Below the pieces are notes generated by a model that had not been told where the DNA came from, searched no databases, and saw only the letters and a program-made list of their open reading frames with translations. This document shows, piece by piece, positions 1 through 52,341 of a DNA stretch of 52,341 nucleotides. Source of the DNA: a virus. Every line of letters starts with the position of its first letter. Positions within the stretch are counted from its first letter, which is position 1. The stretch spans positions 1 through 52,341 of IMG/VR virus record IMGVR_UViG_3300042691_008087, one strand, 5' to 3'. The translations under genes were made by a program, and so were the position numbers.

Positions 1-69
1 GAGGTAATTCTCGTTGGCATCCATCCAAGGTTTACGGGATTGCTCGTCCTGAGTAACCCCATTACACAC
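1..69. repeat. Left copy of terminal direct repeat (circular overlap)
   Basis: These 69 bases are identical to 52273-52341. The portal reading frame continues across the join, so this is an assembly overlap of a circular or circularly permuted genome rather than a biological terminal repeat inside an intergenic site. Confidence 0.95.
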
Positions 70-150
70 GTAATCCGCAATACTGTTGCGGACTTCTTCA
101 TCCAGACCTTCAATTACATTGACTGTTGCCAGATCATCTTCTAAGTTCAT
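1..150 (-). CDS. Portal protein, N-terminal part (continues at the right end of the window)
   Basis: The reading frame starts at an ATG at 150-148, six bases after the large terminase stop, and reads MNLEDDLATVNVIEGLDEEV before running off the left edge. Across the 69-base overlap it joins in frame with the gene ending at 50329. Joined, the portal has about 697 residues, close to the size of P22-type portals. The order small terminase, large terminase, portal is the usual packaging block. Confidence 0.9.
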   Translation of the reverse strand, partial: MNLEDDLATVNVIEGLDEEVRNSIADYVCNGVTQDEQSRKPWMDANENYL

Positions 151-155
151 TTATT

Positions 156-1676
156 CTAGTATCCCGTAACCGCGTTTCTACCTAGAAGATGAGCACCAGA
201 CAACCGGAACTCCTCTTCCCAATCCATATCCTCAATCTCGACTTGAGTAGGTGCCTCTACCATTCGCTCTAAAGCGAGGCCAAGTACTGCCAGAGAGGCT
301 ACTTGGTCATCGTGACTAGCTCGGGGAAACGAAGTCATTTCCGCCTCTAGAGTCGGATACCATTCACCTTTCTTGTTGAATTTAACCATTCCTGCTCGCA
401 TACGCCCTTGGATGCTACGAGCGCGCGTGAGAAGATCTTTCGTAGGCGTGATCTCGACAATCGCCGGGAAAAGGTTTCGTTTGGGCATCTCCTCGTAGAG
501 GAAAGGACCAATTGCCTTGGAAATCTTCTCCTTCTCAATGGCGATGAACTCCGGTTTCCACTTACGTTCCATTGCGAAGATCGTATCGATGATCTCACGT
601 CCGTCGAAACGTTCCCGGATGACATCCAAGATATAGAGTGTACCATCACTGTCCATCCCGGAAACAATAAACACCGAGTAGTCCGATCTCTCTTTTTCCG
701 AAATAGCCAAGTCCACACTGATGTAGTACGTAAGAGCCTTGCGTTTCTCGTCAATGTCATTCTCGTCTTTGGCACTCAAGGGAATGAAATCCGCCCTGCG
801 GAAATACGCCTTGGTAGGATCTAGTGGATAATTAAGGTACTCCTGACTGTACACATCAGGGATACCTCTTTGGAAGTATTCCTGACGAATCTCACTCAGT
901 TTGTCCTTGGGGAATCGATTCTCCCACAGGATATGTGAGAAGTCTTCGTTGTGAGCCCTGTACTTAACCGACTTCCACATGGACTTCTTGGGGTTATCCG
1001 ACCAAGACCGAAGATGATCTTTCCGGGTGAACTTGTCCCAATCCTTCGGCATCATCTGCTCAAGGAATGAGTCCATGTGAAGTACCGTCCCTACAACCCT
1101 CATCTTCCCATCAGGAGCCAGACAAGGGATAAGAGCACCGTAGATCCACCGGAAGAACTTCTCCCGTCTCTCCTTGTTCATCACCAACTCATCATTCTCC
1201 ATGTCATCACAGATGATGAGTTTGGGACGCATACCATTCCACTTGAGACCACGAAGAGACTGCTCACTACCCTTGGCAAGGATACGGAACTGATACCCGT
1301 CATTCATCTCTACTACGACATCATTCTCCGTGAACTTGACCCATCTCTTGAATCCGAAGAGTACTTGGAGATCCGAGTTGTCGTTGATCTCCATCTTGAT
1401 ATCGTTAAGGAACTGTACTGCCTGAGTCTCGGTATCGGAGACTATAACAAGGAAGGGGGCCTGCCTAAACATCACTGCCGCTAATCCGTAAGTATGGGAA
1501 ATAGCCGTTGACTTGGCGTGCCCCCTTGGCGCAGCAATCGCAACAAACTTGGAATCGCTGCAACAAAGGTCCCACCATTCCCGATGACAATCCGGTGTTT
1601 CACTTGGTTGATCGAATCTCTTCTTGAGGAGGGAACCTTGGAATCCCTCGATCATCTGTGCGTTAAGCAGACTCAC
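156..1676 (-). CDS. terL: Terminase large subunit (packaging ATPase/nuclease)
   Basis: This 506-residue protein is the motor that cuts concatemeric phage DNA and pumps it through the portal. A Walker A motif (APRGHAKST, residues 49-57) and a Walker B strand (LIICDD, 153-158) mark the ATPase. The RNase H-fold nuclease begins at the aspartate of SVDLAIS (about 322), and an HDD near residue 470 supplies further metal ligands. The start is GTG at 1676 and overlaps the small terminase gene by 14 bases; the portal start lies 6 bases beyond its stop. Length and motif order are typical of T4-type terminases. Confidence 0.95.
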   Translation of the reverse strand: MSLLNAQMIEGFQGSLLKKRFDQPSETPDCHREWWDLCCSDSKFVAIAAPRGHAKSTAISHTYGLAAVMFRQAPFLVIVSDTETQAVQFLNDIKMEINDNSDLQVLFGFKRWVKFTENDVVVEMNDGYQFRILAKGSEQSLRGLKWNGMRPKLIICDDMENDELVMNKERREKFFRWIYGALIPCLAPDGKMRVVGTVLHMDSFLEQMMPKDWDKFTRKDHLRSWSDNPKKSMWKSVKYRAHNEDFSHILWENRFPKDKLSEIRQEYFQRGIPDVYSQEYLNYPLDPTKAYFRRADFIPLSAKDENDIDEKRKALTYYISVDLAISEKERSDYSVFIVSGMDSDGTLYILDVIRERFDGREIIDTIFAMERKWKPEFIAIEKEKISKAIGPFLYEEMPKRNLFPAIVEITPTKDLLTRARSIQGRMRAGMVKFNKKGEWYPTLEAEMTSFPRASHDDQVASLAVLGLALERMVEAPTQVEIEDMDWEEEFRLSGAHLLGRNAVTGY

Positions 1677-2406
1677 TCTTCAACTCAGGTTTAGCTTGAT
1701 TGATATAACCTACAAGGACATTGGTTGCATTCTTCTTGCCCCCGTACTTGTCTGCCTTGAGGTCCTTAAGAGCAAGAGGATTAATTACCACCTCTTCTTC
1801 TTTTAAAGGAGTTTCTTCCACTACAGTTCCCTCGATGGTTCTCATCTTGGTGAACTTCTCAAACTCATCTGCCAACTTCTTGAGTCGTTCCGTAACGGTA
1901 GATTCTTCCATCCGGGCATCTTTCTTTTGACGAAGAAGTTGTCTCTTGTCCAGAAAGGAATTGACTACCGTAGTCCCGTCTCTGGCACTGATGGGTTTCC
2001 GTACCATCTGACCCCTGTTGGGATCGTAGATGTAATCCCCCTTGTCAATCCGGTCTACTACGAGATCAATTGCCTTGTCTACTACTTTCGTGAACTTGAC
2101 ATCCAGTTCGTCATCGGCCTCAAGTCTGATCCTTTCGATGATCTGGGGCCACCAGTCCTGTGTTTTCCACTGACGAATGGTTCCGCTCGGGATTCCTGTG
2201 ATACGCTCGACTTCGCTTGCATTTCCCACGAGCGCGTACGTGGTTGCTCCTCGAATTCGATCATTTGCCCTCCACCACTTCTTCTTGGCACTTCCTCTCC
2301 GACGATTGGCATACCTCATGGTACATTTAGGATCGAGGGAGATCGTCTTGGCATCTATTACATCTGGCACTGCGGCCATAATCTCTTCTGTTGTAAGGTC
2401 TCTCAT
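1663..2406 (-). CDS. terS: Terminase small subunit-like, DNA-recognising protein
   Basis: This 247-residue protein lies directly upstream of the large terminase and overlaps it, the standard place for the subunit that selects the DNA to be packaged. Residues around 55-80 (SEVERITGIPSGTIRQWKTQ) have the form of a helix-turn-helix. The middle is charged and helical, suiting oligomerisation, and the tail is lysine-rich. Identification rests on the HTH and on position; sequence conservation in this family is poor. Confidence 0.75.
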   Translation of the reverse strand: MRDLTTEEIMAAVPDVIDAKTISLDPKCTMRYANRRRGSAKKKWWRANDRIRGATTYALVGNASEVERITGIPSGTIRQWKTQDWWPQIIERIRLEADDELDVKFTKVVDKAIDLVVDRIDKGDYIYDPNRGQMVRKPISARDGTTVVNSFLDKRQLLRQKKDARMEESTVTERLKKLADEFEKFTKMRTIEGTVVEETPLKEEEVVINPLALKDLKADKYGGKKNATNVLVGYINQAKPELKSESA

Positions 2407-2411
2407 TGTCT

Positions 2412-3164
2412 TTAGAATCTAAGTTTCTTCTTCAGTTTACGTGTGAATTCTTCCAGTTTACTCCTCTCCGGAGCCTGTCCTTCCCAGATACCCCCATAAG
2501 GAATGGAGGACTGAGTAAAGTAATAATCCCGCAGTTTGGGGTCCACCTTTCCGTTGGTGTGAAACAGTTGTTTCCCTACTTCATCATCAAGGATGTTCGT
2601 ACCCTTCGGGAGACCACCTTCGTATCCCGTCAAGTTGGCAATCAGTTCTTCCGGGCTACGCCCCGGATGAGTACCCCATTTTGAGACATCATACTCAGGA
2701 TTGGCAATCTGGTGCATCCTTTCCCGTAACTTGAAGTATGATGTATCTCCCAATGCTCCTGCTGGAACTGACCCCCCTTCTGCCGGTTTGAGTCCCTTTC
2801 CTTCCCGTTGTACCCTAGAGTGGTAGTTCTCGTGGGCAAAGGTCTTGACCTTGCGGGCAGGGCCGTGATTCCCTGCCAGAACTACCTGCCCTGCCAGAGG
2901 ATGCCCCTTGGGGTAGGTATACCCTGCAGCAGTCAGTTCATCCCGGAAATACAAGGGATCAGGAGTACCGGGAGAAGGAAGGAATCCTGAAGAGGAAGCA
3001 TTGGTCTTCCCGAGTTCTTCCAGAAAGTCCGGGGGGAATTGATGAGAAGCGTCAAGAGTAAACATGTCCGTAGGAGTCATCCTACCCGCTTCCCTGAACT
3101 TGTCTCGGGTAGTGTTGGGTTTCTTGGCAATGGACTTGAGGTACTCGACGTAGGGATTCTCCAT
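2412..3164 (-). CDS. Putative zincin-type (HExxH) phage protein, first gene of the late operon
   Basis: With the chosen start (ATG 3164, MENPYVEY) the protein has 250 residues. It carries HENYH at about residues 111-115, the HExxH zinc-binding pattern of metallopeptidases, followed about 50 residues later by SPEELIANL, which could supply a third ligand. The longer start at 3185 (ATGATG) lies inside a near-consensus sigma70 promoter, so transcripts would begin near 3164 and the message may be leaderless. The gene sits 5 bases upstream of the small terminase. A role in virion maturation or in the host after entry is possible; nothing shows activity. Confidence 0.6.
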   Translation of the reverse strand: MENPYVEYLKSIAKKPNTTRDKFREAGRMTPTDMFTLDASHQFPPDFLEELGKTNASSSGFLPSPGTPDPLYFRDELTAAGYTYPKGHPLAGQVVLAGNHGPARKVKTFAHENYHSRVQREGKGLKPAEGGSVPAGALGDTSYFKLRERMHQIANPEYDVSKWGTHPGRSPEELIANLTGYEGGLPKGTNILDDEVGKQLFHTNGKVDPKLRDYYFTQSSIPYGGIWEGQAPERSKLEEFTRKLKKKLRF

Positions 3165-3173
3165 AGGGGGCAC

Positions 3174-3202
3174 ATTATACATCATGATTTAAATAAAGTC
3201 AA
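3174..3202 (-). promoter_or_regulatory. Sigma70-type promoter for the leftward late/virion operon
   Basis: On the minus strand TTGACT (3202-3197) is followed after exactly 17 bases by a perfect TATAAT (3179-3174). It is the best host-type promoter seen in the window, and it points into the terminase-portal-head operon. Transcription would start about 3167-3164, at or just before the ATG of MENPYVEY. Confidence 0.8.
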
Positions 3203-3285
3203 CAAAAGGAGGCCCAGCCCGGCGGCGGTGCCGGTTCAGACAAGAGGTATAGAAGAAGAGAAAGAAGAAAAGCTTTTTGCTTTAG

Positions 3286-3319
3286 AACCATTCCTACTCT
3301 TTATTGAGTAGGAATGGTT
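3286..3319. repeat. Perfect 14-bp inverted repeat (hairpin) beside the A/T tract
   Basis: AACCATTCCTACTC (3286-3299) and its exact reverse complement (3306-3319) flank the loop TTTATT. Read rightward it is followed only by A/T bases and could terminate transcripts; read leftward it lies upstream of the late promoter. It could insulate the two divergent units or be part of the origin. Confidence 0.7.
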
Positions 3320-3372
3320 ATTATATAATATAATATATATTATATATATTAATATATATATTATATATATAA
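3318..3372. repeat. A/T-only tract of alternating TATA, possible DNA unwinding element
   Basis: Apart from its two edges the tract consists only of A and T in alternating palindromic runs. Such a tract melts easily and could be the unwinding element for the DnaA-type boxes about 360 bp away. It also contains several TATAAT-like hexamers on the minus strand but no matching -35 boxes. Confidence 0.6.
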
Positions 3373-3374
3373 GA

Positions 3375-3401
3375 GAATCCCCGGCCCTCTGCCGGGGAAT
3401 C
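3375..3401. repeat. GC-rich hairpin
   Basis: TCCCCGGC (3378-3385) pairs with GCCGGGGA (3391-3398) around the loop CCTCT, with two more pairs outside one mismatch. No T-run follows within a few bases on either strand, so termination is uncertain. Confidence 0.5.
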
Positions 3402-3569
3402 CTTAAAGGAACCTCCCCCAATCCCCCCGATGTACCTGGGGGTATATCAGAAATTATGCAGAATTTTCTAACATGAGGTTGAATCCCAATATAGGCCCCC
3501 GAATTTTCCCCCCACCCCCTCTCGACCCAGGGATACGTACGGCAAGTACGCCATCACTCTGAATCTAAA

Positions 3570-3584
3570 TGAGAATCATTCTCA
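3570..3584. promoter_or_regulatory. Fur-box-like palindrome
   Basis: TGAGAATCATTCTCA is a perfect 7-1-7 palindrome that differs from the Fur 7-1-7 core TGATAATNATTATCA only by one symmetric base change per arm. A weaker relative, TGAGAATTCCTCTCA, lies at 3773-3787 just after the DnaA-type boxes. No nearby promoter is clear, so binding by host Fur or a related regulator is only suggested. Confidence 0.4.
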
Positions 3585-3732
3585 CCTACCCCCGGATTGA
3601 TCGATGAATTCAATTAGAAACCTGTAAATTGGGGAATCAATCGATTAGGCTATACCTTTTGCCATGCGGAACGGTACGCGATAGCACGGTCAACGGGACG
3701 CTGGCACTCGCCGCGATGGAGTGCTACTACCT

Positions 3733-3764
3733 TGTGGATAACCTTGTGGATATCCTGTGGATAA
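3733..3764 (-). promoter_or_regulatory. Cluster of three phased DnaA-type boxes
   Basis: On the minus strand TTATCCACA (matching the DnaA box TTATNCACA) occurs at 3741-3733 and 3764-3756, and a one-mismatch copy ATATCCACA at 3753-3745. The starts are 12 and 11 bases apart, about one helical turn, so bound proteins would lie on one face. This suggests recruitment of the host initiator DnaA. No phage initiator protein was recognised in the window. Confidence 0.65.
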
Positions 3765-3975
3765 CTACCAAATGAGAATTCCTCTCAAAACCCGCCAGAC
3801 AGCCGTGGAGCGCACGCGGGGGCTGGCCCGCTACCCTACCCTAGGCTGGACAGCCGTGCGCGCACGCGCAGCCTACGCGCCCCCCAGAGGCATGGCACAA
3901 TCCTTGCAGTCTGTCTATTTTTTATACAGCGAGTTGCGTCAATACAACACTTTCGGCATTATTGGTAACAGGTAG

Positions 3976-4112
3976 CCCGTACGTGGGAGCCCTTACGTGG
4001 AACCTTTCCGCGTTGCCGTGGTCCAACGCGCGCACCTTAGATCCCGTACGTAGTGTCCCGTACGGTGTAACACGTACTGCCAGGTACGTACGGCCTGGCC
4101 CTTACGTGGAAC
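3976..4112. repeat. Iteron-like short repeats (CCCGTACG and GCCCTTACGTGGAAC)
   Basis: CCCGTACG occurs at 3976-3983, 4043-4050 and 4057-4064. The 15-mer GCCCTTACGTGGAAC occurs exactly at 3989-4003 and 4098-4112. Further TACGTG/TACGTA words lie at 4083-4092, 4359-4364 and 4421-4426. These repeats do not encode a recognisable protein and look like binding sites in the origin/early control region. Confidence 0.55.
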
Positions 4113-4335
4113 TAACTCGCCCCCGGGCTGGTCAACCCTATACCATCAACTACCATCGGACGTTATCAGTAACCGCCAGACAGGGCGGATGACACAGGCG
4201 GGCTGGCTGGCGAAACGAGCGCCAAGGTCCCATAGGTTATTAATAACTCGGCGCTCCCCGCGAATGTGCGAACGGCGGAAACCTAGGACGGGGAGAAGTA
4301 TCGGATTGACGCGGGGAAACTGAACCCCATTACAT

Positions 4336-4386
4336 CGTGGATACTTAGGTGATCTGCCTTACGTGACAGGCAAGGCAGACTCCACG
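4336..4386 (+). promoter_or_regulatory. Two-part hairpin in the leader of the first early gene
   Basis: An outer stem CGTGGA (4336-4341)/TCCACG (4381-4386) encloses an inner stem TCTGCCTT (4353-4360)/AAGGCAGA (4372-4379). It ends about 70 bases before the first early gene. It could be a structured RNA leader or a cruciform; there is no T-run after it. Confidence 0.45.
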
Positions 4387-4395
4387 TTAGAGTGC

Positions 4396-4407
4396 GTTAT
4401 TGATAAC
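4396..4407. promoter_or_regulatory. Operator-like dyad before the first early gene
   Basis: GTTATTGATAAC is an exact GTTAYYRRTAAC site 46 bases upstream of the ATG at 4454. A short GC-rich stem (AGTGCG at 4391-4396 with CGCACT at 4430-4435) flanks it. Confidence 0.5.
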
Positions 4408-4453
4408 GGCCATCCCGGCCGGTACGTAGCGCACTATTTAGTGGAGTAAAATC

Positions 4454-5080
4454 ATGGGCATGATATACGTGCAGAAACCCCGTGCGGCGTTTACGTTTGA
4501 TCTCGGGACGCAGGATTTCGCACAATTCGACGCTATCAAGGCGGGCGTTGCGGCGGGTAGCAAGGCGGCGAGCATGGCCAGCAATGCCACGATTGCGTTG
4601 TGTGCCATGCACTCCGATACGCTCGACGGCTGCCTGCCGGACGACAAGTCTGCCGTCGTGGGCGGCATGAAGGCGTGGCGCAAGGCAGAATGGACGGCAG
4701 CATTCAAGGATCTTTGCGGGAGCATGTTGAATAAAGACGAGCGTAAGGCGATTGCGCCTTACGTCACGTACATCGGGACGGCATTCTGGCACGGCGTAAG
4801 CCTTCTCCATCCGACGGAGGAGCGTTGCCGTACGCTTGCGGAAATCAAGGAAGAACTGGCCGCGTTCAGCGAGCCCGAGGATGGTGCATCAATTCTTATC
4901 AAGGCAGTGAACAGCATAGCACCAATGAAGGACAACGCAATCCGGCTGAAATGGAACGCGGAAGACGCGGCGATTGCGGCGGCGTCGTTGACGCCAGAAC
5001 AGCGTAGGGTTGTTGCAGAACTGGCCCTATGCTTGTTCGGTTCAGAGACGGCGGATGATCTCAAGATCGTCAGCGAGTAG
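4454..5080 (+). CDS. Unknown 208-residue early protein, monocistronic
   Basis: This is the first gene of the rightward block. It is GC-richer than most of the genome and stands alone between a long leader and a strong terminator, which suggests its own control and perhaps an early takeover or regulatory role. The protein is alanine-rich and mainly helical, with isolated cysteines and no signal peptide, membrane segment or recognisable catalytic motif. A ribosome-binding site (GTGGAGT) lies before the start at MGMIYVQK. I do not recognise its family. Confidence 0.75.
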   Translation: MGMIYVQKPRAAFTFDLGTQDFAQFDAIKAGVAAGSKAASMASNATIALCAMHSDTLDGCLPDDKSAVVGGMKAWRKAEWTAAFKDLCGSMLNKDERKAIAPYVTYIGTAFWHGVSLLHPTEERCRTLAEIKEELAAFSEPEDGASILIKAVNSIAPMKDNAIRLKWNAEDAAIAAASLTPEQRRVVAELALCLFGSETADDLKIVSE

Positions 5081-5088
5081 GGCAAGGC

Positions 5089-5120
5089 GGGCCGGGGAGA
5101 AATCCCCGGTCCTTTTTGTT
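5089..5120 (+). terminator. Rho-independent terminator after the first early gene
   Basis: CCGGGGA (5092-5098), a GAAA tetraloop and TCCCCGG (5103-5109) form the core stem, extended by GG/CC and one G-U pair, and TTTTTGTT follows. It begins 8 bases after the stop of the 208-residue gene and so ends its transcript. Confidence 0.88.
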
Positions 5121-5128
5121 GTGTGTCT

Positions 5129-5195
5129 GTAGTGCACCAGCACTACTATCATGGCCTGTATGGTGCCGCTGGTGCAGGCACGGGTTAGCCCGTGC
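5129..5195 (+). promoter_or_regulatory. Two perfect 7-bp hairpins in the leader of the small-gene operon
   Basis: GTAGTGC/GCACTAC (5129-5135 and 5140-5146) and GCACGGG/CCCGTGC (5178-5184 and 5189-5195) each close a 4-base loop. They lie between the terminator and the dyad at 5211. TACTAT at 5143-5148 could be a -10 box, but the -35 is poor. Confidence 0.4.
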
Positions 5196-5210
5196 GTATG
5201 GTCCCGCAAA

Positions 5211-5222
5211 TTTATTGATAAC
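5211..5222. promoter_or_regulatory. Operator-like dyad before the 33-residue gene
   Basis: TTTATTGATAAC, one mismatch from GTTAYYRRTAAC, lies 15 bases before the ATG at 5238, directly upstream of its CAGGAG ribosome-binding site. Confidence 0.5.
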
Positions 5223-5237
5223 CACAGGAGTAATGAA

Positions 5238-5339
5238 ATGTCTGAATGGTTCAACCGTCTCCCGTCCAAGCGGGGGAAACATCGTAGGGTGAGGCACGTA
5301 CGTTGGTATGGTACGTGTGACCGCAGGATTTATCAATAA
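5238..5339 (+). CDS. Basic 33-residue small protein
   Basis: The start is placed at ATG 5238, seven bases after CAGGAG. The product begins MSEWFNRLPSKRGKHRR and is strongly basic, with many Arg, Lys and His residues, suggesting nucleic-acid binding. Its stop lies inside the next dyad repeat (5329-5340). Its family is unknown. The compact spacing and good ribosome-binding site support a real gene despite its size. Confidence 0.55.
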   Translation: MSEWFNRLPSKRGKHRRVRHVRWYGTCDRRIYQ

Positions 5340-5340
5340 C
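5329..5340. promoter_or_regulatory. Operator-like dyad before the 69-residue gene
   Basis: TTTATCAATAAC, one mismatch from the consensus, ends 12 bases before the ATG at 5353 and contains the stop of the preceding gene. Confidence 0.5.
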
Positions 5341-5352
5341 GGGAGTATCATC

Positions 5353-5562
5353 ATGGTACGCATCAAATGGTTTAGTGGTAGAATCAAGAATGTCCGGGCC
5401 GTTGCGTTGGTGGATAAGGCAGATATTGTCGATGCCCAGTTTGTAGAGCCGTTGTCCATTGGTAATCGGGAGGATATCCGGGATGGAAAGATAGCCAATC
5501 GATTGTTTGTCGATTGGTGTTATGGTGGGTGGTGTGAAGTCTCAGACGTTATCGATAACTAA
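5353..5562 (+). CDS. Unknown 69-residue small early protein
   Basis: ATG 5353 follows CGGGAG at 5340-5345. The product is MVRIKWFSGRIKNVRAVALV followed by an acidic middle and a Trp/Cys-containing tail (FVDWCYGGWCEVSDVIDN). Its last codons are encoded by the perfect dyad GTTATCGATAAC. No family is recognised. Confidence 0.6.
   Translation: MVRIKWFSGRIKNVRAVALVDKADIVDAQFVEPLSIGNREDIRDGKIANRLFVDWCYGGWCEVSDVIDN
5548..5559. promoter_or_regulatory. Perfect palindromic dyad GTTATCGATAAC
   Basis: An exact GTTAYYRRTAAC site and a perfect palindrome. It overlaps the end of the 69-residue gene and lies 16 bases before the GTG start at 5576. Confidence 0.55.
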
Positions 5563-5575
5563 CAGAAGGAGTGTT

Positions 5576-5743
5576 GTGAACTTCCTGTACAGCTATAAAA
5601 CATTAGATCAACATGAAACTTTGATTCCACAAAAGGGGGAGTTTCAATCTATTCCCCAAATACCGAGGGCAAAACTTGGATTCATCAGGCGAGTTTCCCT
5701 CTGTATTGTTAGTGCAATACTTACATGGAGACTTTACAAATGA
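5576..5743 (+). CDS. Unknown 55-residue small protein
   Basis: A GTG start at 5576 follows AGAAGGAGT. The product (MNFLYSYKTLDQHETLIPQK onward) ends with a short hydrophobic stretch (LGFIRRVSLCIVSAILTWRL) that could be a weak membrane anchor. The stop overlaps the next ATG (ATGA). No family is recognised. Confidence 0.55.
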   Translation: MNFLYSYKTLDQHETLIPQKGEFQSIPQIPRAKLGFIRRVSLCIVSAILTWRLYK

Positions 5744-5895
5744 TCGCCAATTCCCTCAAACTGAAAGCCCTTGCGGAGAAATTCAATGTTATCAATAAGC
5801 CGTACAAAGTCGAGAAGCAAGCGTACCAAAAAGCAGCCGGTACTATCATCCGCGCCGGTTACTACCCCAAATCCGGTAAGCCAATCGTCCGGTAA
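5740..5895 (+). CDS. Unknown basic 51-residue small protein
   Basis: ATG 5740 overlaps the preceding stop and has GGAG ten bases upstream. The product starts MIANSLKLKALAEKFNVINK and has a basic, tyrosine-containing tail. One copy of the dyad repeat (5788-5799) lies within the coding sequence. Function is unknown. Confidence 0.55.
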   Translation: MIANSLKLKALAEKFNVINKPYKVEKQAYQKAAGTIIRAGYYPKSGKPIVR

Positions 5896-5955
5896 AATCT
5901 ACTGCACCCCCGGATATCTTCCTGATAACTTGATCCCGAAAGGAGCATTCATAAA

Positions 5956-6240
5956 ATGAGAATTCTTCATGTACGTAATCATGAATTTAACGGTAAGACC
6001 TTGCGAAGCAGTCCCACTGCTAAGGGTGGTATGACTATTGCTTACGAGAATAATAAGCATATTGTCACTATTGCCACTGCGGTGGTGTCAGAAAAAGACT
6101 GTTATTGCAAGAAAACAGGGCGGGAATTGGCAATGCAACGATTTGCGGACGGGATGACCGTGATGTTGCCGTTACCAATAACGAGCCGCAGGCATGTCGC
6201 AAGATATCTCCGAGCCCTCTTCTCCCGCTACATCGACTGA
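5956..6240 (+). CDS. Unknown 94-residue early protein with a KxGRELA-type motif
   Basis: A strong AAAGGAG lies before ATG 5956. The product starts MRILHVRNHEFNGKTLRSSP. Its middle (TAVVSEKDCYCKKTGRELAMQR) resembles a motif of the form 'KDxFxRKxGRxIA' seen in small phage proteins of unknown role. No catalytic motif is seen. The dyad GTTACCAATAAC (6171-6182) lies within its 3' part, just before the next start. Confidence 0.6.
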   Translation: MRILHVRNHEFNGKTLRSSPTAKGGMTIAYENNKHIVTIATAVVSEKDCYCKKTGRELAMQRFADGMTVMLPLPITSRRHVARYLRALFSRYID

Positions 6241-6451
6241 CCGTAAACCAATAGGGGTAGTCACAGATAGCAGGATATTCTGGTTGATTACCCCGAATTG
6301 GTACATGAAGTTTAATGAAAGACAAACAAATCCGGAGGCAGTAGTAACAGTTTGGCATATATACACAAGAAACTCACACACCGATTTTGTGTATATCTAC
6401 GATGAAACAGAATTACTCCGTTGGATAATTAGAGGGAATCCAAATAAATGA
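6194..6451 (+). CDS. Small C-terminal-motif family protein (85 aa)
   Basis: The start MSQDISEPSSP overlaps the previous gene by 47 bases in another frame. The C-terminus VYIYDETELLRWIIRGN fits the pattern I-x-[DE]-E-x-x-[LI]-[KR]-x-[IL]-I-x-G shared by about a dozen small genes in the early block. The preceding part is rich in Trp and Tyr (FWLITPNWYMKF), as in other members. The exact dyad at 6171 lies 11 bases upstream. Function is unknown. Confidence 0.6.
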   Translation: MSQDISEPSSPATSTDRKPIGVVTDSRIFWLITPNWYMKFNERQTNPEAVVTVWHIYTRNSHTDFVYIYDETELLRWIIRGNPNK

Positions 6452-6657
6452 AAGCCACTAATGTGGGTCAACGTGTTATTGGTAAGTTTAATTTCAAGCT
6501 GTATCTGGAGCAAAAGTATGAGGGCTTCTGGCCCGAGTCGATGCCTACTCGCCGTGAGATTGCTGAAGCAAAGCAGCGGGATTCGGGGGAATACCGCAAA
6601 CTACTATCACGCTACAATGGGACGATGAAAGAATGGATGCGCTTGCAGAAATGCTAA
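6448..6657 (+). CDS. Unknown basic 69-residue protein
   Basis: ATG 6448 overlaps the preceding stop (ATGA). The protein (MKATNVGQRVIGKFNFKLYL onward) is basic and likely helical in its second half, ending WMRLQKC. No family is recognised. A dyad variant (6475-6486) lies in its 5' part. Confidence 0.55.
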   Translation: MKATNVGQRVIGKFNFKLYLEQKYEGFWPESMPTRREIAEAKQRDSGEYRKLLSRYNGTMKEWMRLQKC

Positions 6658-6776
6658 AAGAGATGGGAATGACTGTCGAGGAACTGGATCGATTCGATCA
6701 AGCATCCAACCACCCCTTCGATTGTCATTGTGATATGTGCAAAGAATGGTGGGATGCCGTTGGCCCCGAAGAATGA
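6633..6776 (+). CDS. Small Cys/His protein (47 aa), possible zinc site
   Basis: ATG 6633 lies inside the end of the previous gene, shortly after a weak GAAAGA. The product (MDALAEMLKEMGMTVEELDR onward) has an acidic helical N-terminus and then FDCHCDMCKEWW, a C-x-C-x-x-C cluster with His that could bind zinc. The stop overlaps other possible starts. It is short but has plausible composition. Confidence 0.5.
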   Translation: MDALAEMLKEMGMTVEELDRFDQASNHPFDCHCDMCKEWWDAVGPEE

Positions 6777-6951
6777 AGATCGATATCCCCGATTGGTTAT
6801 ATTCCTTGGTTACGATATTACCGCCCGACAGCGCATATATGCTCCTCTGTTTGGTGTATATACTGTGGACGATTTTCACAGGGTAAGGGAGCAATTCCCT
6901 GATGATTTCCCTGATGATTTTGGCGGCTATGCTGTGGTTACTTTACATTAG
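6754..6951 (+). CDS. Unknown 65-residue protein
   Basis: The frame ends six bases before the next gene, as expected in this tightly packed block. ATG 6754 is preferred over GTG 6730. The product begins MPLAPKNEDRYPRLVIFLGY and carries an exact repeat PDDFPDDF near its end. A rival in the +1 frame (ATG 6773, 37 residues, very hydrophobic) overlaps the preceding stop as ATGA and cannot be excluded. Confidence 0.45.
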   Translation: MPLAPKNEDRYPRLVIFLGYDITARQRIYAPLFGVYTVDDFHRVREQFPDDFPDDFGGYAVVTLH

Positions 6952-6957
6952 GATGCG

Positions 6958-7185
6958 ATGATGAAACGGTATTACTTTATCCCAAAGGGGTCCGGATTAA
7001 TAGACACTCTCGTTATTGACAATCCACCTGGACCTACTAAGGTGTGCAGGATTGACGAGTGTAGGACAAGACCTTATGCAAATGGCCCTTTCGCTTCCAA
7101 GGGAAGTTATACCGAGATTACTGAAGAGGAAGCAATCAAACTTATAATTTCCAAAAGCTTAAAGACAATACCTAAGTATGATTAA
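6958..7185 (+). CDS. Small C-terminal-motif family protein (75 aa)
   Basis: It starts MMKRYYFIPKG and ends in YTEITEEEAIKLIISKSLK, a clear instance of the shared C-terminal motif I-T-E-E-E-A-x-K. The aromatic N-terminus (KRYYF) parallels other members (KYYLW, EWYVW, KYWVR). The stop overlaps the deaminase start by 8 bases. Function is unknown. Confidence 0.7.
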   Translation: MMKRYYFIPKGSGLIDTLVIDNPPGPTKVCRIDECRTRPYANGPFASKGSYTEITEEEAIKLIISKSLKTIPKYD

Positions 7186-7531
7186 ACACGCAATCCGCCA
7201 AGCGGAAAGGAGTGTATTCTACCGTGCGAGGATCGGTGCTGTTGTTGTTCGTGGTGGCCGTATACTTGGGCGTGGTTACAACCGAATTAGGTACTATCAC
7301 GAATCGCGCCATATCATCCATAAACACAAGGAATCACTTCATGCAGAAGTAGACGCTATTATCAATAGCCCGTGTAATCTTAGGGGTGCCACTATGTATG
7401 TGGCTCGCCTACGCAAGGATGGGGGTTTGGCACTGGCAAAACCGTGTAAATACTGTGCTGAACTTATCAATAAATGTGGTATCAAACGTGTAATCTACAC
7501 AACCGACCAAGGAGTTATCAATAATGGATAA
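7178..7531 (+). CDS. Cytidine/deoxycytidylate deaminase-family protein
   Basis: This 117-residue protein has the deaminase zinc signature: HAE (residues 55-57), with glutamate as proton shuttle, and PCKYC (89-93), with the two cysteine ligands. The N-terminal strand (IGAVVVRGGRILGRGYN) is typical of the fold. In a phage with its own ribonucleotide reductase the likely role is deamination of dCMP to dUMP for dTTP supply, but the substrate is not certain. Its last codons and the next start share the dyad at 7514-7525. Confidence 0.85.
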   Translation: MIKHAIRQAERSVFYRARIGAVVVRGGRILGRGYNRIRYYHESRHIIHKHKESLHAEVDAIINSPCNLRGATMYVARLRKDGGLALAKPCKYCAELINKCGIKRVIYTTDQGVINNG

Positions 7532-8564
7532 AGTTTCTGTTACGCCTTCGCAAATCAAGGAAATCTGTCTGGAAGTAATGCCTCTCGGTATTGCCGTTGG
7601 GGTTGATGGTCCTCCCGGTGTGGCTAAGTCGGCTACGGGGGCAAGTCTCGCCGCCGAATTCGAGAAGCGCACGGGCGAGCCGTGGAAAACCATCATGTTC
7701 AACTGTGCATACCATGAACCGACTGATGTTGCAGGTATTCCGTTTGTTCGGGACGGTCATGCCAAGTTTGCTATTACTGATATCTGGCCCACCACTCCGA
7801 ATAACGTGATTATCATTGAAGAACCCACCAAGGGACCCAAGCTGATTCAGAATGCCCTTGGTGAACTGGTTCATGAGCGTGGTTTGCGTGGATACCGTCT
7901 CCCCGAGAATTCATACTTCTACTTTAGTTGGAACCGCCGGCAGGATGGTGCGGGTGATTCCGGGATTCTCTCTCACATTGCTAACAGGATGATGACTCTT
8001 CACATGAAGGTGGATCCTGATGGATTCTGTCAATACGCTATCGAGCAGCAGTGGAATCCTCTTATCATTGCGTACCTGAATCAGAACAAACACATGGTCT
8101 TTGATGAGAAGACTTTCAGCAGCAATGGCACCAAGTTTAATTCCGATCAACCCGCCTTTGCGTCTCCCCGTAGTTGGGAGAAAGCCCAGAGGATCGTCAG
8201 TGTGGGTATGCGTACCGAGCTTGAAATGGCGGCTCTCTCAGGTATCATTGGAGAAGGACCAACCCGAGAATTCATTGCATACAAAGAACTGTGCAAGGAA
8301 CTCCCGGATATTGACGTGTGCATTCGTTCCCCCAAGACCGCACCACTCCCGAAGGATATGTCGGTGATGTATGCACTGGTACTATCATTGTGCTATGCTA
8401 CCTCCGACAAGAATGCGGGCAACGTCGTGGAGTACATCAAGCGTATGCGTAAGGATTTCCAAGTCCTGTGGGTCAAGTCCCTCTCATCCGTTAATCCCAA
8501 GGTATTCGGGAATAACAAGGATGTGGGATCTCTTGTCAACCAAGTCGGCAAGCTGATTATCTAG
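7524..8564 (+). CDS. MoxR-type AAA+ ATPase
   Basis: This 346-residue AAA+ protein has a Walker A GPPGVAKS (29-36) and a Walker B-like strand NVIIIEEP (about 92-99, with EE in place of DE). YFYFSWNRRQDGAG follows in the place of sensor 1. MoxR ATPases act with VWA-domain partners as chaperones or metal-insertion machines, and such a partner is encoded at 10142-11284. The ATG overlaps the deaminase gene by 8 bases. The target in a phage context is unknown. Confidence 0.88.
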   Translation: MDKVSVTPSQIKEICLEVMPLGIAVGVDGPPGVAKSATGASLAAEFEKRTGEPWKTIMFNCAYHEPTDVAGIPFVRDGHAKFAITDIWPTTPNNVIIIEEPTKGPKLIQNALGELVHERGLRGYRLPENSYFYFSWNRRQDGAGDSGILSHIANRMMTLHMKVDPDGFCQYAIEQQWNPLIIAYLNQNKHMVFDEKTFSSNGTKFNSDQPAFASPRSWEKAQRIVSVGMRTELEMAALSGIIGEGPTREFIAYKELCKELPDIDVCIRSPKTAPLPKDMSVMYALVLSLCYATSDKNAGNVVEYIKRMRKDFQVLWVKSLSSVNPKVFGNNKDVGSLVNQVGKLII

Positions 8565-8565
8565 T

Positions 8566-9264
8566 ATGATTAAGGGCGTAAGGCCGGGACTGTGTTCCGG
8601 CCTAGCCCGCAAACTTTGCGCCGAGATAAGCAAGTTTGCGAGCAGTGATTTACGGAATATTGAAGCACAAGTTTTGGAAAAGATTACTGGGGAAATGAAT
8701 AAGAAATTTGACCGGGAATCCGAGAACTTAAAGGCCGTTATTAATAATTACATAGCATCTTCTGGAATTATAATTAAAAATAGCGAGCCCGTCAATTTCT
8801 TGAAAGATGTTGTGTTAAATGATGGGGGCAACACTAGCTATGACAATCCTGCGTATTTGAGACCATATAGAATAACTATAAATCCTAACGGCTTGTTTAC
8901 TGTTCCTGTAGATGTACACGAAATATTGCCCAAAGAAGATATTGAGAATTATACTCAGGCTTATCTACGCAAGCATCAATTCGGAGAGTGCTATACTTTC
9001 TTTGATCTCAACAGGGGATTTACATATACACAAATACTGTCGATGCTTCCCGTTATTGATAAGTTGTGGGTAGGAGAAAAGCCTCCCATCAAGCTCAACG
9101 AACTCAAGGGGTTTGGGTGGAAAGATAATAACAAGTATAATGAACTTTTGGAAAAGGAACTGGTCAAGTGTACAATCCTTGGGCTAACCCCCGGATTGCA
9201 GATTAACCACAGTCATAACCTTAATGGTTTTATTGTTAACTTCCATATTGGAGAGAAAAGCTAA
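8566..9264 (+). CDS. Unknown 232-residue protein of the MoxR-VWA module
   Basis: It lies one base after the MoxR gene and its stop overlaps the next start. Residues 15-75 look helical and charged (LCAEISKFASSDLRNIEAQV). The rest is mixed alpha/beta with no catalytic motif recognised. It is AT-richer than the ATPase gene. Position suggests an accessory subunit or substrate of the MoxR-VWA complex. The family is not recognised. Confidence 0.65.
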   Translation: MIKGVRPGLCSGLARKLCAEISKFASSDLRNIEAQVLEKITGEMNKKFDRESENLKAVINNYIASSGIIIKNSEPVNFLKDVVLNDGGNTSYDNPAYLRPYRITINPNGLFTVPVDVHEILPKEDIENYTQAYLRKHQFGECYTFFDLNRGFTYTQILSMLPVIDKLWVGEKPPIKLNELKGFGWKDNNKYNELLEKELVKCTILGLTPGLQINHSHNLNGFIVNFHIGEKS

Positions 9265-10142
9265 TGTCTACTTCGATCAAGAACAAGGCAGTGCGAGTTC
9301 GTGTTACTGTTGGCAAGCAATCCGGCTATGTCCGGGATGATCTCATGAATCGGGATCTTGAAGGATCTTATGGTGCCCACGGGCGCAGTGTTGTCCACAA
9401 GAAACTCTTCAAGACTTCCAAGCTATTCAAGGAGGTACAATCCTCCTATACTTCCCTGTATAATCATTACAAGGAGAACTCTCTTCCTTGGGAAGCTGGT
9501 GCCCGTGTAATCCCCAGTGCCAGAGTGCTTGATTTTGCCAATGAGATCGGGCAACTCAAGTCCAAGGCAGAAGAGAAACTGGAGCAATTCATCACCAATT
9601 ATGCCAATGAGGTGCAACACGATCTCAGCGAATCCAACGGCATGATGAAGCAGGAGGATTATCCATCCCCTGATGAACTGCGTAACAAATTCCACGTCAC
9701 AGCAAGATTCATGCCAATCTCTGATGCTGATGATTTCCGGGTAGTCGAGGGATTGGATGACTCGGACGTAGAGAATCTGGTGGAACAAGCCAAGCAGGAG
9801 ATTGCCTCACAACAGGTAGAAGCGGCCAAAGAAGCGTGGGGTAAGCTGTACAAGGTTGTGGCCCACATGAAGGATCGTGTGAGTGAGTATGGTAATCAAG
9901 AGAAGGATCGTCTGCACAAGTCTCTTCTTACCAACATCAACGATACTATCACGGTGCTGCGTAAACTCAATGATGTTATTGGGGATGATGCTCTCACCAA
10001 CGTAATGGATGAACTGGAGCGGGACGTTACTGGTAACGCCGATATTGAGAAACTCAAGGCTTTCAAGGCGACCCGGACCGAGACGGTCAACAAAGTGGAC
10101 GAGATCATGTCCAAGATGAAATTCTTTGGAGGTAATCAGTAA
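9264..10142 (+). CDS. Coiled-coil protein of the MoxR-VWA module (292 aa)
   Basis: Sandwiched between the ATPase side and the VWA gene with overlapping stops and starts, this protein is almost wholly helical and charged from residue 85 on, with heptad-like stretches (VEQAKQEIASQQVEAAKEAW). MoxR-VWA pairs often flank a helical third gene, so a scaffold or adaptor role is likely. No enzymatic motif is seen. An exact dyad repeat (10026-10037) lies near its end. Confidence 0.7.
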   Translation: MSTSIKNKAVRVRVTVGKQSGYVRDDLMNRDLEGSYGAHGRSVVHKKLFKTSKLFKEVQSSYTSLYNHYKENSLPWEAGARVIPSARVLDFANEIGQLKSKAEEKLEQFITNYANEVQHDLSESNGMMKQEDYPSPDELRNKFHVTARFMPISDADDFRVVEGLDDSDVENLVEQAKQEIASQQVEAAKEAWGKLYKVVAHMKDRVSEYGNQEKDRLHKSLLTNINDTITVLRKLNDVIGDDALTNVMDELERDVTGNADIEKLKAFKATRTETVNKVDEIMSKMKFFGGNQ

Positions 10143-11284
10143 TGCACCCTGTACTCGAAAAAGCAACTGTACAACTGATCCTTTCGCAACCATTCATTGC
10201 CAACATCATCTTATCTTGTGATGTTCATGAGGATAAGACGATTCCTACTGCCTGTACGGATGGGAGTTTCATCAAGTTTAATCCTGATTGGCTGGAGTCT
10301 CTGGCTCCGGGTGAATTCTCTACGCAATTGGGTTATGCTCAAGCAATCATGGCCCATGAGGCGTATCACGTTGCCCTGCTGCACATGTTCCGTAGGCAGG
10401 GCCGCATCCCTGAAGTGTGGAACCTTGCGTGTGATGCAGTAATCAACGATATGATTACTACGGATGGTTTCAAGCTCCCTCCGGGATGTTTCATGATTCC
10501 CGGTAGCAAGGATAAGACGGCAGAGGAAGTCTATGCCGAACTGATGAAGGATGCCAAGATCGTCAAGATGAAGCTGCCTTCAAACGCCCTAAGAGACGAT
10601 CTGCAAGACCCCAAGGATGATGAGGGGGGATCGGCAGCAGAGAAGGAGATCAAAGCCTCTATCAAGGTCCAGAAGGCTGCTGATATCGCTAGGGCACAGG
10701 GACAACTCCCCGGATCTCTCCAACGGATGCTTGGGGAAGCCCTAGACGGCAAGATTCCGTGGAAACAACTGCTACGGGAAGCGGTTACTACTATCATGCG
10801 TAAAGACGATTACACTTGGGCACGCATGAACCGTCGTCATATCTACAATGATGTTTATCTCCCTAGCATGGAAGGGACCCAGTGTGGCCCTCTCGCCATT
10901 GCCTTTGATACTTCAGGAAGTATCGGAGATGCTGAACTGGGAGCATTTCTGGCAGAACTTAATGCTATCTTTGAGGATGTGTGTCCTGAAGCGGTGCATG
11001 TGCTGGCTTGTGATGCTGATGTAGCACACTTTGAGACCATTACCCCGGATGATCTGCCTCTTACTCCTGATACTTTCTCAAAGATGATGAAGGGTGGTGG
11101 TGGTACGGCATTCAGGCCAGTGTTTGAGTATCTCCAGAATCACAATATTCCATCGGATATGATTATCTACTTCACGGATCTGTGTGGCAGTGATTTTGGT
11201 AACGAGCCACAACAGCCTGTTATCTGGATCACTACTGCAAGTGAGAATGCCCCGTGGGGCAAGGTCATCAAGCTGGATCTATGA
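10142..11284 (+). CDS. VWA-domain protein with N-terminal putative metallopeptidase domain
   Basis: This 380-residue protein matches the two-domain layout of the DUF2201-type family. The N-terminal region has HEAYH (72-76, HExxH). The C-terminal VWA-like domain has the metal-ion-dependent adhesion site DTSGS (256-260), a TAF-like threonine (GGGGTAF) and a late aspartate (YFTDLCGSD). It is the expected partner of the MoxR ATPase. The pair could remodel or cleave a host or phage protein, but the target is unknown. The stop overlaps the next ATG. Confidence 0.85.
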   Translation: MHPVLEKATVQLILSQPFIANIILSCDVHEDKTIPTACTDGSFIKFNPDWLESLAPGEFSTQLGYAQAIMAHEAYHVALLHMFRRQGRIPEVWNLACDAVINDMITTDGFKLPPGCFMIPGSKDKTAEEVYAELMKDAKIVKMKLPSNALRDDLQDPKDDEGGSAAEKEIKASIKVQKAADIARAQGQLPGSLQRMLGEALDGKIPWKQLLREAVTTIMRKDDYTWARMNRRHIYNDVYLPSMEGTQCGPLAIAFDTSGSIGDAELGAFLAELNAIFEDVCPEAVHVLACDADVAHFETITPDDLPLTPDTFSKMMKGGGGTAFRPVFEYLQNHNIPSDMIIYFTDLCGSDFGNEPQQPVIWITTASENAPWGKVIKLDL

Positions 11285-11541
11285 AATATTATCTGTGGGT
11301 AAACGGTGTTGCTAACCTCTGGTATGTTTGTAGAGTGAATCCCGAAGTTTCTCCAGAGAAAGGGTTTGAAGCATACTTCTATAAACTCGGTGCTTGGCAT
11401 CCGAGGGATGATTATCGCGCACAAAAGAATAAGGAAGGTGCTTTTTACGAAAATCACATGGAGATTGACGAAGAGACAGCCGCCAAGTGCATCCTTGCCG
11501 GTCCAGACTACTGCCTAGCCCTGCAAAAGGAAATCTCATGA
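11281..11541 (+). CDS. Small C-terminal-motif family protein (86 aa)
   Basis: ATG 11281 overlaps the VWA stop (ATGA). The protein starts MKYYLWVNG, close to the EWYVW and KWFVW starts of its neighbours, and ends with MEIDEETAAKCILAG, a variant of the family C-terminal motif. It is the first of four members within 1.3 kb. Function is unknown. Confidence 0.7.
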   Translation: MKYYLWVNGVANLWYVCRVNPEVSPEKGFEAYFYKLGAWHPRDDYRAQKNKEGAFYENHMEIDEETAAKCILAGPDYCLALQKEIS

Positions 11542-11735
11542 GGTGTAAAGCGTGTGATGTTTTATTAAGTAACTTTGAAGCTACACGCAAGATTCGCAAT
11601 ACCCACGAGTATCTGGACCTGTGCAATGCCTGTTTCAAGCCCATATCTTCCTCTCTTAATGTAGAAGAAAGGGTAGACTTGGCAACTCACAAGGAACTCT
11701 TTGATGACCCGGAAGACGAAAAAGAAGACTACTAA
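11538..11735 (+). CDS. Zinc-ribbon-like small protein (65 aa)
   Basis: It starts MRCKACDVLLSN with AAAAGGA before the ATG, which overlaps the preceding stop. CKAC (3-6) and a second CNAC about 28 residues later form a four-cysteine zinc ribbon. The C-terminus is acidic (FDDPEDEKEDY). Such small ribbons are common in phage early regions and may bind host polymerase or nucleic acid. The role is not known. Confidence 0.7.
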   Translation: MRCKACDVLLSNFEATRKIRNTHEYLDLCNACFKPISSSLNVEERVDLATHKELFDDPEDEKEDY

Positions 11736-11994
11736 GCCAAGAGTTAATAACTATTATGTAAGAACTGGAGGCTACAATCCACGGTATTACCAAGCATATT
11801 TCTTTATGGATTTCAAGAATAAATATGCCCTCAACTTTGGAGGCAATAAAGTAGACCTAAGTTTTTGGCAAGAAAAACGGCACGAAGAACTAATTAAGAA
11901 TCTAGGTTGGATACCTGTGTCGGAAGAGGAAGCCCTCAAAATAGTTATTGGGGGTTTCCAGTACGCAAAGGAACGATATGAAAACGCCCCCTGA
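11704..11994 (+). CDS. Small C-terminal-motif family protein (96 aa)
   Basis: The start (MTRKTKKKTTKPR) lies inside the 3' end of the zinc-ribbon gene. A lysine-rich leader is followed by YYVRTGG and ends in WIPVSEEEALKIVIGGFQYAKERYE, the fullest form of the family motif. Two closely similar genes follow directly. The gene is AT-rich compared with the VWA gene upstream. Confidence 0.75.
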   Translation: MTRKTKKKTTKPRVNNYYVRTGGYNPRYYQAYFFMDFKNKYALNFGGNKVDLSFWQEKRHEELIKNLGWIPVSEEEALKIVIGGFQYAKERYENAP

Positions 11995-12283
11995 GTGGTA
12001 TGTATGGATCAAGGGGTGGTATACTAAATACACCATCTTGATTAAAGTATCTGATGACACTTGCACTACTTGGGCACTTGATGGAAACAGCGGATTCTAC
12101 ATAGAAGATACAAAAAGAATGGGTCTGTGGAAAGATGCTTGGCGAAATTCCAAATTACCGAGAACTTCCTTCACAAAGATATCAGAGAATGAAGCATTAA
12201 AAATTCTTATCGGTGGATCTTCTTATGGAAAGTCAAAATATGAGTACGTTGATCCTGTAGGTAGTGACCCTGAAGAGGATTAA
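11978..12283 (+). CDS. Small C-terminal-motif family protein (101 aa)
   Basis: ATG 11978 (MKTPPEWYVWIKG) overlaps the previous gene by 17 bases. The protein aligns over most of its length with the next gene: EWYVW/KWFVW, then YTILIKVSDDTC/YSILIKVSESQC, then ISENEALKILIGG/ITEEDATRILIGG. This is a recent tandem duplication compared with other members. Function is unknown. Confidence 0.75.
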   Translation: MKTPPEWYVWIKGWYTKYTILIKVSDDTCTTWALDGNSGFYIEDTKRMGLWKDAWRNSKLPRTSFTKISENEALKILIGGSSYGKSKYEYVDPVGSDPEED

Positions 12284-12285
12284 AT

Positions 12286-12582
12286 ATGAAACCCACATTT
12301 AAATGGTTTGTGTGGAATGGTCGTTGGGGGCAATACTATTCGATTTTAATCAAGGTTTCTGAAAGTCAGTGTGAAACTTGGTATCTCAATGAGGAAAATC
12401 AATTAGTACCGTATAACCGTGATTCCTCTGCTTGGCAAAATTTGTGGGATACATCTGCTGGAGAGGATGTAACTCAAATTACTGAAGAAGATGCAACTAG
12501 AATTCTTATAGGCGGTGTTAATTATGCACAACCAATCTACGAGCGTGATTTTAAGGCACGCTCCATGCCCAGAGTGCCGTAA
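12286..12582 (+). CDS. Small C-terminal-motif family protein (98 aa)
   Basis: It starts MKPTFKWFVWNGRW two bases after the preceding stop and is a paralogue of the preceding gene. The C-terminal motif is QITEEDATRILIGGVNYAQ. Its last 59 bases overlap the primase start in another frame. Confidence 0.75.
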   Translation: MKPTFKWFVWNGRWGQYYSILIKVSESQCETWYLNEENQLVPYNRDSSAWQNLWDTSAGEDVTQITEEDATRILIGGVNYAQPIYERDFKARSMPRVP

Positions 12583-13378
12583 AAATGGCAAAGATCGTAG
12601 CGGTAATAATCTTGGCGTGTATTCCGATCATGTCTACTGTTTTAGCTGCGGATTTTGGAAGGGCAAGTCAAGTTTTACGAGGAAGAAACCTGTTGCTGGC
12701 ACAGTACTTGCTCAACAGTCAAAAGGCTTATCGCTTCCTGATGATTCTACATTATCTCTGCCTCCTTGTGCTTATAATTGGTTAACCAAGTACATTACAG
12801 GTAAGGAGATCCGGGATAATAGATTTGTGTGGTCTGATAAGGGAATCCCATTCGGAACCAATATGTATTCCGAGTGTCTTATCATGCCTGTGTATGACCC
12901 CTACGGGAATCTCTTGCTGTATCAGGCAAGGCACTTCGGTGGTGATGATTCCCTTCCCAAGTACTTTACAAAAGGACGCCCCGATGAAGTATTACATATC
13001 CTTGGTAAGAATGAAGGCCCTGTCGTTCTGGTCGAAGACCTTATCTCCGCGATTAAAGTCTCGCGAGTTCAAAGATCTATGCCATTATTCGGCAGCAATC
13101 TTTCTCTATCTACTTGCGGTAGGTTGGCTACTATCACTGATTCACTCATTATATGGCTAGATAATGACAAACTACGAGAAGCCCATCGACTGGCTAGACG
13201 CTATTCCACCTTCTTCACTTCAATCGAAGTTATCTCCACTACCTCGGACCCTAAAGAAACGGAACCCGACGTTGTTCTTTCTTCAAGAGAAGTCTTCCCT
13301 TCCCGTAGTCAAAGCCAGAACTCCTTGGAATATGGTATTCAAACGTGTAGGGAAAAGGATTCATCTTATCTACGATAA
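12524..13378 (+). CDS. T7-type DNA primase (zinc finger and TOPRIM)
   Basis: From ATG 12524 the protein has 284 residues. Four cysteines (C15, C18, C39, C42; HAPCPEC and CFSCGF) form the template-reading zinc finger. The TOPRIM domain has the glutamate in VVLVEDL (171) and WLDND (211-215). It is a stand-alone primase; the helicase is a separate gene downstream, unlike the fused T7 gp4. A GTG at 12515 is an alternative start. The final 40 or so residues after DPKETEPDVVL are low-complexity and overlap another frame. Confidence 0.88.
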   Translation: MHNQSTSVILRHAPCPECRKNGKDRSGNNLGVYSDHVYCFSCGFWKGKSSFTRKKPVAGTVLAQQSKGLSLPDDSTLSLPPCAYNWLTKYITGKEIRDNRFVWSDKGIPFGTNMYSECLIMPVYDPYGNLLLYQARHFGGDDSLPKYFTKGRPDEVLHILGKNEGPVVLVEDLISAIKVSRVQRSMPLFGSNLSLSTCGRLATITDSLIIWLDNDKLREAHRLARRYSTFFTSIEVISTTSDPKETEPDVVLSSREVFPSRSQSQNSLEYGIQTCREKDSSYLR

Positions 13379-13541
13379 CGATACTCCAATACTGTCTAGA
13401 AAACCTTCAGGAGTAAAATACAACTATGCTAAGGATTTTAGCAATATTAATATATATAAGACATATCATGTCTATGAGATCAAGAATAGATCTCAACTAG
13501 CTAAATTAATTATATATTATAATCTGAAAAAAGCAGATTAA
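13164..13541 (+). CDS. Overlapping small protein, probable C-terminal-motif family member
   Basis: The longest frame (125 residues, MTNYEKPIDWLDAIPP onward) overlaps the primase by 215 bases. A shorter start at ATG 13332 (MVFKRVGKRIHLIYD) would reduce this to 47. The C-terminus VYEIKNRSQLAKLIIYYNLK resembles EITEEEAIKLIISKSLK of the 6958 gene. The 3' half is very AT-rich. Which start is used cannot be told. Confidence 0.5.
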   Translation: MTNYEKPIDWLDAIPPSSLQSKLSPLPRTLKKRNPTLFFLQEKSSLPVVKARTPWNMVFKRVGKRIHLIYDNDTPILSRKPSGVKYNYAKDFSNINIYKTYHVYEIKNRSQLAKLIIYYNLKKAD

Positions 13542-13551
13542 AGGACATACA

Positions 13552-14817
13552 TTGAATAATGAATTAATCATCCTCAAGTCTTTTATCTTATCTAAAGATA
13601 AATACAATACATATAATACATATATTAATAGAGATTACTTCTTATCAGCTCTTCCAGAGCTGTTTAAGATACTAAGTATCATTGATCTAGTATATAAAGA
13701 TAATATTCCTGTTTCTTCTGTAGAGGATTTCATCGCCATCTTCTACAGCAAGTATCCCGGTCTCAAGAAAGGGGAGATGGCGGCTCTCGACACCGTATTT
13801 ACCCGCCTTAAGGCAGTAGACCTCTCAACCCCTGTGCTGGATATGGTTCTAGAAGACCATAGGAAGCGCGTAGAGGCTTCCAAACTGGCTGAGATAGCTT
13901 GGGATACCTCCGAAGGAAAGAAATCGGTTGTAGAGCTTCTGAACGCTTCGGAGAGATTCAAGGAAAGTATCGGGAATACTATCATCCAGCCAGAGACCGA
14001 TCTGTTTGTATCGGATGATCTGGAATCCCTGTTGGGGAATACGTATGGTCAACCGGGTATCAAATGGCGTCTCAAGACTCTCCGGGTAATGATGGGCAGT
14101 CTACGCAAGGGAGACTTCGGGTTTCTGTTTGCTCGCCCTGAAGTAGGGAAATCAACCTTCCTAGCGGATATGGGGTGTCATTTCGCTTCTCAACTGGATA
14201 GACCTTATCTACACCTTAACAATGAGGAATCCGGTGCCAAGATCAAGCTGCGGTACATTCAAGCGGCTCTAGGCAAGACTACTCGGGAGATATCCACGGA
14301 TGTAGCCGAGTCACAACGCAAGTATCTGGAAATTACCAAGAATAACGTAAAGATATACGACAGTGCATCCCTCTCCAAGCAGATGGTTGAGGATCTGTGT
14401 ATTAAACTTAATCCCGGAATGATTGTCATAGACTCCATCGACAAGATCAAGGGCTTCGAGGATGACCGGGATGATCTGGTGTACAAGCAGATTTACTCTT
14501 GGGCACGGGAGTTGGCAAAGCAGTATGGTCCGGTAATAGGAGTGTGCCACGCCAGTGCCAGTGGGGATGGCAAGAGATATCTGGAGATGGATGATGTAGC
14601 TTATGCCAAGACGGCTAAACAGGGGGAAGCTGATTGGATCCTCGGCATTGGTAGATCCTACGATACCAGTGATGAACCTTACCGATTCTTTCACCTTCCG
14701 AAGAATAAACTTATGGGAGATGAGGAGATGCAGGAGGAATTCAGGCATGGTAAAGTCAAGGTTCGTATTCTCCCCGATGTTGCCCAGTATGATGACGTGA
14801 TGTTCAGTGATGACTGA
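13552..14817 (+). CDS. DnaB/gp4-type replicative DNA helicase
   Basis: This 421-residue RecA-fold helicase drives fork unwinding. It has Walker A ARPEVGKST (194-202), Walker B MIVIDSID (290-297), and a downstream Q/H loop region (PVIGVCHASASGDG). The first 150 residues are a helical N-terminal domain. TTG at 13552 is the only suitable start, seven bases after AAAGGA; the first 150 bases are AT-rich. It follows the primase gene, as expected for a two-protein primosome. Confidence 0.9.
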   Translation: MNNELIILKSFILSKDKYNTYNTYINRDYFLSALPELFKILSIIDLVYKDNIPVSSVEDFIAIFYSKYPGLKKGEMAALDTVFTRLKAVDLSTPVLDMVLEDHRKRVEASKLAEIAWDTSEGKKSVVELLNASERFKESIGNTIIQPETDLFVSDDLESLLGNTYGQPGIKWRLKTLRVMMGSLRKGDFGFLFARPEVGKSTFLADMGCHFASQLDRPYLHLNNEESGAKIKLRYIQAALGKTTREISTDVAESQRKYLEITKNNVKIYDSASLSKQMVEDLCIKLNPGMIVIDSIDKIKGFEDDRDDLVYKQIYSWARELAKQYGPVIGVCHASASGDGKRYLEMDDVAYAKTAKQGEADWILGIGRSYDTSDEPYRFFHLPKNKLMGDEEMQEEFRHGKVKVRILPDVAQYDDVMFSDD

Positions 14818-14828
14818 TTGGGACTTCG

Positions 14829-15074
14829 ATGCGTAAATATTGGGTACGTGTTGTAGATTTTAAGACAGCTTCTCATGTAATTATATATGACAGGAAAACA
14901 AGGACTGCTTCATGGTACAATCTACTTGTAAAGACTCTGGTTATGGATAATACTCTTAAATATAATTTTGAGAACCGTGTTCAGGCACACAACAAACGAT
15001 ACTTTCCCATAACAAGGAATCAATACATCAGAGCTAAATTAACAGGAGTTATTGATGACTTCAAAAAAGACTGA
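14829..15074 (+). CDS. Small C-terminal-motif family protein (81 aa)
   Basis: It starts MRKYWVRVVDFK and ends YFPITRNQYIRAKLTGVIDD, the K-x-K subtype of the family motif also seen in the 15581 gene. It lies between the helicase and the 171-residue gene, overlapping the latter by 20 bases. AT-rich; function unknown. Confidence 0.7.
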   Translation: MRKYWVRVVDFKTASHVIIYDRKTRTASWYNLLVKTLVMDNTLKYNFENRVQAHNKRYFPITRNQYIRAKLTGVIDDFKKD

Positions 15075-15570
15075 AAAGCCTCGCATTGATCTTTCCAAGA
15101 TGGAAGAGTTTCTTAACGGCATTGACAAAGCGGTACAACAGCAATTTAACTCTGTTTCACCACAAGCAATTGTTGATTCAATCATCAAAGACTTCATGAG
15201 TCAACGTGCAGAAGTTGTATCCAAATTGATGGGGTTTGAGGGAGGTAACAGTAATCGTTGGAATATCGATCACTGTAACGGTAGAGCAGGGAACTCCCCT
15301 ATCGGGGACTGGATTAGCGAAGCATTCTCCGAGCAGATTAAACCAATCATAATGGAAACCTTTAATGAAATGCTTGCCGATGGATTTAAGGACCAAGTAA
15401 AAAGAAAACTCAAAGAGGAACTTAACTCCAAGATGTCTTGGGGAATCCGAAACATCACCGATGACTTAATTAAAGAAGTAGCGAGAGATGTGGCAAGAGA
15501 CAATGTTGATGAGTTAAAGGAGTTTATCAAGAATTGGATGCTTAAAAAGAATGATCTTCTTGAGAAATGA
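15055..15570 (+). CDS. Unknown helical 171-residue replication-region protein
   Basis: ATG 15055 follows CAGGAG at 15043-15048; the start region contains a dyad-like GTTATTGATGAC. The protein is charged and mainly helical (MTSKKTEKPRIDLSKMEEFL onward), with a central Gly/Asn/Arg-rich turn (GGNSNRWNIDHCNGRAGNS). No family is recognised. Position between helicase and polymerase suggests a fork-related role. Confidence 0.6.
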   Translation: MTSKKTEKPRIDLSKMEEFLNGIDKAVQQQFNSVSPQAIVDSIIKDFMSQRAEVVSKLMGFEGGNSNRWNIDHCNGRAGNSPIGDWISEAFSEQIKPIIMETFNEMLADGFKDQVKRKLKEELNSKMSWGIRNITDDLIKEVARDVARDNVDELKEFIKNWMLKKNDLLEK

Positions 15571-15580
15571 TGGGGTGAAG

Positions 15581-15826
15581 ATGTCAAATGGCTATTACAA
15601 GAGAGTTTATAAAGGAATTCTTTCACACCTTGTTTTCGTAAAAGGAAATGAAAGACACTTCTATAAAATACAACATGTTGATTTTACTCCAACTGTAATA
15701 GACGATACCAAAGTTGCGGGGGACTCTTATACAATAAGTAATGATACATTACATACAAAATCCTTTTACAAACGAATTACTAGAGAGGAGTATATAAAAA
15801 TAAAAATCAAGGGTGGTGATCTGTAA
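15581..15826 (+). CDS. Small C-terminal-motif family protein (81 aa)
   Basis: It starts MSNGYYKRVYKG after GGGGTGAAG and ends YKRITREEYIKIKIKGGDL, matching the subtype with the 14829 gene (ITRNQYIRAKLTG). The stop overlaps the DNA polymerase start. It is very AT-rich next to a GC-richer polymerase gene. Confidence 0.7.
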   Translation: MSNGYYKRVYKGILSHLVFVKGNERHFYKIQHVDFTPTVIDDTKVAGDSYTISNDTLHTKSFYKRITREEYIKIKIKGGDL

Positions 15827-16971
15827 TGTCTGTTTTGGTTATTGATACTGAATGTTCCGGGGCTCTCCGAAACAAAGCTAACCCATTTGACAGGAGGAAT
15901 AAACTTGTTGCTATTGGCTATTTTAACGGCACTAACGTTACTATCCACTACCTGCGTAATAGCGACGCTTCTGAGATACTTCCAACTGATTTCTATAATC
16001 AATGCAAACAGGCTAATATTATTGTCGGTTTTAATCTTAAGTTTGATCTCCATTGGCTTCGTCGCTATGGCCTTGATCTAAGGGGTAAGAAACTATGGGA
16101 CTGTCAACTAGCAGAGTTTATTTTAAGCAACCAGAAAGACGCATATCCATCTTTGGACGCATCGTTACAAGCCCGTGGTCTACCTTTGAAATTAAACACT
16201 TTGAGTCAATACTTAGATTCAAACGTGGACGTGGACTGTATTCCGGAGGAAGAACTATTAGGATACCTAAAGGGAGACCTGACCTCAACCTATCAGCTTT
16301 ACGTAACCCAGAAATCTCTAATCAAACCGTACGAGAGTCTTTTCCGTTTACAGTGCAGTGACTTAGAAGTACTCGCTGATATGGAGTACAATGGTATGAA
16401 GTATAACCTAGCCAAGTCCAAGGAGCTTAGTGATGCTAGTGATGCTAGGGAAGCTGTCCTACTCTCTAATCTTAATAATCTCTGCAACTGCAATTATATC
16501 AATTGGGGTTCTAACGACCACGTATCTGCTGTTCTCTATGGTGGAAGAATCGTTATTGAAAAGAGAGTGCCTGTTGGTGTTTACAGAACGGGAAATAAAG
16601 CGGGTAGTCCCCGTTTCAAAATTGAAGAAGTAGAGTACCCATTTCCCCGTCTTGTAGATCCTCTTAAAGGGTCTGCTCTCAAGAAGGAAGGATTCTTCAG
16701 TGTTGGTGAAGATGTCCTCAGTGAACTAAAAGCCACCGGCACCGCTCGAAAGATCATTACCAACCTGCAACAGCTTGCCAAGATCCGTAAGGAGCGTAAC
16801 ACGTACTTCGATGGTATCCCTAAGAAGATGGCAGAACTGGAATGTACGGAATACGTACATGGGCAGATCAACCAGTGTGTAGTTGTCACTGGTAGAACTT
16901 CCTCTTCCAAACCTAACCTACAGAATATCCCGGAGGGTGGCCGTGAGTGTTTTGAATCGAGGTTTTCATGA
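15826..16971 (+). CDS. Family A DNA polymerase, N-terminal ORF (3'-5' exonuclease and thumb)
   Basis: This 381-residue ORF carries a complete proofreading domain: D7 and E9 (VIDTEC), N70 and D74 (FNLKFD), and Y147 and D151 (YLKGD), the three DEDDy exonuclease motifs. It then runs through the thumb to TGRTSSSKPNLQNIP near residue 355, the start of the palm of family A polymerases. It stops 14 residues later, exactly before motif A. Motifs A, B and C lie in a separate ORF at 17356-18078. Together the two would make a normal-sized enzyme of about 620 residues. Confidence 0.9.
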   Translation: MSVLVIDTECSGALRNKANPFDRRNKLVAIGYFNGTNVTIHYLRNSDASEILPTDFYNQCKQANIIVGFNLKFDLHWLRRYGLDLRGKKLWDCQLAEFILSNQKDAYPSLDASLQARGLPLKLNTLSQYLDSNVDVDCIPEEELLGYLKGDLTSTYQLYVTQKSLIKPYESLFRLQCSDLEVLADMEYNGMKYNLAKSKELSDASDAREAVLLSNLNNLCNCNYINWGSNDHVSAVLYGGRIVIEKRVPVGVYRTGNKAGSPRFKIEEVEYPFPRLVDPLKGSALKKEGFFSVGEDVLSELKATGTARKIITNLQQLAKIRKERNTYFDGIPKKMAELECTEYVHGQINQCVVVTGRTSSSKPNLQNIPEGGRECFESRFS

Positions 16972-17384
16972 TTGACCTGTCCGAGTGGGAGGGAGTATCC
17001 AAATTATATGATCCCTTGGTAAAACTAGCTTCCAATAACGTATCCTACAAGGATCTATATAATTGGTGGGAGATAGGAGATTTTGGATATTATTTGTTTC
17101 TATATGAAATGTATTCAGCGGCTCATAGAGCACGGGATGTTAATTTCCGAGTGATTCGGAGATGGAGTAATCGATGGGATTACCTGACCCTCTATCTACA
17201 AGAAGGTAAACACATTAACCATTTTAAAATATCATCTCTCCAACCAAGTCTAGGAGTTACTACCTTTATCTTCAAACTCCCTGAAAGCGTGATTCTTAAA
17301 GCCAAGATTGTCATGGGAGACAAGCTATCCGTTCCTACCGAACAAGAGTTTGACGATGCCATTAATCGAAGCAGACGCAAGTAA
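16968..17384 (+). CDS. ORF inserted in the DNA polymerase gene (138 aa, unknown)
   Basis: ATG 16968 overlaps the stop of the polymerase N-terminal ORF, and the ORF ends 29 bases into the C-terminal ORF. The product (MIDLSEWEGVSKLYDPLVKL onward) is aromatic-rich. It has no HNH, GIY-YIG or LAGLIDADG motif. Near its end, PESVILKAKIVMGDKL resembles the ITREEYIKIKIKGGDL end of the 15581 gene, so it may be a divergent member of the small-protein family. It interrupts the polymerase between the palm entry and motif A. Confidence 0.6.
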   Translation: MIDLSEWEGVSKLYDPLVKLASNNVSYKDLYNWWEIGDFGYYLFLYEMYSAAHRARDVNFRVIRRWSNRWDYLTLYLQEGKHINHFKISSLQPSLGVTTFIFKLPESVILKAKIVMGDKLSVPTEQEFDDAINRSRRK

Positions 17385-18078
17385 TCTGGAAGTGGTGTGT
17401 GCTGCATACCTATCCCAAGACAAGATACTTATGCAAGAGCTTTGGGATGGAGTCGATATCCACGGAGAGAACCAAAAAGCACTTGGGTTCCCTTCTGGAC
17501 CGGAGTACCGACTTATCGCCAAGATCTTTCAATTCCGTTTGATCTATGGCGGCTCCAAATTCAGCTACGCAATGGACCCCATGTTCAACAAGATCTCGGC
17601 AAAACCGGAATTTTGGGACTCCATTATCAGTAACTACTACCAGAAGTACAAGGGACTCCACGCATGGCACCAAGCCCTTATGCGGGGCGTAGAGAAGACG
17701 GGACGCTGGACTAGCCCTACCGGCAGGGTATACCGCTACGAGATCGTCAGGAAGGCTAATGGAAGCCGGGAATGGCCCCGTACAACCATCCTCAACTACC
17801 CGGTACAGGGGTTGGGAGCCGACTTGATGAGCATTGCCAGAGTATCAGCTTACAAACGACTAAGGGAACTGGAGAATCTTCTATTCATTAATACTGTACA
17901 TGATTCTATTCTATTAGACTTAAAGGAGTACAATGAAGAACTACTATCACAACTACGAGGCGTCTTTACGGACATTCCTCGGAACTTCGAGAAACTATTT
18001 GGGTCTAAGTTCAACCTTCCGATGAAATGCAAGATCAAAGTAGGCCCCAACTGGAAAGATATGAAGGAGATTGAATGA
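17356..18078 (+). CDS. Family A DNA polymerase, C-terminal ORF (palm and fingers)
   Basis: From ATG 17356 (MPLIEADASNLEVV) this 240-residue ORF holds motif A (EADASNLE, catalytic D7), motif B on the O helix (R52, K56, F60, Y64-G65), NYPVQGLGADL (148-158) and motif C VHD (181-183). It is catalytically complete only with the upstream ORF. The ribosome-binding site (AACAAGAG) is weak, so translation may be coupled to the inserted ORF it overlaps. Working as a two-subunit enzyme, or after RNA splicing, are both possible. Confidence 0.88.
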   Translation: MPLIEADASNLEVVCAAYLSQDKILMQELWDGVDIHGENQKALGFPSGPEYRLIAKIFQFRLIYGGSKFSYAMDPMFNKISAKPEFWDSIISNYYQKYKGLHAWHQALMRGVEKTGRWTSPTGRVYRYEIVRKANGSREWPRTTILNYPVQGLGADLMSIARVSAYKRLRELENLLFINTVHDSILLDLKEYNEELLSQLRGVFTDIPRNFEKLFGSKFNLPMKCKIKVGPNWKDMKEIE

Positions 18079-18272
18079 TTAACGGGTTTGCTGTGGTAGG
18101 GTTAACCAGAAATAATGAATTAATGTGTACTGGAGTGTATGATACCCAACAAAAAGCTATTGATGCAGCAGCACTGCATTACATTATCCTAACACATGCT
18201 AAGGTACTGTGGTTTACCGCAGATAAAGAAGTTACTACCGTACTTCCAGTAGTAAACGTGGAGATTACATAA
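18075..18272 (+). CDS. Unknown 65-residue protein
   Basis: ATG 18075 overlaps the polymerase stop (ATGA), and the stop overlaps the next start. The product (MINGFAVVGLTRNNELMCTG onward) is predicted alpha/beta with no motif. It lacks the C-terminal motif of the small-protein family. Function is unknown. Confidence 0.6.
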   Translation: MINGFAVVGLTRNNELMCTGVYDTQQKAIDAAALHYIILTHAKVLWFTADKEVTTVLPVVNVEIT

Positions 18273-18523
18273 TGGCACAAGCCCCTCAAGGAACACCAGC
18301 ACAAGCAGCAGAACGATTTCAACAGATTCTTTATGTTGGAGTAGGAGTAGATCGTAACCGAGAAGTATTGACTACCGAAGCTGAAGCTACCAAGCAAGAA
18401 GCAGTAGACAATCTTCTGGAAATGGGTTGTACTTCCAATTCCATCCGTATCTTTGAACTGGACTATGATATTCGTCTTCATTCAACCGATGATATTCCCC
18501 TAACCCGACTGGAGGTACGATAA
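18272..18523 (+). CDS. Unknown 83-residue protein
   Basis: Tightly coupled to both neighbours by overlapping start and stop codons. It begins MAQAPQGTPAQAAERFQQIL and is mixed alpha/beta with an acidic C-terminal half. No family is recognised. It precedes an OB-fold-like gene and may work with it. Confidence 0.6.
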   Translation: MAQAPQGTPAQAAERFQQILYVGVGVDRNREVLTTEAEATKQEAVDNLLEMGCTSNSIRIFELDYDIRLHSTDDIPLTRLEVR

Positions 18524-19011
18524 TGCAGATTACGGTAACTGAGATTGGCGAAGCAGAAAAGAGCACCAAAGGCAAGAACTCTTGGTACACCCTCCCGGTT
18601 AAGTACACCAATGACCGTGGACAGGAAGGAGGCAAGAAATTTGTCTCTTTCGAGAAGGTATGGCCAGAAGCCAAGACTCTTGAAGTGGGTAAGACGTACG
18701 ACGTAAAGGTAACAAAGGAAGGTAGCAATTGGGTATGGCAGTCTATTAACGAGATCCAAGGTGGTGCCACCCCGTCTGGGGGAACTTCCCGGCCTGCTCC
18801 GTTGTCTAATAGCGCCGGGCGTGATTGGGAGACCAAGGAAGAGAGGGCTATCCGTCAGAAAATGATTGTGGCTCAATCCTGCCTAGGTTATGCCCTAGAG
18901 TTTCACAAGCTTCACGAAGAGAAACCAAGCCGGGAGGAACTACTCGACACTGCACAATTCTTTGCTGACCACGTTCTAGGCAACAATACTCCAGAAGCAG
19001 AAGTAGATTAA
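18523..19011 (+). CDS. OB-fold-like protein, probable single-stranded DNA-binding protein
   Basis: The first 90 of 162 residues form alternating beta strands (MQITVTEIGEAEKSTKGKNS onward) rich in Lys, Trp and Tyr, as expected of an OB fold. A Gly/Pro/Ser linker (GGATPSGGTSRPAPLS) follows. The C-terminal part has REERAIRQKM-like wording (EERAIRQKMIVAQSCLGYAL) typical of phage single-stranded DNA-binding proteins. The tail is mildly acidic (NTPEAEVD). The location between polymerase and exonuclease fits. Assignment is by pattern. Confidence 0.6.
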   Translation: MQITVTEIGEAEKSTKGKNSWYTLPVKYTNDRGQEGGKKFVSFEKVWPEAKTLEVGKTYDVKVTKEGSNWVWQSINEIQGGATPSGGTSRPAPLSNSAGRDWETKEERAIRQKMIVAQSCLGYALEFHKLHEEKPSREELLDTAQFFADHVLGNNTPEAEVD

Positions 19012-19013
19012 CT

Positions 19014-19181
19014 ATGCAACTAAAGTGCACTTGCTCCAACGAGTATCAGGATAAGAAGTATGGGCAAGGAATGCGGGTAGTAACACCTTGCCAGAAAGAG
19101 CATACCTACCGCTGCACTGTATGCGGCAAGGAAATGGGTAGTTCCTCGTCAACCAAAGACAAACCAAAGAAAGGAAAATAG
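19014..19181 (+). CDS. Zinc-ribbon-like small protein (55 aa)
   Basis: The product starts MQLKCTCSNEYQ and contains CTC, a lone C, and then CTVCGK, giving four to five cysteines that could bind zinc. The tail is Ser/Lys-rich. Placed two bases after the OB-fold gene. Function is unknown. Confidence 0.6.
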   Translation: MQLKCTCSNEYQDKKYGQGMRVVTPCQKEHTYRCTVCGKEMGSSSSTKDKPKKGK

Positions 19182-19183
19182 AC

Positions 19184-19354
19184 ATGTTCAGACTTATCCG
19201 TAATGGTCGTAAACTCAAGGGCGGTTTCCTTACCTATGAAGAGGCCCGTCGTGTAGCACGTAGCCGTATCCGTAAGGATCATGCTGATGAAGTTCGTGGT
19301 ATGAGCAATCCTCCCATCACTCCCTTCGGATACAACGTAGTCCGCATCAAGTAG
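19184..19354 (+). CDS. Very basic 56-residue protein
   Basis: ATG 19184 has AAAGGAAAA upstream. The product (MFRLIRNGRKLKGGFLTYEE onward) is rich in Arg and ends YNVVRIK; the central EEARRVARSRIRK looks like a basic helix. Nucleic-acid binding is likely. The following 107 bases hold no gene, only weak stems (for example CCCGG/CCGGG near 19423-19442). Confidence 0.6.
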   Translation: MFRLIRNGRKLKGGFLTYEEARRVARSRIRKDHADEVRGMSNPPITPFGYNVVRIK

Positions 19355-19461
19355 TTCTCCGCTAAACCGGTACTACTGATCTCACGCAGCAGTATTCAGC
19401 CCTGAGATAAGCTAAAGGTACCCCGGATGGTCGTAACCGGGACTCATTCCAAAGGAAACCA

Positions 19462-19929
19462 ATGCCAGAAATTACATTTGAATTCGAGATCGGAGATGTA
19501 GTCATGACCAAACCTGTCGTTGGGAGCAATACTTCCTATGATGTGGAAGTCTTCGACTACAAGAAGCAGATGCTTGTGGACCAGTGGAGAATTACCCAAC
19601 GAAGATATGTGGAAGAGATCAATGGGGCCGGTAAGATCCAGTATACCGGGAAGAATGTTGTCAATACAGATAAGAATAGTTCCTTCGATGAAGGATCCAT
19701 CATCCGGGTAGATGATTACCTAGCAAAGAAGGCTGTTATAGATTCTAATAAACCTAAACAACCTCATCCTGCTCTTATGCGAGCAACCCCAACAGCAAGT
19801 ACTCTACAACCGGGAATTAATCAAGTCTACCAATCTCTCTACGAGAGTGCTCTAAATGCAAAAGCTGGGGATTATAAATCCTTCGCAGAGATAATCAAGT
19901 CAGATTTAAAACTTGACAGCCCTAATTGA
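19462..19929 (+). CDS. Unknown 155-residue protein
   Basis: A good AAAGGAAA precedes ATG 19462. The first 90 residues (MPEITFEFEIGDVVMTKPVV onward) appear beta-rich, followed by a Pro/Gln linker and a helical tail. The stop overlaps the exonuclease start by 17 bases. No family is recognised. Confidence 0.65.
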   Translation: MPEITFEFEIGDVVMTKPVVGSNTSYDVEVFDYKKQMLVDQWRITQRRYVEEINGAGKIQYTGKNVVNTDKNSSFDEGSIIRVDDYLAKKAVIDSNKPKQPHPALMRATPTASTLQPGINQVYQSLYESALNAKAGDYKSFAEIIKSDLKLDSPN

Positions 19930-20641
19930 CGGAGATATCCTTGTCTATGTCGTCGGATACGCATCAGATGATGTCAACGAGCATCAAGCAACCTCACGAG
20001 TGTTGCGTACCTTCAACACCATTATCAACGCGACTCAAAGCAGCAATTACCGGATGTTTGTTTCTGACTCAAGGGGTAACTTTCGTAACAAGCTTTTTCC
20101 ACTTTACAAAGCCAACAGGACTGCTCCTAAGCCCGTACATTACCAACACATCACGAATGTCCTGCTTGACAAATTGGGTGCGGAAGTAACCTTCGGAGAA
20201 GAAGCTGACGACGCCTTGGGGATTCTTTCCTCTGCTTACAGTGATTCAATCATCGTAAGTATTGACAAGGATCTTCTACAGGTACCCGGACTCCACTACA
20301 ATTGGAGAACAAGTAAGTATACTCACATTACGGAGGCGGAAGGTAGGCATCGATTCTGGAGTCAAGTACTTACGGGAGATACAACAGACAACATAACCTC
20401 CCGTGTTGGGCTGAGTTGCCCTGGTGTCGGGGCAGTCAAAGCAGCCAAGATACTTGAGTGGTGCTCCACGAATGAGGAGTACTATCACAGCACCCGGTCT
20501 GCGTATAAGACCTACCTTCCCGATTATGACGATGTGGAGATTGATGCAAGATTGGAGTTAACAGCGCAGTTGGTACACATACGACGCAAAGCAGGACACA
20601 TTTGGAGTGTCAATGACATACAAGAGCAAATGGGAGGGTAG
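19913..20641 (+). CDS. 5'-3' exonuclease of the T7 gp6/FEN family
   Basis: This 242-residue protein has the acidic metal sites of the flap nuclease fold: IDGD near the N-terminus, EADD (about 97-100), SIDKDL (about 114-119) and GDTTDN (about 153-158). The helix-hairpin-helix GVGAVKAAKIL follows. It would remove RNA primers and degrade host DNA. The start is TTG at 19913, since no ATG lies upstream of IDGD in frame. It belongs with the adjacent endonuclease I. Confidence 0.88.
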   Translation: MTALIDGDILVYVVGYASDDVNEHQATSRVLRTFNTIINATQSSNYRMFVSDSRGNFRNKLFPLYKANRTAPKPVHYQHITNVLLDKLGAEVTFGEEADDALGILSSAYSDSIIVSIDKDLLQVPGLHYNWRTSKYTHITEAEGRHRFWSQVLTGDTTDNITSRVGLSCPGVGAVKAAKILEWCSTNEEYYHSTRSAYKTYLPDYDDVEIDARLELTAQLVHIRRKAGHIWSVNDIQEQMGG

Positions 20642-20981
20642 GGTAGCGGATAGACTCAAGGAACTAGGTTTACCAGTAAAGTACGAGAAGACAATCATCA
20701 GATACGTAGTCCCGGAGAGTCTGCATACCTATAAACCTGACTTCACTATTACCAAGAATGTATTCATAGAAGCTAAGGGGAAGTTCGATGCACAGGACCG
20801 GAAGAAGCATCTGCTGCTCCTTAAGCAACATCCGGACAAGGAGATATGGCTAGTATTCATGAATCCTCGGAATCGACTGAGCAAGAAGAGCAAGACTACA
20901 TATATGGAGTGGTGCCAAAAGAACGGTGTACGCTTTCTAAGCATGGAGCAACTAGGCTCCCTAAAAAGGGGGAATGGTTAA
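20613..20981 (+). CDS. Endonuclease I, Holliday-junction resolvase (T7 gp3-like)
   Basis: From ATG 20613 the protein has 122 residues (MTYKSKWEGRVADRLKELGL onward). The catalytic pattern of T7 endonuclease I is present: an early Glu, PDF with D43, and EAK with E53 and K55. It resolves branched replication intermediates before packaging. It overlaps the exonuclease gene by 29 bases, and its last 136 bases overlap a small-family gene. Confidence 0.9.
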   Translation: MTYKSKWEGRVADRLKELGLPVKYEKTIIRYVVPESLHTYKPDFTITKNVFIEAKGKFDAQDRKKHLLLLKQHPDKEIWLVFMNPRNRLSKKSKTTYMEWCQKNGVRFLSMEQLGSLKRGNG

Positions 20982-21235
20982 TTTACTATGAGGAAGTTCC
21001 TATATATCATAAGTATTCGTATGCACTAGTACACATATTAGAACTAAATACCAATCACGTTCTTCTGGATGAATGGTGGAAAATACAGGGAGATAATAAG
21101 CAATTAAAGGAATTGGGAGCAATGATTCCTGTCCCCGTAGTGGGCCGATATAATCCCAAACTCTCACCCGTAGATGGGTGGTTCCCCATAACAGAAGAAA
21201 TGGCCATCAAGATGAGGATTCTTCATGGCTTCTAG
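20846..21235 (+). CDS. Small C-terminal-motif family protein (up to 129 aa)
   Basis: The longest frame starts inside the endonuclease I gene. The real start may be downstream, for example the GTG near 20912. The body is aromatic (WLIYYEEVPIYHKYSYALVH), and it ends GWFPITEEMAIKMRILHGF, a clear family ending. AT-rich relative to the nuclease gene. Function is unknown. Confidence 0.6.
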   Translation: MASIHESSESTEQEEQDYIYGVVPKERCTLSKHGATRLPKKGEWLIYYEEVPIYHKYSYALVHILELNTNHVLLDEWWKIQGDNKQLKELGAMIPVPVVGRYNPKLSPVDGWFPITEEMAIKMRILHGF

Positions 21236-21527
21236 ACAAGTTAAAGTAGGGCAGTATTACATTGAAAAGAAGGATCCTGATGATCCAACTAGACCGGGAG
21301 ATATTGCCGAAGTACTTCATGTAAACACATATTCTAAATCAGAAAGATTACTTTTTGTTAAAATGATATATTTTTCTTCTACAAGAAAACCCAAGTATCA
21401 AATTTATCTGACTGGATTTAAAGAACGAAATTTCTTAAAAGTATTTAAACACCTCTCCAAAGAGAACTACCTTCGGTTTATTATCTCTGAAGGAATAGAC
21501 CCCAACCGTTTTGATGACGACGAATAA
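21225..21527 (+). CDS. Small C-terminal-motif family protein (100 aa)
   Basis: ATG 21225 (MASRQVKVGQYYIEK) has GAGG upstream and overlaps the previous member by 11 bases. It ends KHLSKENYLRFIISEGIDP. One of the most AT-rich genes in the block, next to a GC-richer exonuclease gene. Confidence 0.7.
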   Translation: MASRQVKVGQYYIEKKDPDDPTRPGDIAEVLHVNTYSKSERLLFVKMIYFSSTRKPKYQIYLTGFKERNFLKVFKHLSKENYLRFIISEGIDPNRFDDDE

Positions 21528-21538
21528 CAAGGACAACC

Positions 21539-22096
21539 ATGCAACTAGACGCCCAAGACTTCCTACGCCTCGCAGAGAAAGCCAACACCATTGCCTTTTG
21601 GGATATTGAAGCTACAGGACTACGTGGAGACTACAACTCCATTCTTACCGTGTCAATCAAGCCCTACCAATCCAAACCAACCACGTTCTGTATCACCCAA
21701 CCCGGCCATGACCAGAAGGTAGTACGAGAAGCACGGGATTATCTGGAGTCTTTCGATTGTTGGGTTACGTATTATGGTAAGGGATTCGATATCAAGATGC
21801 TTGATACCCGGCTCCTTAAGTGGGGTATGATGCCTACTGCCAAGCGGCCTCACATTGACATGTACTACTCCCTCAAGTCTCATATCCTGACTGCAAGGCG
21901 TTCTCAAGGCCATCTACTCTCTTGGCTAGGCACCCCGGAAGAGAAGATGACTGTCGGTGCGGACATGTGGAATGAGATTATCCGTAACCCCCAGAAAGCC
22001 ATGAAGACGATGGTAGCTCGCTGTGAAAGCGACTGTGAAGGACTACAGGCCCTTTATGAGAAAACCAAGCATCTTATCCGGGACGTTAAACGCTAA
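21539..22096 (+). CDS. RNase H-fold 3'-5' exonuclease-like protein (YprB/DEDD type)
   Basis: This 185-residue protein has the DEDD motifs: D22 and E24 (FWDIEATG), a GKGFDIKMLD segment and a late ARCESDCEGL aspartate. YprB-type RNase H-like exonucleases share this layout. It would degrade DNA or RNA in replication or recombination. The start MQLDAQDF follows AAGGACAACC. Confidence 0.75.
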   Translation: MQLDAQDFLRLAEKANTIAFWDIEATGLRGDYNSILTVSIKPYQSKPTTFCITQPGHDQKVVREARDYLESFDCWVTYYGKGFDIKMLDTRLLKWGMMPTAKRPHIDMYYSLKSHILTARRSQGHLLSWLGTPEEKMTVGADMWNEIIRNPQKAMKTMVARCESDCEGLQALYEKTKHLIRDVKR

Positions 22097-22373
22097 ACCC
22101 GCTCTTGGGTGGTACAGAAGAGGGAATATATTTGTATACACAGATCCTACAAAGATGACTATGGCTAATCGACTTGTTGGGGTAATTATAGGAGAATATG
22201 ACGACAAGTTAGCTAGGTATTCTTCAACCATATACCCAGATGTTTTAAAACATGAGTTTTCTCCCTGTCCAGAGGAAGAAGTACTCAAATACATAATCAC
22301 CCATGGAATCAACACAGCAGGACTTGTCGAACAAGTTAATAGGAGACTAGCAGATGTTAATCAAACCTCTTGA
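22056..22373 (+). CDS. Small C-terminal-motif family protein (105 aa)
   Basis: ATG 22056 (MRKPSILSGTLN) lies 41 bases inside the exonuclease gene. The motif FSPCPEEEVLKYIITHGIN is followed by an extra helical tail. The ribosome-binding site is weak, suggesting coupling to the upstream gene. Confidence 0.6.
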   Translation: MRKPSILSGTLNAKPALGWYRRGNIFVYTDPTKMTMANRLVGVIIGEYDDKLARYSSTIYPDVLKHEFSPCPEEEVLKYIITHGINTAGLVEQVNRRLADVNQTS

Positions 22374-22584
22374 AGAACACCGTCAATTTGACGTATTTCT
22401 AGGAAGTGGGTGGGACAATTGGGTACGGGTACGGTATACCCGTGGTGGGGTGGAGATTGTCAAGTCTTCATTCCAACCCAGTTCCGAGACTCTGGAACTA
22501 ATCTTCTTCAAGTTGAAGAAGAAGTTCTTTACCCAACCTAAAAAGTCCGGGAGTACTTCCCCCGGACAAAAGGACCCCGTATGA
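22354..22584 (+). CDS. Unknown basic 76-residue protein
   Basis: TAGGAG lies before ATG 22354. The protein begins MLIKPLEEHRQFDVFLGSGW and ends in a lysine-rich segment (KLKKKFFTQPKKSGS), suggesting nucleic-acid or membrane-surface contact. Stop overlaps the next ATG. No family is recognised. Confidence 0.6.
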   Translation: MLIKPLEEHRQFDVFLGSGWDNWVRVRYTRGGVEIVKSSFQPSSETLELIFFKLKKKFFTQPKKSGSTSPGQKDPV

Positions 22585-22832
22585 AGTACTGTACTCAATG
22601 CCGATACGGCAAGAAGGACTACGTAAATCAGATTGTACAAACGTCTCATGGTCCTCAACCCCGGAGTGGTCAGGTATATTTGTGTACACATCCTGACTAC
22701 GGACACCCGGTAACGGGAGAAGAACTTCCCTGTATTGCTGTACGCGAGAATGAGCGGTTCTGTGGTCTAGAGGCTCACGGATGGGTGGAAAAGAACGAGA
22801 TCAAGGTAGTGAGTATTACAAAAGATGAATGA
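22581..22832 (+). CDS. Cysteine-rich 83-residue protein, probable zinc binder
   Basis: It starts MKYCTQCRYGKKDYV. Five cysteines with histidines (CTQC, YLCTHP, LPCIAV, RFCGLEAHG) suggest a zinc site. It overlaps the ribonucleotide reductase start by 8 bases. A reductase accessory role is possible but not shown. Confidence 0.65.
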   Translation: MKYCTQCRYGKKDYVNQIVQTSHGPQPRSGQVYLCTHPDYGHPVTGEELPCIAVRENERFCGLEAHGWVEKNEIKVVSITKDE

Positions 22833-24684
22833 CTATTCTCAATTTATCTACAAGAGCCGGTATGCTCGATGGAATGAAGATCTAAAGCGTAGGGAAGAGT
22901 GGCCCGAGACAGTCCAGAGGTACTGTGACTTCTGGAAGGCACGCTTCGGGGATCTTTTCCCTTACGAGACTGTCTATAGAGCTATTCATGACTTTGAAGT
23001 GATGCCCTCGATGAGGGCTCTCATGACGGCAGGGGAGGCCCTTGACAGGGACGAGATTGCCGGATACAACTGCTCATACATTCCCATCGACCACGTACGT
23101 GCTTTCGATGAAATCATGTACATTCTTATGTGTGGAACCGGAGTAGGGTTCTCAGTAGAGGAGCATTATGTCAACAAACTCCCGGAAATCCCGGAAGTAC
23201 TCAACGATTCCGAGACAACGATTAGAGTTCCTGATTCACGAGTTGGGTGGGCAAGTAGCTATCATGAATTGCTATCTCTCCTATATTCAGGGAGCACTCC
23301 AAAATTCGACTTCTCAAGAGTTCGTCCTGCAGGAGCACGTCTTAAAACGTTTGGAGGAAGAGCATCGGGACCAGACCCACTCAAGGCCCTGTTTGAATTT
23401 ACTGTTCGCCTGTTTAATGGAGCAATGGGGCGTAGGCTTACAACAATCGAGTGCCACGATCTCGTCTGTAAGATCGCAGATGTTGTCATCGTCGGCGGAG
23501 TACGTCGTAGTGCCCTTATCTCTCTCTCCGACCTCGGAGACACCCGACTCCAATCAGCCAAATCCGGCCAGTGGTGGGACGCAAACCCACAACGAGCCTT
23601 AGCCAACAATAGTGCGGTATACAATGGCAAACCAAGCCTTGAAGGATTTATGGAAGAATGGCAAAAATTATACGAATCCAAGTCCGGCGAGCGTGGAATC
23701 TATAATAGAGTTTCTTCGGAAACACAAGCTAGCTCAACTGGACGTAGATTGGTGGATGGGCACTCCTACGGAACCAATCCCTGTGGTGAGATTATTCTTC
23801 GACCCCAAGGACTCTGCAACCTCACAGAAGTTGTTGTTAGACCTACTGACAAAATTGAAGATCTCCGAAGGAAAGTAGAAGTAGCTACAATTATTGGTAC
23901 GTTTCAAAGTACCTTGACTAACTTCCGGTATATCCGGAAGATCTGGTCCAAGAACGCGCAGGAAGAGCGGCTATTAGGGGTATCCTTGACTGGCATATTC
24001 GATAACCCTCTTACCTGCGCGCCCAACCCATCTGATCTGGAGGATCTACGTAATCATGCTATCGCCACGAACAACCGGGTTGCTGATAGCCTTGGGATCA
24101 ATCCTTCCGCTGCCATTACTTGTGTTAAGCCCTCTGGTACCGTCTCACAGTTGGTTCTTAGTAGTTCTGGCATTCACCCCGCTTTTAGTAGGTTCTATCA
24201 GCGCAGTGTTAGACTCGACAACAAAGACCCACTCTGCGGATTCCTCAAAGACCAAGGAGTAAAGAATGAACCGGAGAAATTTCATCCAGAGAACCAGACT
24301 GTATTTTATTTCCCGATCAAGAGTGATGGATTTCCTGCGGAGGACGTATCAGCCTTAGAGCATCTGGAGTTATACAAGACATATCGTAAGCATTGGTGTG
24401 AGCACAATCCGAGCATTACCGTGTACTACAAGGAAGATGAATTCCTTGACGTAGGCTCATGGGTGTGGAAGAATTGGGATGATATCGGAGGGATTGCATT
24501 CCTACCTCACACCGAACATGTGTACGAACAAGCTCCTTACATGAAACTTACGGAAGCGGAGTACAACGAAGCAGTAGCCAACCTTCCCAAGATTGATTGG
24601 GAGAAATTCAAGGAGTACGAGAAAGAAGATGCCACTACAGGTAGTCAAGAGTTGGCCTGCGTAGGGAATAGCTGTGAAATCTAA
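22825..24684 (+). CDS. nrdJ: Adenosylcobalamin-dependent (class II) ribonucleotide reductase
   Basis: This 619-residue enzyme makes deoxyribonucleotides. NPCGEI (318-323) holds the thiyl cysteine C320. C331 lies 11 residues later, the same spacing as C408/C419 in the Lactobacillus leichmannii enzyme, and C83 is the likely redox partner. The C-terminal pair C612/C617 (CVGNSC) can re-reduce the active site. A glycine-rich CGTGVGFSVE segment supports the monomeric triphosphate-reductase subtype. No small radical subunit gene was seen, consistent with cofactor B12, which must come from the host. Confidence 0.9.
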   Translation: MNDYSQFIYKSRYARWNEDLKRREEWPETVQRYCDFWKARFGDLFPYETVYRAIHDFEVMPSMRALMTAGEALDRDEIAGYNCSYIPIDHVRAFDEIMYILMCGTGVGFSVEEHYVNKLPEIPEVLNDSETTIRVPDSRVGWASSYHELLSLLYSGSTPKFDFSRVRPAGARLKTFGGRASGPDPLKALFEFTVRLFNGAMGRRLTTIECHDLVCKIADVVIVGGVRRSALISLSDLGDTRLQSAKSGQWWDANPQRALANNSAVYNGKPSLEGFMEEWQKLYESKSGERGIYNRVSSETQASSTGRRLVDGHSYGTNPCGEIILRPQGLCNLTEVVVRPTDKIEDLRRKVEVATIIGTFQSTLTNFRYIRKIWSKNAQEERLLGVSLTGIFDNPLTCAPNPSDLEDLRNHAIATNNRVADSLGINPSAAITCVKPSGTVSQLVLSSSGIHPAFSRFYQRSVRLDNKDPLCGFLKDQGVKNEPEKFHPENQTVFYFPIKSDGFPAEDVSALEHLELYKTYRKHWCEHNPSITVYYKEDEFLDVGSWVWKNWDDIGGIAFLPHTEHVYEQAPYMKLTEAEYNEAVANLPKIDWEKFKEYEKEDATTGSQELACVGNSCEI

Positions 24685-24913
24685 TGCTAGGCAGGTAGGG
24701 GGTACCCACTACAAGAAGATGGCTGTGGAGCCTTGGGACTACATCTACGCACACGGCCTTGACTTCTTTGAAGGTAATATTGTAAAGTACATTACCCGAT
24801 TCCATCATGTCGGGAACATCAACGATCTTTTGAAAGTACAACACTATAGCGAGAAATTATTGGAGCTAAAGAATGGCAACACTGGAAGAAAGAGCAAAAG
24901 AAAAAATTCTTGA
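24674..24913 (+). CDS. DUF3310-type small protein (nucleotide-kinase-like)
   Basis: The GTG start at 24674 overlaps the reductase. The protein has the characteristic QVGGTHYKKMAVEPWDYI opening and FFEGNIVKYITRF helix of DUF3310, a family related to T7 gp1.7, which acts on nucleotides. Position after the reductase fits a nucleotide-metabolism role. Length (79 residues) is normal for the domain. Confidence 0.82.
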   Translation: MKSNARQVGGTHYKKMAVEPWDYIYAHGLDFFEGNIVKYITRFHHVGNINDLLKVQHYSEKLLELKNGNTGRKSKRKNS

Positions 24914-25133
24914 TTGGAAACCTAGTATGGTTCTTCAAACTGGCCGAGGTTTTAAACCATGTCGTATCGTAGACATGGCTGAACCCGCTTCCTTCGGGAT
25001 TGCCCAGACTTCCCATAAACTCTACTGCTTTGAGTTCTCTGACGGATCTACGGATTGGTTCCTCAATCCGGAGTGCTACAAGATTGTCTCCAGTACGGAG
25101 CAAACTCTTAAGTGGATCAACGGCTCTTTCTAA
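24873..25133 (+). CDS. Unknown 86-residue protein
   Basis: It starts MATLEERAKEKILDWKPSMV, overlapping the DUF3310 gene by 41 bases. Beta-rich middle with FEFSDGSTDWFL. The C-terminus SSTEQTLKWINGSF faintly recalls the small-protein-family ending but lacks the conserved acidic pair. No family is recognised. Confidence 0.55.
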   Translation: MATLEERAKEKILDWKPSMVLQTGRGFKPCRIVDMAEPASFGIAQTSHKLYCFEFSDGSTDWFLNPECYKIVSSTEQTLKWINGSF

Positions 25134-25637
25134 TTGACTACCATTGTAGTAGATCGTAAAAACCTTATCATGGCTGCTGATAGGCAGTCTCTTATGGGAG
25201 GGGTGTATAAATTTCGATCTTATCCGAAGATCTCCCGAATGGAGGGTATGGGGTATGAATGGTTGGTCGCGAGTGCTGGCTGCGCTGAAGCTGGGCAGTT
25301 TTTCGAGTACTGGTTTTACGAGTATCTTAAATCAGAAGGAAAAGAAGCCAGTGATGATGTATTATATCCGAAGGACGGGGATTTCGCAGCGTTCACCCTT
25401 AGAAGTGATGGGAATCTATTCCTCTACCTCAACAGGGGTTGTGGAATCCCGATTTATGAGCGATTTGCTGCTCTTGGGTCAGGGGGCGATTATGCACTTG
25501 GTGCACTTTATGCCGGATCATCTATCAACGCCGCCATACGAATCTCCTGTAAACTGGATGCAGGCAGCGGCAAAGGAATCCAAATTGAATCCCTTACCCC
25601 CAGACGACGAAACAAAAAGAAAGTACATAGTAAATAG
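25134..25637 (+). CDS. HslV/proteasome-beta-like Ntn hydrolase
   Basis: The 167-residue product begins M-TTIVVDRKNLIMAADRQSL, matching the TTI...AADG/Q opening of HslV. After removal of the initiator Met the N-terminal Thr would be the nucleophile; D15 and K31 (YPKISR) match the catalytic D17 and K33 of HslV; ALGSGGDYALGAL matches its GSGGNYA loop. The TTG start follows the preceding stop at once. No HslU gene was seen, although a MoxR AAA+ ATPase is encoded at 7524. It might be a self-compartmentalised peptidase or a decoy for host HslUV; both are inference. Confidence 0.75.
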   Translation: MTTIVVDRKNLIMAADRQSLMGGVYKFRSYPKISRMEGMGYEWLVASAGCAEAGQFFEYWFYEYLKSEGKEASDDVLYPKDGDFAAFTLRSDGNLFLYLNRGCGIPIYERFAALGSGGDYALGALYAGSSINAAIRISCKLDAGSGKGIQIESLTPRRRNKKKVHSK

Positions 25638-25824
25638 CTCCTTCGTAATAGAACTGGATGAGAAAAGTGTACCGCGTCGGTGGAAGAACAGAAACTATGA
25701 GTGGATTACATTTACTCCGGAGACACAAAAGAGATACGCGACCGGATTTTTCCCCAAGTACAGTGGTACCATATCGTATGAAGAGTTTATCAAAGGAGTA
25801 GTCAGTGGCGAAATCGAAATTTGA
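25558..25824 (+). CDS. Small C-terminal-motif family protein (88 aa)
   Basis: ATG 25558 (MQAAAKESKLNPL) lies 80 bases inside the HslV-like gene in another frame. The body has WKNRNYEWITFTP and it ends SGTISYEEFIKGVVSGEIEI, a family ending. The ribosome-binding site is poor, so coupling is likely. Confidence 0.6.
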   Translation: MQAAAKESKLNPLPPDDETKRKYIVNSSFVIELDEKSVPRRWKNRNYEWITFTPETQKRYATGFFPKYSGTISYEEFIKGVVSGEIEI

Positions 25825-25864
25825 AACAGCAATGGAGTTCACGTTGAAGTGGGAAGGTGTGTAG
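25805..25864 (+). pseudogene. Remnant of an endolysin gene start (19 codons)
   Basis: A strong AAAGGAG (25793-25799) and GTG start open a frame MAKSKFETAMEFTLKWEGV that stops after 19 codons. It matches the beginning of the intact endolysin (MKTKFETALEFTLKYEGGYV) at 13 of 16 aligned residues, though third codon positions differ widely. The HNH gene begins at the next base. It looks like the displaced 5' end of the original endolysin gene. Confidence 0.75.
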
Positions 25865-26281
25865 TTGGTAAAGAAATGCCCTAAATGTAAGGAAACAAAA
25901 CAACTCTCTGATTTTTATGCCCAGAAAAATGGAAAGATTTACTCATACTGTAAGGTGTGTGAATTAAACAAACAGAAGCAAATGCGCCGAAACAGACCTA
26001 TTGAATACAAACAAAAAGATAAGAATAAAAGAATCAAGAAAGAGTATGGTATTGATTTAAAGGAGTATGACGAACTCGAAAAGGCTCAAGAATATAAATG
26101 TGCAATTTGCAAGAATTTACGTGGGCTCAGTCGGTTTGGTCTACACATAGACCATTGTCATAAAACAGGTAAAATTCGAGGACTCCTTTGCCAAAGCTGC
26201 AACATGGGCCTTGGAAACTTCAAAGATAATCCTTCTTTACTATTAAAAGCTGTGGAGTATTTAAATGAAAACAAAGTTTGA
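25865..26281 (+). CDS. Endonuclease VII-type HNH endonuclease, probable homing gene
   Basis: This 138-residue protein has two N-terminal zinc knuckle pairs (CPKCKETK, CKVC). The C-terminal domain reads CAICKN, then HIDHCHKTGKIRGLLC and CNMGLGNFKDN, the T4 endonuclease VII-like HNH/His-Me nuclease. The start is TTG 25865, directly after the endolysin remnant; the end overlaps the intact endolysin by 17 bases. The setting inside a lysis gene points to a mobile homing endonuclease rather than a resolvase. Confidence 0.85.
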   Translation: MVKKCPKCKETKQLSDFYAQKNGKIYSYCKVCELNKQKQMRRNRPIEYKQKDKNKRIKKEYGIDLKEYDELEKAQEYKCAICKNLRGLSRFGLHIDHCHKTGKIRGLLCQSCNMGLGNFKDNPSLLLKAVEYLNENKV

Positions 26282-26759
26282 AACCGCGTTAGAATTTACT
26301 TTGAAATACGAAGGGGGTTACGTAGACCATCCCTCCGATCCCGGTGGGGCTACCAACCACGGGATCACTTTGCGGACTGCAAAAGAAAACGCCGTCGATG
26401 TTGACAAAGACGGCGATACAGACAAGGAAGACATGAAGAAACTGCCCTTGGAGACTGCTATGCAAATCTACAAGGCTCAGTATTGGAATGTCATTCGTGG
26501 CGACGATTATCCTGTTGGTTATGCTTGTTCTATGTTTGATGCATCAGTGAATCATGGCCCTACACAAGCTCTTAAGTGGCACCTTGTTGCCAAAGGAGAT
26601 ACCCGTAGATATAATGAATTACGTACCACCTTCTACATTACCCTAGCAAAACAGGAACGGTTCAAACCCTTCTTCAAGGGTTGGATGAACCGTATCACTG
26701 ATCTAAAGAAGTACGTAACTATTGTGGAGCAAGCCAATGCAGAAAAAAACAAAAGCTAA
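26265..26759 (+). CDS. Endolysin, GH108-type N-acetylmuramidase
   Basis: This 164-residue enzyme carries the GH108 signature EGGYVDHPSDPGGATNHGIT with catalytic Glu at about residue 16. FDASVNHGP in the C-terminal half is the peptidoglycan-binding-3 part. It hydrolyses the glycan backbone at lysis. No signal peptide is seen, so a holin is needed. The start has TGGAG upstream. Its first codons differ from the remnant at 25805 in sequence but not in protein, suggesting replacement after HNH insertion. Confidence 0.9.
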   Translation: MKTKFETALEFTLKYEGGYVDHPSDPGGATNHGITLRTAKENAVDVDKDGDTDKEDMKKLPLETAMQIYKAQYWNVIRGDDYPVGYACSMFDASVNHGPTQALKWHLVAKGDTRRYNELRTTFYITLAKQERFKPFFKGWMNRITDLKKYVTIVEQANAEKNKS

Positions 26760-26970
26760 AAAACAAAAATGTAATTACTTAGAACACGAAGCTTTAGATC
26801 GAACCCATGTCATTCTATGTATGGTGGATGATTTTTTGCTACAACACCCTTACATTTTAACAAAGAAGGAAGTAAAAGATTTAATAGTAGAAGCTTCTGG
26901 TAAACTAGCGATTGCCTATACATTACTAGGATCCTACACGTTACTAGGATCCTCCTCGGAGGAGGATTAA
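26737..26970 (+). CDS. Unknown 77-residue last gene of the early strand
   Basis: ATG 26737 (MQKKTKAKKQKCNYLEHEAL) follows GGAGC. A basic start leads to a helical body and a C-terminal repeat YTLLGSYTLLGSSSEED. The repeat is encoded by a tandem 18-base unit, and the last codons form a perfect hairpin. It overlaps the opposing ejection protein gene by 4 bases. No membrane segment is clear; a link to lysis is suggested only by location. Confidence 0.6.
   Translation: MQKKTKAKKQKCNYLEHEALDRTHVILCMVDDFLLQHPYILTKKEVKDLIVEASGKLAIAYTLLGSYTLLGSSSEED
26923..26953 (+). repeat. Tandem repeat TTACTAGGATCCT, 18-base period
   Basis: TTACTAGGATCCT occurs at 26923-26935 and again at 26941-26953, separated by ACACG, encoding (Y/T)LLGS twice at the end of the last rightward gene. 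Confidence 0.7.
26949..26967. terminator. Hairpin between convergent early and late operons
   Basis: ATCCTCCTC (26949-26957) and GAGGAGGAT (26959-26967) form a perfect inverted repeat around one G where the two convergent operons meet. It could stop transcripts from both sides. No T-run follows, so the assignment is tentative. Confidence 0.5.
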
Positions 26971-29900
26971 CGTATCATCTCGTTGAACCGCTCTTGCTCC
27001 ATCCTACGGGAGGTACTGCGTCCCCTTGCCCTGCGATCATCTTCACCAATAACACGATTCCTGTAAGCTTCCTTGACTGCTTGATTAAGCTCCCGCCCGG
27101 AGTATCCTAACTCCACGGCTTTGTCAACCAGCTTGTCGAAGTCACCTTTGCCGTGCTGCAAGTTGTCTACAATCAGGTCTACTACCTTTTGGCGCTCCTC
27201 GGAGATAGCATCGGAAGTTTTCTTTGCTTCTCTGAAGGAGCGTTCCTTTCTCTCCTGCTCAAGCGTATTCCCTACGATAACATGGTTTAACTGTTCGTAC
27301 GTATCCTTATCCGTGATAACTCCTGCATAGCCTCTCTTGGAAGCACTTGGCCGGGGGAGATTACTATCACGCCTGATCCAATCCTGTCCATCCATACCTA
27401 ACGTATCAAAGCTGTCAAGCAGACGATCCACAATTGGGGGCATGACGTTCTTCAGTTTGGACTTCATTTCCCCCGAAGTAACATCCTTACCTAGTGCTTG
27501 CATGAACATGGTGCTAAGTAGATCGTATACGTCATATCCGAACTTAAGGCCGGGAGCACTCTTAAGGAAACCCCCTTCCCCTACGAATCCTTGAGGGTTC
27601 TTTAGAATTTCCGGGAACTTCAGTTCCGGAGACATAAGGCCACCAGCAATGTGGGATCCCCGGGGATCTATAAGCCTCGTAGAGGCATCCAGAAACCCGA
27701 ACACGGCAGCGTCAGGGGCATTCTTGAGTACGATCTCACTAAGGCTCTCCTTGGATTTACGAGGCCCTAGGAGTTGCTTCCCTAGGAAGCTATCTCGGAA
27801 GATGTTCCACATCAAATCGATGAAGGTCCAAGGCATAGCTCCTAGGATACCCGCAAAGGCGGAAGTAGAGACCATCATGTTGATAAGTGGGATCATCTTG
27901 CGAGGATCCTTGAAGCCCGCTGGACTGAATGCTTCTCGGAGCAGGGTTCCTACAGTGCTGAAGAACCAATTCTGGAATGACCAGAGAGGTTTGATAGCCG
28001 TACCGATCATCCCCAGATTCTCGATGATTGCTGCCTTGTCCTGTTTCTTGTAGTTTACCATGATATCATTGGCAATACTCTCTGCAGTAGTATAGAGTTC
28101 TTTTCCTTTGAGACCAGCTTGCTCCGCAAAAGAGAACGCCATGCTGTGTGCATTGAGACGAGAGAAAGACTCTGCCTTCTTGGAGAGTATAAGACCCCCG
28201 GCATAGTCGACTACTTGAGAAGCTAGTTTACTGTGTAAGAAATTAGCCCCCTCTTCTTGAATGAAGGTAGGATCAATCTCCCCCCTAGGTACTGCAAACT
28301 CATCCCTATACTTGGCAAAGGCCGTGTCCTTGGAGAACATGTCCTTATACCCATTAAGCATGGAACTAACTACGTCCCCCTTGAATCCCAGATTATATTT
28401 CCAATGTGAAAGGATGGGGGAAGCAAATACTGTAGATTGAGCTAGGTTGCCTACGGCAAATTTAGCATTCCAGATAAGCAGGGTGGAAGTCATCCACATC
28501 TGGTTAAATCTTTCGACAACTTGCCGTACTCCGGGGGCGTGTTTAATAGGAGTACGCCCCACTACAGAGGTCCAGATTTGATTGGTCCAATCTTCCAAGC
28601 CCTTTGCTATATCCCCACCAGCCCCCCGGGCACGATTAAGGTAGTTCTGTAGATACGTAGACAGAACCGGAGGAATCCTCTCATCTGCACGGATCTTCTC
28701 GATAGCAGCAGTGATTTTTAAATTCTCTGCATATCTATACATCCCATCGATGGTGTCCTCATACGTACGTATGAAGTCCGATCCTACCTTGTTAATAAAA
28801 CGACCACCCTCAGTAGCGAATTCACCTCCCGCTACGTTACGACGGTACTTGCTATGGACAGCCCAACCACGACCCCCAACGACTTCTTGGGCAATCTTTT
28901 GAAGCATTGCCCTGCGAGGATCACTGGCTTGCATTGTATCAAGAATGTGCTCAATGACGGAAGTATTGGCATTGTACTTATTCCCCCGAAGTTCCGGGGC
29001 TTCCATCTCGACAACATACTTTCCTCCAGCCTTTTCCTGCATTGTAGCGGCGGCTTTGTCTGCTTCTGCTTGAGTACGAAACCTGTGTGACCACTCAGAA
29101 ACACCTTTCTCATTTACCAACCGGGCAACCCAAGGACCTTCACCGTGGAAGGTATGAAAATATCCAATCTTGTGAGCAACTGGAGTAAGTCCTACAGATG
29201 CACGAGCTTCGTTAACATAATCCAGAGCTTTATTATAAGAATCTGCTACTACCTTGTAGGTATCGGCTGCTACTTGGGACAGTCCCCTAGCCATGAGTTC
29301 ACTCTCACGGGGAACTTTCTTTCCACCATACTCATTAACAGCCTCAAGGAACTTACTCATCTGAGCTTCATTCCCCTTTAATTTATTTAATCTGGGAATA
29401 GGTGCATTAGGATCAACAATCTTGGTACTTTCCAACCGTCCAAACTTGAATGAAGCCCCTTCCTTGAGAAGTTCTGCTTGCATAGCAGACATATTACGGG
29501 CATTGGCAGCAAACTCATAGGCCCACTTAACCATGGCATTGCCGGTCTCGGTATATAGTTTGGAGATACTTCCAATCTTACCCAGACCTTGTACGAAAGG
29601 ACCCCTAGGAAGTTCTTCAATCTTTCCACCAATATCATCAAGAAACTTGTCAGGCATACGGGTTTCTCCCGTAGCAGCAGCAACGATATCCTTACGGGAA
29701 GGGGGAATCGTTGGTTTGGAATAAGGTACACTTGATTTGTCAAGTAGATCAGCAAGGGGTTGAGTAAGCTTACCATCAGCCCCAAAGAGGCCATTACTGA
29801 CTGCTTCATTATAAAGATTACGAGCAGACCTGACGGTTTCTCCACCGGGGTGCTCAAAGGATTTAACTACGGTAGCAGAGGCATCAAAAGCAACCTTCCC

Positions 29901-32123
29901 AAGATTATCCAGACCACCTTTCCACCCAATCATATTTGCTACAGCTGCAAGCCAAGCATCCCAAGCAGTACGAATCTTTCCACTGGAAGTCATACCACTC
30001 TTTACTTGGCTTACTAAAGCCCCTACGTGGGCTCTCTCATATGGAGTCAGGGAAAGATTGGATAGAAGTCTACGAAACTCCGGATTAGCCATTGTCTCGG
30101 CAATGAATTCCAGTTCATTACTGAAACCATAACGTACTCCTTCCTTACTTCGAGTACCTGTTTTAGCCATATCCGCTTTCCAAGCCTTCTCATAGATATA
30201 GCGAACGACTCGGGACTCTGGTTGGTTATAGAAGATACGTTGCCAATCAGCTACAATCGCGTGAATTCCTTCGTGAAGGAAGGTCTTGATTGGGCTTGGA
30301 AGGGCTTCCATTTTGTCACCACGAAGAAATTCCCGGACAAGAATAGCCCCATCTGCACTCCTGTACATCCCGGAGACATTGGCACCGCCCTTAAGTACAG
30401 TTCCCTTGTTAAGAGTCTCTTGATCTACTACCTTGAATACAATCCCTGCATTCTCAAGAGTCTTGGCAATAAGTCTGGAGACTGCTTTCTCTACACCAGT
30501 AAGATGTGGAGACTTGGCCAACTCCGTAAAAACTGTTTCTGCACGAGGATCTTTGGCGATAACCCCGTACATTTGGTCTGCTACTTGAGTTCTTTTCCAA
30601 ACAGCATCGGAGTTATCTAGAACTTTTTCTGAAATATCAGCAAGAATATTCTCACGGCTGCGAGAAGCCAGACGACCAGTCTCATTAGCTTCAGCAATAG
30701 CTCTAGCTACATCCGGATCTACTCGTTTGTAGATACCCGCTTCCGCTTCCGCAATCTTAGCCGCCCGGTTGGCTTGATCCTCTGCTATTTTAACTACTTC
30801 ATAGGGAACCCCCTCCCTTTCAGTTAATGCTTGCTGACGTGCCCTAGCAGCTTGCTCTGGAGCAGTATCGTAAATAACTTCTTCGGGAGTATATTTAAGA
30901 CCCTCAACTCTGTCCCCTAACTTGGGTTGCAGATCAAGACTGCCCTGCCTAGGAGGTTCAGGAGCCCTTTCAGGGGGTGCAGTACGGCGCTGAAGATCCA
31001 AAGCGCCCTGTGGGTCCGTAAAAGGATCGTATGGGGTGCTTCTTTGCTGTTCATCAGGGTACCGCCATTGATAAGCAGTTCTATCCCTACCAGTACCCAC
31101 CATGTCCGAAGGAAGTCTTTCAGCAGGAGCAGGAGTAGCGGTTAGATCCGCTTCTCGCTTAAGGGGATCCGTGGCAAGAGGACCAACCCGCATACCGGGT
31201 TTAGTGCCTTGCTCTACTCCGGGAGCATTAGGATCTCGTTCTGCTTTGTCAAGATCAACTCTCTTACCTTGAGGAAGATCACCAACCCGTCCCTCTTCAA
31301 TAGTTTTAGCAGCTTGGGTTTTAGGAACACTGTATGTAGGATCATAGGCACCGGGATCGGCTTTAGTGTACTCTAGTTCTCCACCTTGTCTCCCTTGGAA
31401 TTCATCGTTACCCATTGCCCTACGGGCTTCTTCACGGGCTTTGGCTTCTTGTATGGATTGTGTTTCATTTACACGAGCAGTTTCTTGGGCGGTTCTGGTT
31501 GCCTTTGCTCTGGAGGCAAGAGGAAGTACTGCCCCTGCCCCTAATAAACCAGCATTAGCTACAGCCTCCGTACCTGTACGTACAAAGGCTTTGGCCTTTT
31601 CTCCCAAGATATCTGGAACGTAGTTCTCAGCCCCTTCTCCTAATTTACCTATTCCCTTGGAGATAAGTTCTCCTACGTGTTCTTCAGTAGCACGAGCACC
31701 CCCAAAGATATCGTCAGAAGGTACGCCAATATTAGTATATGGGATCTTGGGTGCTCTTCCCCACTCGGCTCCGGATTGGATTGTTTTTACACCTTCCGAG
31801 ATAGCCTTGTCGAGACCTTGCCCCATAAGAAGCCTTCCAGCCGCTTCAGGGACAGCCAGAGCGCCCCCACCGATAGAACCTAACATACCCCCAAGGCCCC
31901 GTACTTGGCCTTCTACAAAAGCTGGTACAAAGCCCGCAGCTTCTTTTAATGCACCCCCGGAAGTAGGATCAATGAGAGGTTTACCCCCCACACGGTCCGC
32001 TTGTGAGGAGACTTGGGCAAAAGACTTCTTGGCGTAAGCCAATACTTCTTCTTGTGAGGCCCCTTCCGGGGCTGTCACCTCATATCGCTTACCATCGGGA
32101 GAAGTTATTTCATAGCGTGGCAT
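26967..32123 (-). CDS. Giant ejection/polyvalent virion protein with zincin motif (1718 aa)
   Basis: The last gene of the late operon. It begins MPRYEITSPDGKRYEVTAPE, a small N-terminal domain found in large phage virion proteins. Residues 60-560 are Gly/Ala- and then Pro/Glu-rich linkers. HEGIH (617-621) with a downstream EFIAETMANPEF forms a zincin-like metallopeptidase site. The C-terminal third has hydrophobic helices (WNAKFAVGNLAQS, WSFQNWFFSTVGTL) like the LPD38-type large polyvalent domains. In short-tailed phages such proteins are carried in the head and injected with the DNA, so peptidoglycan or host-protein processing at entry is a fair guess. Confidence 0.8.
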   Translation of the reverse strand: MPRYEITSPDGKRYEVTAPEGASQEEVLAYAKKSFAQVSSQADRVGGKPLIDPTSGGALKEAAGFVPAFVEGQVRGLGGMLGSIGGGALAVPEAAGRLLMGQGLDKAISEGVKTIQSGAEWGRAPKIPYTNIGVPSDDIFGGARATEEHVGELISKGIGKLGEGAENYVPDILGEKAKAFVRTGTEAVANAGLLGAGAVLPLASRAKATRTAQETARVNETQSIQEAKAREEARRAMGNDEFQGRQGGELEYTKADPGAYDPTYSVPKTQAAKTIEEGRVGDLPQGKRVDLDKAERDPNAPGVEQGTKPGMRVGPLATDPLKREADLTATPAPAERLPSDMVGTGRDRTAYQWRYPDEQQRSTPYDPFTDPQGALDLQRRTAPPERAPEPPRQGSLDLQPKLGDRVEGLKYTPEEVIYDTAPEQAARARQQALTEREGVPYEVVKIAEDQANRAAKIAEAEAGIYKRVDPDVARAIAEANETGRLASRSRENILADISEKVLDNSDAVWKRTQVADQMYGVIAKDPRAETVFTELAKSPHLTGVEKAVSRLIAKTLENAGIVFKVVDQETLNKGTVLKGGANVSGMYRSADGAILVREFLRGDKMEALPSPIKTFLHEGIHAIVADWQRIFYNQPESRVVRYIYEKAWKADMAKTGTRSKEGVRYGFSNELEFIAETMANPEFRRLLSNLSLTPYERAHVGALVSQVKSGMTSSGKIRTAWDAWLAAVANMIGWKGGLDNLGKVAFDASATVVKSFEHPGGETVRSARNLYNEAVSNGLFGADGKLTQPLADLLDKSSVPYSKPTIPPSRKDIVAAATGETRMPDKFLDDIGGKIEELPRGPFVQGLGKIGSISKLYTETGNAMVKWAYEFAANARNMSAMQAELLKEGASFKFGRLESTKIVDPNAPIPRLNKLKGNEAQMSKFLEAVNEYGGKKVPRESELMARGLSQVAADTYKVVADSYNKALDYVNEARASVGLTPVAHKIGYFHTFHGEGPWVARLVNEKGVSEWSHRFRTQAEADKAAATMQEKAGGKYVVEMEAPELRGNKYNANTSVIEHILDTMQASDPRRAMLQKIAQEVVGGRGWAVHSKYRRNVAGGEFATEGGRFINKVGSDFIRTYEDTIDGMYRYAENLKITAAIEKIRADERIPPVLSTYLQNYLNRARGAGGDIAKGLEDWTNQIWTSVVGRTPIKHAPGVRQVVERFNQMWMTSTLLIWNAKFAVGNLAQSTVFASPILSHWKYNLGFKGDVVSSMLNGYKDMFSKDTAFAKYRDEFAVPRGEIDPTFIQEEGANFLHSKLASQVVDYAGGLILSKKAESFSRLNAHSMAFSFAEQAGLKGKELYTTAESIANDIMVNYKKQDKAAIIENLGMIGTAIKPLWSFQNWFFSTVGTLLREAFSPAGFKDPRKMIPLINMMVSTSAFAGILGAMPWTFIDLMWNIFRDSFLGKQLLGPRKSKESLSEIVLKNAPDAAVFGFLDASTRLIDPRGSHIAGGLMSPELKFPEILKNPQGFVGEGGFLKSAPGLKFGYDVYDLLSTMFMQALGKDVTSGEMKSKLKNVMPPIVDRLLDSFDTLGMDGQDWIRRDSNLPRPSASKRGYAGVITDKDTYEQLNHVIVGNTLEQERKERSFREAKKTSDAISEERQKVVDLIVDNLQHGKGDFDKLVDKAVELGYSGRELNQAVKEAYRNRVIGEDDRRARGRSTSRRMEQERFNEMIR

Positions 32124-33196
32124 TAAGGTATTGGCCTAATACCCCAACCATCTTGGGATGTTGCGGGTTGTGTTGGCACTTGTCCCGGTTGACGTACTTG
32201 CCCACCAGCAGCCCTAGGAGAAGATGGCCGCTGGATAGGAGGTAAGCCTACTTGAGAACGAGCTTGGTTAACATACATTCCATAAGCATTAGAGAAATAT
32301 TCTTCGGTTTGTTGCGGAGTAGCACGCATCCCGTCGATAGATTGTCTCCAAGAGTCCGTACTCTTGCGAGCAGCTTCCGTAGCCTTTTCATTCGTGTAAT
32401 AGCTAAGAATTTGCTCCGCTTCTTGTCTCCGTTCTGGACTAGCTTTTGGGTCATTGCGAATGCGAATAGCTGTTGGGATGGCGTTAGCCCCCGAATAACG
32501 ATCTCGCTCCCCTTCTTTGGCAAGTCGAGCATTGTGACGGGCATTTTCTCCAGCCTCCCTCATTTTAGCAATTTCAATAGATGCAGCATCTTTCCGGGTT
32601 TCAAGGGCTAATTGCCTCATATGGGGGATAGAATTAGTCAATCCCTCCATAAGAGGTTTCCAAGATTGCGGATTATCCAGTTCATCAGGTAAATCATACC
32701 CGATATTCTTATATTTCTTACGTTGTTCTTTAAGCCACTTGGCTCCTTCTTGAGGACCTAGTTGTGCAGCACGGGGAAGTAGATCCATGACAATCTGAGC
32801 TTCCCTAGATACCTTGTTCCAATCCATATCCTGCTCATCTTTTTTGAGACCCATTACCGCTTTCTTGTAATCAATGGGGCGCATCTTGGCGTTTTGTTCA
32901 TATCCTCCAAGAGTGTCCTGTGCCTTACCTCTAGCGAGTTGAGCAATGAATGGTTGTTCTGCTTCTAGACCAAGACGCGCGTTAGTTCTTTTAAGATCAT
33001 TAATAGGTAGATCTTTCTTCTTCTCTTCCAGATCAATCCCCGCCTCTTCTTTACCAAGTTTCTGTAGAAACAGTTGGTCATTCATTAGCTGATTGAATTG
33101 ATTCTGTTGATCCATCCGAAGAATACCGCCAAGGGCTCCGGTGAATTCCGGAGTCTTGGGAGCAAACGAGGCAGGATTAAGGAAAGGTTGTACCAT
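32123..33196 (-). CDS. Helical internal virion/ejection protein (357 aa)
   Basis: It overlaps both neighbours by one base. The protein (MVQPFLNPASFAPKTPEFTG onward) is almost wholly helical and charged, with long coiled-coil-like stretches and a Pro/Gln/Gly-rich tail. Its position between two other large virion genes at the end of the operon matches the ejection-protein cluster of podoviruses. No enzyme motif is seen. Confidence 0.65.
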   Translation of the reverse strand: MVQPFLNPASFAPKTPEFTGALGGILRMDQQNQFNQLMNDQLFLQKLGKEEAGIDLEEKKKDLPINDLKRTNARLGLEAEQPFIAQLARGKAQDTLGGYEQNAKMRPIDYKKAVMGLKKDEQDMDWNKVSREAQIVMDLLPRAAQLGPQEGAKWLKEQRKKYKNIGYDLPDELDNPQSWKPLMEGLTNSIPHMRQLALETRKDAASIEIAKMREAGENARHNARLAKEGERDRYSGANAIPTAIRIRNDPKASPERRQEAEQILSYYTNEKATEAARKSTDSWRQSIDGMRATPQQTEEYFSNAYGMYVNQARSQVGLPPIQRPSSPRAAGGQVRQPGQVPTQPATSQDGWGIRPIP

Positions 33197-34878
33197 TATG
33201 TTAATCCAAATTGTTTAGCAATTCCCGGTAGTTGTTGTAAGAAACTCCCGATGTTGGCGTTAGAACTATTCTGGATCCCGGAAGCTAGTTGAGCCCCTTG
33301 AGCTTGGATACCTGCTCCCGTACCCGGACTAAACCCTGCTCCCGCATTCTGAGCCAGTTGACCTTGGAACAAATTAGCGTACTTCATTCCCTCATCGTTA
33401 ATACGCGATCCTACGTTGTGTAGAACGTTACTGGAGTTGTTGTACCCCCTAGCTGCTGCGGCGCGCTCTACGTCGCTCATAGCGGTTCTACGGATGCCTG
33501 AGAACACAGGATCATTCTGGAAGAAGTTAGGATCCATGTACGATTGCTTAAGTTTATCTTGGTAGAATCCCCGTTGGGAAGCAAAAGGATCGGCCTTGTC
33601 TGCAGCACTCCGGATGGTATCATTAAGTGTATCCATTCTATTTCTGTCTTGGAAATAAGACAAAAGTGCTCCTGCTCCTTGTAAAAGTGGAGAAGAAGTC
33701 GTTGTACCGGCCTCGTTAGTTACACCAAGGACCTTAAGGAATTGGGATATCCAGCTAGGACTTGCGGGCGGGGCACCACCTGTACCGGGAATAGAAATCT
33801 CTCCTTCAGTTGGTACAGGCAGTCCCGGATGAGGCATACCGGGGTTGGGCATCCCCCCTTGGGGAATATTGGGATCTATCCCTGTTGGGGGAGGCATGGT
33901 TCCCGGAAGAGTGTTACCTAAATCGTATAGTTCTTGAATATTTTCAAGATTTCCATAATTAGCAGGATTCTCAATACCGGACATACTCTGAGGATCAAAT
34001 CCTGCATCACTCACAGGAACTACGGGAGATTGTAGGGTAGAAGGATCCCATAAAGAAGGATCTAGTCCCGTAGCAGCCCCTGCACCGGCCCCTAAAGTAC
34101 CACCAAGATCCGCGTAATCCCCCGGAGTAAGTCCATTAAAATCGGCAAGACTGTCGATGCCAGTTGCAGCGTCGCCAAGTGCGCCGATGTTGCCTAGCGC
34201 GAATTCTCCTAGACTACCAATACCAGTCATCAAGCCGTACATCTTCAGGCCAGCCGGAACGATGTCGTTTACGAGATCGTCCCAAAAACTGCTGTTGTCG
34301 CCCAATCCCCAGTCGTATCTATTTTCACCTTCGGCGGCGAGTACCTGCCCGACTCCGGGTACGTCAACGATCCGTGGATTCTGGTAGAGCTTCTGGATCA
34401 TCTCCTGAATCGGAATCCCGGCTTTCGGTAGCAGTCCGTTCTGGTAACTCTTGATAAGGTCAGAAACCGGCAGAGCATGGGCAGCGCCGGCTTGCTGTGC
34501 CAGAGCGTCGAGAAATGCTTTTCTAGTCGGAAACTCTGAATGGCCCTCACCGTCGTCTGTATACATCCAGCCCGGGTTAAACTGCCCTTCCTGAAATCCG
34601 CCACCGAAATAGGCATTGGGCAGTGCGAATCCTGCCGCGTCCAGCGTACCGGTCGTGCCCCGGTTGTAGGCGTCGTTCGCGTCGCGAGCCTTGTCCACGA
34701 ACTGAGCCATCCACGCGGGAATTCCGCGCGTCTTCGTCAGATATTCCTCGGGTGACGCATAGCCGCTTGCAGTATTCCAGCCGGTCGATTTGGTCGGTCC
34801 CCATGTCAGGTCGCCAAATCCGTCATCGACCCACCCGTATTCCCCGTCAACCTGCTTCCAATAATCTTCCCAAGCCAT
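33196..34878 (-). CDS. Large virion/ejection protein with foreign N-terminal half (560 aa)
   Basis: GGAGT precedes the ATG (MAWEDYWKQVDGEYGWVDDG). The N-terminal 245 residues are acidic and aromatic and encoded by GC-rich DNA (34140-34878). The rest has a Pro/Gly/Ala spacer (PPPTGIDPNIPQGGMPNPGM) and a C-terminal part common in phage internal proteins (AAARGYNNSSNVLHNVGSR), in AT-richer DNA. The sharp change of composition within the gene marks a recombination joint. Role in the virion is inferred from context. Confidence 0.65.
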   Translation of the reverse strand: MAWEDYWKQVDGEYGWVDDGFGDLTWGPTKSTGWNTASGYASPEEYLTKTRGIPAWMAQFVDKARDANDAYNRGTTGTLDAAGFALPNAYFGGGFQEGQFNPGWMYTDDGEGHSEFPTRKAFLDALAQQAGAAHALPVSDLIKSYQNGLLPKAGIPIQEMIQKLYQNPRIVDVPGVGQVLAAEGENRYDWGLGDNSSFWDDLVNDIVPAGLKMYGLMTGIGSLGEFALGNIGALGDAATGIDSLADFNGLTPGDYADLGGTLGAGAGAATGLDPSLWDPSTLQSPVVPVSDAGFDPQSMSGIENPANYGNLENIQELYDLGNTLPGTMPPPTGIDPNIPQGGMPNPGMPHPGLPVPTEGEISIPGTGGAPPASPSWISQFLKVLGVTNEAGTTTSSPLLQGAGALLSYFQDRNRMDTLNDTIRSAADKADPFASQRGFYQDKLKQSYMDPNFFQNDPVFSGIRRTAMSDVERAAAARGYNNSSNVLHNVGSRINDEGMKYANLFQGQLAQNAGAGFSPGTGAGIQAQGAQLASGIQNSSNANIGSFLQQLPGIAKQFGLT

Positions 34879-34889
34879 ATATTACTCCT

Positions 34890-35264
34890 TTATAGTACCT
34901 GCCACCCTGACCCTTCTTCATAGACAAGGGTCTCGTTTGCGGATAAAGCTTTCTTGATAAGAACTCTGTTTGTACCGCCTGTGTCTACCTGAACGGTAAC
35001 TGTTTGACTTACGGTATCGGCATTGTGTACCGATAAATAAACAACGTTTCTTGTTGTATAGTTAGGAGGGGCAGATAAGAGTGTTACTACCCCGGTACCG
35101 TTAGTTGCCCCGGATCCGTGGGAATGTTTTATTTCGTGTGCATCTGCTTTACTTCTGGCTGCAACATCGTGGTATACGACATTATAATCACAATCATTTG
35201 TTGTTTTGGCAGCACCAAGAAGGACTTCAAGAGTCTTGGCTGTTGTATCAAGAGCGATTGGCAT
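34890..35264 (-). CDS. Small beta-rich virion protein (124 aa)
   Basis: The product (MPIALDTTAKTLEVLLGAAK onward) alternates short strands and Gly/Thr turns and ends YEEGSGWQVL, like small decoration or tail-tip proteins in late operons. Its start overlaps the stop of the gp10-like gene by one base. No family is certain. Confidence 0.6.
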   Translation of the reverse strand: MPIALDTTAKTLEVLLGAAKTTNDCDYNVVYHDVAARSKADAHEIKHSHGSGATNGTGVVTLLSAPPNYTTRNVVYLSVHNADTVSQTVTVQVDTGGTNRVLIKKALSANETLVYEEGSGWQVL

Positions 35265-36865
35265 TATTGTCCATGTACTGTGTACTCAAGTTCAAAGCCT
35301 TCTAGACGACTTGTAGCATTTGTGCCATCAACAGTTTGTTGAAATTTAAATCGTCTGCGTCTACTAGCACCCAATCCGGAAATCCATTGATTAAGACTTG
35401 CTTGATTTATGGTTCTTGCTGTGGAATAAGAAGCTCCATCATCATCACTCCAAGACACACTCCAGTTATTAGTAGATCCTGACGTAGGATCTTCCCCAAC
35501 AAGTCTTAATTGATGAAAGGTTTTATACCGAGAAGTCCCAAAATCTATATTTCCCGTTTGAATAGTTGCTGTCCAGTTAGTATCTCCTCCAGCGGAAGTG
35601 GTGTCCGGGGAGAATCCATCTGATACCTGTAATCCGGCGAGATATTGCCCATTGGAACTTCCTCCACCACCATTACCACAAAGAATTCCCGAATAACAAT
35701 TTGACCATATTCCGTGAGAAACATCCCAATTACCTAAACTCCCAACAGTAAAGAAAGTTGTATGATTTTTTAAACTTAAATTTATAGCAAAGAACTTAAC
35801 AATATTGCTATTTACAGTAGAATTTCCAATTAAATACAAATACCCTCGCATAGAAACTACTCCGTTTAAAGTAGTCGAATAAGCATTTGTTGAAATAGAA
35901 TCTGTAATTAATTTATCAAGTTCAGGAGTTGAGATCTTCTCTACTTTCCCATCATATTTATAAATTCCAGCAATTATTTTACTTCCGGAACTAGGTATTG
36001 ATATAAAATAAATACCATTTGTTCCTTTAATAATAGTATTTCCTTTATAAGGATAAGCATGTGCTTTTAACGCCCCTTGTCTATAACTAGCCTGTTCTAT
36101 TTTTTCGAGAGGCGATCCCGTTGGGTTGTTGGAGATTTTAAAAAGTTCAAGAGATCCTGTCCCAAAAGCAACAAGAGTTTCTCCCCAGAGAGCTAGTCCT
36201 GCCCCTTGATCTGGTTCTACATCCGTACCAATGAAATCCCCAGACCAAGAAGAAATGCTATTAAGATCCGAATTATATATCTTTCCATCTTTAGCCATAA
36301 TGAAATGATATCCATTAAGATATACCATTTCTCCTACATTGTCAATAGCCGTGAATTGTGCATCTGAAATCTGGGTAAGGGCCGGGGTACCTTCTACATG
36401 AAAAAACCACTCACATTTAGGAGATCCAAGTTCTTGACATGTTCCTACCAAAAGTGCTGGAGTAGTATCAGAAAGAGTCTCTAGTAGATATCTCGGATAA
36501 GTATATCCGGCACTAGCTGTTGCTGTGTATCTTCCTAGACTTTCAATAGCTAGTTGAATTGTGGTTCCTGTACAACCTACAGCTACGTATTTATTGGTTG
36601 AGGTAGAAGCGGTTGACCATTGAATTGCTCTTGTTGTGGTGGTTGTAGGATAATCTGCTCCAGCACTTGTCCACGAAGGACCTACTAATTGAGTAAATCT
36701 TCCTCGTTTACCTAAAAAATAAGTAGTTTGCCCTGAAATGGGATTCTGTACTTGTTCAAGAATAACATTTTCAAAGTACTGATCTCGCGAATACACCGTT
36801 CCCACATCTGTATCCCTGAAATAAGTGCTCCCTACAAAGGGAATGAATTGCTTCTCCCTAGGCAC
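35264..36865 (-). CDS. P22 gp10-like tail accessory/DNA stabilisation protein
   Basis: This 533-residue, beta-rich protein begins MPREKQFIPFVGSTYFRDTD. It shows the order of P22 gp10-type beta-propeller proteins: an early 'GKRGRF' segment, a central FIMAKDGKIYNSDLN/TDVEPDQG, a FGTGSLELFKI strand (P22: FGSSTIEYF) and a GTNGIYFISIPSSG blade. It would close the connector after packaging and anchor the tail. It follows the gp4-like gene, as in P22. Confidence 0.72.
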   Translation of the reverse strand: MPREKQFIPFVGSTYFRDTDVGTVYSRDQYFENVILEQVQNPISGQTTYFLGKRGRFTQLVGPSWTSAGADYPTTTTTRAIQWSTASTSTNKYVAVGCTGTTIQLAIESLGRYTATASAGYTYPRYLLETLSDTTPALLVGTCQELGSPKCEWFFHVEGTPALTQISDAQFTAIDNVGEMVYLNGYHFIMAKDGKIYNSDLNSISSWSGDFIGTDVEPDQGAGLALWGETLVAFGTGSLELFKISNNPTGSPLEKIEQASYRQGALKAHAYPYKGNTIIKGTNGIYFISIPSSGSKIIAGIYKYDGKVEKISTPELDKLITDSISTNAYSTTLNGVVSMRGYLYLIGNSTVNSNIVKFFAINLSLKNHTTFFTVGSLGNWDVSHGIWSNCYSGILCGNGGGGSSNGQYLAGLQVSDGFSPDTTSAGGDTNWTATIQTGNIDFGTSRYKTFHQLRLVGEDPTSGSTNNWSVSWSDDDGASYSTARTINQASLNQWISGLGASRRRRFKFQQTVDGTNATSRLEGFELEYTVHGQ

Positions 36866-37157
36866 GTTGCTCCTTCATACACATTACAATAAGAAACTCC
36901 ATGATCTGTTTATCTGTGATATCTACCATTGCAGTATCCCCCAGAATAACCGATCTCACTTGCTTAATAAGTGCAGCAGCTTCAGGAGGAACATTGACCG
37001 ATTTCGGTTTGTTGAAGACGTGTTCCATATATGCGGTAGGAACCTCCTTGTAGCGATTGTAGCAAGCTTGGAAGCGTTCTTCTTTGGTATCTTTGGCAAA
37101 CCCACTAGCGCATAGACAGGTTAGGAGTAAACTGAATAGTGCCTTCTTCATAGTCAT
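36858..37157 (-). CDS. Small secreted protein with signal peptide (99 aa)
   Basis: It starts MTMKKALFSLLLTCLCASGF, a classical signal peptide with likely cleavage after SGFA. The mature part has Cys residues (FQACYNRY and IVMCMKE) that could form a disulphide. There is no lipobox. It overlaps the ends of both flanking tail genes. A periplasmic role in lysis (spanin-like) or superinfection exclusion is possible. Starts at 37151 and 37157 are equally likely. Confidence 0.6.
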   Translation of the reverse strand: MTMKKALFSLLLTCLCASGFAKDTKEERFQACYNRYKEVPTAYMEHVFNKPKSVNVPPEAAALIKQVRSVILGDTAMVDITDKQIMEFLIVMCMKEQRA

Positions 37158-38052
37158 TTTGAGATACCATATCAATCCATTTATCTGCTTGTTTACGAAG
37201 AAGTCCCTGTGCTACAGGTTCAAGTCCATAATCAGGCGCGAGCAGGCAAGCCAGTTCAAGAATGAGAGGTAGATTCCATTCCTGTGGGAAGTCCGGGTTG
37301 TCCCCTGTAGCATCAAAGTCCCCGAGAGGACGTACAACTTGCATGACTACAATACGATCTCCGTTGGAGAACCGTGGCCAGAAGTTGACGATTCCCGGAT
37401 CAATCTGTGGATCATAGTAAAGCTTGATTGGGTAACTCTCTGTTGACTTGATTGACAATTCCATGTATTCATGGCTAGTGATAATCTCTATTGGAGTATC
37501 TGAATCCCCTGCTACTTCCTTGCTGTAAGCTTTCGTAACCCGAAGAGGACGAGCTAGTTTTGTTTGGTAGTAATAGACTCGGTTTCCGGAGGAAGCGGCA
37601 CTGGATACTCCTGTGGTGAGAGTAACTTCAGTACTAGGAGGGTTTCCATTAACTGTCGTCCAATGCATATCGCCATTATCAAGCTCAACCCCGATATAGT
37701 AGCCATTAATGCTACCGGGAGCAGTACTAACGTCAATAGTAGTATCGCTAGTGGCCGAAGCAGCCGAAAGAGTAGTAGTTGTATAACTTGCCGTAACATG
37801 TCCCCCACCTGTACCAATACTTGCTTGACTTGTACCACTTACCGGAAGCAGGTAAGCAGTCTTAAGGGACCAGAGAGGCATTCCCAGACTGGCATTCCAA
37901 CTCTTTACAATCCCGTTAAGGAGCATGGCTCCGTGTGTATATTGTGCTGTAGAAGGGGTACCATCCTCACTGACTACTCCTATCTTGCGATAGGCATAGG
38001 TGATGATGTTATCCCGAGTAACTGTCCAATCAGTACTGGTGGCAATAGTCAT
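37105..38052 (-). CDS. P22 gp4/T7 gp11-like head-tail connector protein
   Basis: This 315-residue protein begins MTIATSTDWTVTRDNIITYA; RDNIITYAYRKIGV and LNGIVKSWNASLGMPLW form the helical start of gp4/gp11-type connectors. The C-terminal NLPLILELACLLAPDYGLEP matches the conserved helix of that family (in P22: ACRIAPDYALEA). A beta-rich, Thr/Ser-rich insert lies between. It would bind the portal and receive the gp10-like factor. Confidence 0.75.
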   Translation of the reverse strand: MTIATSTDWTVTRDNIITYAYRKIGVVSEDGTPSTAQYTHGAMLLNGIVKSWNASLGMPLWSLKTAYLLPVSGTSQASIGTGGGHVTASYTTTTLSAASATSDTTIDVSTAPGSINGYYIGVELDNGDMHWTTVNGNPPSTEVTLTTGVSSAASSGNRVYYYQTKLARPLRVTKAYSKEVAGDSDTPIEIITSHEYMELSIKSTESYPIKLYYDPQIDPGIVNFWPRFSNGDRIVVMQVVRPLGDFDATGDNPDFPQEWNLPLILELACLLAPDYGLEPVAQGLLRKQADKWIDMVSQNDYEEGTIQFTPNLSMR

Positions 38053-38054
38053 GG

Positions 38055-38312
38055 TTATTTAATCCCGAAGAGGTGTAGAACCTGATCCTTGAATGCTAAC
38101 ATCAGTGTAAAAAGACATGAAAATACGAAAACCACAGCACCAGTGATCGTTTTAGTTTTAAGAAATGTTTCTTTAATCTCAGCAAATTCTGCCTTAAGCA
38201 TTTGGCGTTCATTTTTGCTATCCTCTAGCCTAGCTTCAATAGATATGAGTCTTTGTTCTGTGATAATGGTACGTTCTAGTATAGCATCGAGTTTATCTTC
38301 AGCATTGTTCAT
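38055..38312 (-). CDS. Coiled-coil, C-terminally anchored membrane protein, holin-like
   Basis: Residues 1-55 (MNNAEDKLDAILERTIITEQ onward) form a charged coiled coil. Residues 57-77 (TGAVVFVFSCLFTLMLAF) form a single membrane segment near the C-terminus. This is the layout of XhlA-type haemolysin/holin accessory proteins. It is the best holin candidate in the window, but lies far from the endolysin and on the other strand. Confidence 0.6.
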   Translation of the reverse strand: MNNAEDKLDAILERTIITEQRLISIEARLEDSKNERQMLKAEFAEIKETFLKTKTITGAVVFVFSCLFTLMLAFKDQVLHLFGIK

Positions 38313-38602
38313 AGCGTGTTTGGGTTGAAGGTTCCACTTGGGACGGTACTTTCTTGCGTACCAGAAGTTGTATCGTAGACAGGGCCTACGCTAATATCGG
38401 GCGGCTCGGGTCTGGACCAAGGAATTGGTTTTTCAGTCCGAGGAATCTTTGCGAAATCTTGGGGGTGACGAGTTTCAAAGTCTTCTTTACAAACCATCTT
38501 GCCGTCCCATCTCTCTTTGAGTTGATGGTTCTTGAATTCAAATCCACATACGTCACAAATGGCATTAAATTGCCGACTCAAGATTATTCCTTTTTTGGGC
38601 AT
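38309..38602 (-). CDS. Zinc-binding small virion-operon protein (97 aa)
   Basis: The start MPKKGIILSRQFN leads to CDVCGFEF and, about 20 residues later, WDGKMVCKEDFETRH, giving a Cys/His zinc site typical of small late-operon proteins. The C-terminal half is Pro/Ser/Thr-rich. It overlaps the holin-like gene by 4 bases. Function is unknown. Confidence 0.65.
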   Translation of the reverse strand: MPKKGIILSRQFNAICDVCGFEFKNHQLKERWDGKMVCKEDFETRHPQDFAKIPRTEKPIPWSRPEPPDISVGPVYDTTSGTQESTVPSGTFNPNTL

Positions 38603-38642
38603 TTAAAGATCGATCTTGGTGACACTGTTTACAAATTTTCAT

Positions 38643-38921
38643 TTACTTCATCTTTGCTTTCTTGGTACGGGGAAAGGAACGATTCTCATTATCAGTTTGT
38701 ACACGCAGATTAGAAGAAGAATTGGAGCCTCCTTTAGAAATAGGAGTCTTGTGATCCACATCCTTTCCATCACCCTTGCTTACTGCCCCTTTCTTTTCCA
38801 TCTCGGCACGAGCAGCGTTACGCTGTGCCCGGTTCTTGATTTGTTCCGGTTTACCTTGGTAATTCTGATACTCTGATTTGTAATTACGTGCTTTAGGCAA
38901 TTTCTTCTCTCCTTGCTTCAT
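38643..38921 (-). CDS. Small HNH endonuclease-like protein (92 aa)
   Basis: A very basic protein (MKQGEKKLPKARNYKSEYQN onward) with VDHKTPISKGG and SSNLRVQTDNENRS, the H-N-N core of short HNH nucleases. Cys pairs of larger HNH enzymes are missing. Such genes in late operons may aid packaging or be mobile; here no split gene is adjacent. Confidence 0.7.
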   Translation of the reverse strand: MKQGEKKLPKARNYKSEYQNYQGKPEQIKNRAQRNAARAEMEKKGAVSKGDGKDVDHKTPISKGGSNSSSNLRVQTDNENRSFPRTKKAKMK

Positions 38922-39042
38922 ATCGTCTATGTCTCATGATATAACCACCCGTCATCATGAGCATTCCTTGGTTGCCATCATCGGAGGGGGCTGCTGGAGC
39001 GGCCCCATCTCCCCACATCCAGAAACCAAGTAATCTAAACAT
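38893..39042 (-). CDS. Tiny 49-residue protein between two tail genes
   Basis: ATG 39042 overlaps the stop of the upstream gene and the frame ends 29 bases inside the HNH gene. The product (MFRLLGFWMWGDGAAPAAPS) has a hydrophobic aromatic start, an Ala/Pro turn, Met-rich middle and a basic end. It fills a 113-base gap that would otherwise be empty. Support is positional only. Confidence 0.5.
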   Translation of the reverse strand: MFRLLGFWMWGDGAAPAAPSDDGNQGMLMMTGGYIMRHRRYEARREEIA

Positions 39043-39283
39043 TGATTTCCATCTCAATAGCCAAGGCAATCTCCCGATCCTTTACTCCGGGAAGAGCATT
39101 CTTGGCAGCACGGAATACTTGATGTCTTTTGAATTCCCCGGATTCCTTACCGAACTTTGTTTCTACTTGATCGATAAGCATCCGTACAGTTCTGTTAACT
39201 ACATTGTCAGGGACAAGGAAGTACTTCACTCCGTAATGTTCAAGAATCTTATAAGCTAGTTTAAGTAGTAGTTCTTTCATCAT
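39035..39283 (-). CDS. Unknown helical 82-residue protein
   Basis: The product (MMKELLLKLAYKILEHYGVK) is helical; VNRTVRMLIDQVETKFGKESGEFKR followed by a C-terminal helix faintly recalls the soluble part of LLH-type holins, but no membrane segment is present. It overlaps the fibre-like gene by 4 bases. Function is uncertain. Confidence 0.6.
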   Translation of the reverse strand: MMKELLLKLAYKILEHYGVKYFLVPDNVVNRTVRMLIDQVETKFGKESGEFKRHQVFRAAKNALPGVKDREIALAIEMEINV

Positions 39284-40191
39284 GGTCCCGCAGGATCGAC
39301 AGCACTGATTGGATCACCGGCTGTAGTAGTTATTGCTGCTGTCCAAGAAGACGTAGCATCATCTTCCTTGTAGATTGTAGCGGTACCCGCCGCAATTGCT
39401 ACCTTATTACGAATAGCCCGAAGAGCTTGTCTAGGAGTACGTACGGTCGTAGAGCCACTGTCTGTACCTGTAGCCATGTTGCGATCTAGAATACCATCTG
39501 CAATCTCATTGACAGCATCTGTAGCAAGGGCTGCTGCACTGACTGCCCCTGTACTGATTGTTATAGTCGTAGCATCTACTTGGTTAGCTGTGGTGAAGGT
39601 AAGTTGATCTGTCTTAACTTGGATTGCATCAACTACCGTATCTACAGTTGCTAGTGCCGCTGCAGTAGCAAGTCCGGATTGAATCTCCGTAACTGCCGTT
39701 GCTGCGATAGCATCTGAATCAATAGCGTCAGTAGCAATGACCGCTGCAGTAATAGCATTGTTGGCAAGAGCATTAACGGTACTTACGGTACTTACTGCAC
39801 CTCCGCTAGTCGTAATTGCCCCACCACTAACTACGGCTGTTGCTGCGATATCATTAAATCCTGTAATATTGGTAGTCTTGGCCAAACTAAGTCCAAATGC
39901 CGTACTTGTAGGATCACACGCAGTTGTAATTACATTAATAGTTACAGGAATCGCTCCAGTACCTGTAAAATTATAACCTATATCATTTCCATTAGTGTCT
40001 GCTTGATCTAAAGCAACTTTGTACCAACCCGTAGTACCATCTTCTGTAATTGTAGTTCCTGCTTGTTTTGCTGCAAAAGTACCGTCAAGACAAACACGCA
40101 TCGTCCACGACACTCCAGATTTAATTCCTCCGGTAGAAGAATCAACACCTTGAAAATGAATGTATTGTCCTGCTGTATTTTTACGAAACAT
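39280..40191 (-). CDS. Ala/Thr-rich tail fibre-like protein (303 aa)
   Basis: It begins MFRKNTAGQYIHFQGVDSST with a compact beta-rich domain of 90 residues. A long Ala/Thr/Val/Ile-rich, quasi-repetitive region follows (AATAV, ATDAI, AAVIATDA units), typical of trimeric fibre shafts. The C-terminus is short. It is probably a structural tail or fibre protein. Confidence 0.65.
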   Translation of the reverse strand: MFRKNTAGQYIHFQGVDSSTGGIKSGVSWTMRVCLDGTFAAKQAGTTITEDGTTGWYKVALDQADTNGNDIGYNFTGTGAIPVTINVITTACDPTSTAFGLSLAKTTNITGFNDIAATAVVSGGAITTSGGAVSTVSTVNALANNAITAAVIATDAIDSDAIAATAVTEIQSGLATAAALATVDTVVDAIQVKTDQLTFTTANQVDATTITISTGAVSAAALATDAVNEIADGILDRNMATGTDSGSTTVRTPRQALRAIRNKVAIAAGTATIYKEDDATSSWTAAITTTAGDPISAVDPAGP

Positions 40192-40986
40192 TTAACTTAC
40201 TCCCACTCCAATAATAGATGTTGATCCCATAGCCCACGCAGGGACGAATGTCGGAGCAGCAGCAGCCTGATAGACAATTCTCTTCCGGTTGCGTATCGGC
40301 TCGACAACCTGATACGGGTCAATGGCGAATCGAAGCGCATCCTCGTCGCTAAATCCACCCTGGAATACCATCACGAAGTCGATGTGCGTCCCGATCAGGT
40401 TCACACCGGAATTCCGCCCGACCTGAATATTGGTCAAAGCGCCTTGCGTACCATTTCGTGAGGCGGTGCCGCCGAACACTCCGTCCCCAAAGGCCCGAAA
40501 GTTTCCACCACCACCAGAACGCAGTGAATAAGTAAAAACACGATGCGTATTATTTGTTCCGCCGCCGTGCGGAATCGTAACTGTGTTACCGCCGAATAAT
40601 CCAATAATCCCGCCAGAAGCAAGGTGAATTGGATTCGCTCCAGCGCCAATAGACGACATGCGAATGCTTGTAGTTGATTCCCTTACCCCAGCGCGCCAGC
40701 ACACAGTACATTCGGTCTGCAATCCGTAACCACGTTCCAGTAATGTCCATTGCACATCACCGGTCGTCTGTGCGGTTAACGTACCAGTCCGAATGCTCTG
40801 ACCGTTTCGCCACGTCGTCCCTATAGTTGTTGTGTTTGTAGAGACACCCTGCGTTCCGGTGATGATTTCCAAGCCGTTTGCCATGACGCAAGCAAGCATC
40901 TTGTAACGGCGCACAAGAATGTTGCTGCTGTTTACCGCAAAGCCGCCCGCCCGCTGGATTGATGTCCCCCCCGTCATATTGGCCAC
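40192..40986 (-). CDS. Lectin-like tail protein (concanavalin-type), GC-rich
   Basis: This 264-residue beta-rich protein begins MANMTGGTSIQRAGGFAVNS. It ends with ALRFAIDPYQVVEPIRNRKR, the pattern of phage tail proteins in which a jelly-roll (LamG-like) domain is followed by 'DPWQ...P'. It would help bind surface glycans. The gene is GC-richer than its neighbours, suggesting exchange. Confidence 0.65.
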   Translation of the reverse strand: MANMTGGTSIQRAGGFAVNSSNILVRRYKMLACVMANGLEIITGTQGVSTNTTTIGTTWRNGQSIRTGTLTAQTTGDVQWTLLERGYGLQTECTVCWRAGVRESTTSIRMSSIGAGANPIHLASGGIIGLFGGNTVTIPHGGGTNNTHRVFTYSLRSGGGGNFRAFGDGVFGGTASRNGTQGALTNIQVGRNSGVNLIGTHIDFVMVFQGGFSDEDALRFAIDPYQVVEPIRNRKRIVYQAAAAPTFVPAWAMGSTSIIGVGVS

Positions 40987-41813
40987 CCTTGCCGTTTGCC
41001 CTGTGCAACGACAGCCTGAAACAGTCCCTTCCCGTGCGTCGTGATCTTGATCCCGTGCAGAGGTTTGAGCGTGGTAGGGATGTGCTTTATTTGGGCGTGA
41101 AGATCAGCCGTAGTGAGGAATAACTCCCCAGCAACTTGCACTTCCACGACATTTTCCACCTTATCGACCGCCGTAACTGCATCTGCCTTGTCGATACGAA
41201 ACACTCGGTCGTCTCGCACCGTCGAGTCAAACCCAAATAGATGTACATTCCTTGCTCCAAGAATATACATCAGCACAATAGCCCGCTCACCCGTTGTTGG
41301 ACCGCCACTGACTCGTGGCAACGCCGGATTCCAATCATCATCATCGTGCTTGATACGGCAATGAAACACCGCAACATTATATGCAGCCAAATGTTCCCAG
41401 ATTGATGGGTGGCAGTGTGAAGCAATAAGATATGTTGTATTATTTTGAGGACGAGCAAAGATTTTTGCAGTACTTTCTTGAGCATCACAATGCACGGCAA
41501 AATCCGGTACTATGTCCATATCCAGCAACCACTCGTGCGCTCGTTTTACAGCGACCACTTGAGCACCCGCAGCAATCAAGTCGCGAAGTTCACCAAGACA
41601 ACTTTTCACAGATGTTCCACTACCCACGATAGCAATAGGACATTCAACAGGTGGAAGCATGTGTGTAATTTGAGGAAGTCTTAGATTTAATCCACGTTTA
41701 CGTTGTGCATAAAATTTCTGCACATCTACATTTAATTCTCCTTCAGGCGGATTATAGGGATATCGTACTCCGAACTCTGGGATGGGTTGTCCGGGAGTAA
41801 AAGATAAATCCAC
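40974..41813 (-). CDS. DUF115/MptE-like glycosyltransferase-type protein
   Basis: This 279-residue protein shows the fold marks of the DUF115 family, related to flagellin Maf glycosyltransferases. IAIVGSGTSVKS is a nucleotide-binding Gly loop near residue 60; VVAVKRAHEWLLDMDIVPDF and VHCDAQES follow; SGGPTTGERAIVLMYILGARNVHLFGFDS is the second conserved block. In a tail operon it may modify virion or host surface sugars. It overlaps the lectin gene by 13 bases. Confidence 0.72.
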   Translation of the reverse strand: MDLSFTPGQPIPEFGVRYPYNPPEGELNVDVQKFYAQRKRGLNLRLPQITHMLPPVECPIAIVGSGTSVKSCLGELRDLIAAGAQVVAVKRAHEWLLDMDIVPDFAVHCDAQESTAKIFARPQNNTTYLIASHCHPSIWEHLAAYNVAVFHCRIKHDDDDWNPALPRVSGGPTTGERAIVLMYILGARNVHLFGFDSTVRDDRVFRIDKADAVTAVDKVENVVEVQVAGELFLTTADLHAQIKHIPTTLKPLHGIKITTHGKGLFQAVVAQGKRQGWPI

Positions 41814-41814
41814 A

Positions 41815-42447
41815 CTACACCGTCAGAATGGAATCAGTCGTCACGATCTCGGCCTTTGCGACCGTGCTTACCAGCGTTCCGTTCTTCGCTGCGTCAACCA
41901 CGATCCGCAGCCGCTTGATGCCTTGCAGATCAACCGGGATGCACCACTGCTCCGCTTGCGAAGTCACAACTGCAGGCCCGCCGAGTGTGTGCGTTTTCAG
42001 CAATGGATCAACCGTAGTGACGTTGGGCGAAGTTATCGACATCGCTTTGACGAATTCAGAATCGGCAACTGTCGCGGAGTGATACACAAACAAATCCGCG
42101 CCTGCCGATAATCCATTGATTGTTCCGGTGTTGACGACACTCGTTCCTAACGTAGCAGTAGCTGTAACTTGATGAGCAACCGCAACGGTCCCGCCAAGTC
42201 CAGTCACCCACGCAACCACGGTAGACCAATCGTTATCGCTGACAGCCGACGAGGATTCGATGCGAAACTCCACCGCGCCCGTCATCGACGTGGTTCCGGT
42301 GCGACCAAGGCGCACGAAGACGTTTCCGAAGTCCTTGGTAGAAACATCCAGTTCCGTGCCCTTCGTCACCGCTCCTGCTGCAGTGACGGTCATAGGTAGA
42401 AGTGTCTGATTTGCAGTTTTAGATTGTGTACTTGTTAATGTAGCCAT
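41815..42447 (-). CDS. Beta-rich structural protein, GC-rich C-terminal part (210 aa)
   Basis: The protein (MATLTSTQSKTANQTLLPMT onward) is Thr/Val/Ala-rich with jelly-roll-like strands and no motif. The first 15 or so codons are in AT-richer DNA; the rest (41815-42400) is clearly GC-richer, so the body was probably swapped in. A tail or decoration role is inferred. Confidence 0.6.
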   Translation of the reverse strand: MATLTSTQSKTANQTLLPMTVTAAGAVTKGTELDVSTKDFGNVFVRLGRTGTTSMTGAVEFRIESSSAVSDNDWSTVVAWVTGLGGTVAVAHQVTATATLGTSVVNTGTINGLSAGADLFVYHSATVADSEFVKAMSITSPNVTTVDPLLKTHTLGGPAVVTSQAEQWCIPVDLQGIKRLRIVVDAAKNGTLVSTVAKAEIVTTDSILTV

Positions 42448-42935
42448 TAAGCAATTGCCTCTGAAATATCTTCAGTAGTTAGTGGACCCACCCACCCAAG
42501 TGTTGCTGGAGCACTTGTACTTCCAGTACCTGTAGTAAAAAGACGCTCTGCTTTTGTTACTTGACGACGTAACATTAGATCAAGCGCATCGCGTGTTGCT
42601 TGTCCTTGGCCTCCAAGAGCCCCAGAGAAAGTATCCAACAGAAAGGTTTTAATATCGTCGCGAGCAATGAAAGCAGTTGTATTCATACGTAAAAAATCAC
42701 TTACTCGTTGCAAATTAGCTGTAGTCATTGCGGCTACTGCAACATAATTGACTACTTTCCCAATTTCGGACGGATCTACATCTGTACGAAATGCCCAAAA
42801 AGCAGGAGTAGCAAGTTGATTATAAAGATCTACGATGGGTTGGAGTTGAGAAGAATTTAACCATGTTTGTACTGCTGGATCTGCAATAAGTGCAGCCCGA
42901 AGAGTTGCTTTCTGTGTTTGTGTTAAAGTGCCCAT
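42447..42935 (-). CDS. Helical virion protein (162 aa)
   Basis: The product (MGTLTQTQKATLRAALIADP) is helical, with PAFWAFRTDVDPSEIG and LRRQVTKAERLFTTG segments common in small phage structural proteins. It overlaps the beta-rich gene by one base. Function is unknown. Confidence 0.65.
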   Translation of the reverse strand: MGTLTQTQKATLRAALIADPAVQTWLNSSQLQPIVDLYNQLATPAFWAFRTDVDPSEIGKVVNYVAVAAMTTANLQRVSDFLRMNTTAFIARDDIKTFLLDTFSGALGGQGQATRDALDLMLRRQVTKAERLFTTGTGSTSAPATLGWVGPLTTEDISEAIA

Positions 42936-43322
42936 TTATTTCTTTAACCTCATCTTGATTACAAAATTATAACTTCCATTGGCACTACCTGCTGTGGAAG
43001 TAAGAAGGATATCCCCAGTGCCATTGGCACCTTGGTCAATCTTGCCCCCATAGGGCATATAGTCGATATAACCTTGTCCGGAGAAAGATCCGATGATGTT
43101 ATCGGTATCCCTGTCGAACTCTAGGAGTACGTTCCCGTACCCCTGAATAGTCCACCAGATTTCCATTACTGCAATCTTGCTAGGTTCAATACCCAGTGGG
43201 CCAATAAGAGCACTCTTGTCTACAATGACTGCATCTGCGTCATCGCTATCAAAGACTTTACGTACATTGATAATAAGTACGTTTCCACCACTAACAATTG
43301 TTTGTACAGTAGGAGCAGCCAT
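42936..43322 (-). CDS. Beta-rich structural protein (128 aa)
   Basis: It begins MAAPTVQTIVSGGNVLIINV and is mainly beta strands with Gly/Asp turns, ending VIKMRLKK. It directly follows the deacetylase-like gene and precedes the helical gene with no gap. A head-decoration or tail role is likely. Confidence 0.65.
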   Translation of the reverse strand: MAAPTVQTIVSGGNVLIINVRKVFDSDDADAVIVDKSALIGPLGIEPSKIAVMEIWWTIQGYGNVLLEFDRDTDNIIGSFSGQGYIDYMPYGGKIDQGANGTGDILLTSTAGSANGSYNFVIKMRLKK

Positions 43323-44585
43323 TTATGAAACTACCTGTGGTTGAGTTAAACCTTGATACCAATCCGACACCTTCATCACATCCAGCAACCCTGCGGCCCT
43401 ATGCCGTGCCAACAGATCAATGAACCCGGTAAAGTCGGCTTCGTTCGTTTCGACCCCCGTCGCCCCACTCGGCACGATGTCGTGGAACATCGCGACATAA
43501 GTCCCGCCGTACTTCAGCAGGTTAGTGATGTTAGTCGTGGCTTGGGCAAGACTCAGGGATGCACCGTGATTCCCGATCTTCAGGTTCACGATGTTGTCGG
43601 TGTAGGTTCCGGCAGACGGTTGATTGATCCTGCACGTCGTTGCCGACGCACTGTCCACTCCGCGCATGACCTTGACGCCTCTCCGCGCCAAAGCATCCAG
43701 CGCCGTTTGATCGTAAAGTCCCTGCACGAACGGATGGTAGATGAACGGATTCGTGATTCCCCACGTCCGCAATTGCGCCGCAGCCGCGTCGTATTCAGCC
43801 ATGTAAGCCTTCAGGCCGGATGACGCGAACGATGTATTTGTGACGTTGTGCACTTGCACGTCATGCCCAGCAACTTGCAGAGTCAGCAATTCCGCAGCTG
43901 TGCAGTACGTGCTGTCATTGGTTCCAATCTGCTCGGTGCCGACGCCGAACGTCGCGAGCATATTGTTCGTGAGCAGATACGGTGCCGCAGTATCGACCCA
44001 GGTATCGGAGGCGTCGTCAAACGTGATGATGACGCACGGGCGAGACTTCGGCGCAATCGAGAAAGAATCGACCCAGAACCGGCACGCCTCGCCAGACTTC
44101 GGTACTACTCTGATCTTCACACTCGCCAGAGTGTCTGAGCCATAGGTGAACGTGTTCACACTGGTGATATGCGAGTTCAGATCGAACGTGATCGGGCCGT
44201 TCCGATTGTTCACGTTGGACGATTGCACCGTCAGGTTGCGTTGCAGGTAGCGCGTATAGCTTGCCGTACCTGCGTACAGCTGCACGTCAGCGACTTTCTG
44301 CCAGTCATCGAACCACAGCCGAAACGCTATCGTTTCCCCATCGGGCCACTTGGCCACACTAAGCCCGGTGTGGATCTGCACTTCCGTGTTGGTGTTCCCG
44401 GCAGGACAGTCCACGCGAAGCCGGGTAGCGCCGAACGGAGATGCCGCGTCGTATGTGTGCGTCGCCGCAGTGCCGGTGTCAGACTTGGTGACGTTCGTGG
44501 AGTTGGAGAACGTCTTGATGGTCTGTGCATTAGGCGAGCCATGTGCTTGCGCGTATCCACTAGGCCACGCCGCGAACGTCGTCAT
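43323..44585 (-). CDS. Tail protein with degenerate NodB-type polysaccharide deacetylase domain
   Basis: Residues 1-190 of 420 form a beta-rich carbohydrate-binding-like domain (MTTFAAWPSGYAQAHGSPNA onward). After it come VIITFDDASDTW (motif 1, with the metal Asp), GHDVQVHNVTN (motif 2) and AMFHDIVP (motif 5) of CE4 deacetylases. In motif 2 the second metal His of HxxxH is Asn, so activity may be lost or changed. The whole gene is GC-rich, unlike its flanks, and looks acquired. It may trim host surface glycans. Confidence 0.72.
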   Translation of the reverse strand: MTTFAAWPSGYAQAHGSPNAQTIKTFSNSTNVTKSDTGTAATHTYDAASPFGATRLRVDCPAGNTNTEVQIHTGLSVAKWPDGETIAFRLWFDDWQKVADVQLYAGTASYTRYLQRNLTVQSSNVNNRNGPITFDLNSHITSVNTFTYGSDTLASVKIRVVPKSGEACRFWVDSFSIAPKSRPCVIITFDDASDTWVDTAAPYLLTNNMLATFGVGTEQIGTNDSTYCTAAELLTLQVAGHDVQVHNVTNTSFASSGLKAYMAEYDAAAAQLRTWGITNPFIYHPFVQGLYDQTALDALARRGVKVMRGVDSASATTCRINQPSAGTYTDNIVNLKIGNHGASLSLAQATTNITNLLKYGGTYVAMFHDIVPSGATGVETNEADFTGFIDLLARHRAAGLLDVMKVSDWYQGLTQPQVVS

Positions 44586-44588
44586 GGC

Positions 44589-45065
44589 TTACACCGCACG
44601 CCAGAGCACGGCGACGAGGTTGTCGTCGCCCGCGTTGCTACAGGTGATCGTCAGTGCGCCCGCCGAGTTGATCGCGCCAAGGAAGTCCTTGAACCCGACC
44701 GATCCAGCCGGCAGCGTGTACGTTTGTGCCGTTCCGTCCGAGTCAGCAAAGCCGGTGATCGCACACGTTCCGGTCAGGGCCGTGTGAATCAGAATGCCCA
44801 TCAGGTGCGTATCGTTCGCAGCACCGGCCCCGATGGTCACGGCCGTTGTCTTGCTGATAATCGACAGATTGCACTCCTGCCGCACCGGCAGGTATGCCGC
44901 CGTCGCGCTCGACGGGTTGCGCAGGCCGGTGATGTTGCCTTGTTCTGTTACATGCAAAGCACCACTTGTTTCTTTAATAGGTTCATGTCTTGGCTTAGAA
45001 CCAGATCCGGTACCCGTATCAAGAGTAGTGGATTGTCCAAGAATACTTACATAATCGCTTGCCAT
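44589..45065 (-). CDS. Mosaic structural protein (158 aa)
   Basis: GAGGAG precedes the ATG. The first 43 codons (MASDYVSILGQSTTLDTGTG onward) are in AT-rich DNA; from about 44937 down the DNA is GC-rich and encodes a beta-rich domain. This is a mid-gene recombination joint. It is the first gene after the terminator at 45094-45131. Virion role inferred. Confidence 0.62.
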   Translation of the reverse strand: MASDYVSILGQSTTLDTGTGSGSKPRHEPIKETSGALHVTEQGNITGLRNPSSATAAYLPVRQECNLSIISKTTAVTIGAGAANDTHLMGILIHTALTGTCAITGFADSDGTAQTYTLPAGSVGFKDFLGAINSAGALTITCSNAGDDNLVAVLWRAV

Positions 45066-45093
45066 TAATACATCTCCTCACGCATAATTAAAT

Positions 45094-45131
45094 TCTCCTT
45101 TAGGAGAGGGCCTAGACGTTTGCCTAGGCCC
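45094..45131 (-). terminator. Double hairpin, probable partial terminator in the late operon
   Basis: GGGCCTAG (45108-45115) pairs with CTAGGCCC (45124-45131), and TCTCC (45094-45098) pairs with GGAGA (45103-45107). It lies just after the beta-helix gene stop and before the next start on the minus strand. AATTTAATT follows, not a clean T-run, so it may attenuate rather than stop transcription of the tail genes. Confidence 0.55.
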
Positions 45132-45146
45132 CCTAATCAAACTACG

Positions 45147-46118
45147 TTATGCGTCGGTTGCTTCAGTTTTATTGAGTTTAATTGCGGATTCCCCTACTAG
45201 GTTGGCTACTAGGAGAGATCCTCCTGATGCAGCACCAGTACCACCACCAAAGTATTGGAATGTTGCCCCAGTAACAGCTTCCGTAATGTTTGCAGCATTA
45301 TCCGCAAGCATCATGCAAATATTAGGTCCAATTTTACCGGTAGAGCCTGTAACTGTATCAATAATAGCAATATCTGCAGAGTTCTTCGTCCAGATATAAC
45401 CATCATAGATTTCAATATCTACAGCAGCCGTAGTCCTAATATCAATGGCACCTACTGAGAAATTACCAATAAGTTTGAAATTGCGAATTACTGGATTGTC
45501 CATTCCAGTAAGTGCGATGGCACTTGCACCGCCTGCGGCAGCAGCCCCATTATGGAAATATCCATCAATAAGAAGTCGATCTGCGTTAGCATCCGCAAGA
45601 ATAACATCGGTTGCTTGTCCAGTGACATCTCGATACTCACAATCGATAAGTTTAAAATCAGCGGCATTTACATCAATAGGACCGGCAAGAGCATCAATAC
45701 CACCAGTAAACAGGAAGTTTACCATTGTGATATTGGCAGCATCTACATCCATGTCTGCCGAGGTGGCTGTAGTAAAGTTAATGGTAGGGCGGTTAGAACC
45801 AGAACCTAGTCCAATAAGAGCAATACCAGCAACATCAAGATCAAGTCCTGCGGCAGCGGTTACGGTTTCAGTATGACCAGGACGTACAAAAATAACGTCG
45901 CCTCGGTTAGCAGCACATTGACCTACGGCAAAGTCAATGGTAGAGAATGGAGCTAGAAAAGTACCTTTATTCCCGTTAGAAGCCGTCTTCTCTCCTTCAA
46001 GAAGAGTTGCGGAATTACCTACCCAGAAAACACGTCCGGGATGAGTTAGGGCAAGTGGTACTCCTTTAATAGTAATCCCGTGAGCAAAACCTCCGGGAAA
46101 TTGACTTACTGATGGCAT
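45147..46118 (-). CDS. Right-handed beta-helix virion protein (323 aa)
   Basis: The N-terminus MPSVSQFPGGFAHGITIKGV leads into a WVGNSATLL...PFSTIDFAVGQC pattern of pectate-lyase-like phage proteins. Regular short-strand rungs (ANITMVNFLFTGG, ADFKLIDCEYRDV, PVIRNFKLIGNF) follow. It sits directly after the capsid and glycosyltransferase genes, so it may be a head fibre or decoration. No catalytic residues are clear. Confidence 0.68.
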   Translation of the reverse strand: MPSVSQFPGGFAHGITIKGVPLALTHPGRVFWVGNSATLLEGEKTASNGNKGTFLAPFSTIDFAVGQCAANRGDVIFVRPGHTETVTAAAGLDLDVAGIALIGLGSGSNRPTINFTTATSADMDVDAANITMVNFLFTGGIDALAGPIDVNAADFKLIDCEYRDVTGQATDVILADANADRLLIDGYFHNGAAAAGGASAIALTGMDNPVIRNFKLIGNFSVGAIDIRTTAAVDIEIYDGYIWTKNSADIAIIDTVTGSTGKIGPNICMMLADNAANITEAVTGATFQYFGGGTGAASGGSLLVANLVGESAIKLNKTEATDA

Positions 46119-46157
46119 TTTATGATTTCCTCATTTTAGAGAATAGGTCTGAAAGCA

Positions 46158-46931
46158 TCACTTTTCAGAACCTTCTCTTTCAAAACCCTCTTCACTGACT
46201 TTAAGAAGGGCGTCTTTCAAAGCGCCTCGGTACACTTTACTTCCGATGTGTCCAAGTTCAATCGAGGGATCAACCCAAATGTCTTTCCCTGTTACTTCTA
46301 TATACCTCTGCATGAAGTATATATCTTCTCCTAGGATATGGCCATCTTGCTTGACAACATCAAAGAAGTTGTAAATATTCTTTTCGTGATTGTGGTTGTA
46401 TCTTTCCGTATGAGGTTTAAGATCCTCAAACACACTTCGGTCAATTACTACGAACCCTAGACCAAACCCACTCATGCTAATCAGTCCGTGTTCATTGGTA
46501 CTGATTGTGTTACCTTCCTTACTCTTGCCGTATCTTCCAATGAACTTCATTGCATCATTCTTGGTAGGATACATTGCCCCTACAAACGGATAAATACTTG
46601 ACCAGCAACAGAGTCGAAACAAATCGTCTACATTCCAAGTGATATCACTGTCGATGAAGATTAACTTGTCTGCTCCACTCTTCTCAAGAAAATTCTGTGC
46701 TACTCGATTACGTGCGTGTTGTACAATACTGTTATTAAGTTCATATGTGAATGCTAGACTGATACCTTGTTCCGTGAATCTTGTTGCTGTCTCTATTAGA
46801 CTGATTGCCGTATATGCCGGGACACTTCCCATGATTGGCATACCGATGCAGAACTTTATCTTGCTGATGTCGAACTCTTGTTCCAAAGGACTCTCTATAT
46901 GAAAAAGCCGGTTGATAAGCTCAACCGGCAA
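46158..46931 (-). CDS. GT-A type glycosyltransferase
   Basis: This 257-residue protein has KFCIGMPIMGSVPAY at the nucleotide-sugar site and IFIDSDITW with the metal-binding DxD at 94-96. A later LGEDIYFMQR gives the acidic/aromatic pair of family 2-like enzymes. It lies ten bases after the capsid gene in transcription order, so it may glycosylate the capsid or beta-helix protein. Unusual inside a head operon. Confidence 0.82.
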   Translation of the reverse strand: MPVELINRLFHIESPLEQEFDISKIKFCIGMPIMGSVPAYTAISLIETATRFTEQGISLAFTYELNNSIVQHARNRVAQNFLEKSGADKLIFIDSDITWNVDDLFRLCCWSSIYPFVGAMYPTKNDAMKFIGRYGKSKEGNTISTNEHGLISMSGFGLGFVVIDRSVFEDLKPHTERYNHNHEKNIYNFFDVVKQDGHILGEDIYFMQRYIEVTGKDIWVDPSIELGHIGSKVYRGALKDALLKVSEEGFEREGSEK

Positions 46932-46941
46932 AGCTTAGTCG

Positions 46942-47844
46942 TTAAGCCCCTGACGATCCGAACACTTGGCGGGGATCACTCCAGCCGAAAGAACAGCGGA
47001 AGGTTGCCTTGTATTTGGCGTTGTCGGTATCGAAGTCGTCATCTTGGTCGAAGCTATCGCCACGACGCTCGAAGTACTTCATACCGTCAGGAGCATTGGT
47101 GCGAATGAACCAAGCATCCGTATCGATAAGGTAGTGGTTAACCTTGACCCCACCGGGGAAACGTGAACGAACTACGTTTACGGTGTTGTTAGCAGTACCG
47201 ACTTCGTACTCAGTCTTCATGATCTTGTCAGCCTCAAAGGAGAGGTCAACAGGAACGATGAGAGATTGAGGCATGATCGAAATCTTGAGTCCACGGTCAT
47301 TAGTGAACTTCATGAGATCAATACATGCTTGCTCTAGTGCTGCTTCGCTAAGATCTGCCGAAGTGGACAGTTCGTTAGCATAGATACCCCCGGCAATGTT
47401 GGGGTGATCCGTGGCACAAAGTTCCTTCGCATCTCCACCAGTGTAGCTGGAGTTGAAGGCGCGGTTGTACACGTTAGCTGCAAGGATTTCCTTGGTTTGG
47501 CGCATGGAGAAAGCAAGACCTTTTGCCTTACGCTCACCTACCACGTCGTAGAGATCGTCTTCAACCATCTCACGGGTGATAATGAAGCCAAGGGCATACA
47601 CTACGTGCTGGTAGCGAGTAATGAAGCCTTGACGTTCGGTGTCGTAGGATACGGACTCACCTTCGCCTTTGACTTGCGCTAGGCCAAAGCTGGAGACTGA
47701 TACATCTTCTTCAAATGCTTTGCGGCTAGTGTACTTGTCGAATAGATCGGTCCATTCGACTTTGTGCTCATTGTACGCCTTACCGTACCATGCGTTAATA
47801 CCGGGCCATAGGGCCTTACTAAAACTGCCAGTTGTGATAGCCAT
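46942..47844 (-). CDS. Major capsid protein
   Basis: This 300-residue protein (MAITTGSFSKALWPGINAWY onward) lies after scaffold and decoration genes. YQHVVYALGFIITREMVEDD and a C-terminal FRCSFGWSDPRQVFGSSGA are typical of Mu/HK97-fold capsid proteins. DNA here is GC-richer with strong codon bias, as for a highly expressed gene. No N-terminal delta domain; the scaffold is separate. Confidence 0.85.
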   Translation of the reverse strand: MAITTGSFSKALWPGINAWYGKAYNEHKVEWTDLFDKYTSRKAFEEDVSVSSFGLAQVKGEGESVSYDTERQGFITRYQHVVYALGFIITREMVEDDLYDVVGERKAKGLAFSMRQTKEILAANVYNRAFNSSYTGGDAKELCATDHPNIAGGIYANELSTSADLSEAALEQACIDLMKFTNDRGLKISIMPQSLIVPVDLSFEADKIMKTEYEVGTANNTVNVVRSRFPGGVKVNHYLIDTDAWFIRTNAPDGMKYFERRGDSFDQDDDFDTDNAKYKATFRCSFGWSDPRQVFGSSGA

Positions 47845-47857
47845 AGTTTATCCCCTA

Positions 47858-48499
47858 TTAGAACCCGGTAGTGCCGAGACCACGGAATACGTGGGCATTG
47901 AACTTCACGAGGAAGCGACCATTAGAGGGGTTGTTGGTTGCATGATACAGACCCATACCCGGCTCTGGTTTGACTCGAAGAATCCGTACAGGATGAGTCG
48001 TGGTTGTAGCTACTGAAGTGCTGATAAGCTCCATTTGACTCTCGCCCGTGGTGGTTAGACCAGCAGTAACAGAGAATGTAGCATTAAGACCTACACTAGC
48101 AGCAGCAATAGAAGTCGTAGCAGCATCTTCTTGTACTTCAAAGATGACATTAGGATCATCTACCACTTGAGCAATCCGGGCTGCACCTGACCCCGAAGTA
48201 GGACGATAACGAAGTCCTAGATTAGAAGGTTCTGGTAGAAAGCCTACTACAACCCCTACAGGAGTATCAGTTCCGTCACCAATGGTACAACGAGAAATAA
48301 TAGGCATTCCGTCAACACTATGACCTTGACAAGATTCACCACTCGTTCCAGTAGTACCCGTAAGCTTAACCACATCCCCTACATAAATGGCTGTGGTATC
48401 GCCAGCGGTAACGTAGTACATATTAAACCTACCATTCCAAGGATTACCGTCACCGTGCATTACGGGACGGAAACCATTAGGACGATCTACGTTTGGCAT
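47858..48499 (-). CDS. Capsid decoration-type protein (213 aa)
   Basis: It starts MPNVDRPNGFRPVMHGDGNP. A beta-rich layout with TPVGVVVGFLPE and FEVQEDAATTSIAAASVGLN is common to head proteins encoded just before the capsid gene. It probably coats or stabilises the shell. Confidence 0.7.
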   Translation of the reverse strand: MPNVDRPNGFRPVMHGDGNPWNGRFNMYYVTAGDTTAIYVGDVVKLTGTTGTSGESCQGHSVDGMPIISRCTIGDGTDTPVGVVVGFLPEPSNLGLRYRPTSGSGAARIAQVVDDPNVIFEVQEDAATTSIAAASVGLNATFSVTAGLTTTGESQMELISTSVATTTTHPVRILRVKPEPGMGLYHATNNPSNGRFLVKFNAHVFRGLGTTGF

Positions 48500-48542
48500 T
48501 TGTTTCCTTTAAGTTTGCTCTCCGTGGAATGGTATACTTGCA

Positions 48543-48956
48543 TTAAGATCCTTGTGAGAGAGGACCTCGTGAAATTTCAAGTTTACCATACCTGCCAGAA
48601 AGAGCATTTTGTTTCATTGCAGTTTCTCTTTCATCAACATCATGCTGCTTGGCAGCTTGGTCTTCTTTGTAAAATTCGATAGGTTGTTTCATTAGCACGG
48701 CTTTCTTGCCGCCACCTACGCCCTTTTCGACAAGGGAAGAAGTACCCGAAGATGAATCCACTTTGCGATCCCCTACCTCACCAACTTCGTCTCTACGCTC
48801 GAATTCGTAGCAGGCATCAAGGAATCGCGCAATCCGTTGTTCATCCATATTGACCCAACGGTAATTAAAATTCTTGTCATCTTTATTTTCCACAGTGAGG
48901 ATATTTCTTTGTGATCCTGATACCGGGATTCGTTTCTTTCTTTCTTGTTTAGCCAT
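48543..48956 (-). CDS. Basic head-operon protein (137 aa)
   Basis: CGGAGG precedes ATG 48956 (MAKQERKKRIPVSGSQRNIL). A beta-rich middle (FNYRWVNMDEQRIARFLDAC) is followed by a Gly/Lys-rich loop and a helical tail. It lies between scaffold and decoration genes. Its role in head assembly is not known. Confidence 0.65.
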   Translation of the reverse strand: MAKQERKKRIPVSGSQRNILTVENKDDKNFNYRWVNMDEQRIARFLDACYEFERRDEVGEVGDRKVDSSSGTSSLVEKGVGGGKKAVLMKQPIEFYKEDQAAKQHDVDERETAMKQNALSGRYGKLEISRGPLSQGS

Positions 48957-48957
48957 G

Positions 48958-49821
48958 TTACCTCCGTTTGGCCTGTACGTACTGTTTAACGTACTCCTCT
49001 TCAGTGAGGGCACCACTTCTAATGATCGTCTGAGCGATATCTCTTTCTTCTGCTGGAATTCTATCCAGCGTAAACTTGCCGGTGGCTTTTGCCGAGGAAG
49101 CCGTAACCTCGCGTGATCCGCCGTCTACGGCAGAAGTCTTTGAAGCTGCTCGTGGGAACTTGTCAGGATATTTGGACTTGACTTGCCGAGCTACTTCCGT
49201 CAGAAGCTTGGCATATTCGACTTGTTTCCCCTGCGCTTGTGCAGAAGTCACCATTTGTTTGGCGATCATATCTGCTTCTTGACGAAGCATCGGATCCGCT
49301 TGATACCATCCGTTGACTGTATTCCATTGATCGAATACTACCTGATGGCGCACCTGTGTATCAGTATGCTGCGGTGTGATGCTGTCGTCAAACTCTTTAA
49401 TTTTAGATTGATGCTGTTCTTTGAGGGCATCAATTTCTTCGTCAATGAGCATCGCCTTGCGAGCATCATTGTCTTCCAAAGCGTTAAGTTTTTGAGCTTT
49501 CAGATCGGCTACTGCTTTGCTATAGCCTGCATCGTAGAGCTTGCGGTGTTGGTCAAACATCTTACGGAGAGCCTCTCGGTGCTCCTTGATCTCATGACCA
49601 TACTTGGCGATACGTCCATAGAGTTCCCCACGGAAATTGAATTCCTTTGCAGGAATCCAGTCATCAGGATTACCATCCCATTCGTCCTTGGGCCTCCAAC
49701 CGTGATCCCGAGCAAGTTGCTCTTCGGGAGAGAGTTGTGGCGTATCTGCTACTACTTCTTCTACACGGGAACTTCCCGTGTCTGGGGTGCTTTGGGGTGT
49801 AACTACGGTCTCTTCAGCCAT
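48958..49821 (-). CDS. Capsid scaffolding protein
   Basis: This 287-residue protein is acidic at the start (MAEETVVTPQSTPDTGSSRV) and then has ARDHGWRPKDEWDGNPDDW, a motif frequent in phage scaffolds. A long charged coiled coil follows (residues 75-145), and a helical, basic C-terminus that would contact the capsid protein. It precedes the capsid gene, as expected. Confidence 0.8.
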   Translation of the reverse strand: MAEETVVTPQSTPDTGSSRVEEVVADTPQLSPEEQLARDHGWRPKDEWDGNPDDWIPAKEFNFRGELYGRIAKYGHEIKEHREALRKMFDQHRKLYDAGYSKAVADLKAQKLNALEDNDARKAMLIDEEIDALKEQHQSKIKEFDDSITPQHTDTQVRHQVVFDQWNTVNGWYQADPMLRQEADMIAKQMVTSAQAQGKQVEYAKLLTEVARQVKSKYPDKFPRAASKTSAVDGGSREVTASSAKATGKFTLDRIPAEERDIAQTIIRSGALTEEEYVKQYVQAKRR

Positions 49822-49823
49822 CT

Positions 49824-50126
49824 CTATTTAATCCTTACTTGGCAGTCTTCGTCATTGATTACGAAGAACTCTTCTTTAGTTTCCGGATCTACTACGAGTT
49901 TACCGGCATATTGGGCAAAAATTACACGATCACCTACTTCTACCCAGTTAGAACCATCTCCCCAGTCTTTCCAAGCAAGAGGTCCAATTCCGGCAACGGT
50001 TCCTTCCATAGTTGCCATTTTATGACGTTTTTCGTCAGAACCGTACGAGATGACAATACCACTCTCTGTTTTAACTTCCAGATCTTTGGGTTTAATTAAT
50101 ACTCTATTTCCTACAACCTCTAACAT
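49824..50126 (-). CDS. GroES-like co-chaperonin (Cpn10)
   Basis: The 100-residue protein has the GroES layout: MLEVVGNRVLIKPKDLEVKT at the start, a SGIVISYG mobile-loop region, EGTVAGIGPLAW, VGDRVIFAQYAGKLV and a closing VINDEDCQVRIK strand. It would cap host GroEL during folding of the capsid or another large protein, like T4 gp31. No GroEL gene is present in the window. Confidence 0.85.
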   Translation of the reverse strand: MLEVVGNRVLIKPKDLEVKTESGIVISYGSDEKRHKMATMEGTVAGIGPLAWKDWGDGSNWVEVGDRVIFAQYAGKLVVDPETKEEFFVINDEDCQVRIK

Positions 50127-50132
50127 TATATT

Positions 50133-50378
50133 CTACTCCTTTATTAACTCTATGTCAAGTATTTCCTGTAATCCTTCAATCTTTCCGATTATTTTATTGG
50201 TCTCTTGTACCGTAAAATCGGCATTTTCTTTATTGACGGTAGCACCGTCCTTAAAACTAAGTATTAGGTCTTTAACCTTCTGTTGTACTTCCCGGAAGTA
50301 GGATTGAGTGATTGGATGCTGCATCCACTCAAGAAAGTCCTCTTCGTTTATTGCCCGATCCTCGTGACTTACTTCCAC
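50133..50378 (-). CDS. Small helical head-operon protein (81 aa)
   Basis: The GTG start at 50378 follows AAGGAG and lies 50 bases inside the portal gene. The protein (MEVSHEDRAINEEDFLEWMQ) is acidic and helical. Conserved-looking HPITQSYF near residue 21 recalls small proteins after podovirus portals. Function is unknown. Confidence 0.65.
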   Translation of the reverse strand: MEVSHEDRAINEEDFLEWMQHPITQSYFREVQQKVKDLILSFKDGATVNKENADFTVQETNKIIGKIEGLQEILDIELIKE

Positions 50379-52341
50379 TACGTTGCTCCTTCATCTTTTG
50401 TGCATTGGCTTCTCTACGCATAGCCATTTTATCCGCCTCTCCCATCATGGAGAGTTCGTGGTCCTGCTTCTGTTGCTCTAACTCTTGTTTGGCTTTGAGT
50501 TGACTTACTTTCAGATCTACAACCGTCTGGGCATTCTTCATCCCCAGTTCTTTCTGCTTGAATTCCAGTTCGATCTGTTTCTTCATCAGATCCATCTGGG
50601 CCTTCATCTGCTCGATCTTCATCTCCATAATCATCTGCTGTTGCTTCAGTTGAGCATCCTGTTGGGCTGCTTGAGAGTCGATCTGAGCTTTCTGCTGGAC
50701 TGCCTGTGCCTTCATCTGCTCCGCTTGCATCTTCGGATCAGGTTGGGGTTGTGGCAGAAGTTCCTGTGGATTGGGTTGATCCATAGCAATAAGGATCCGT
50801 TGACCGGCCTTGGCGGGATCAACTGCCCCAAGAGGGATGAGTTCCGTGAGTTGCTGTGCCTTGATAAGACGAATACTCTCGCTGACGGTATTCGGGTCAG
50901 CAGTCGGGATTATATCAATAGTCTCATCATTATAGTCTTCCTCCCGACTTACTTTGCCCGTGAAGGTAACACCTTCCTGTGCATCCAGTACATTGAAATA
51001 CTCTTCATCGTCCAGATGAGTCTTGTTTAACTGGAAGAGAAGTCCTAGTTCATCCTTTTCAGCCCTGTAAATCCGTTTATAGATGCTGTTGAAGAGTTTT
51101 AATCCTTCTTCGATGGATGACATAGTAGTAGTAGCTGGAGTATTTTGACCCGGTAGCTTTCCTGTAGAAATCTCAGAAATGCTGATAATTTCCTTCCCAG
51201 ACGCAATGATAAGCTGTAACAGCGAAAGCAGAACCGGCGACGGCTCCTTGACCGGAAGTGGAAAGATATGCTTCCGGAGATCATCCCCCGTAAATTGGAT
51301 CTGATGCCACTCATTCGGCTTAAAAGTAAGCCTACCACCTTTAAGTTTGATTCCTTTCCCAAGGAGACCTCCCCCAGTCGTAGCCATTGTTCCAGCATCA
51401 AGTAGCTGGTTAATCAAAGTGGAGGCAGTCTCGTTGAGAGCCCCGAGTAGGATACCAAAACCTACGTCGTAAAATCCCCCATCTGGCGAGGGAATGAATC
51501 CATACTTTACAAAATACTGCTTAGGTCTGATTTCGATGATCTTGTTGTCACTATTCTTGCGAATGGACTTCATATCAAAATTAGGGACTGCCCGGACCAA
51601 CTTTCGGGAGCCCCGTTCTACGGTAAAGATCCAAGGTTCATCATAACCATCCTCATCCATGTCCCAATAAGTATGACATTCCAACATTTCATGCGGAATA
51701 TCCATATCCCCATCAGGAGTGGCAAAGGTTTTCTTCTGAAGATCCTCTTTTGAAGAGGATTCTCCTTGAATTGAGGGTTTCTGGATCTCGTCTTCACAAT
51801 ATTTACCATCTCTCTGCCGAGAAATGACTTCATTGTGGTACAAATAGAACCTCTGGGTGATACGACGAGCATCCTTGAGAGATTTAGCCCAATAATTGAC
51901 GATCAGATTGTCCGGAAGAACCAGATCAATCCGGGATTCTTGGGAAAAGTCGTCAAAATAGATCTTTTTAAATGCAGTACCACAGATCGGAACAATAAGA
52001 AGGAGTTTATCCATGTCACTTTCCCAGTAAGACATCTTTTCTAGGAGTTGATATGACATGTGTTTGCCAATTCGTTCTGCTTTCTCGGCTTTTACCCCTG
52101 CAGGATCGTATCCGATGACCTTTCCACGTACCAAACCCTTGCCATCCCCAAGAATTGCGGGCATTGCCCGTGCTTGGAACTGCAATCCTGCGATGGTAAG
52201 AAGGGGATATTTGACGTTAGCGGCTCCCGGCCACGGAAAAGACTTCTCTTCCGCTACCTGTAGAGCCATCTTGAGGTAATTCTCGTTGGCATCCATCCAA
52301 GGTTTACGGGATTGCTCGTCCTGAGTAACCCCATTACACAC
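50329..52341 (-). CDS. Portal protein (main part)
   Basis: The dodecameric DNA channel. The window edge cuts the gene; its first 150 bases are at 1-150. The body shows portal features: an N-terminal KPWMDANENYLKMALQVAEE helix, a clip/stem with LINQLLDAGTMATTGGGLLG, and KLPGQNTPATTTMSSIEEG in the wing. The C-terminal 160 residues are a Gln/Lys/Met-rich coiled coil (barrel-like), ending in a basic tail. About 697 residues in all, in the P22 size class. Confidence 0.88.
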   Translation of the reverse strand: MCNGVTQDEQSRKPWMDANENYLKMALQVAEEKSFPWPGAANVKYPLLTIAGLQFQARAMPAILGDGKGLVRGKVIGYDPAGVKAEKAERIGKHMSYQLLEKMSYWESDMDKLLLIVPICGTAFKKIYFDDFSQESRIDLVLPDNLIVNYWAKSLKDARRITQRFYLYHNEVISRQRDGKYCEDEIQKPSIQGESSSKEDLQKKTFATPDGDMDIPHEMLECHTYWDMDEDGYDEPWIFTVERGSRKLVRAVPNFDMKSIRKNSDNKIIEIRPKQYFVKYGFIPSPDGGFYDVGFGILLGALNETASTLINQLLDAGTMATTGGGLLGKGIKLKGGRLTFKPNEWHQIQFTGDDLRKHIFPLPVKEPSPVLLSLLQLIIASGKEIISISEISTGKLPGQNTPATTTMSSIEEGLKLFNSIYKRIYRAEKDELGLLFQLNKTHLDDEEYFNVLDAQEGVTFTGKVSREEDYNDETIDIIPTADPNTVSESIRLIKAQQLTELIPLGAVDPAKAGQRILIAMDQPNPQELLPQPQPDPKMQAEQMKAQAVQQKAQIDSQAAQQDAQLKQQQMIMEMKIEQMKAQMDLMKKQIELEFKQKELGMKNAQTVVDLKVSQLKAKQELEQQKQDHELSMMGEADKMAMRREANAQKMKEQRSGSKSRGSGNKRRGLS
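52273..52341. repeat. Right copy of terminal direct repeat
   Basis: Identical to bases 1-69. Removing one copy gives a circular map of 52,272 bp with an uninterrupted portal gene. Confidence 0.95.

Follow-up and report, generated by a model that had tools for sequence, protein, structure and literature searches.

Split DNA polymerases of the clade treated here were published in 2023 for the OM43 phages MEP401 and MEP402 and for most of the related metagenomic genomes, with the possibility of an intron left open (PMC10580990). These two phages share with the present locus the family A clade, the position of the break and a small ORF without assigned function between the halves (PMC10580990). 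Alcaligenes phage vB_Af_QDWS535 (OK172329) has the same break, but its halves overlap by 1 nt and have no ORF between them. In the Vibrio phage ICP2 group (Zobellviridae, Icepovirus) a family A polymerase is also split just before motif A; the break there is about 14 residues earlier, and what separates the halves is an HNH gene, a different ORF or just 9 nt. A more distant parallel is gene 43A/43B of the Aeromonas phages 25 and 44RR, a two-chain replicative polymerase with an insert, which differs in being of family B and in having a seg endonuclease or an untranslated spacer as the insert (PMC2988022). The 43A and 43B chains of phage 25, a T4-like phage, are reported to co-purify with polymerase activity, so that an assembly of this kind can work (PMC2988022).

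The window, that is the whole stretch of DNA analysed, is a virus record of 52,341 bases with genes for primase, helicase, exonuclease, endonuclease, ribonucleotide reductase, portal and terminase. Its DNA polymerase is encoded by two ORFs, unlike the single polypeptide that is typical of family A, although not defining for it (Table 1). The order primase, helicase, PolN, ORF, PolC, exonuclease and endonuclease is similar in MEP401 and MEP402, with identities to the window of about 38-39% for PolN and 48-49% for PolC. The ORF between the halves in these two phages has 77 amino acids and is unrelated to ORF138 of the window. A second exonuclease-like gene (21539-22096; PHROG 403, DNA polymerase exonuclease subunit, 9.1e-16) is found in the window although PolN has a proofreading domain.

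Table 1. Genes of the replication module around the split polymerase, in window positions.
Feature	Position	Strand	Evidence and remarks
Primase	12515..13378	+	PHROG 47, 4.2e-22; upstream of the polymerase, same replication module
DnaB-like helicase	13552..14817	+	PHROG 19, 9.8e-50; upstream of the polymerase
PolN (381 aa), N-terminal chain of family A DNA polymerase	15826..16971	+	DEDDy 3'-5' exonuclease, thumb, TGRTSSSKPNLQNIP, final pre-motif-A strand ...ECFESRFS
ORF138 (138 aa), orphan coding ORF	16968..17384	+	start overlaps the PolN stop as ATGA; last 29 nt lie within PolC
PolC (240 aa from ATG 17356), C-terminal chain, palm and fingers	17356..18078	+	motifs A, B and C; starts M-PLIEADAS
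Exonuclease	19913..20641	+	PHROG 107, 5e-53; downstream of the polymerase, same module
Endonuclease I / resolvase-type gene	20607..20981	+	PHROG 945, 2.6e-40; downstream

The ORF coordinates agree with the sequence-only reading of three overlapping ORFs, the overlaps being 4 nt for PolN/ORF138 and 29 nt for ORF138/PolC. That reading had also placed a full DEDDy exonuclease on the N-terminal ORF and motifs A, B and C on the C-terminal one, and both assignments stand: D7/E9, N70/D74 and Y147/D151 of the exonuclease do not vary among 29 aligned sequences, and PolC has intact motifs A, B and C, the last reading VHDS. Together with TGRxSS..PNLQN these motifs make up the family A signatures present in the window. 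PolN matches DNA_pol_A in Pfam (5e-15) and PHROGs 9556/17 (DNA polymerase), while its match to DNA_pol_A_exo1 (6.6e-4) is below Pfam's cut-off. PolC matches DNA_pol_A at profile positions 154-381 (1.4e-28) and aligns with the palm and fingers of Klenow/Taq. An in-frame TTG at 17308 precedes the PolC ATG, and the start in the relatives is at the ATG position. PolN and PolC share one frame, with eight in-frame stops and 384 nt between them. An AF2 model of PolN made with 29 sequences had a pLDDT of 82.5, with the exonuclease and thumb confidently modelled, and Foldseek matched it to Bst, E. coli and phage Pol I structures. Residues 341-381 (palm) had low confidence when PolN was modelled alone (block means about 35-69), as expected for the last 40 residues if PolC were to complete the palm.

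In the alignment PolN covers Klenow to about chain position 374, its last residues being placed by eye, and PolC begins at about 378. This corresponds to about residues 697-700 of E. coli Pol I, as derived from a Klenow fragment start at residue 324. The break falls in a short turn that links the PNLQNIP...SRF strand to the strand of motif A, so that only a few residues are missing and almost no conserved sequence is lost. Its position, after SR[Y/F] and ahead of the motif A strand, is that of the MEP401-type split polymerase clade.

From a scan of IMG/VR driven by an alignment, the best 80 of 272 matches were taken as loci; scans of the same collection with single queries (PolC of QDWS535, PolC of ICP2, and PolN and PolC of the window) returned no relatives. 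Both halves were readable in 82 sequences, comprising 76 IMG/VR contigs, five phage records and the window. Three loci were handled apart, namely L001 (short N fragment), L004 and L083, and for the tree the N half of L001 was read from L007. All 82 sequences have two ORFs with the same break just before motif A, and rare fused members of the clade may exist, given that the loci are the best 80 of the IMG/VR matches. Comparison with a relative holding an intact gene had been proposed as a way to define the ends of the insert, but every readable close relative is already split at the same site, including the closest annotated ones (MEP401, MEP402, two Manatee Spring phages and QDWS535).

The ends of the halves are nearly constant and the distance between them is not. 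Almost every N half stops soon after SR[Y/F]; L005 and L074/L076 are the exceptions and extend further. The C halves begin five or six residues ahead of the motif A aspartate. The gap is -17 nt in 28 of the 82 sequences, -7 in five, -1 in one and up to 3598 nt in the rest; 48 of the 82 have intergenic sequence, of up to 3.6 kb, between the halves. In the 28 L020-type loci the 17 nt overlap joins halves in different frames (for example L020 5998-6014), and the overlap of the L028 type is 7 nt. Over all loci the relative frames +0, +1 and +2 are found in 15, 35 and 32 cases. Apparent frame disturbances in or near a half of L004, L052 and L083 are read as sequencing errors or decay.

The contents of the gap are unrelated between loci and range from nothing (the L020 and L028 types and QDWS535) to a small acidic ORF of 55-77 amino acids, an HNH endonuclease, a seven-gene methyltransferase block and other ORFs. 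The small acidic ORF (EEAYFYHTLxDF...) is conserved and lies between the halves in about 30 loci, among them L009-L022, L030, L038-L055, MEP401 gp14 and, weakly, L001. Among the fetched loci it is located only in or beside the PolN-PolC gap; it has no family match and is a candidate polymerase accessory protein or stable passenger. One of the Manatee Spring phages has a 68-aa ORF between the halves; in the other this space is 3.6 kb long and holds seven genes, one of them for a cytosine methyltransferase. An insertion hotspot between PolN and PolC was considered and rejected, since gaps above 90 nt are no commoner there, with 30 of 64, than at the junction of helicase and PolN, with 42 of 64, and the boundary thus behaves as an ordinary gene junction. 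Because the gap contents are unrelated or absent and such gaps are at least as common at helicase-PolN, the halves resemble any pair of adjacent genes.

ORF138 is no chance frame: when its bases were shuffled, 0.015% of the shuffles had a forward frame open throughout, and only its own frame has a positive codon score and a codon usage that fits the genes of the phage. It has no match to a family in Pfam, PHROGs, NCBIfam or PDB, in line with the earlier observation that no nuclease motif is seen in it. No relatives were found by tblastn against phages and plasmids, in the IMG/VR scan, in PDB or in the fetched loci, and compared with the latter it resembles no other gap content. Its single-sequence AF2 model had a pLDDT of 45, too low for structure search. 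ORF138 is a real but orphan, lineage-specific gene at the polymerase junction, and a passenger role is favoured. It would have come to lie between two genes that were separate beforehand, and short overlaps join it to both. The earlier claim that the polymerase had been split by this 138-codon ORF does not hold, as relatives without an ORF there are split at the same point. A different role is imaginable, if rather improbable: with an obligate two-chain state, the junction protein (ORF138 in the window and, in many relatives, the small acidic ORF) might be a third subunit or assembly factor, a three-part enzyme having evolved at the same spot with different partners.

The phylogenetic tree of 52 rows placed all 41 rows with this break in one group (SH-aLRT 100). 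The window grouped with the MEP401-type split clade (SH-aLRT 100 and 99). Long, deep branches lead to the window and L005, and the window and QDWS535 form the deepest branches of the group. Over the joined halves the window has an identity of 45% or less to any tree row; it is a deep, divergent member of the published split clade, with an orphan insert. The dN/dS ratio was 0.05-0.29 for both halves (10 pairs), and on this measure both are under purifying selection. Single-ORF polymerases are those of HMO-2011, CRP-738, HTVC033P, Stm18, KBC54, RHEph02, ParMal1 and H4/4. Judged from the same break point combined with a variable gap, all three frames and unrelated contents, the split is ancestral to the clade, old and fixed in the lineage, and not a recent breakage by ORF138.

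In the ICP2 group the break is at another position. The N halves end with PNLQNISN and the C halves start with MSDIKRCIISRF. An HNH-type ORF lies between the halves in ICP2, 2011_A and MJW and an 86-aa ORF in VP41s3, while only 9 nt with a TAA separate the halves in 2013_A and Saratov-15. ICP2 was grouped with intact polymerases (SH-aLRT 99), and a tree uniting all splits was rejected (p-AU 0.0068), a value to be taken with caution in view of the long branches and of a group named after the first tree had been seen. The window-type and ICP2 splits are, on these trees, probably two independent events. NC_015158 (L095 1317-3885) gives the ICP2 polymerase as a join of two pieces spanning the HNH gene; splicing is argued against by 2013_A and Saratov-15, in which the halves are 9 nt apart with a TAA, and the comparison suggests that the joined annotation should be re-examined.

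Taken together, the shared break, the free gap and frame, the selection on both halves and the intact catalytic residues indicate that the family A replicative polymerase very probably consists of two separate polypeptides that assemble non-covalently. PolN and PolC would be translated separately, PolN supplying the proofreading exonuclease, the thumb and the first palm strand(s) and PolC the remainder of the palm plus the fingers, and with them the three catalytic motifs, and the two chains would assemble into one active polymerase. The sequence-only reading, in which no essential motif was missing and the enzyme could work as two chains, is thereby strengthened by comparative evidence; the history it implied, of a gene broken by the 138-codon ORF, is not, since every readable close relative is split at the same site, many of them with halves that overlap slightly or lie a few bases apart.

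That ORF138 lies inside a self-splicing intron, with the polymerase frames joined in the mRNA, is very unlikely. Introns are known in phage polymerase genes, one was raised as a possibility for the OM43 phages (PMC10580990) and the ICP2 record carries the join described above, but Rfam gave no match to a group I or II intron model, its only match in the window, ICP2 and 12 further relatives being one tRNA, and no intron catalytic RNA core was found by Rfam even in a permissive search of 16800-17600. The whole gap is covered by ORF138, same-break relatives with overlaps of 1, 7 or 17 nt have nothing to splice, the gap contents are unrelated among relatives, and ICP2_2013_A has only 9 nt and a TAA in place of the HNH gene of ICP2. 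The comparison thus argues against the intron reading left open for the published OM43 phages (PMC10580990). An intein was rejected, the PolN frame not being open through the insert. Programmed frameshifting or stop-codon readthrough yielding one full-length chain is still harder to accept: a shift could fuse the halves in the L020 and L028 types, and a ribosomal frameshift could therefore fuse the chains in genomes with overlapping halves, but the window has eight stops and 384 nt to pass, and the use of all three frames and the intergenic sequence in 48 of the 82 sequences do not fit such a mechanism. No intron, intein or frameshift can explain the split in general.

A homing endonuclease or other mobile insertion may have created the split, with ORF138 as a degenerate or unrecognised descendant. 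This historical explanation, compatible with two working chains, is less than likely. In its favour, HNH-type ORFs lie between the halves in L083 (PHROG 3322, 7.7e-29) and in ICP2 relatives, and the break adjoins the best-conserved motifs, which homing elements usually target. Against it, ORF138 has no nuclease family match, and same-break relatives without an insert cannot tell whether one was lost. A key gene found split often points to a pseudogene or an assembly error, but a decaying polymerase or a misassembly is hardly credible here: 82 sequences share the break, dN/dS is far below 1 for PolN and PolC alike, and the catalytic residues are kept. The phage may use another polymerase, though selection on both halves argues against decay.

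The comparison argues for a large group of phages whose replicative polymerase is severed in the palm immediately ahead of motif A, and for at least two origins of such cuts close to this site. It also makes the assembly of a family A enzyme that is split in nature directly testable.

Elsewhere in the window the minus strand carries a 1718-aa ORF without a Pfam match (26967-32123), a polysaccharide deacetylase domain protein among other minus-strand genes (43323-44585; Pfam 2.1e-8) and a lone tRNA-Ile (GAT) gene (44980-45055).
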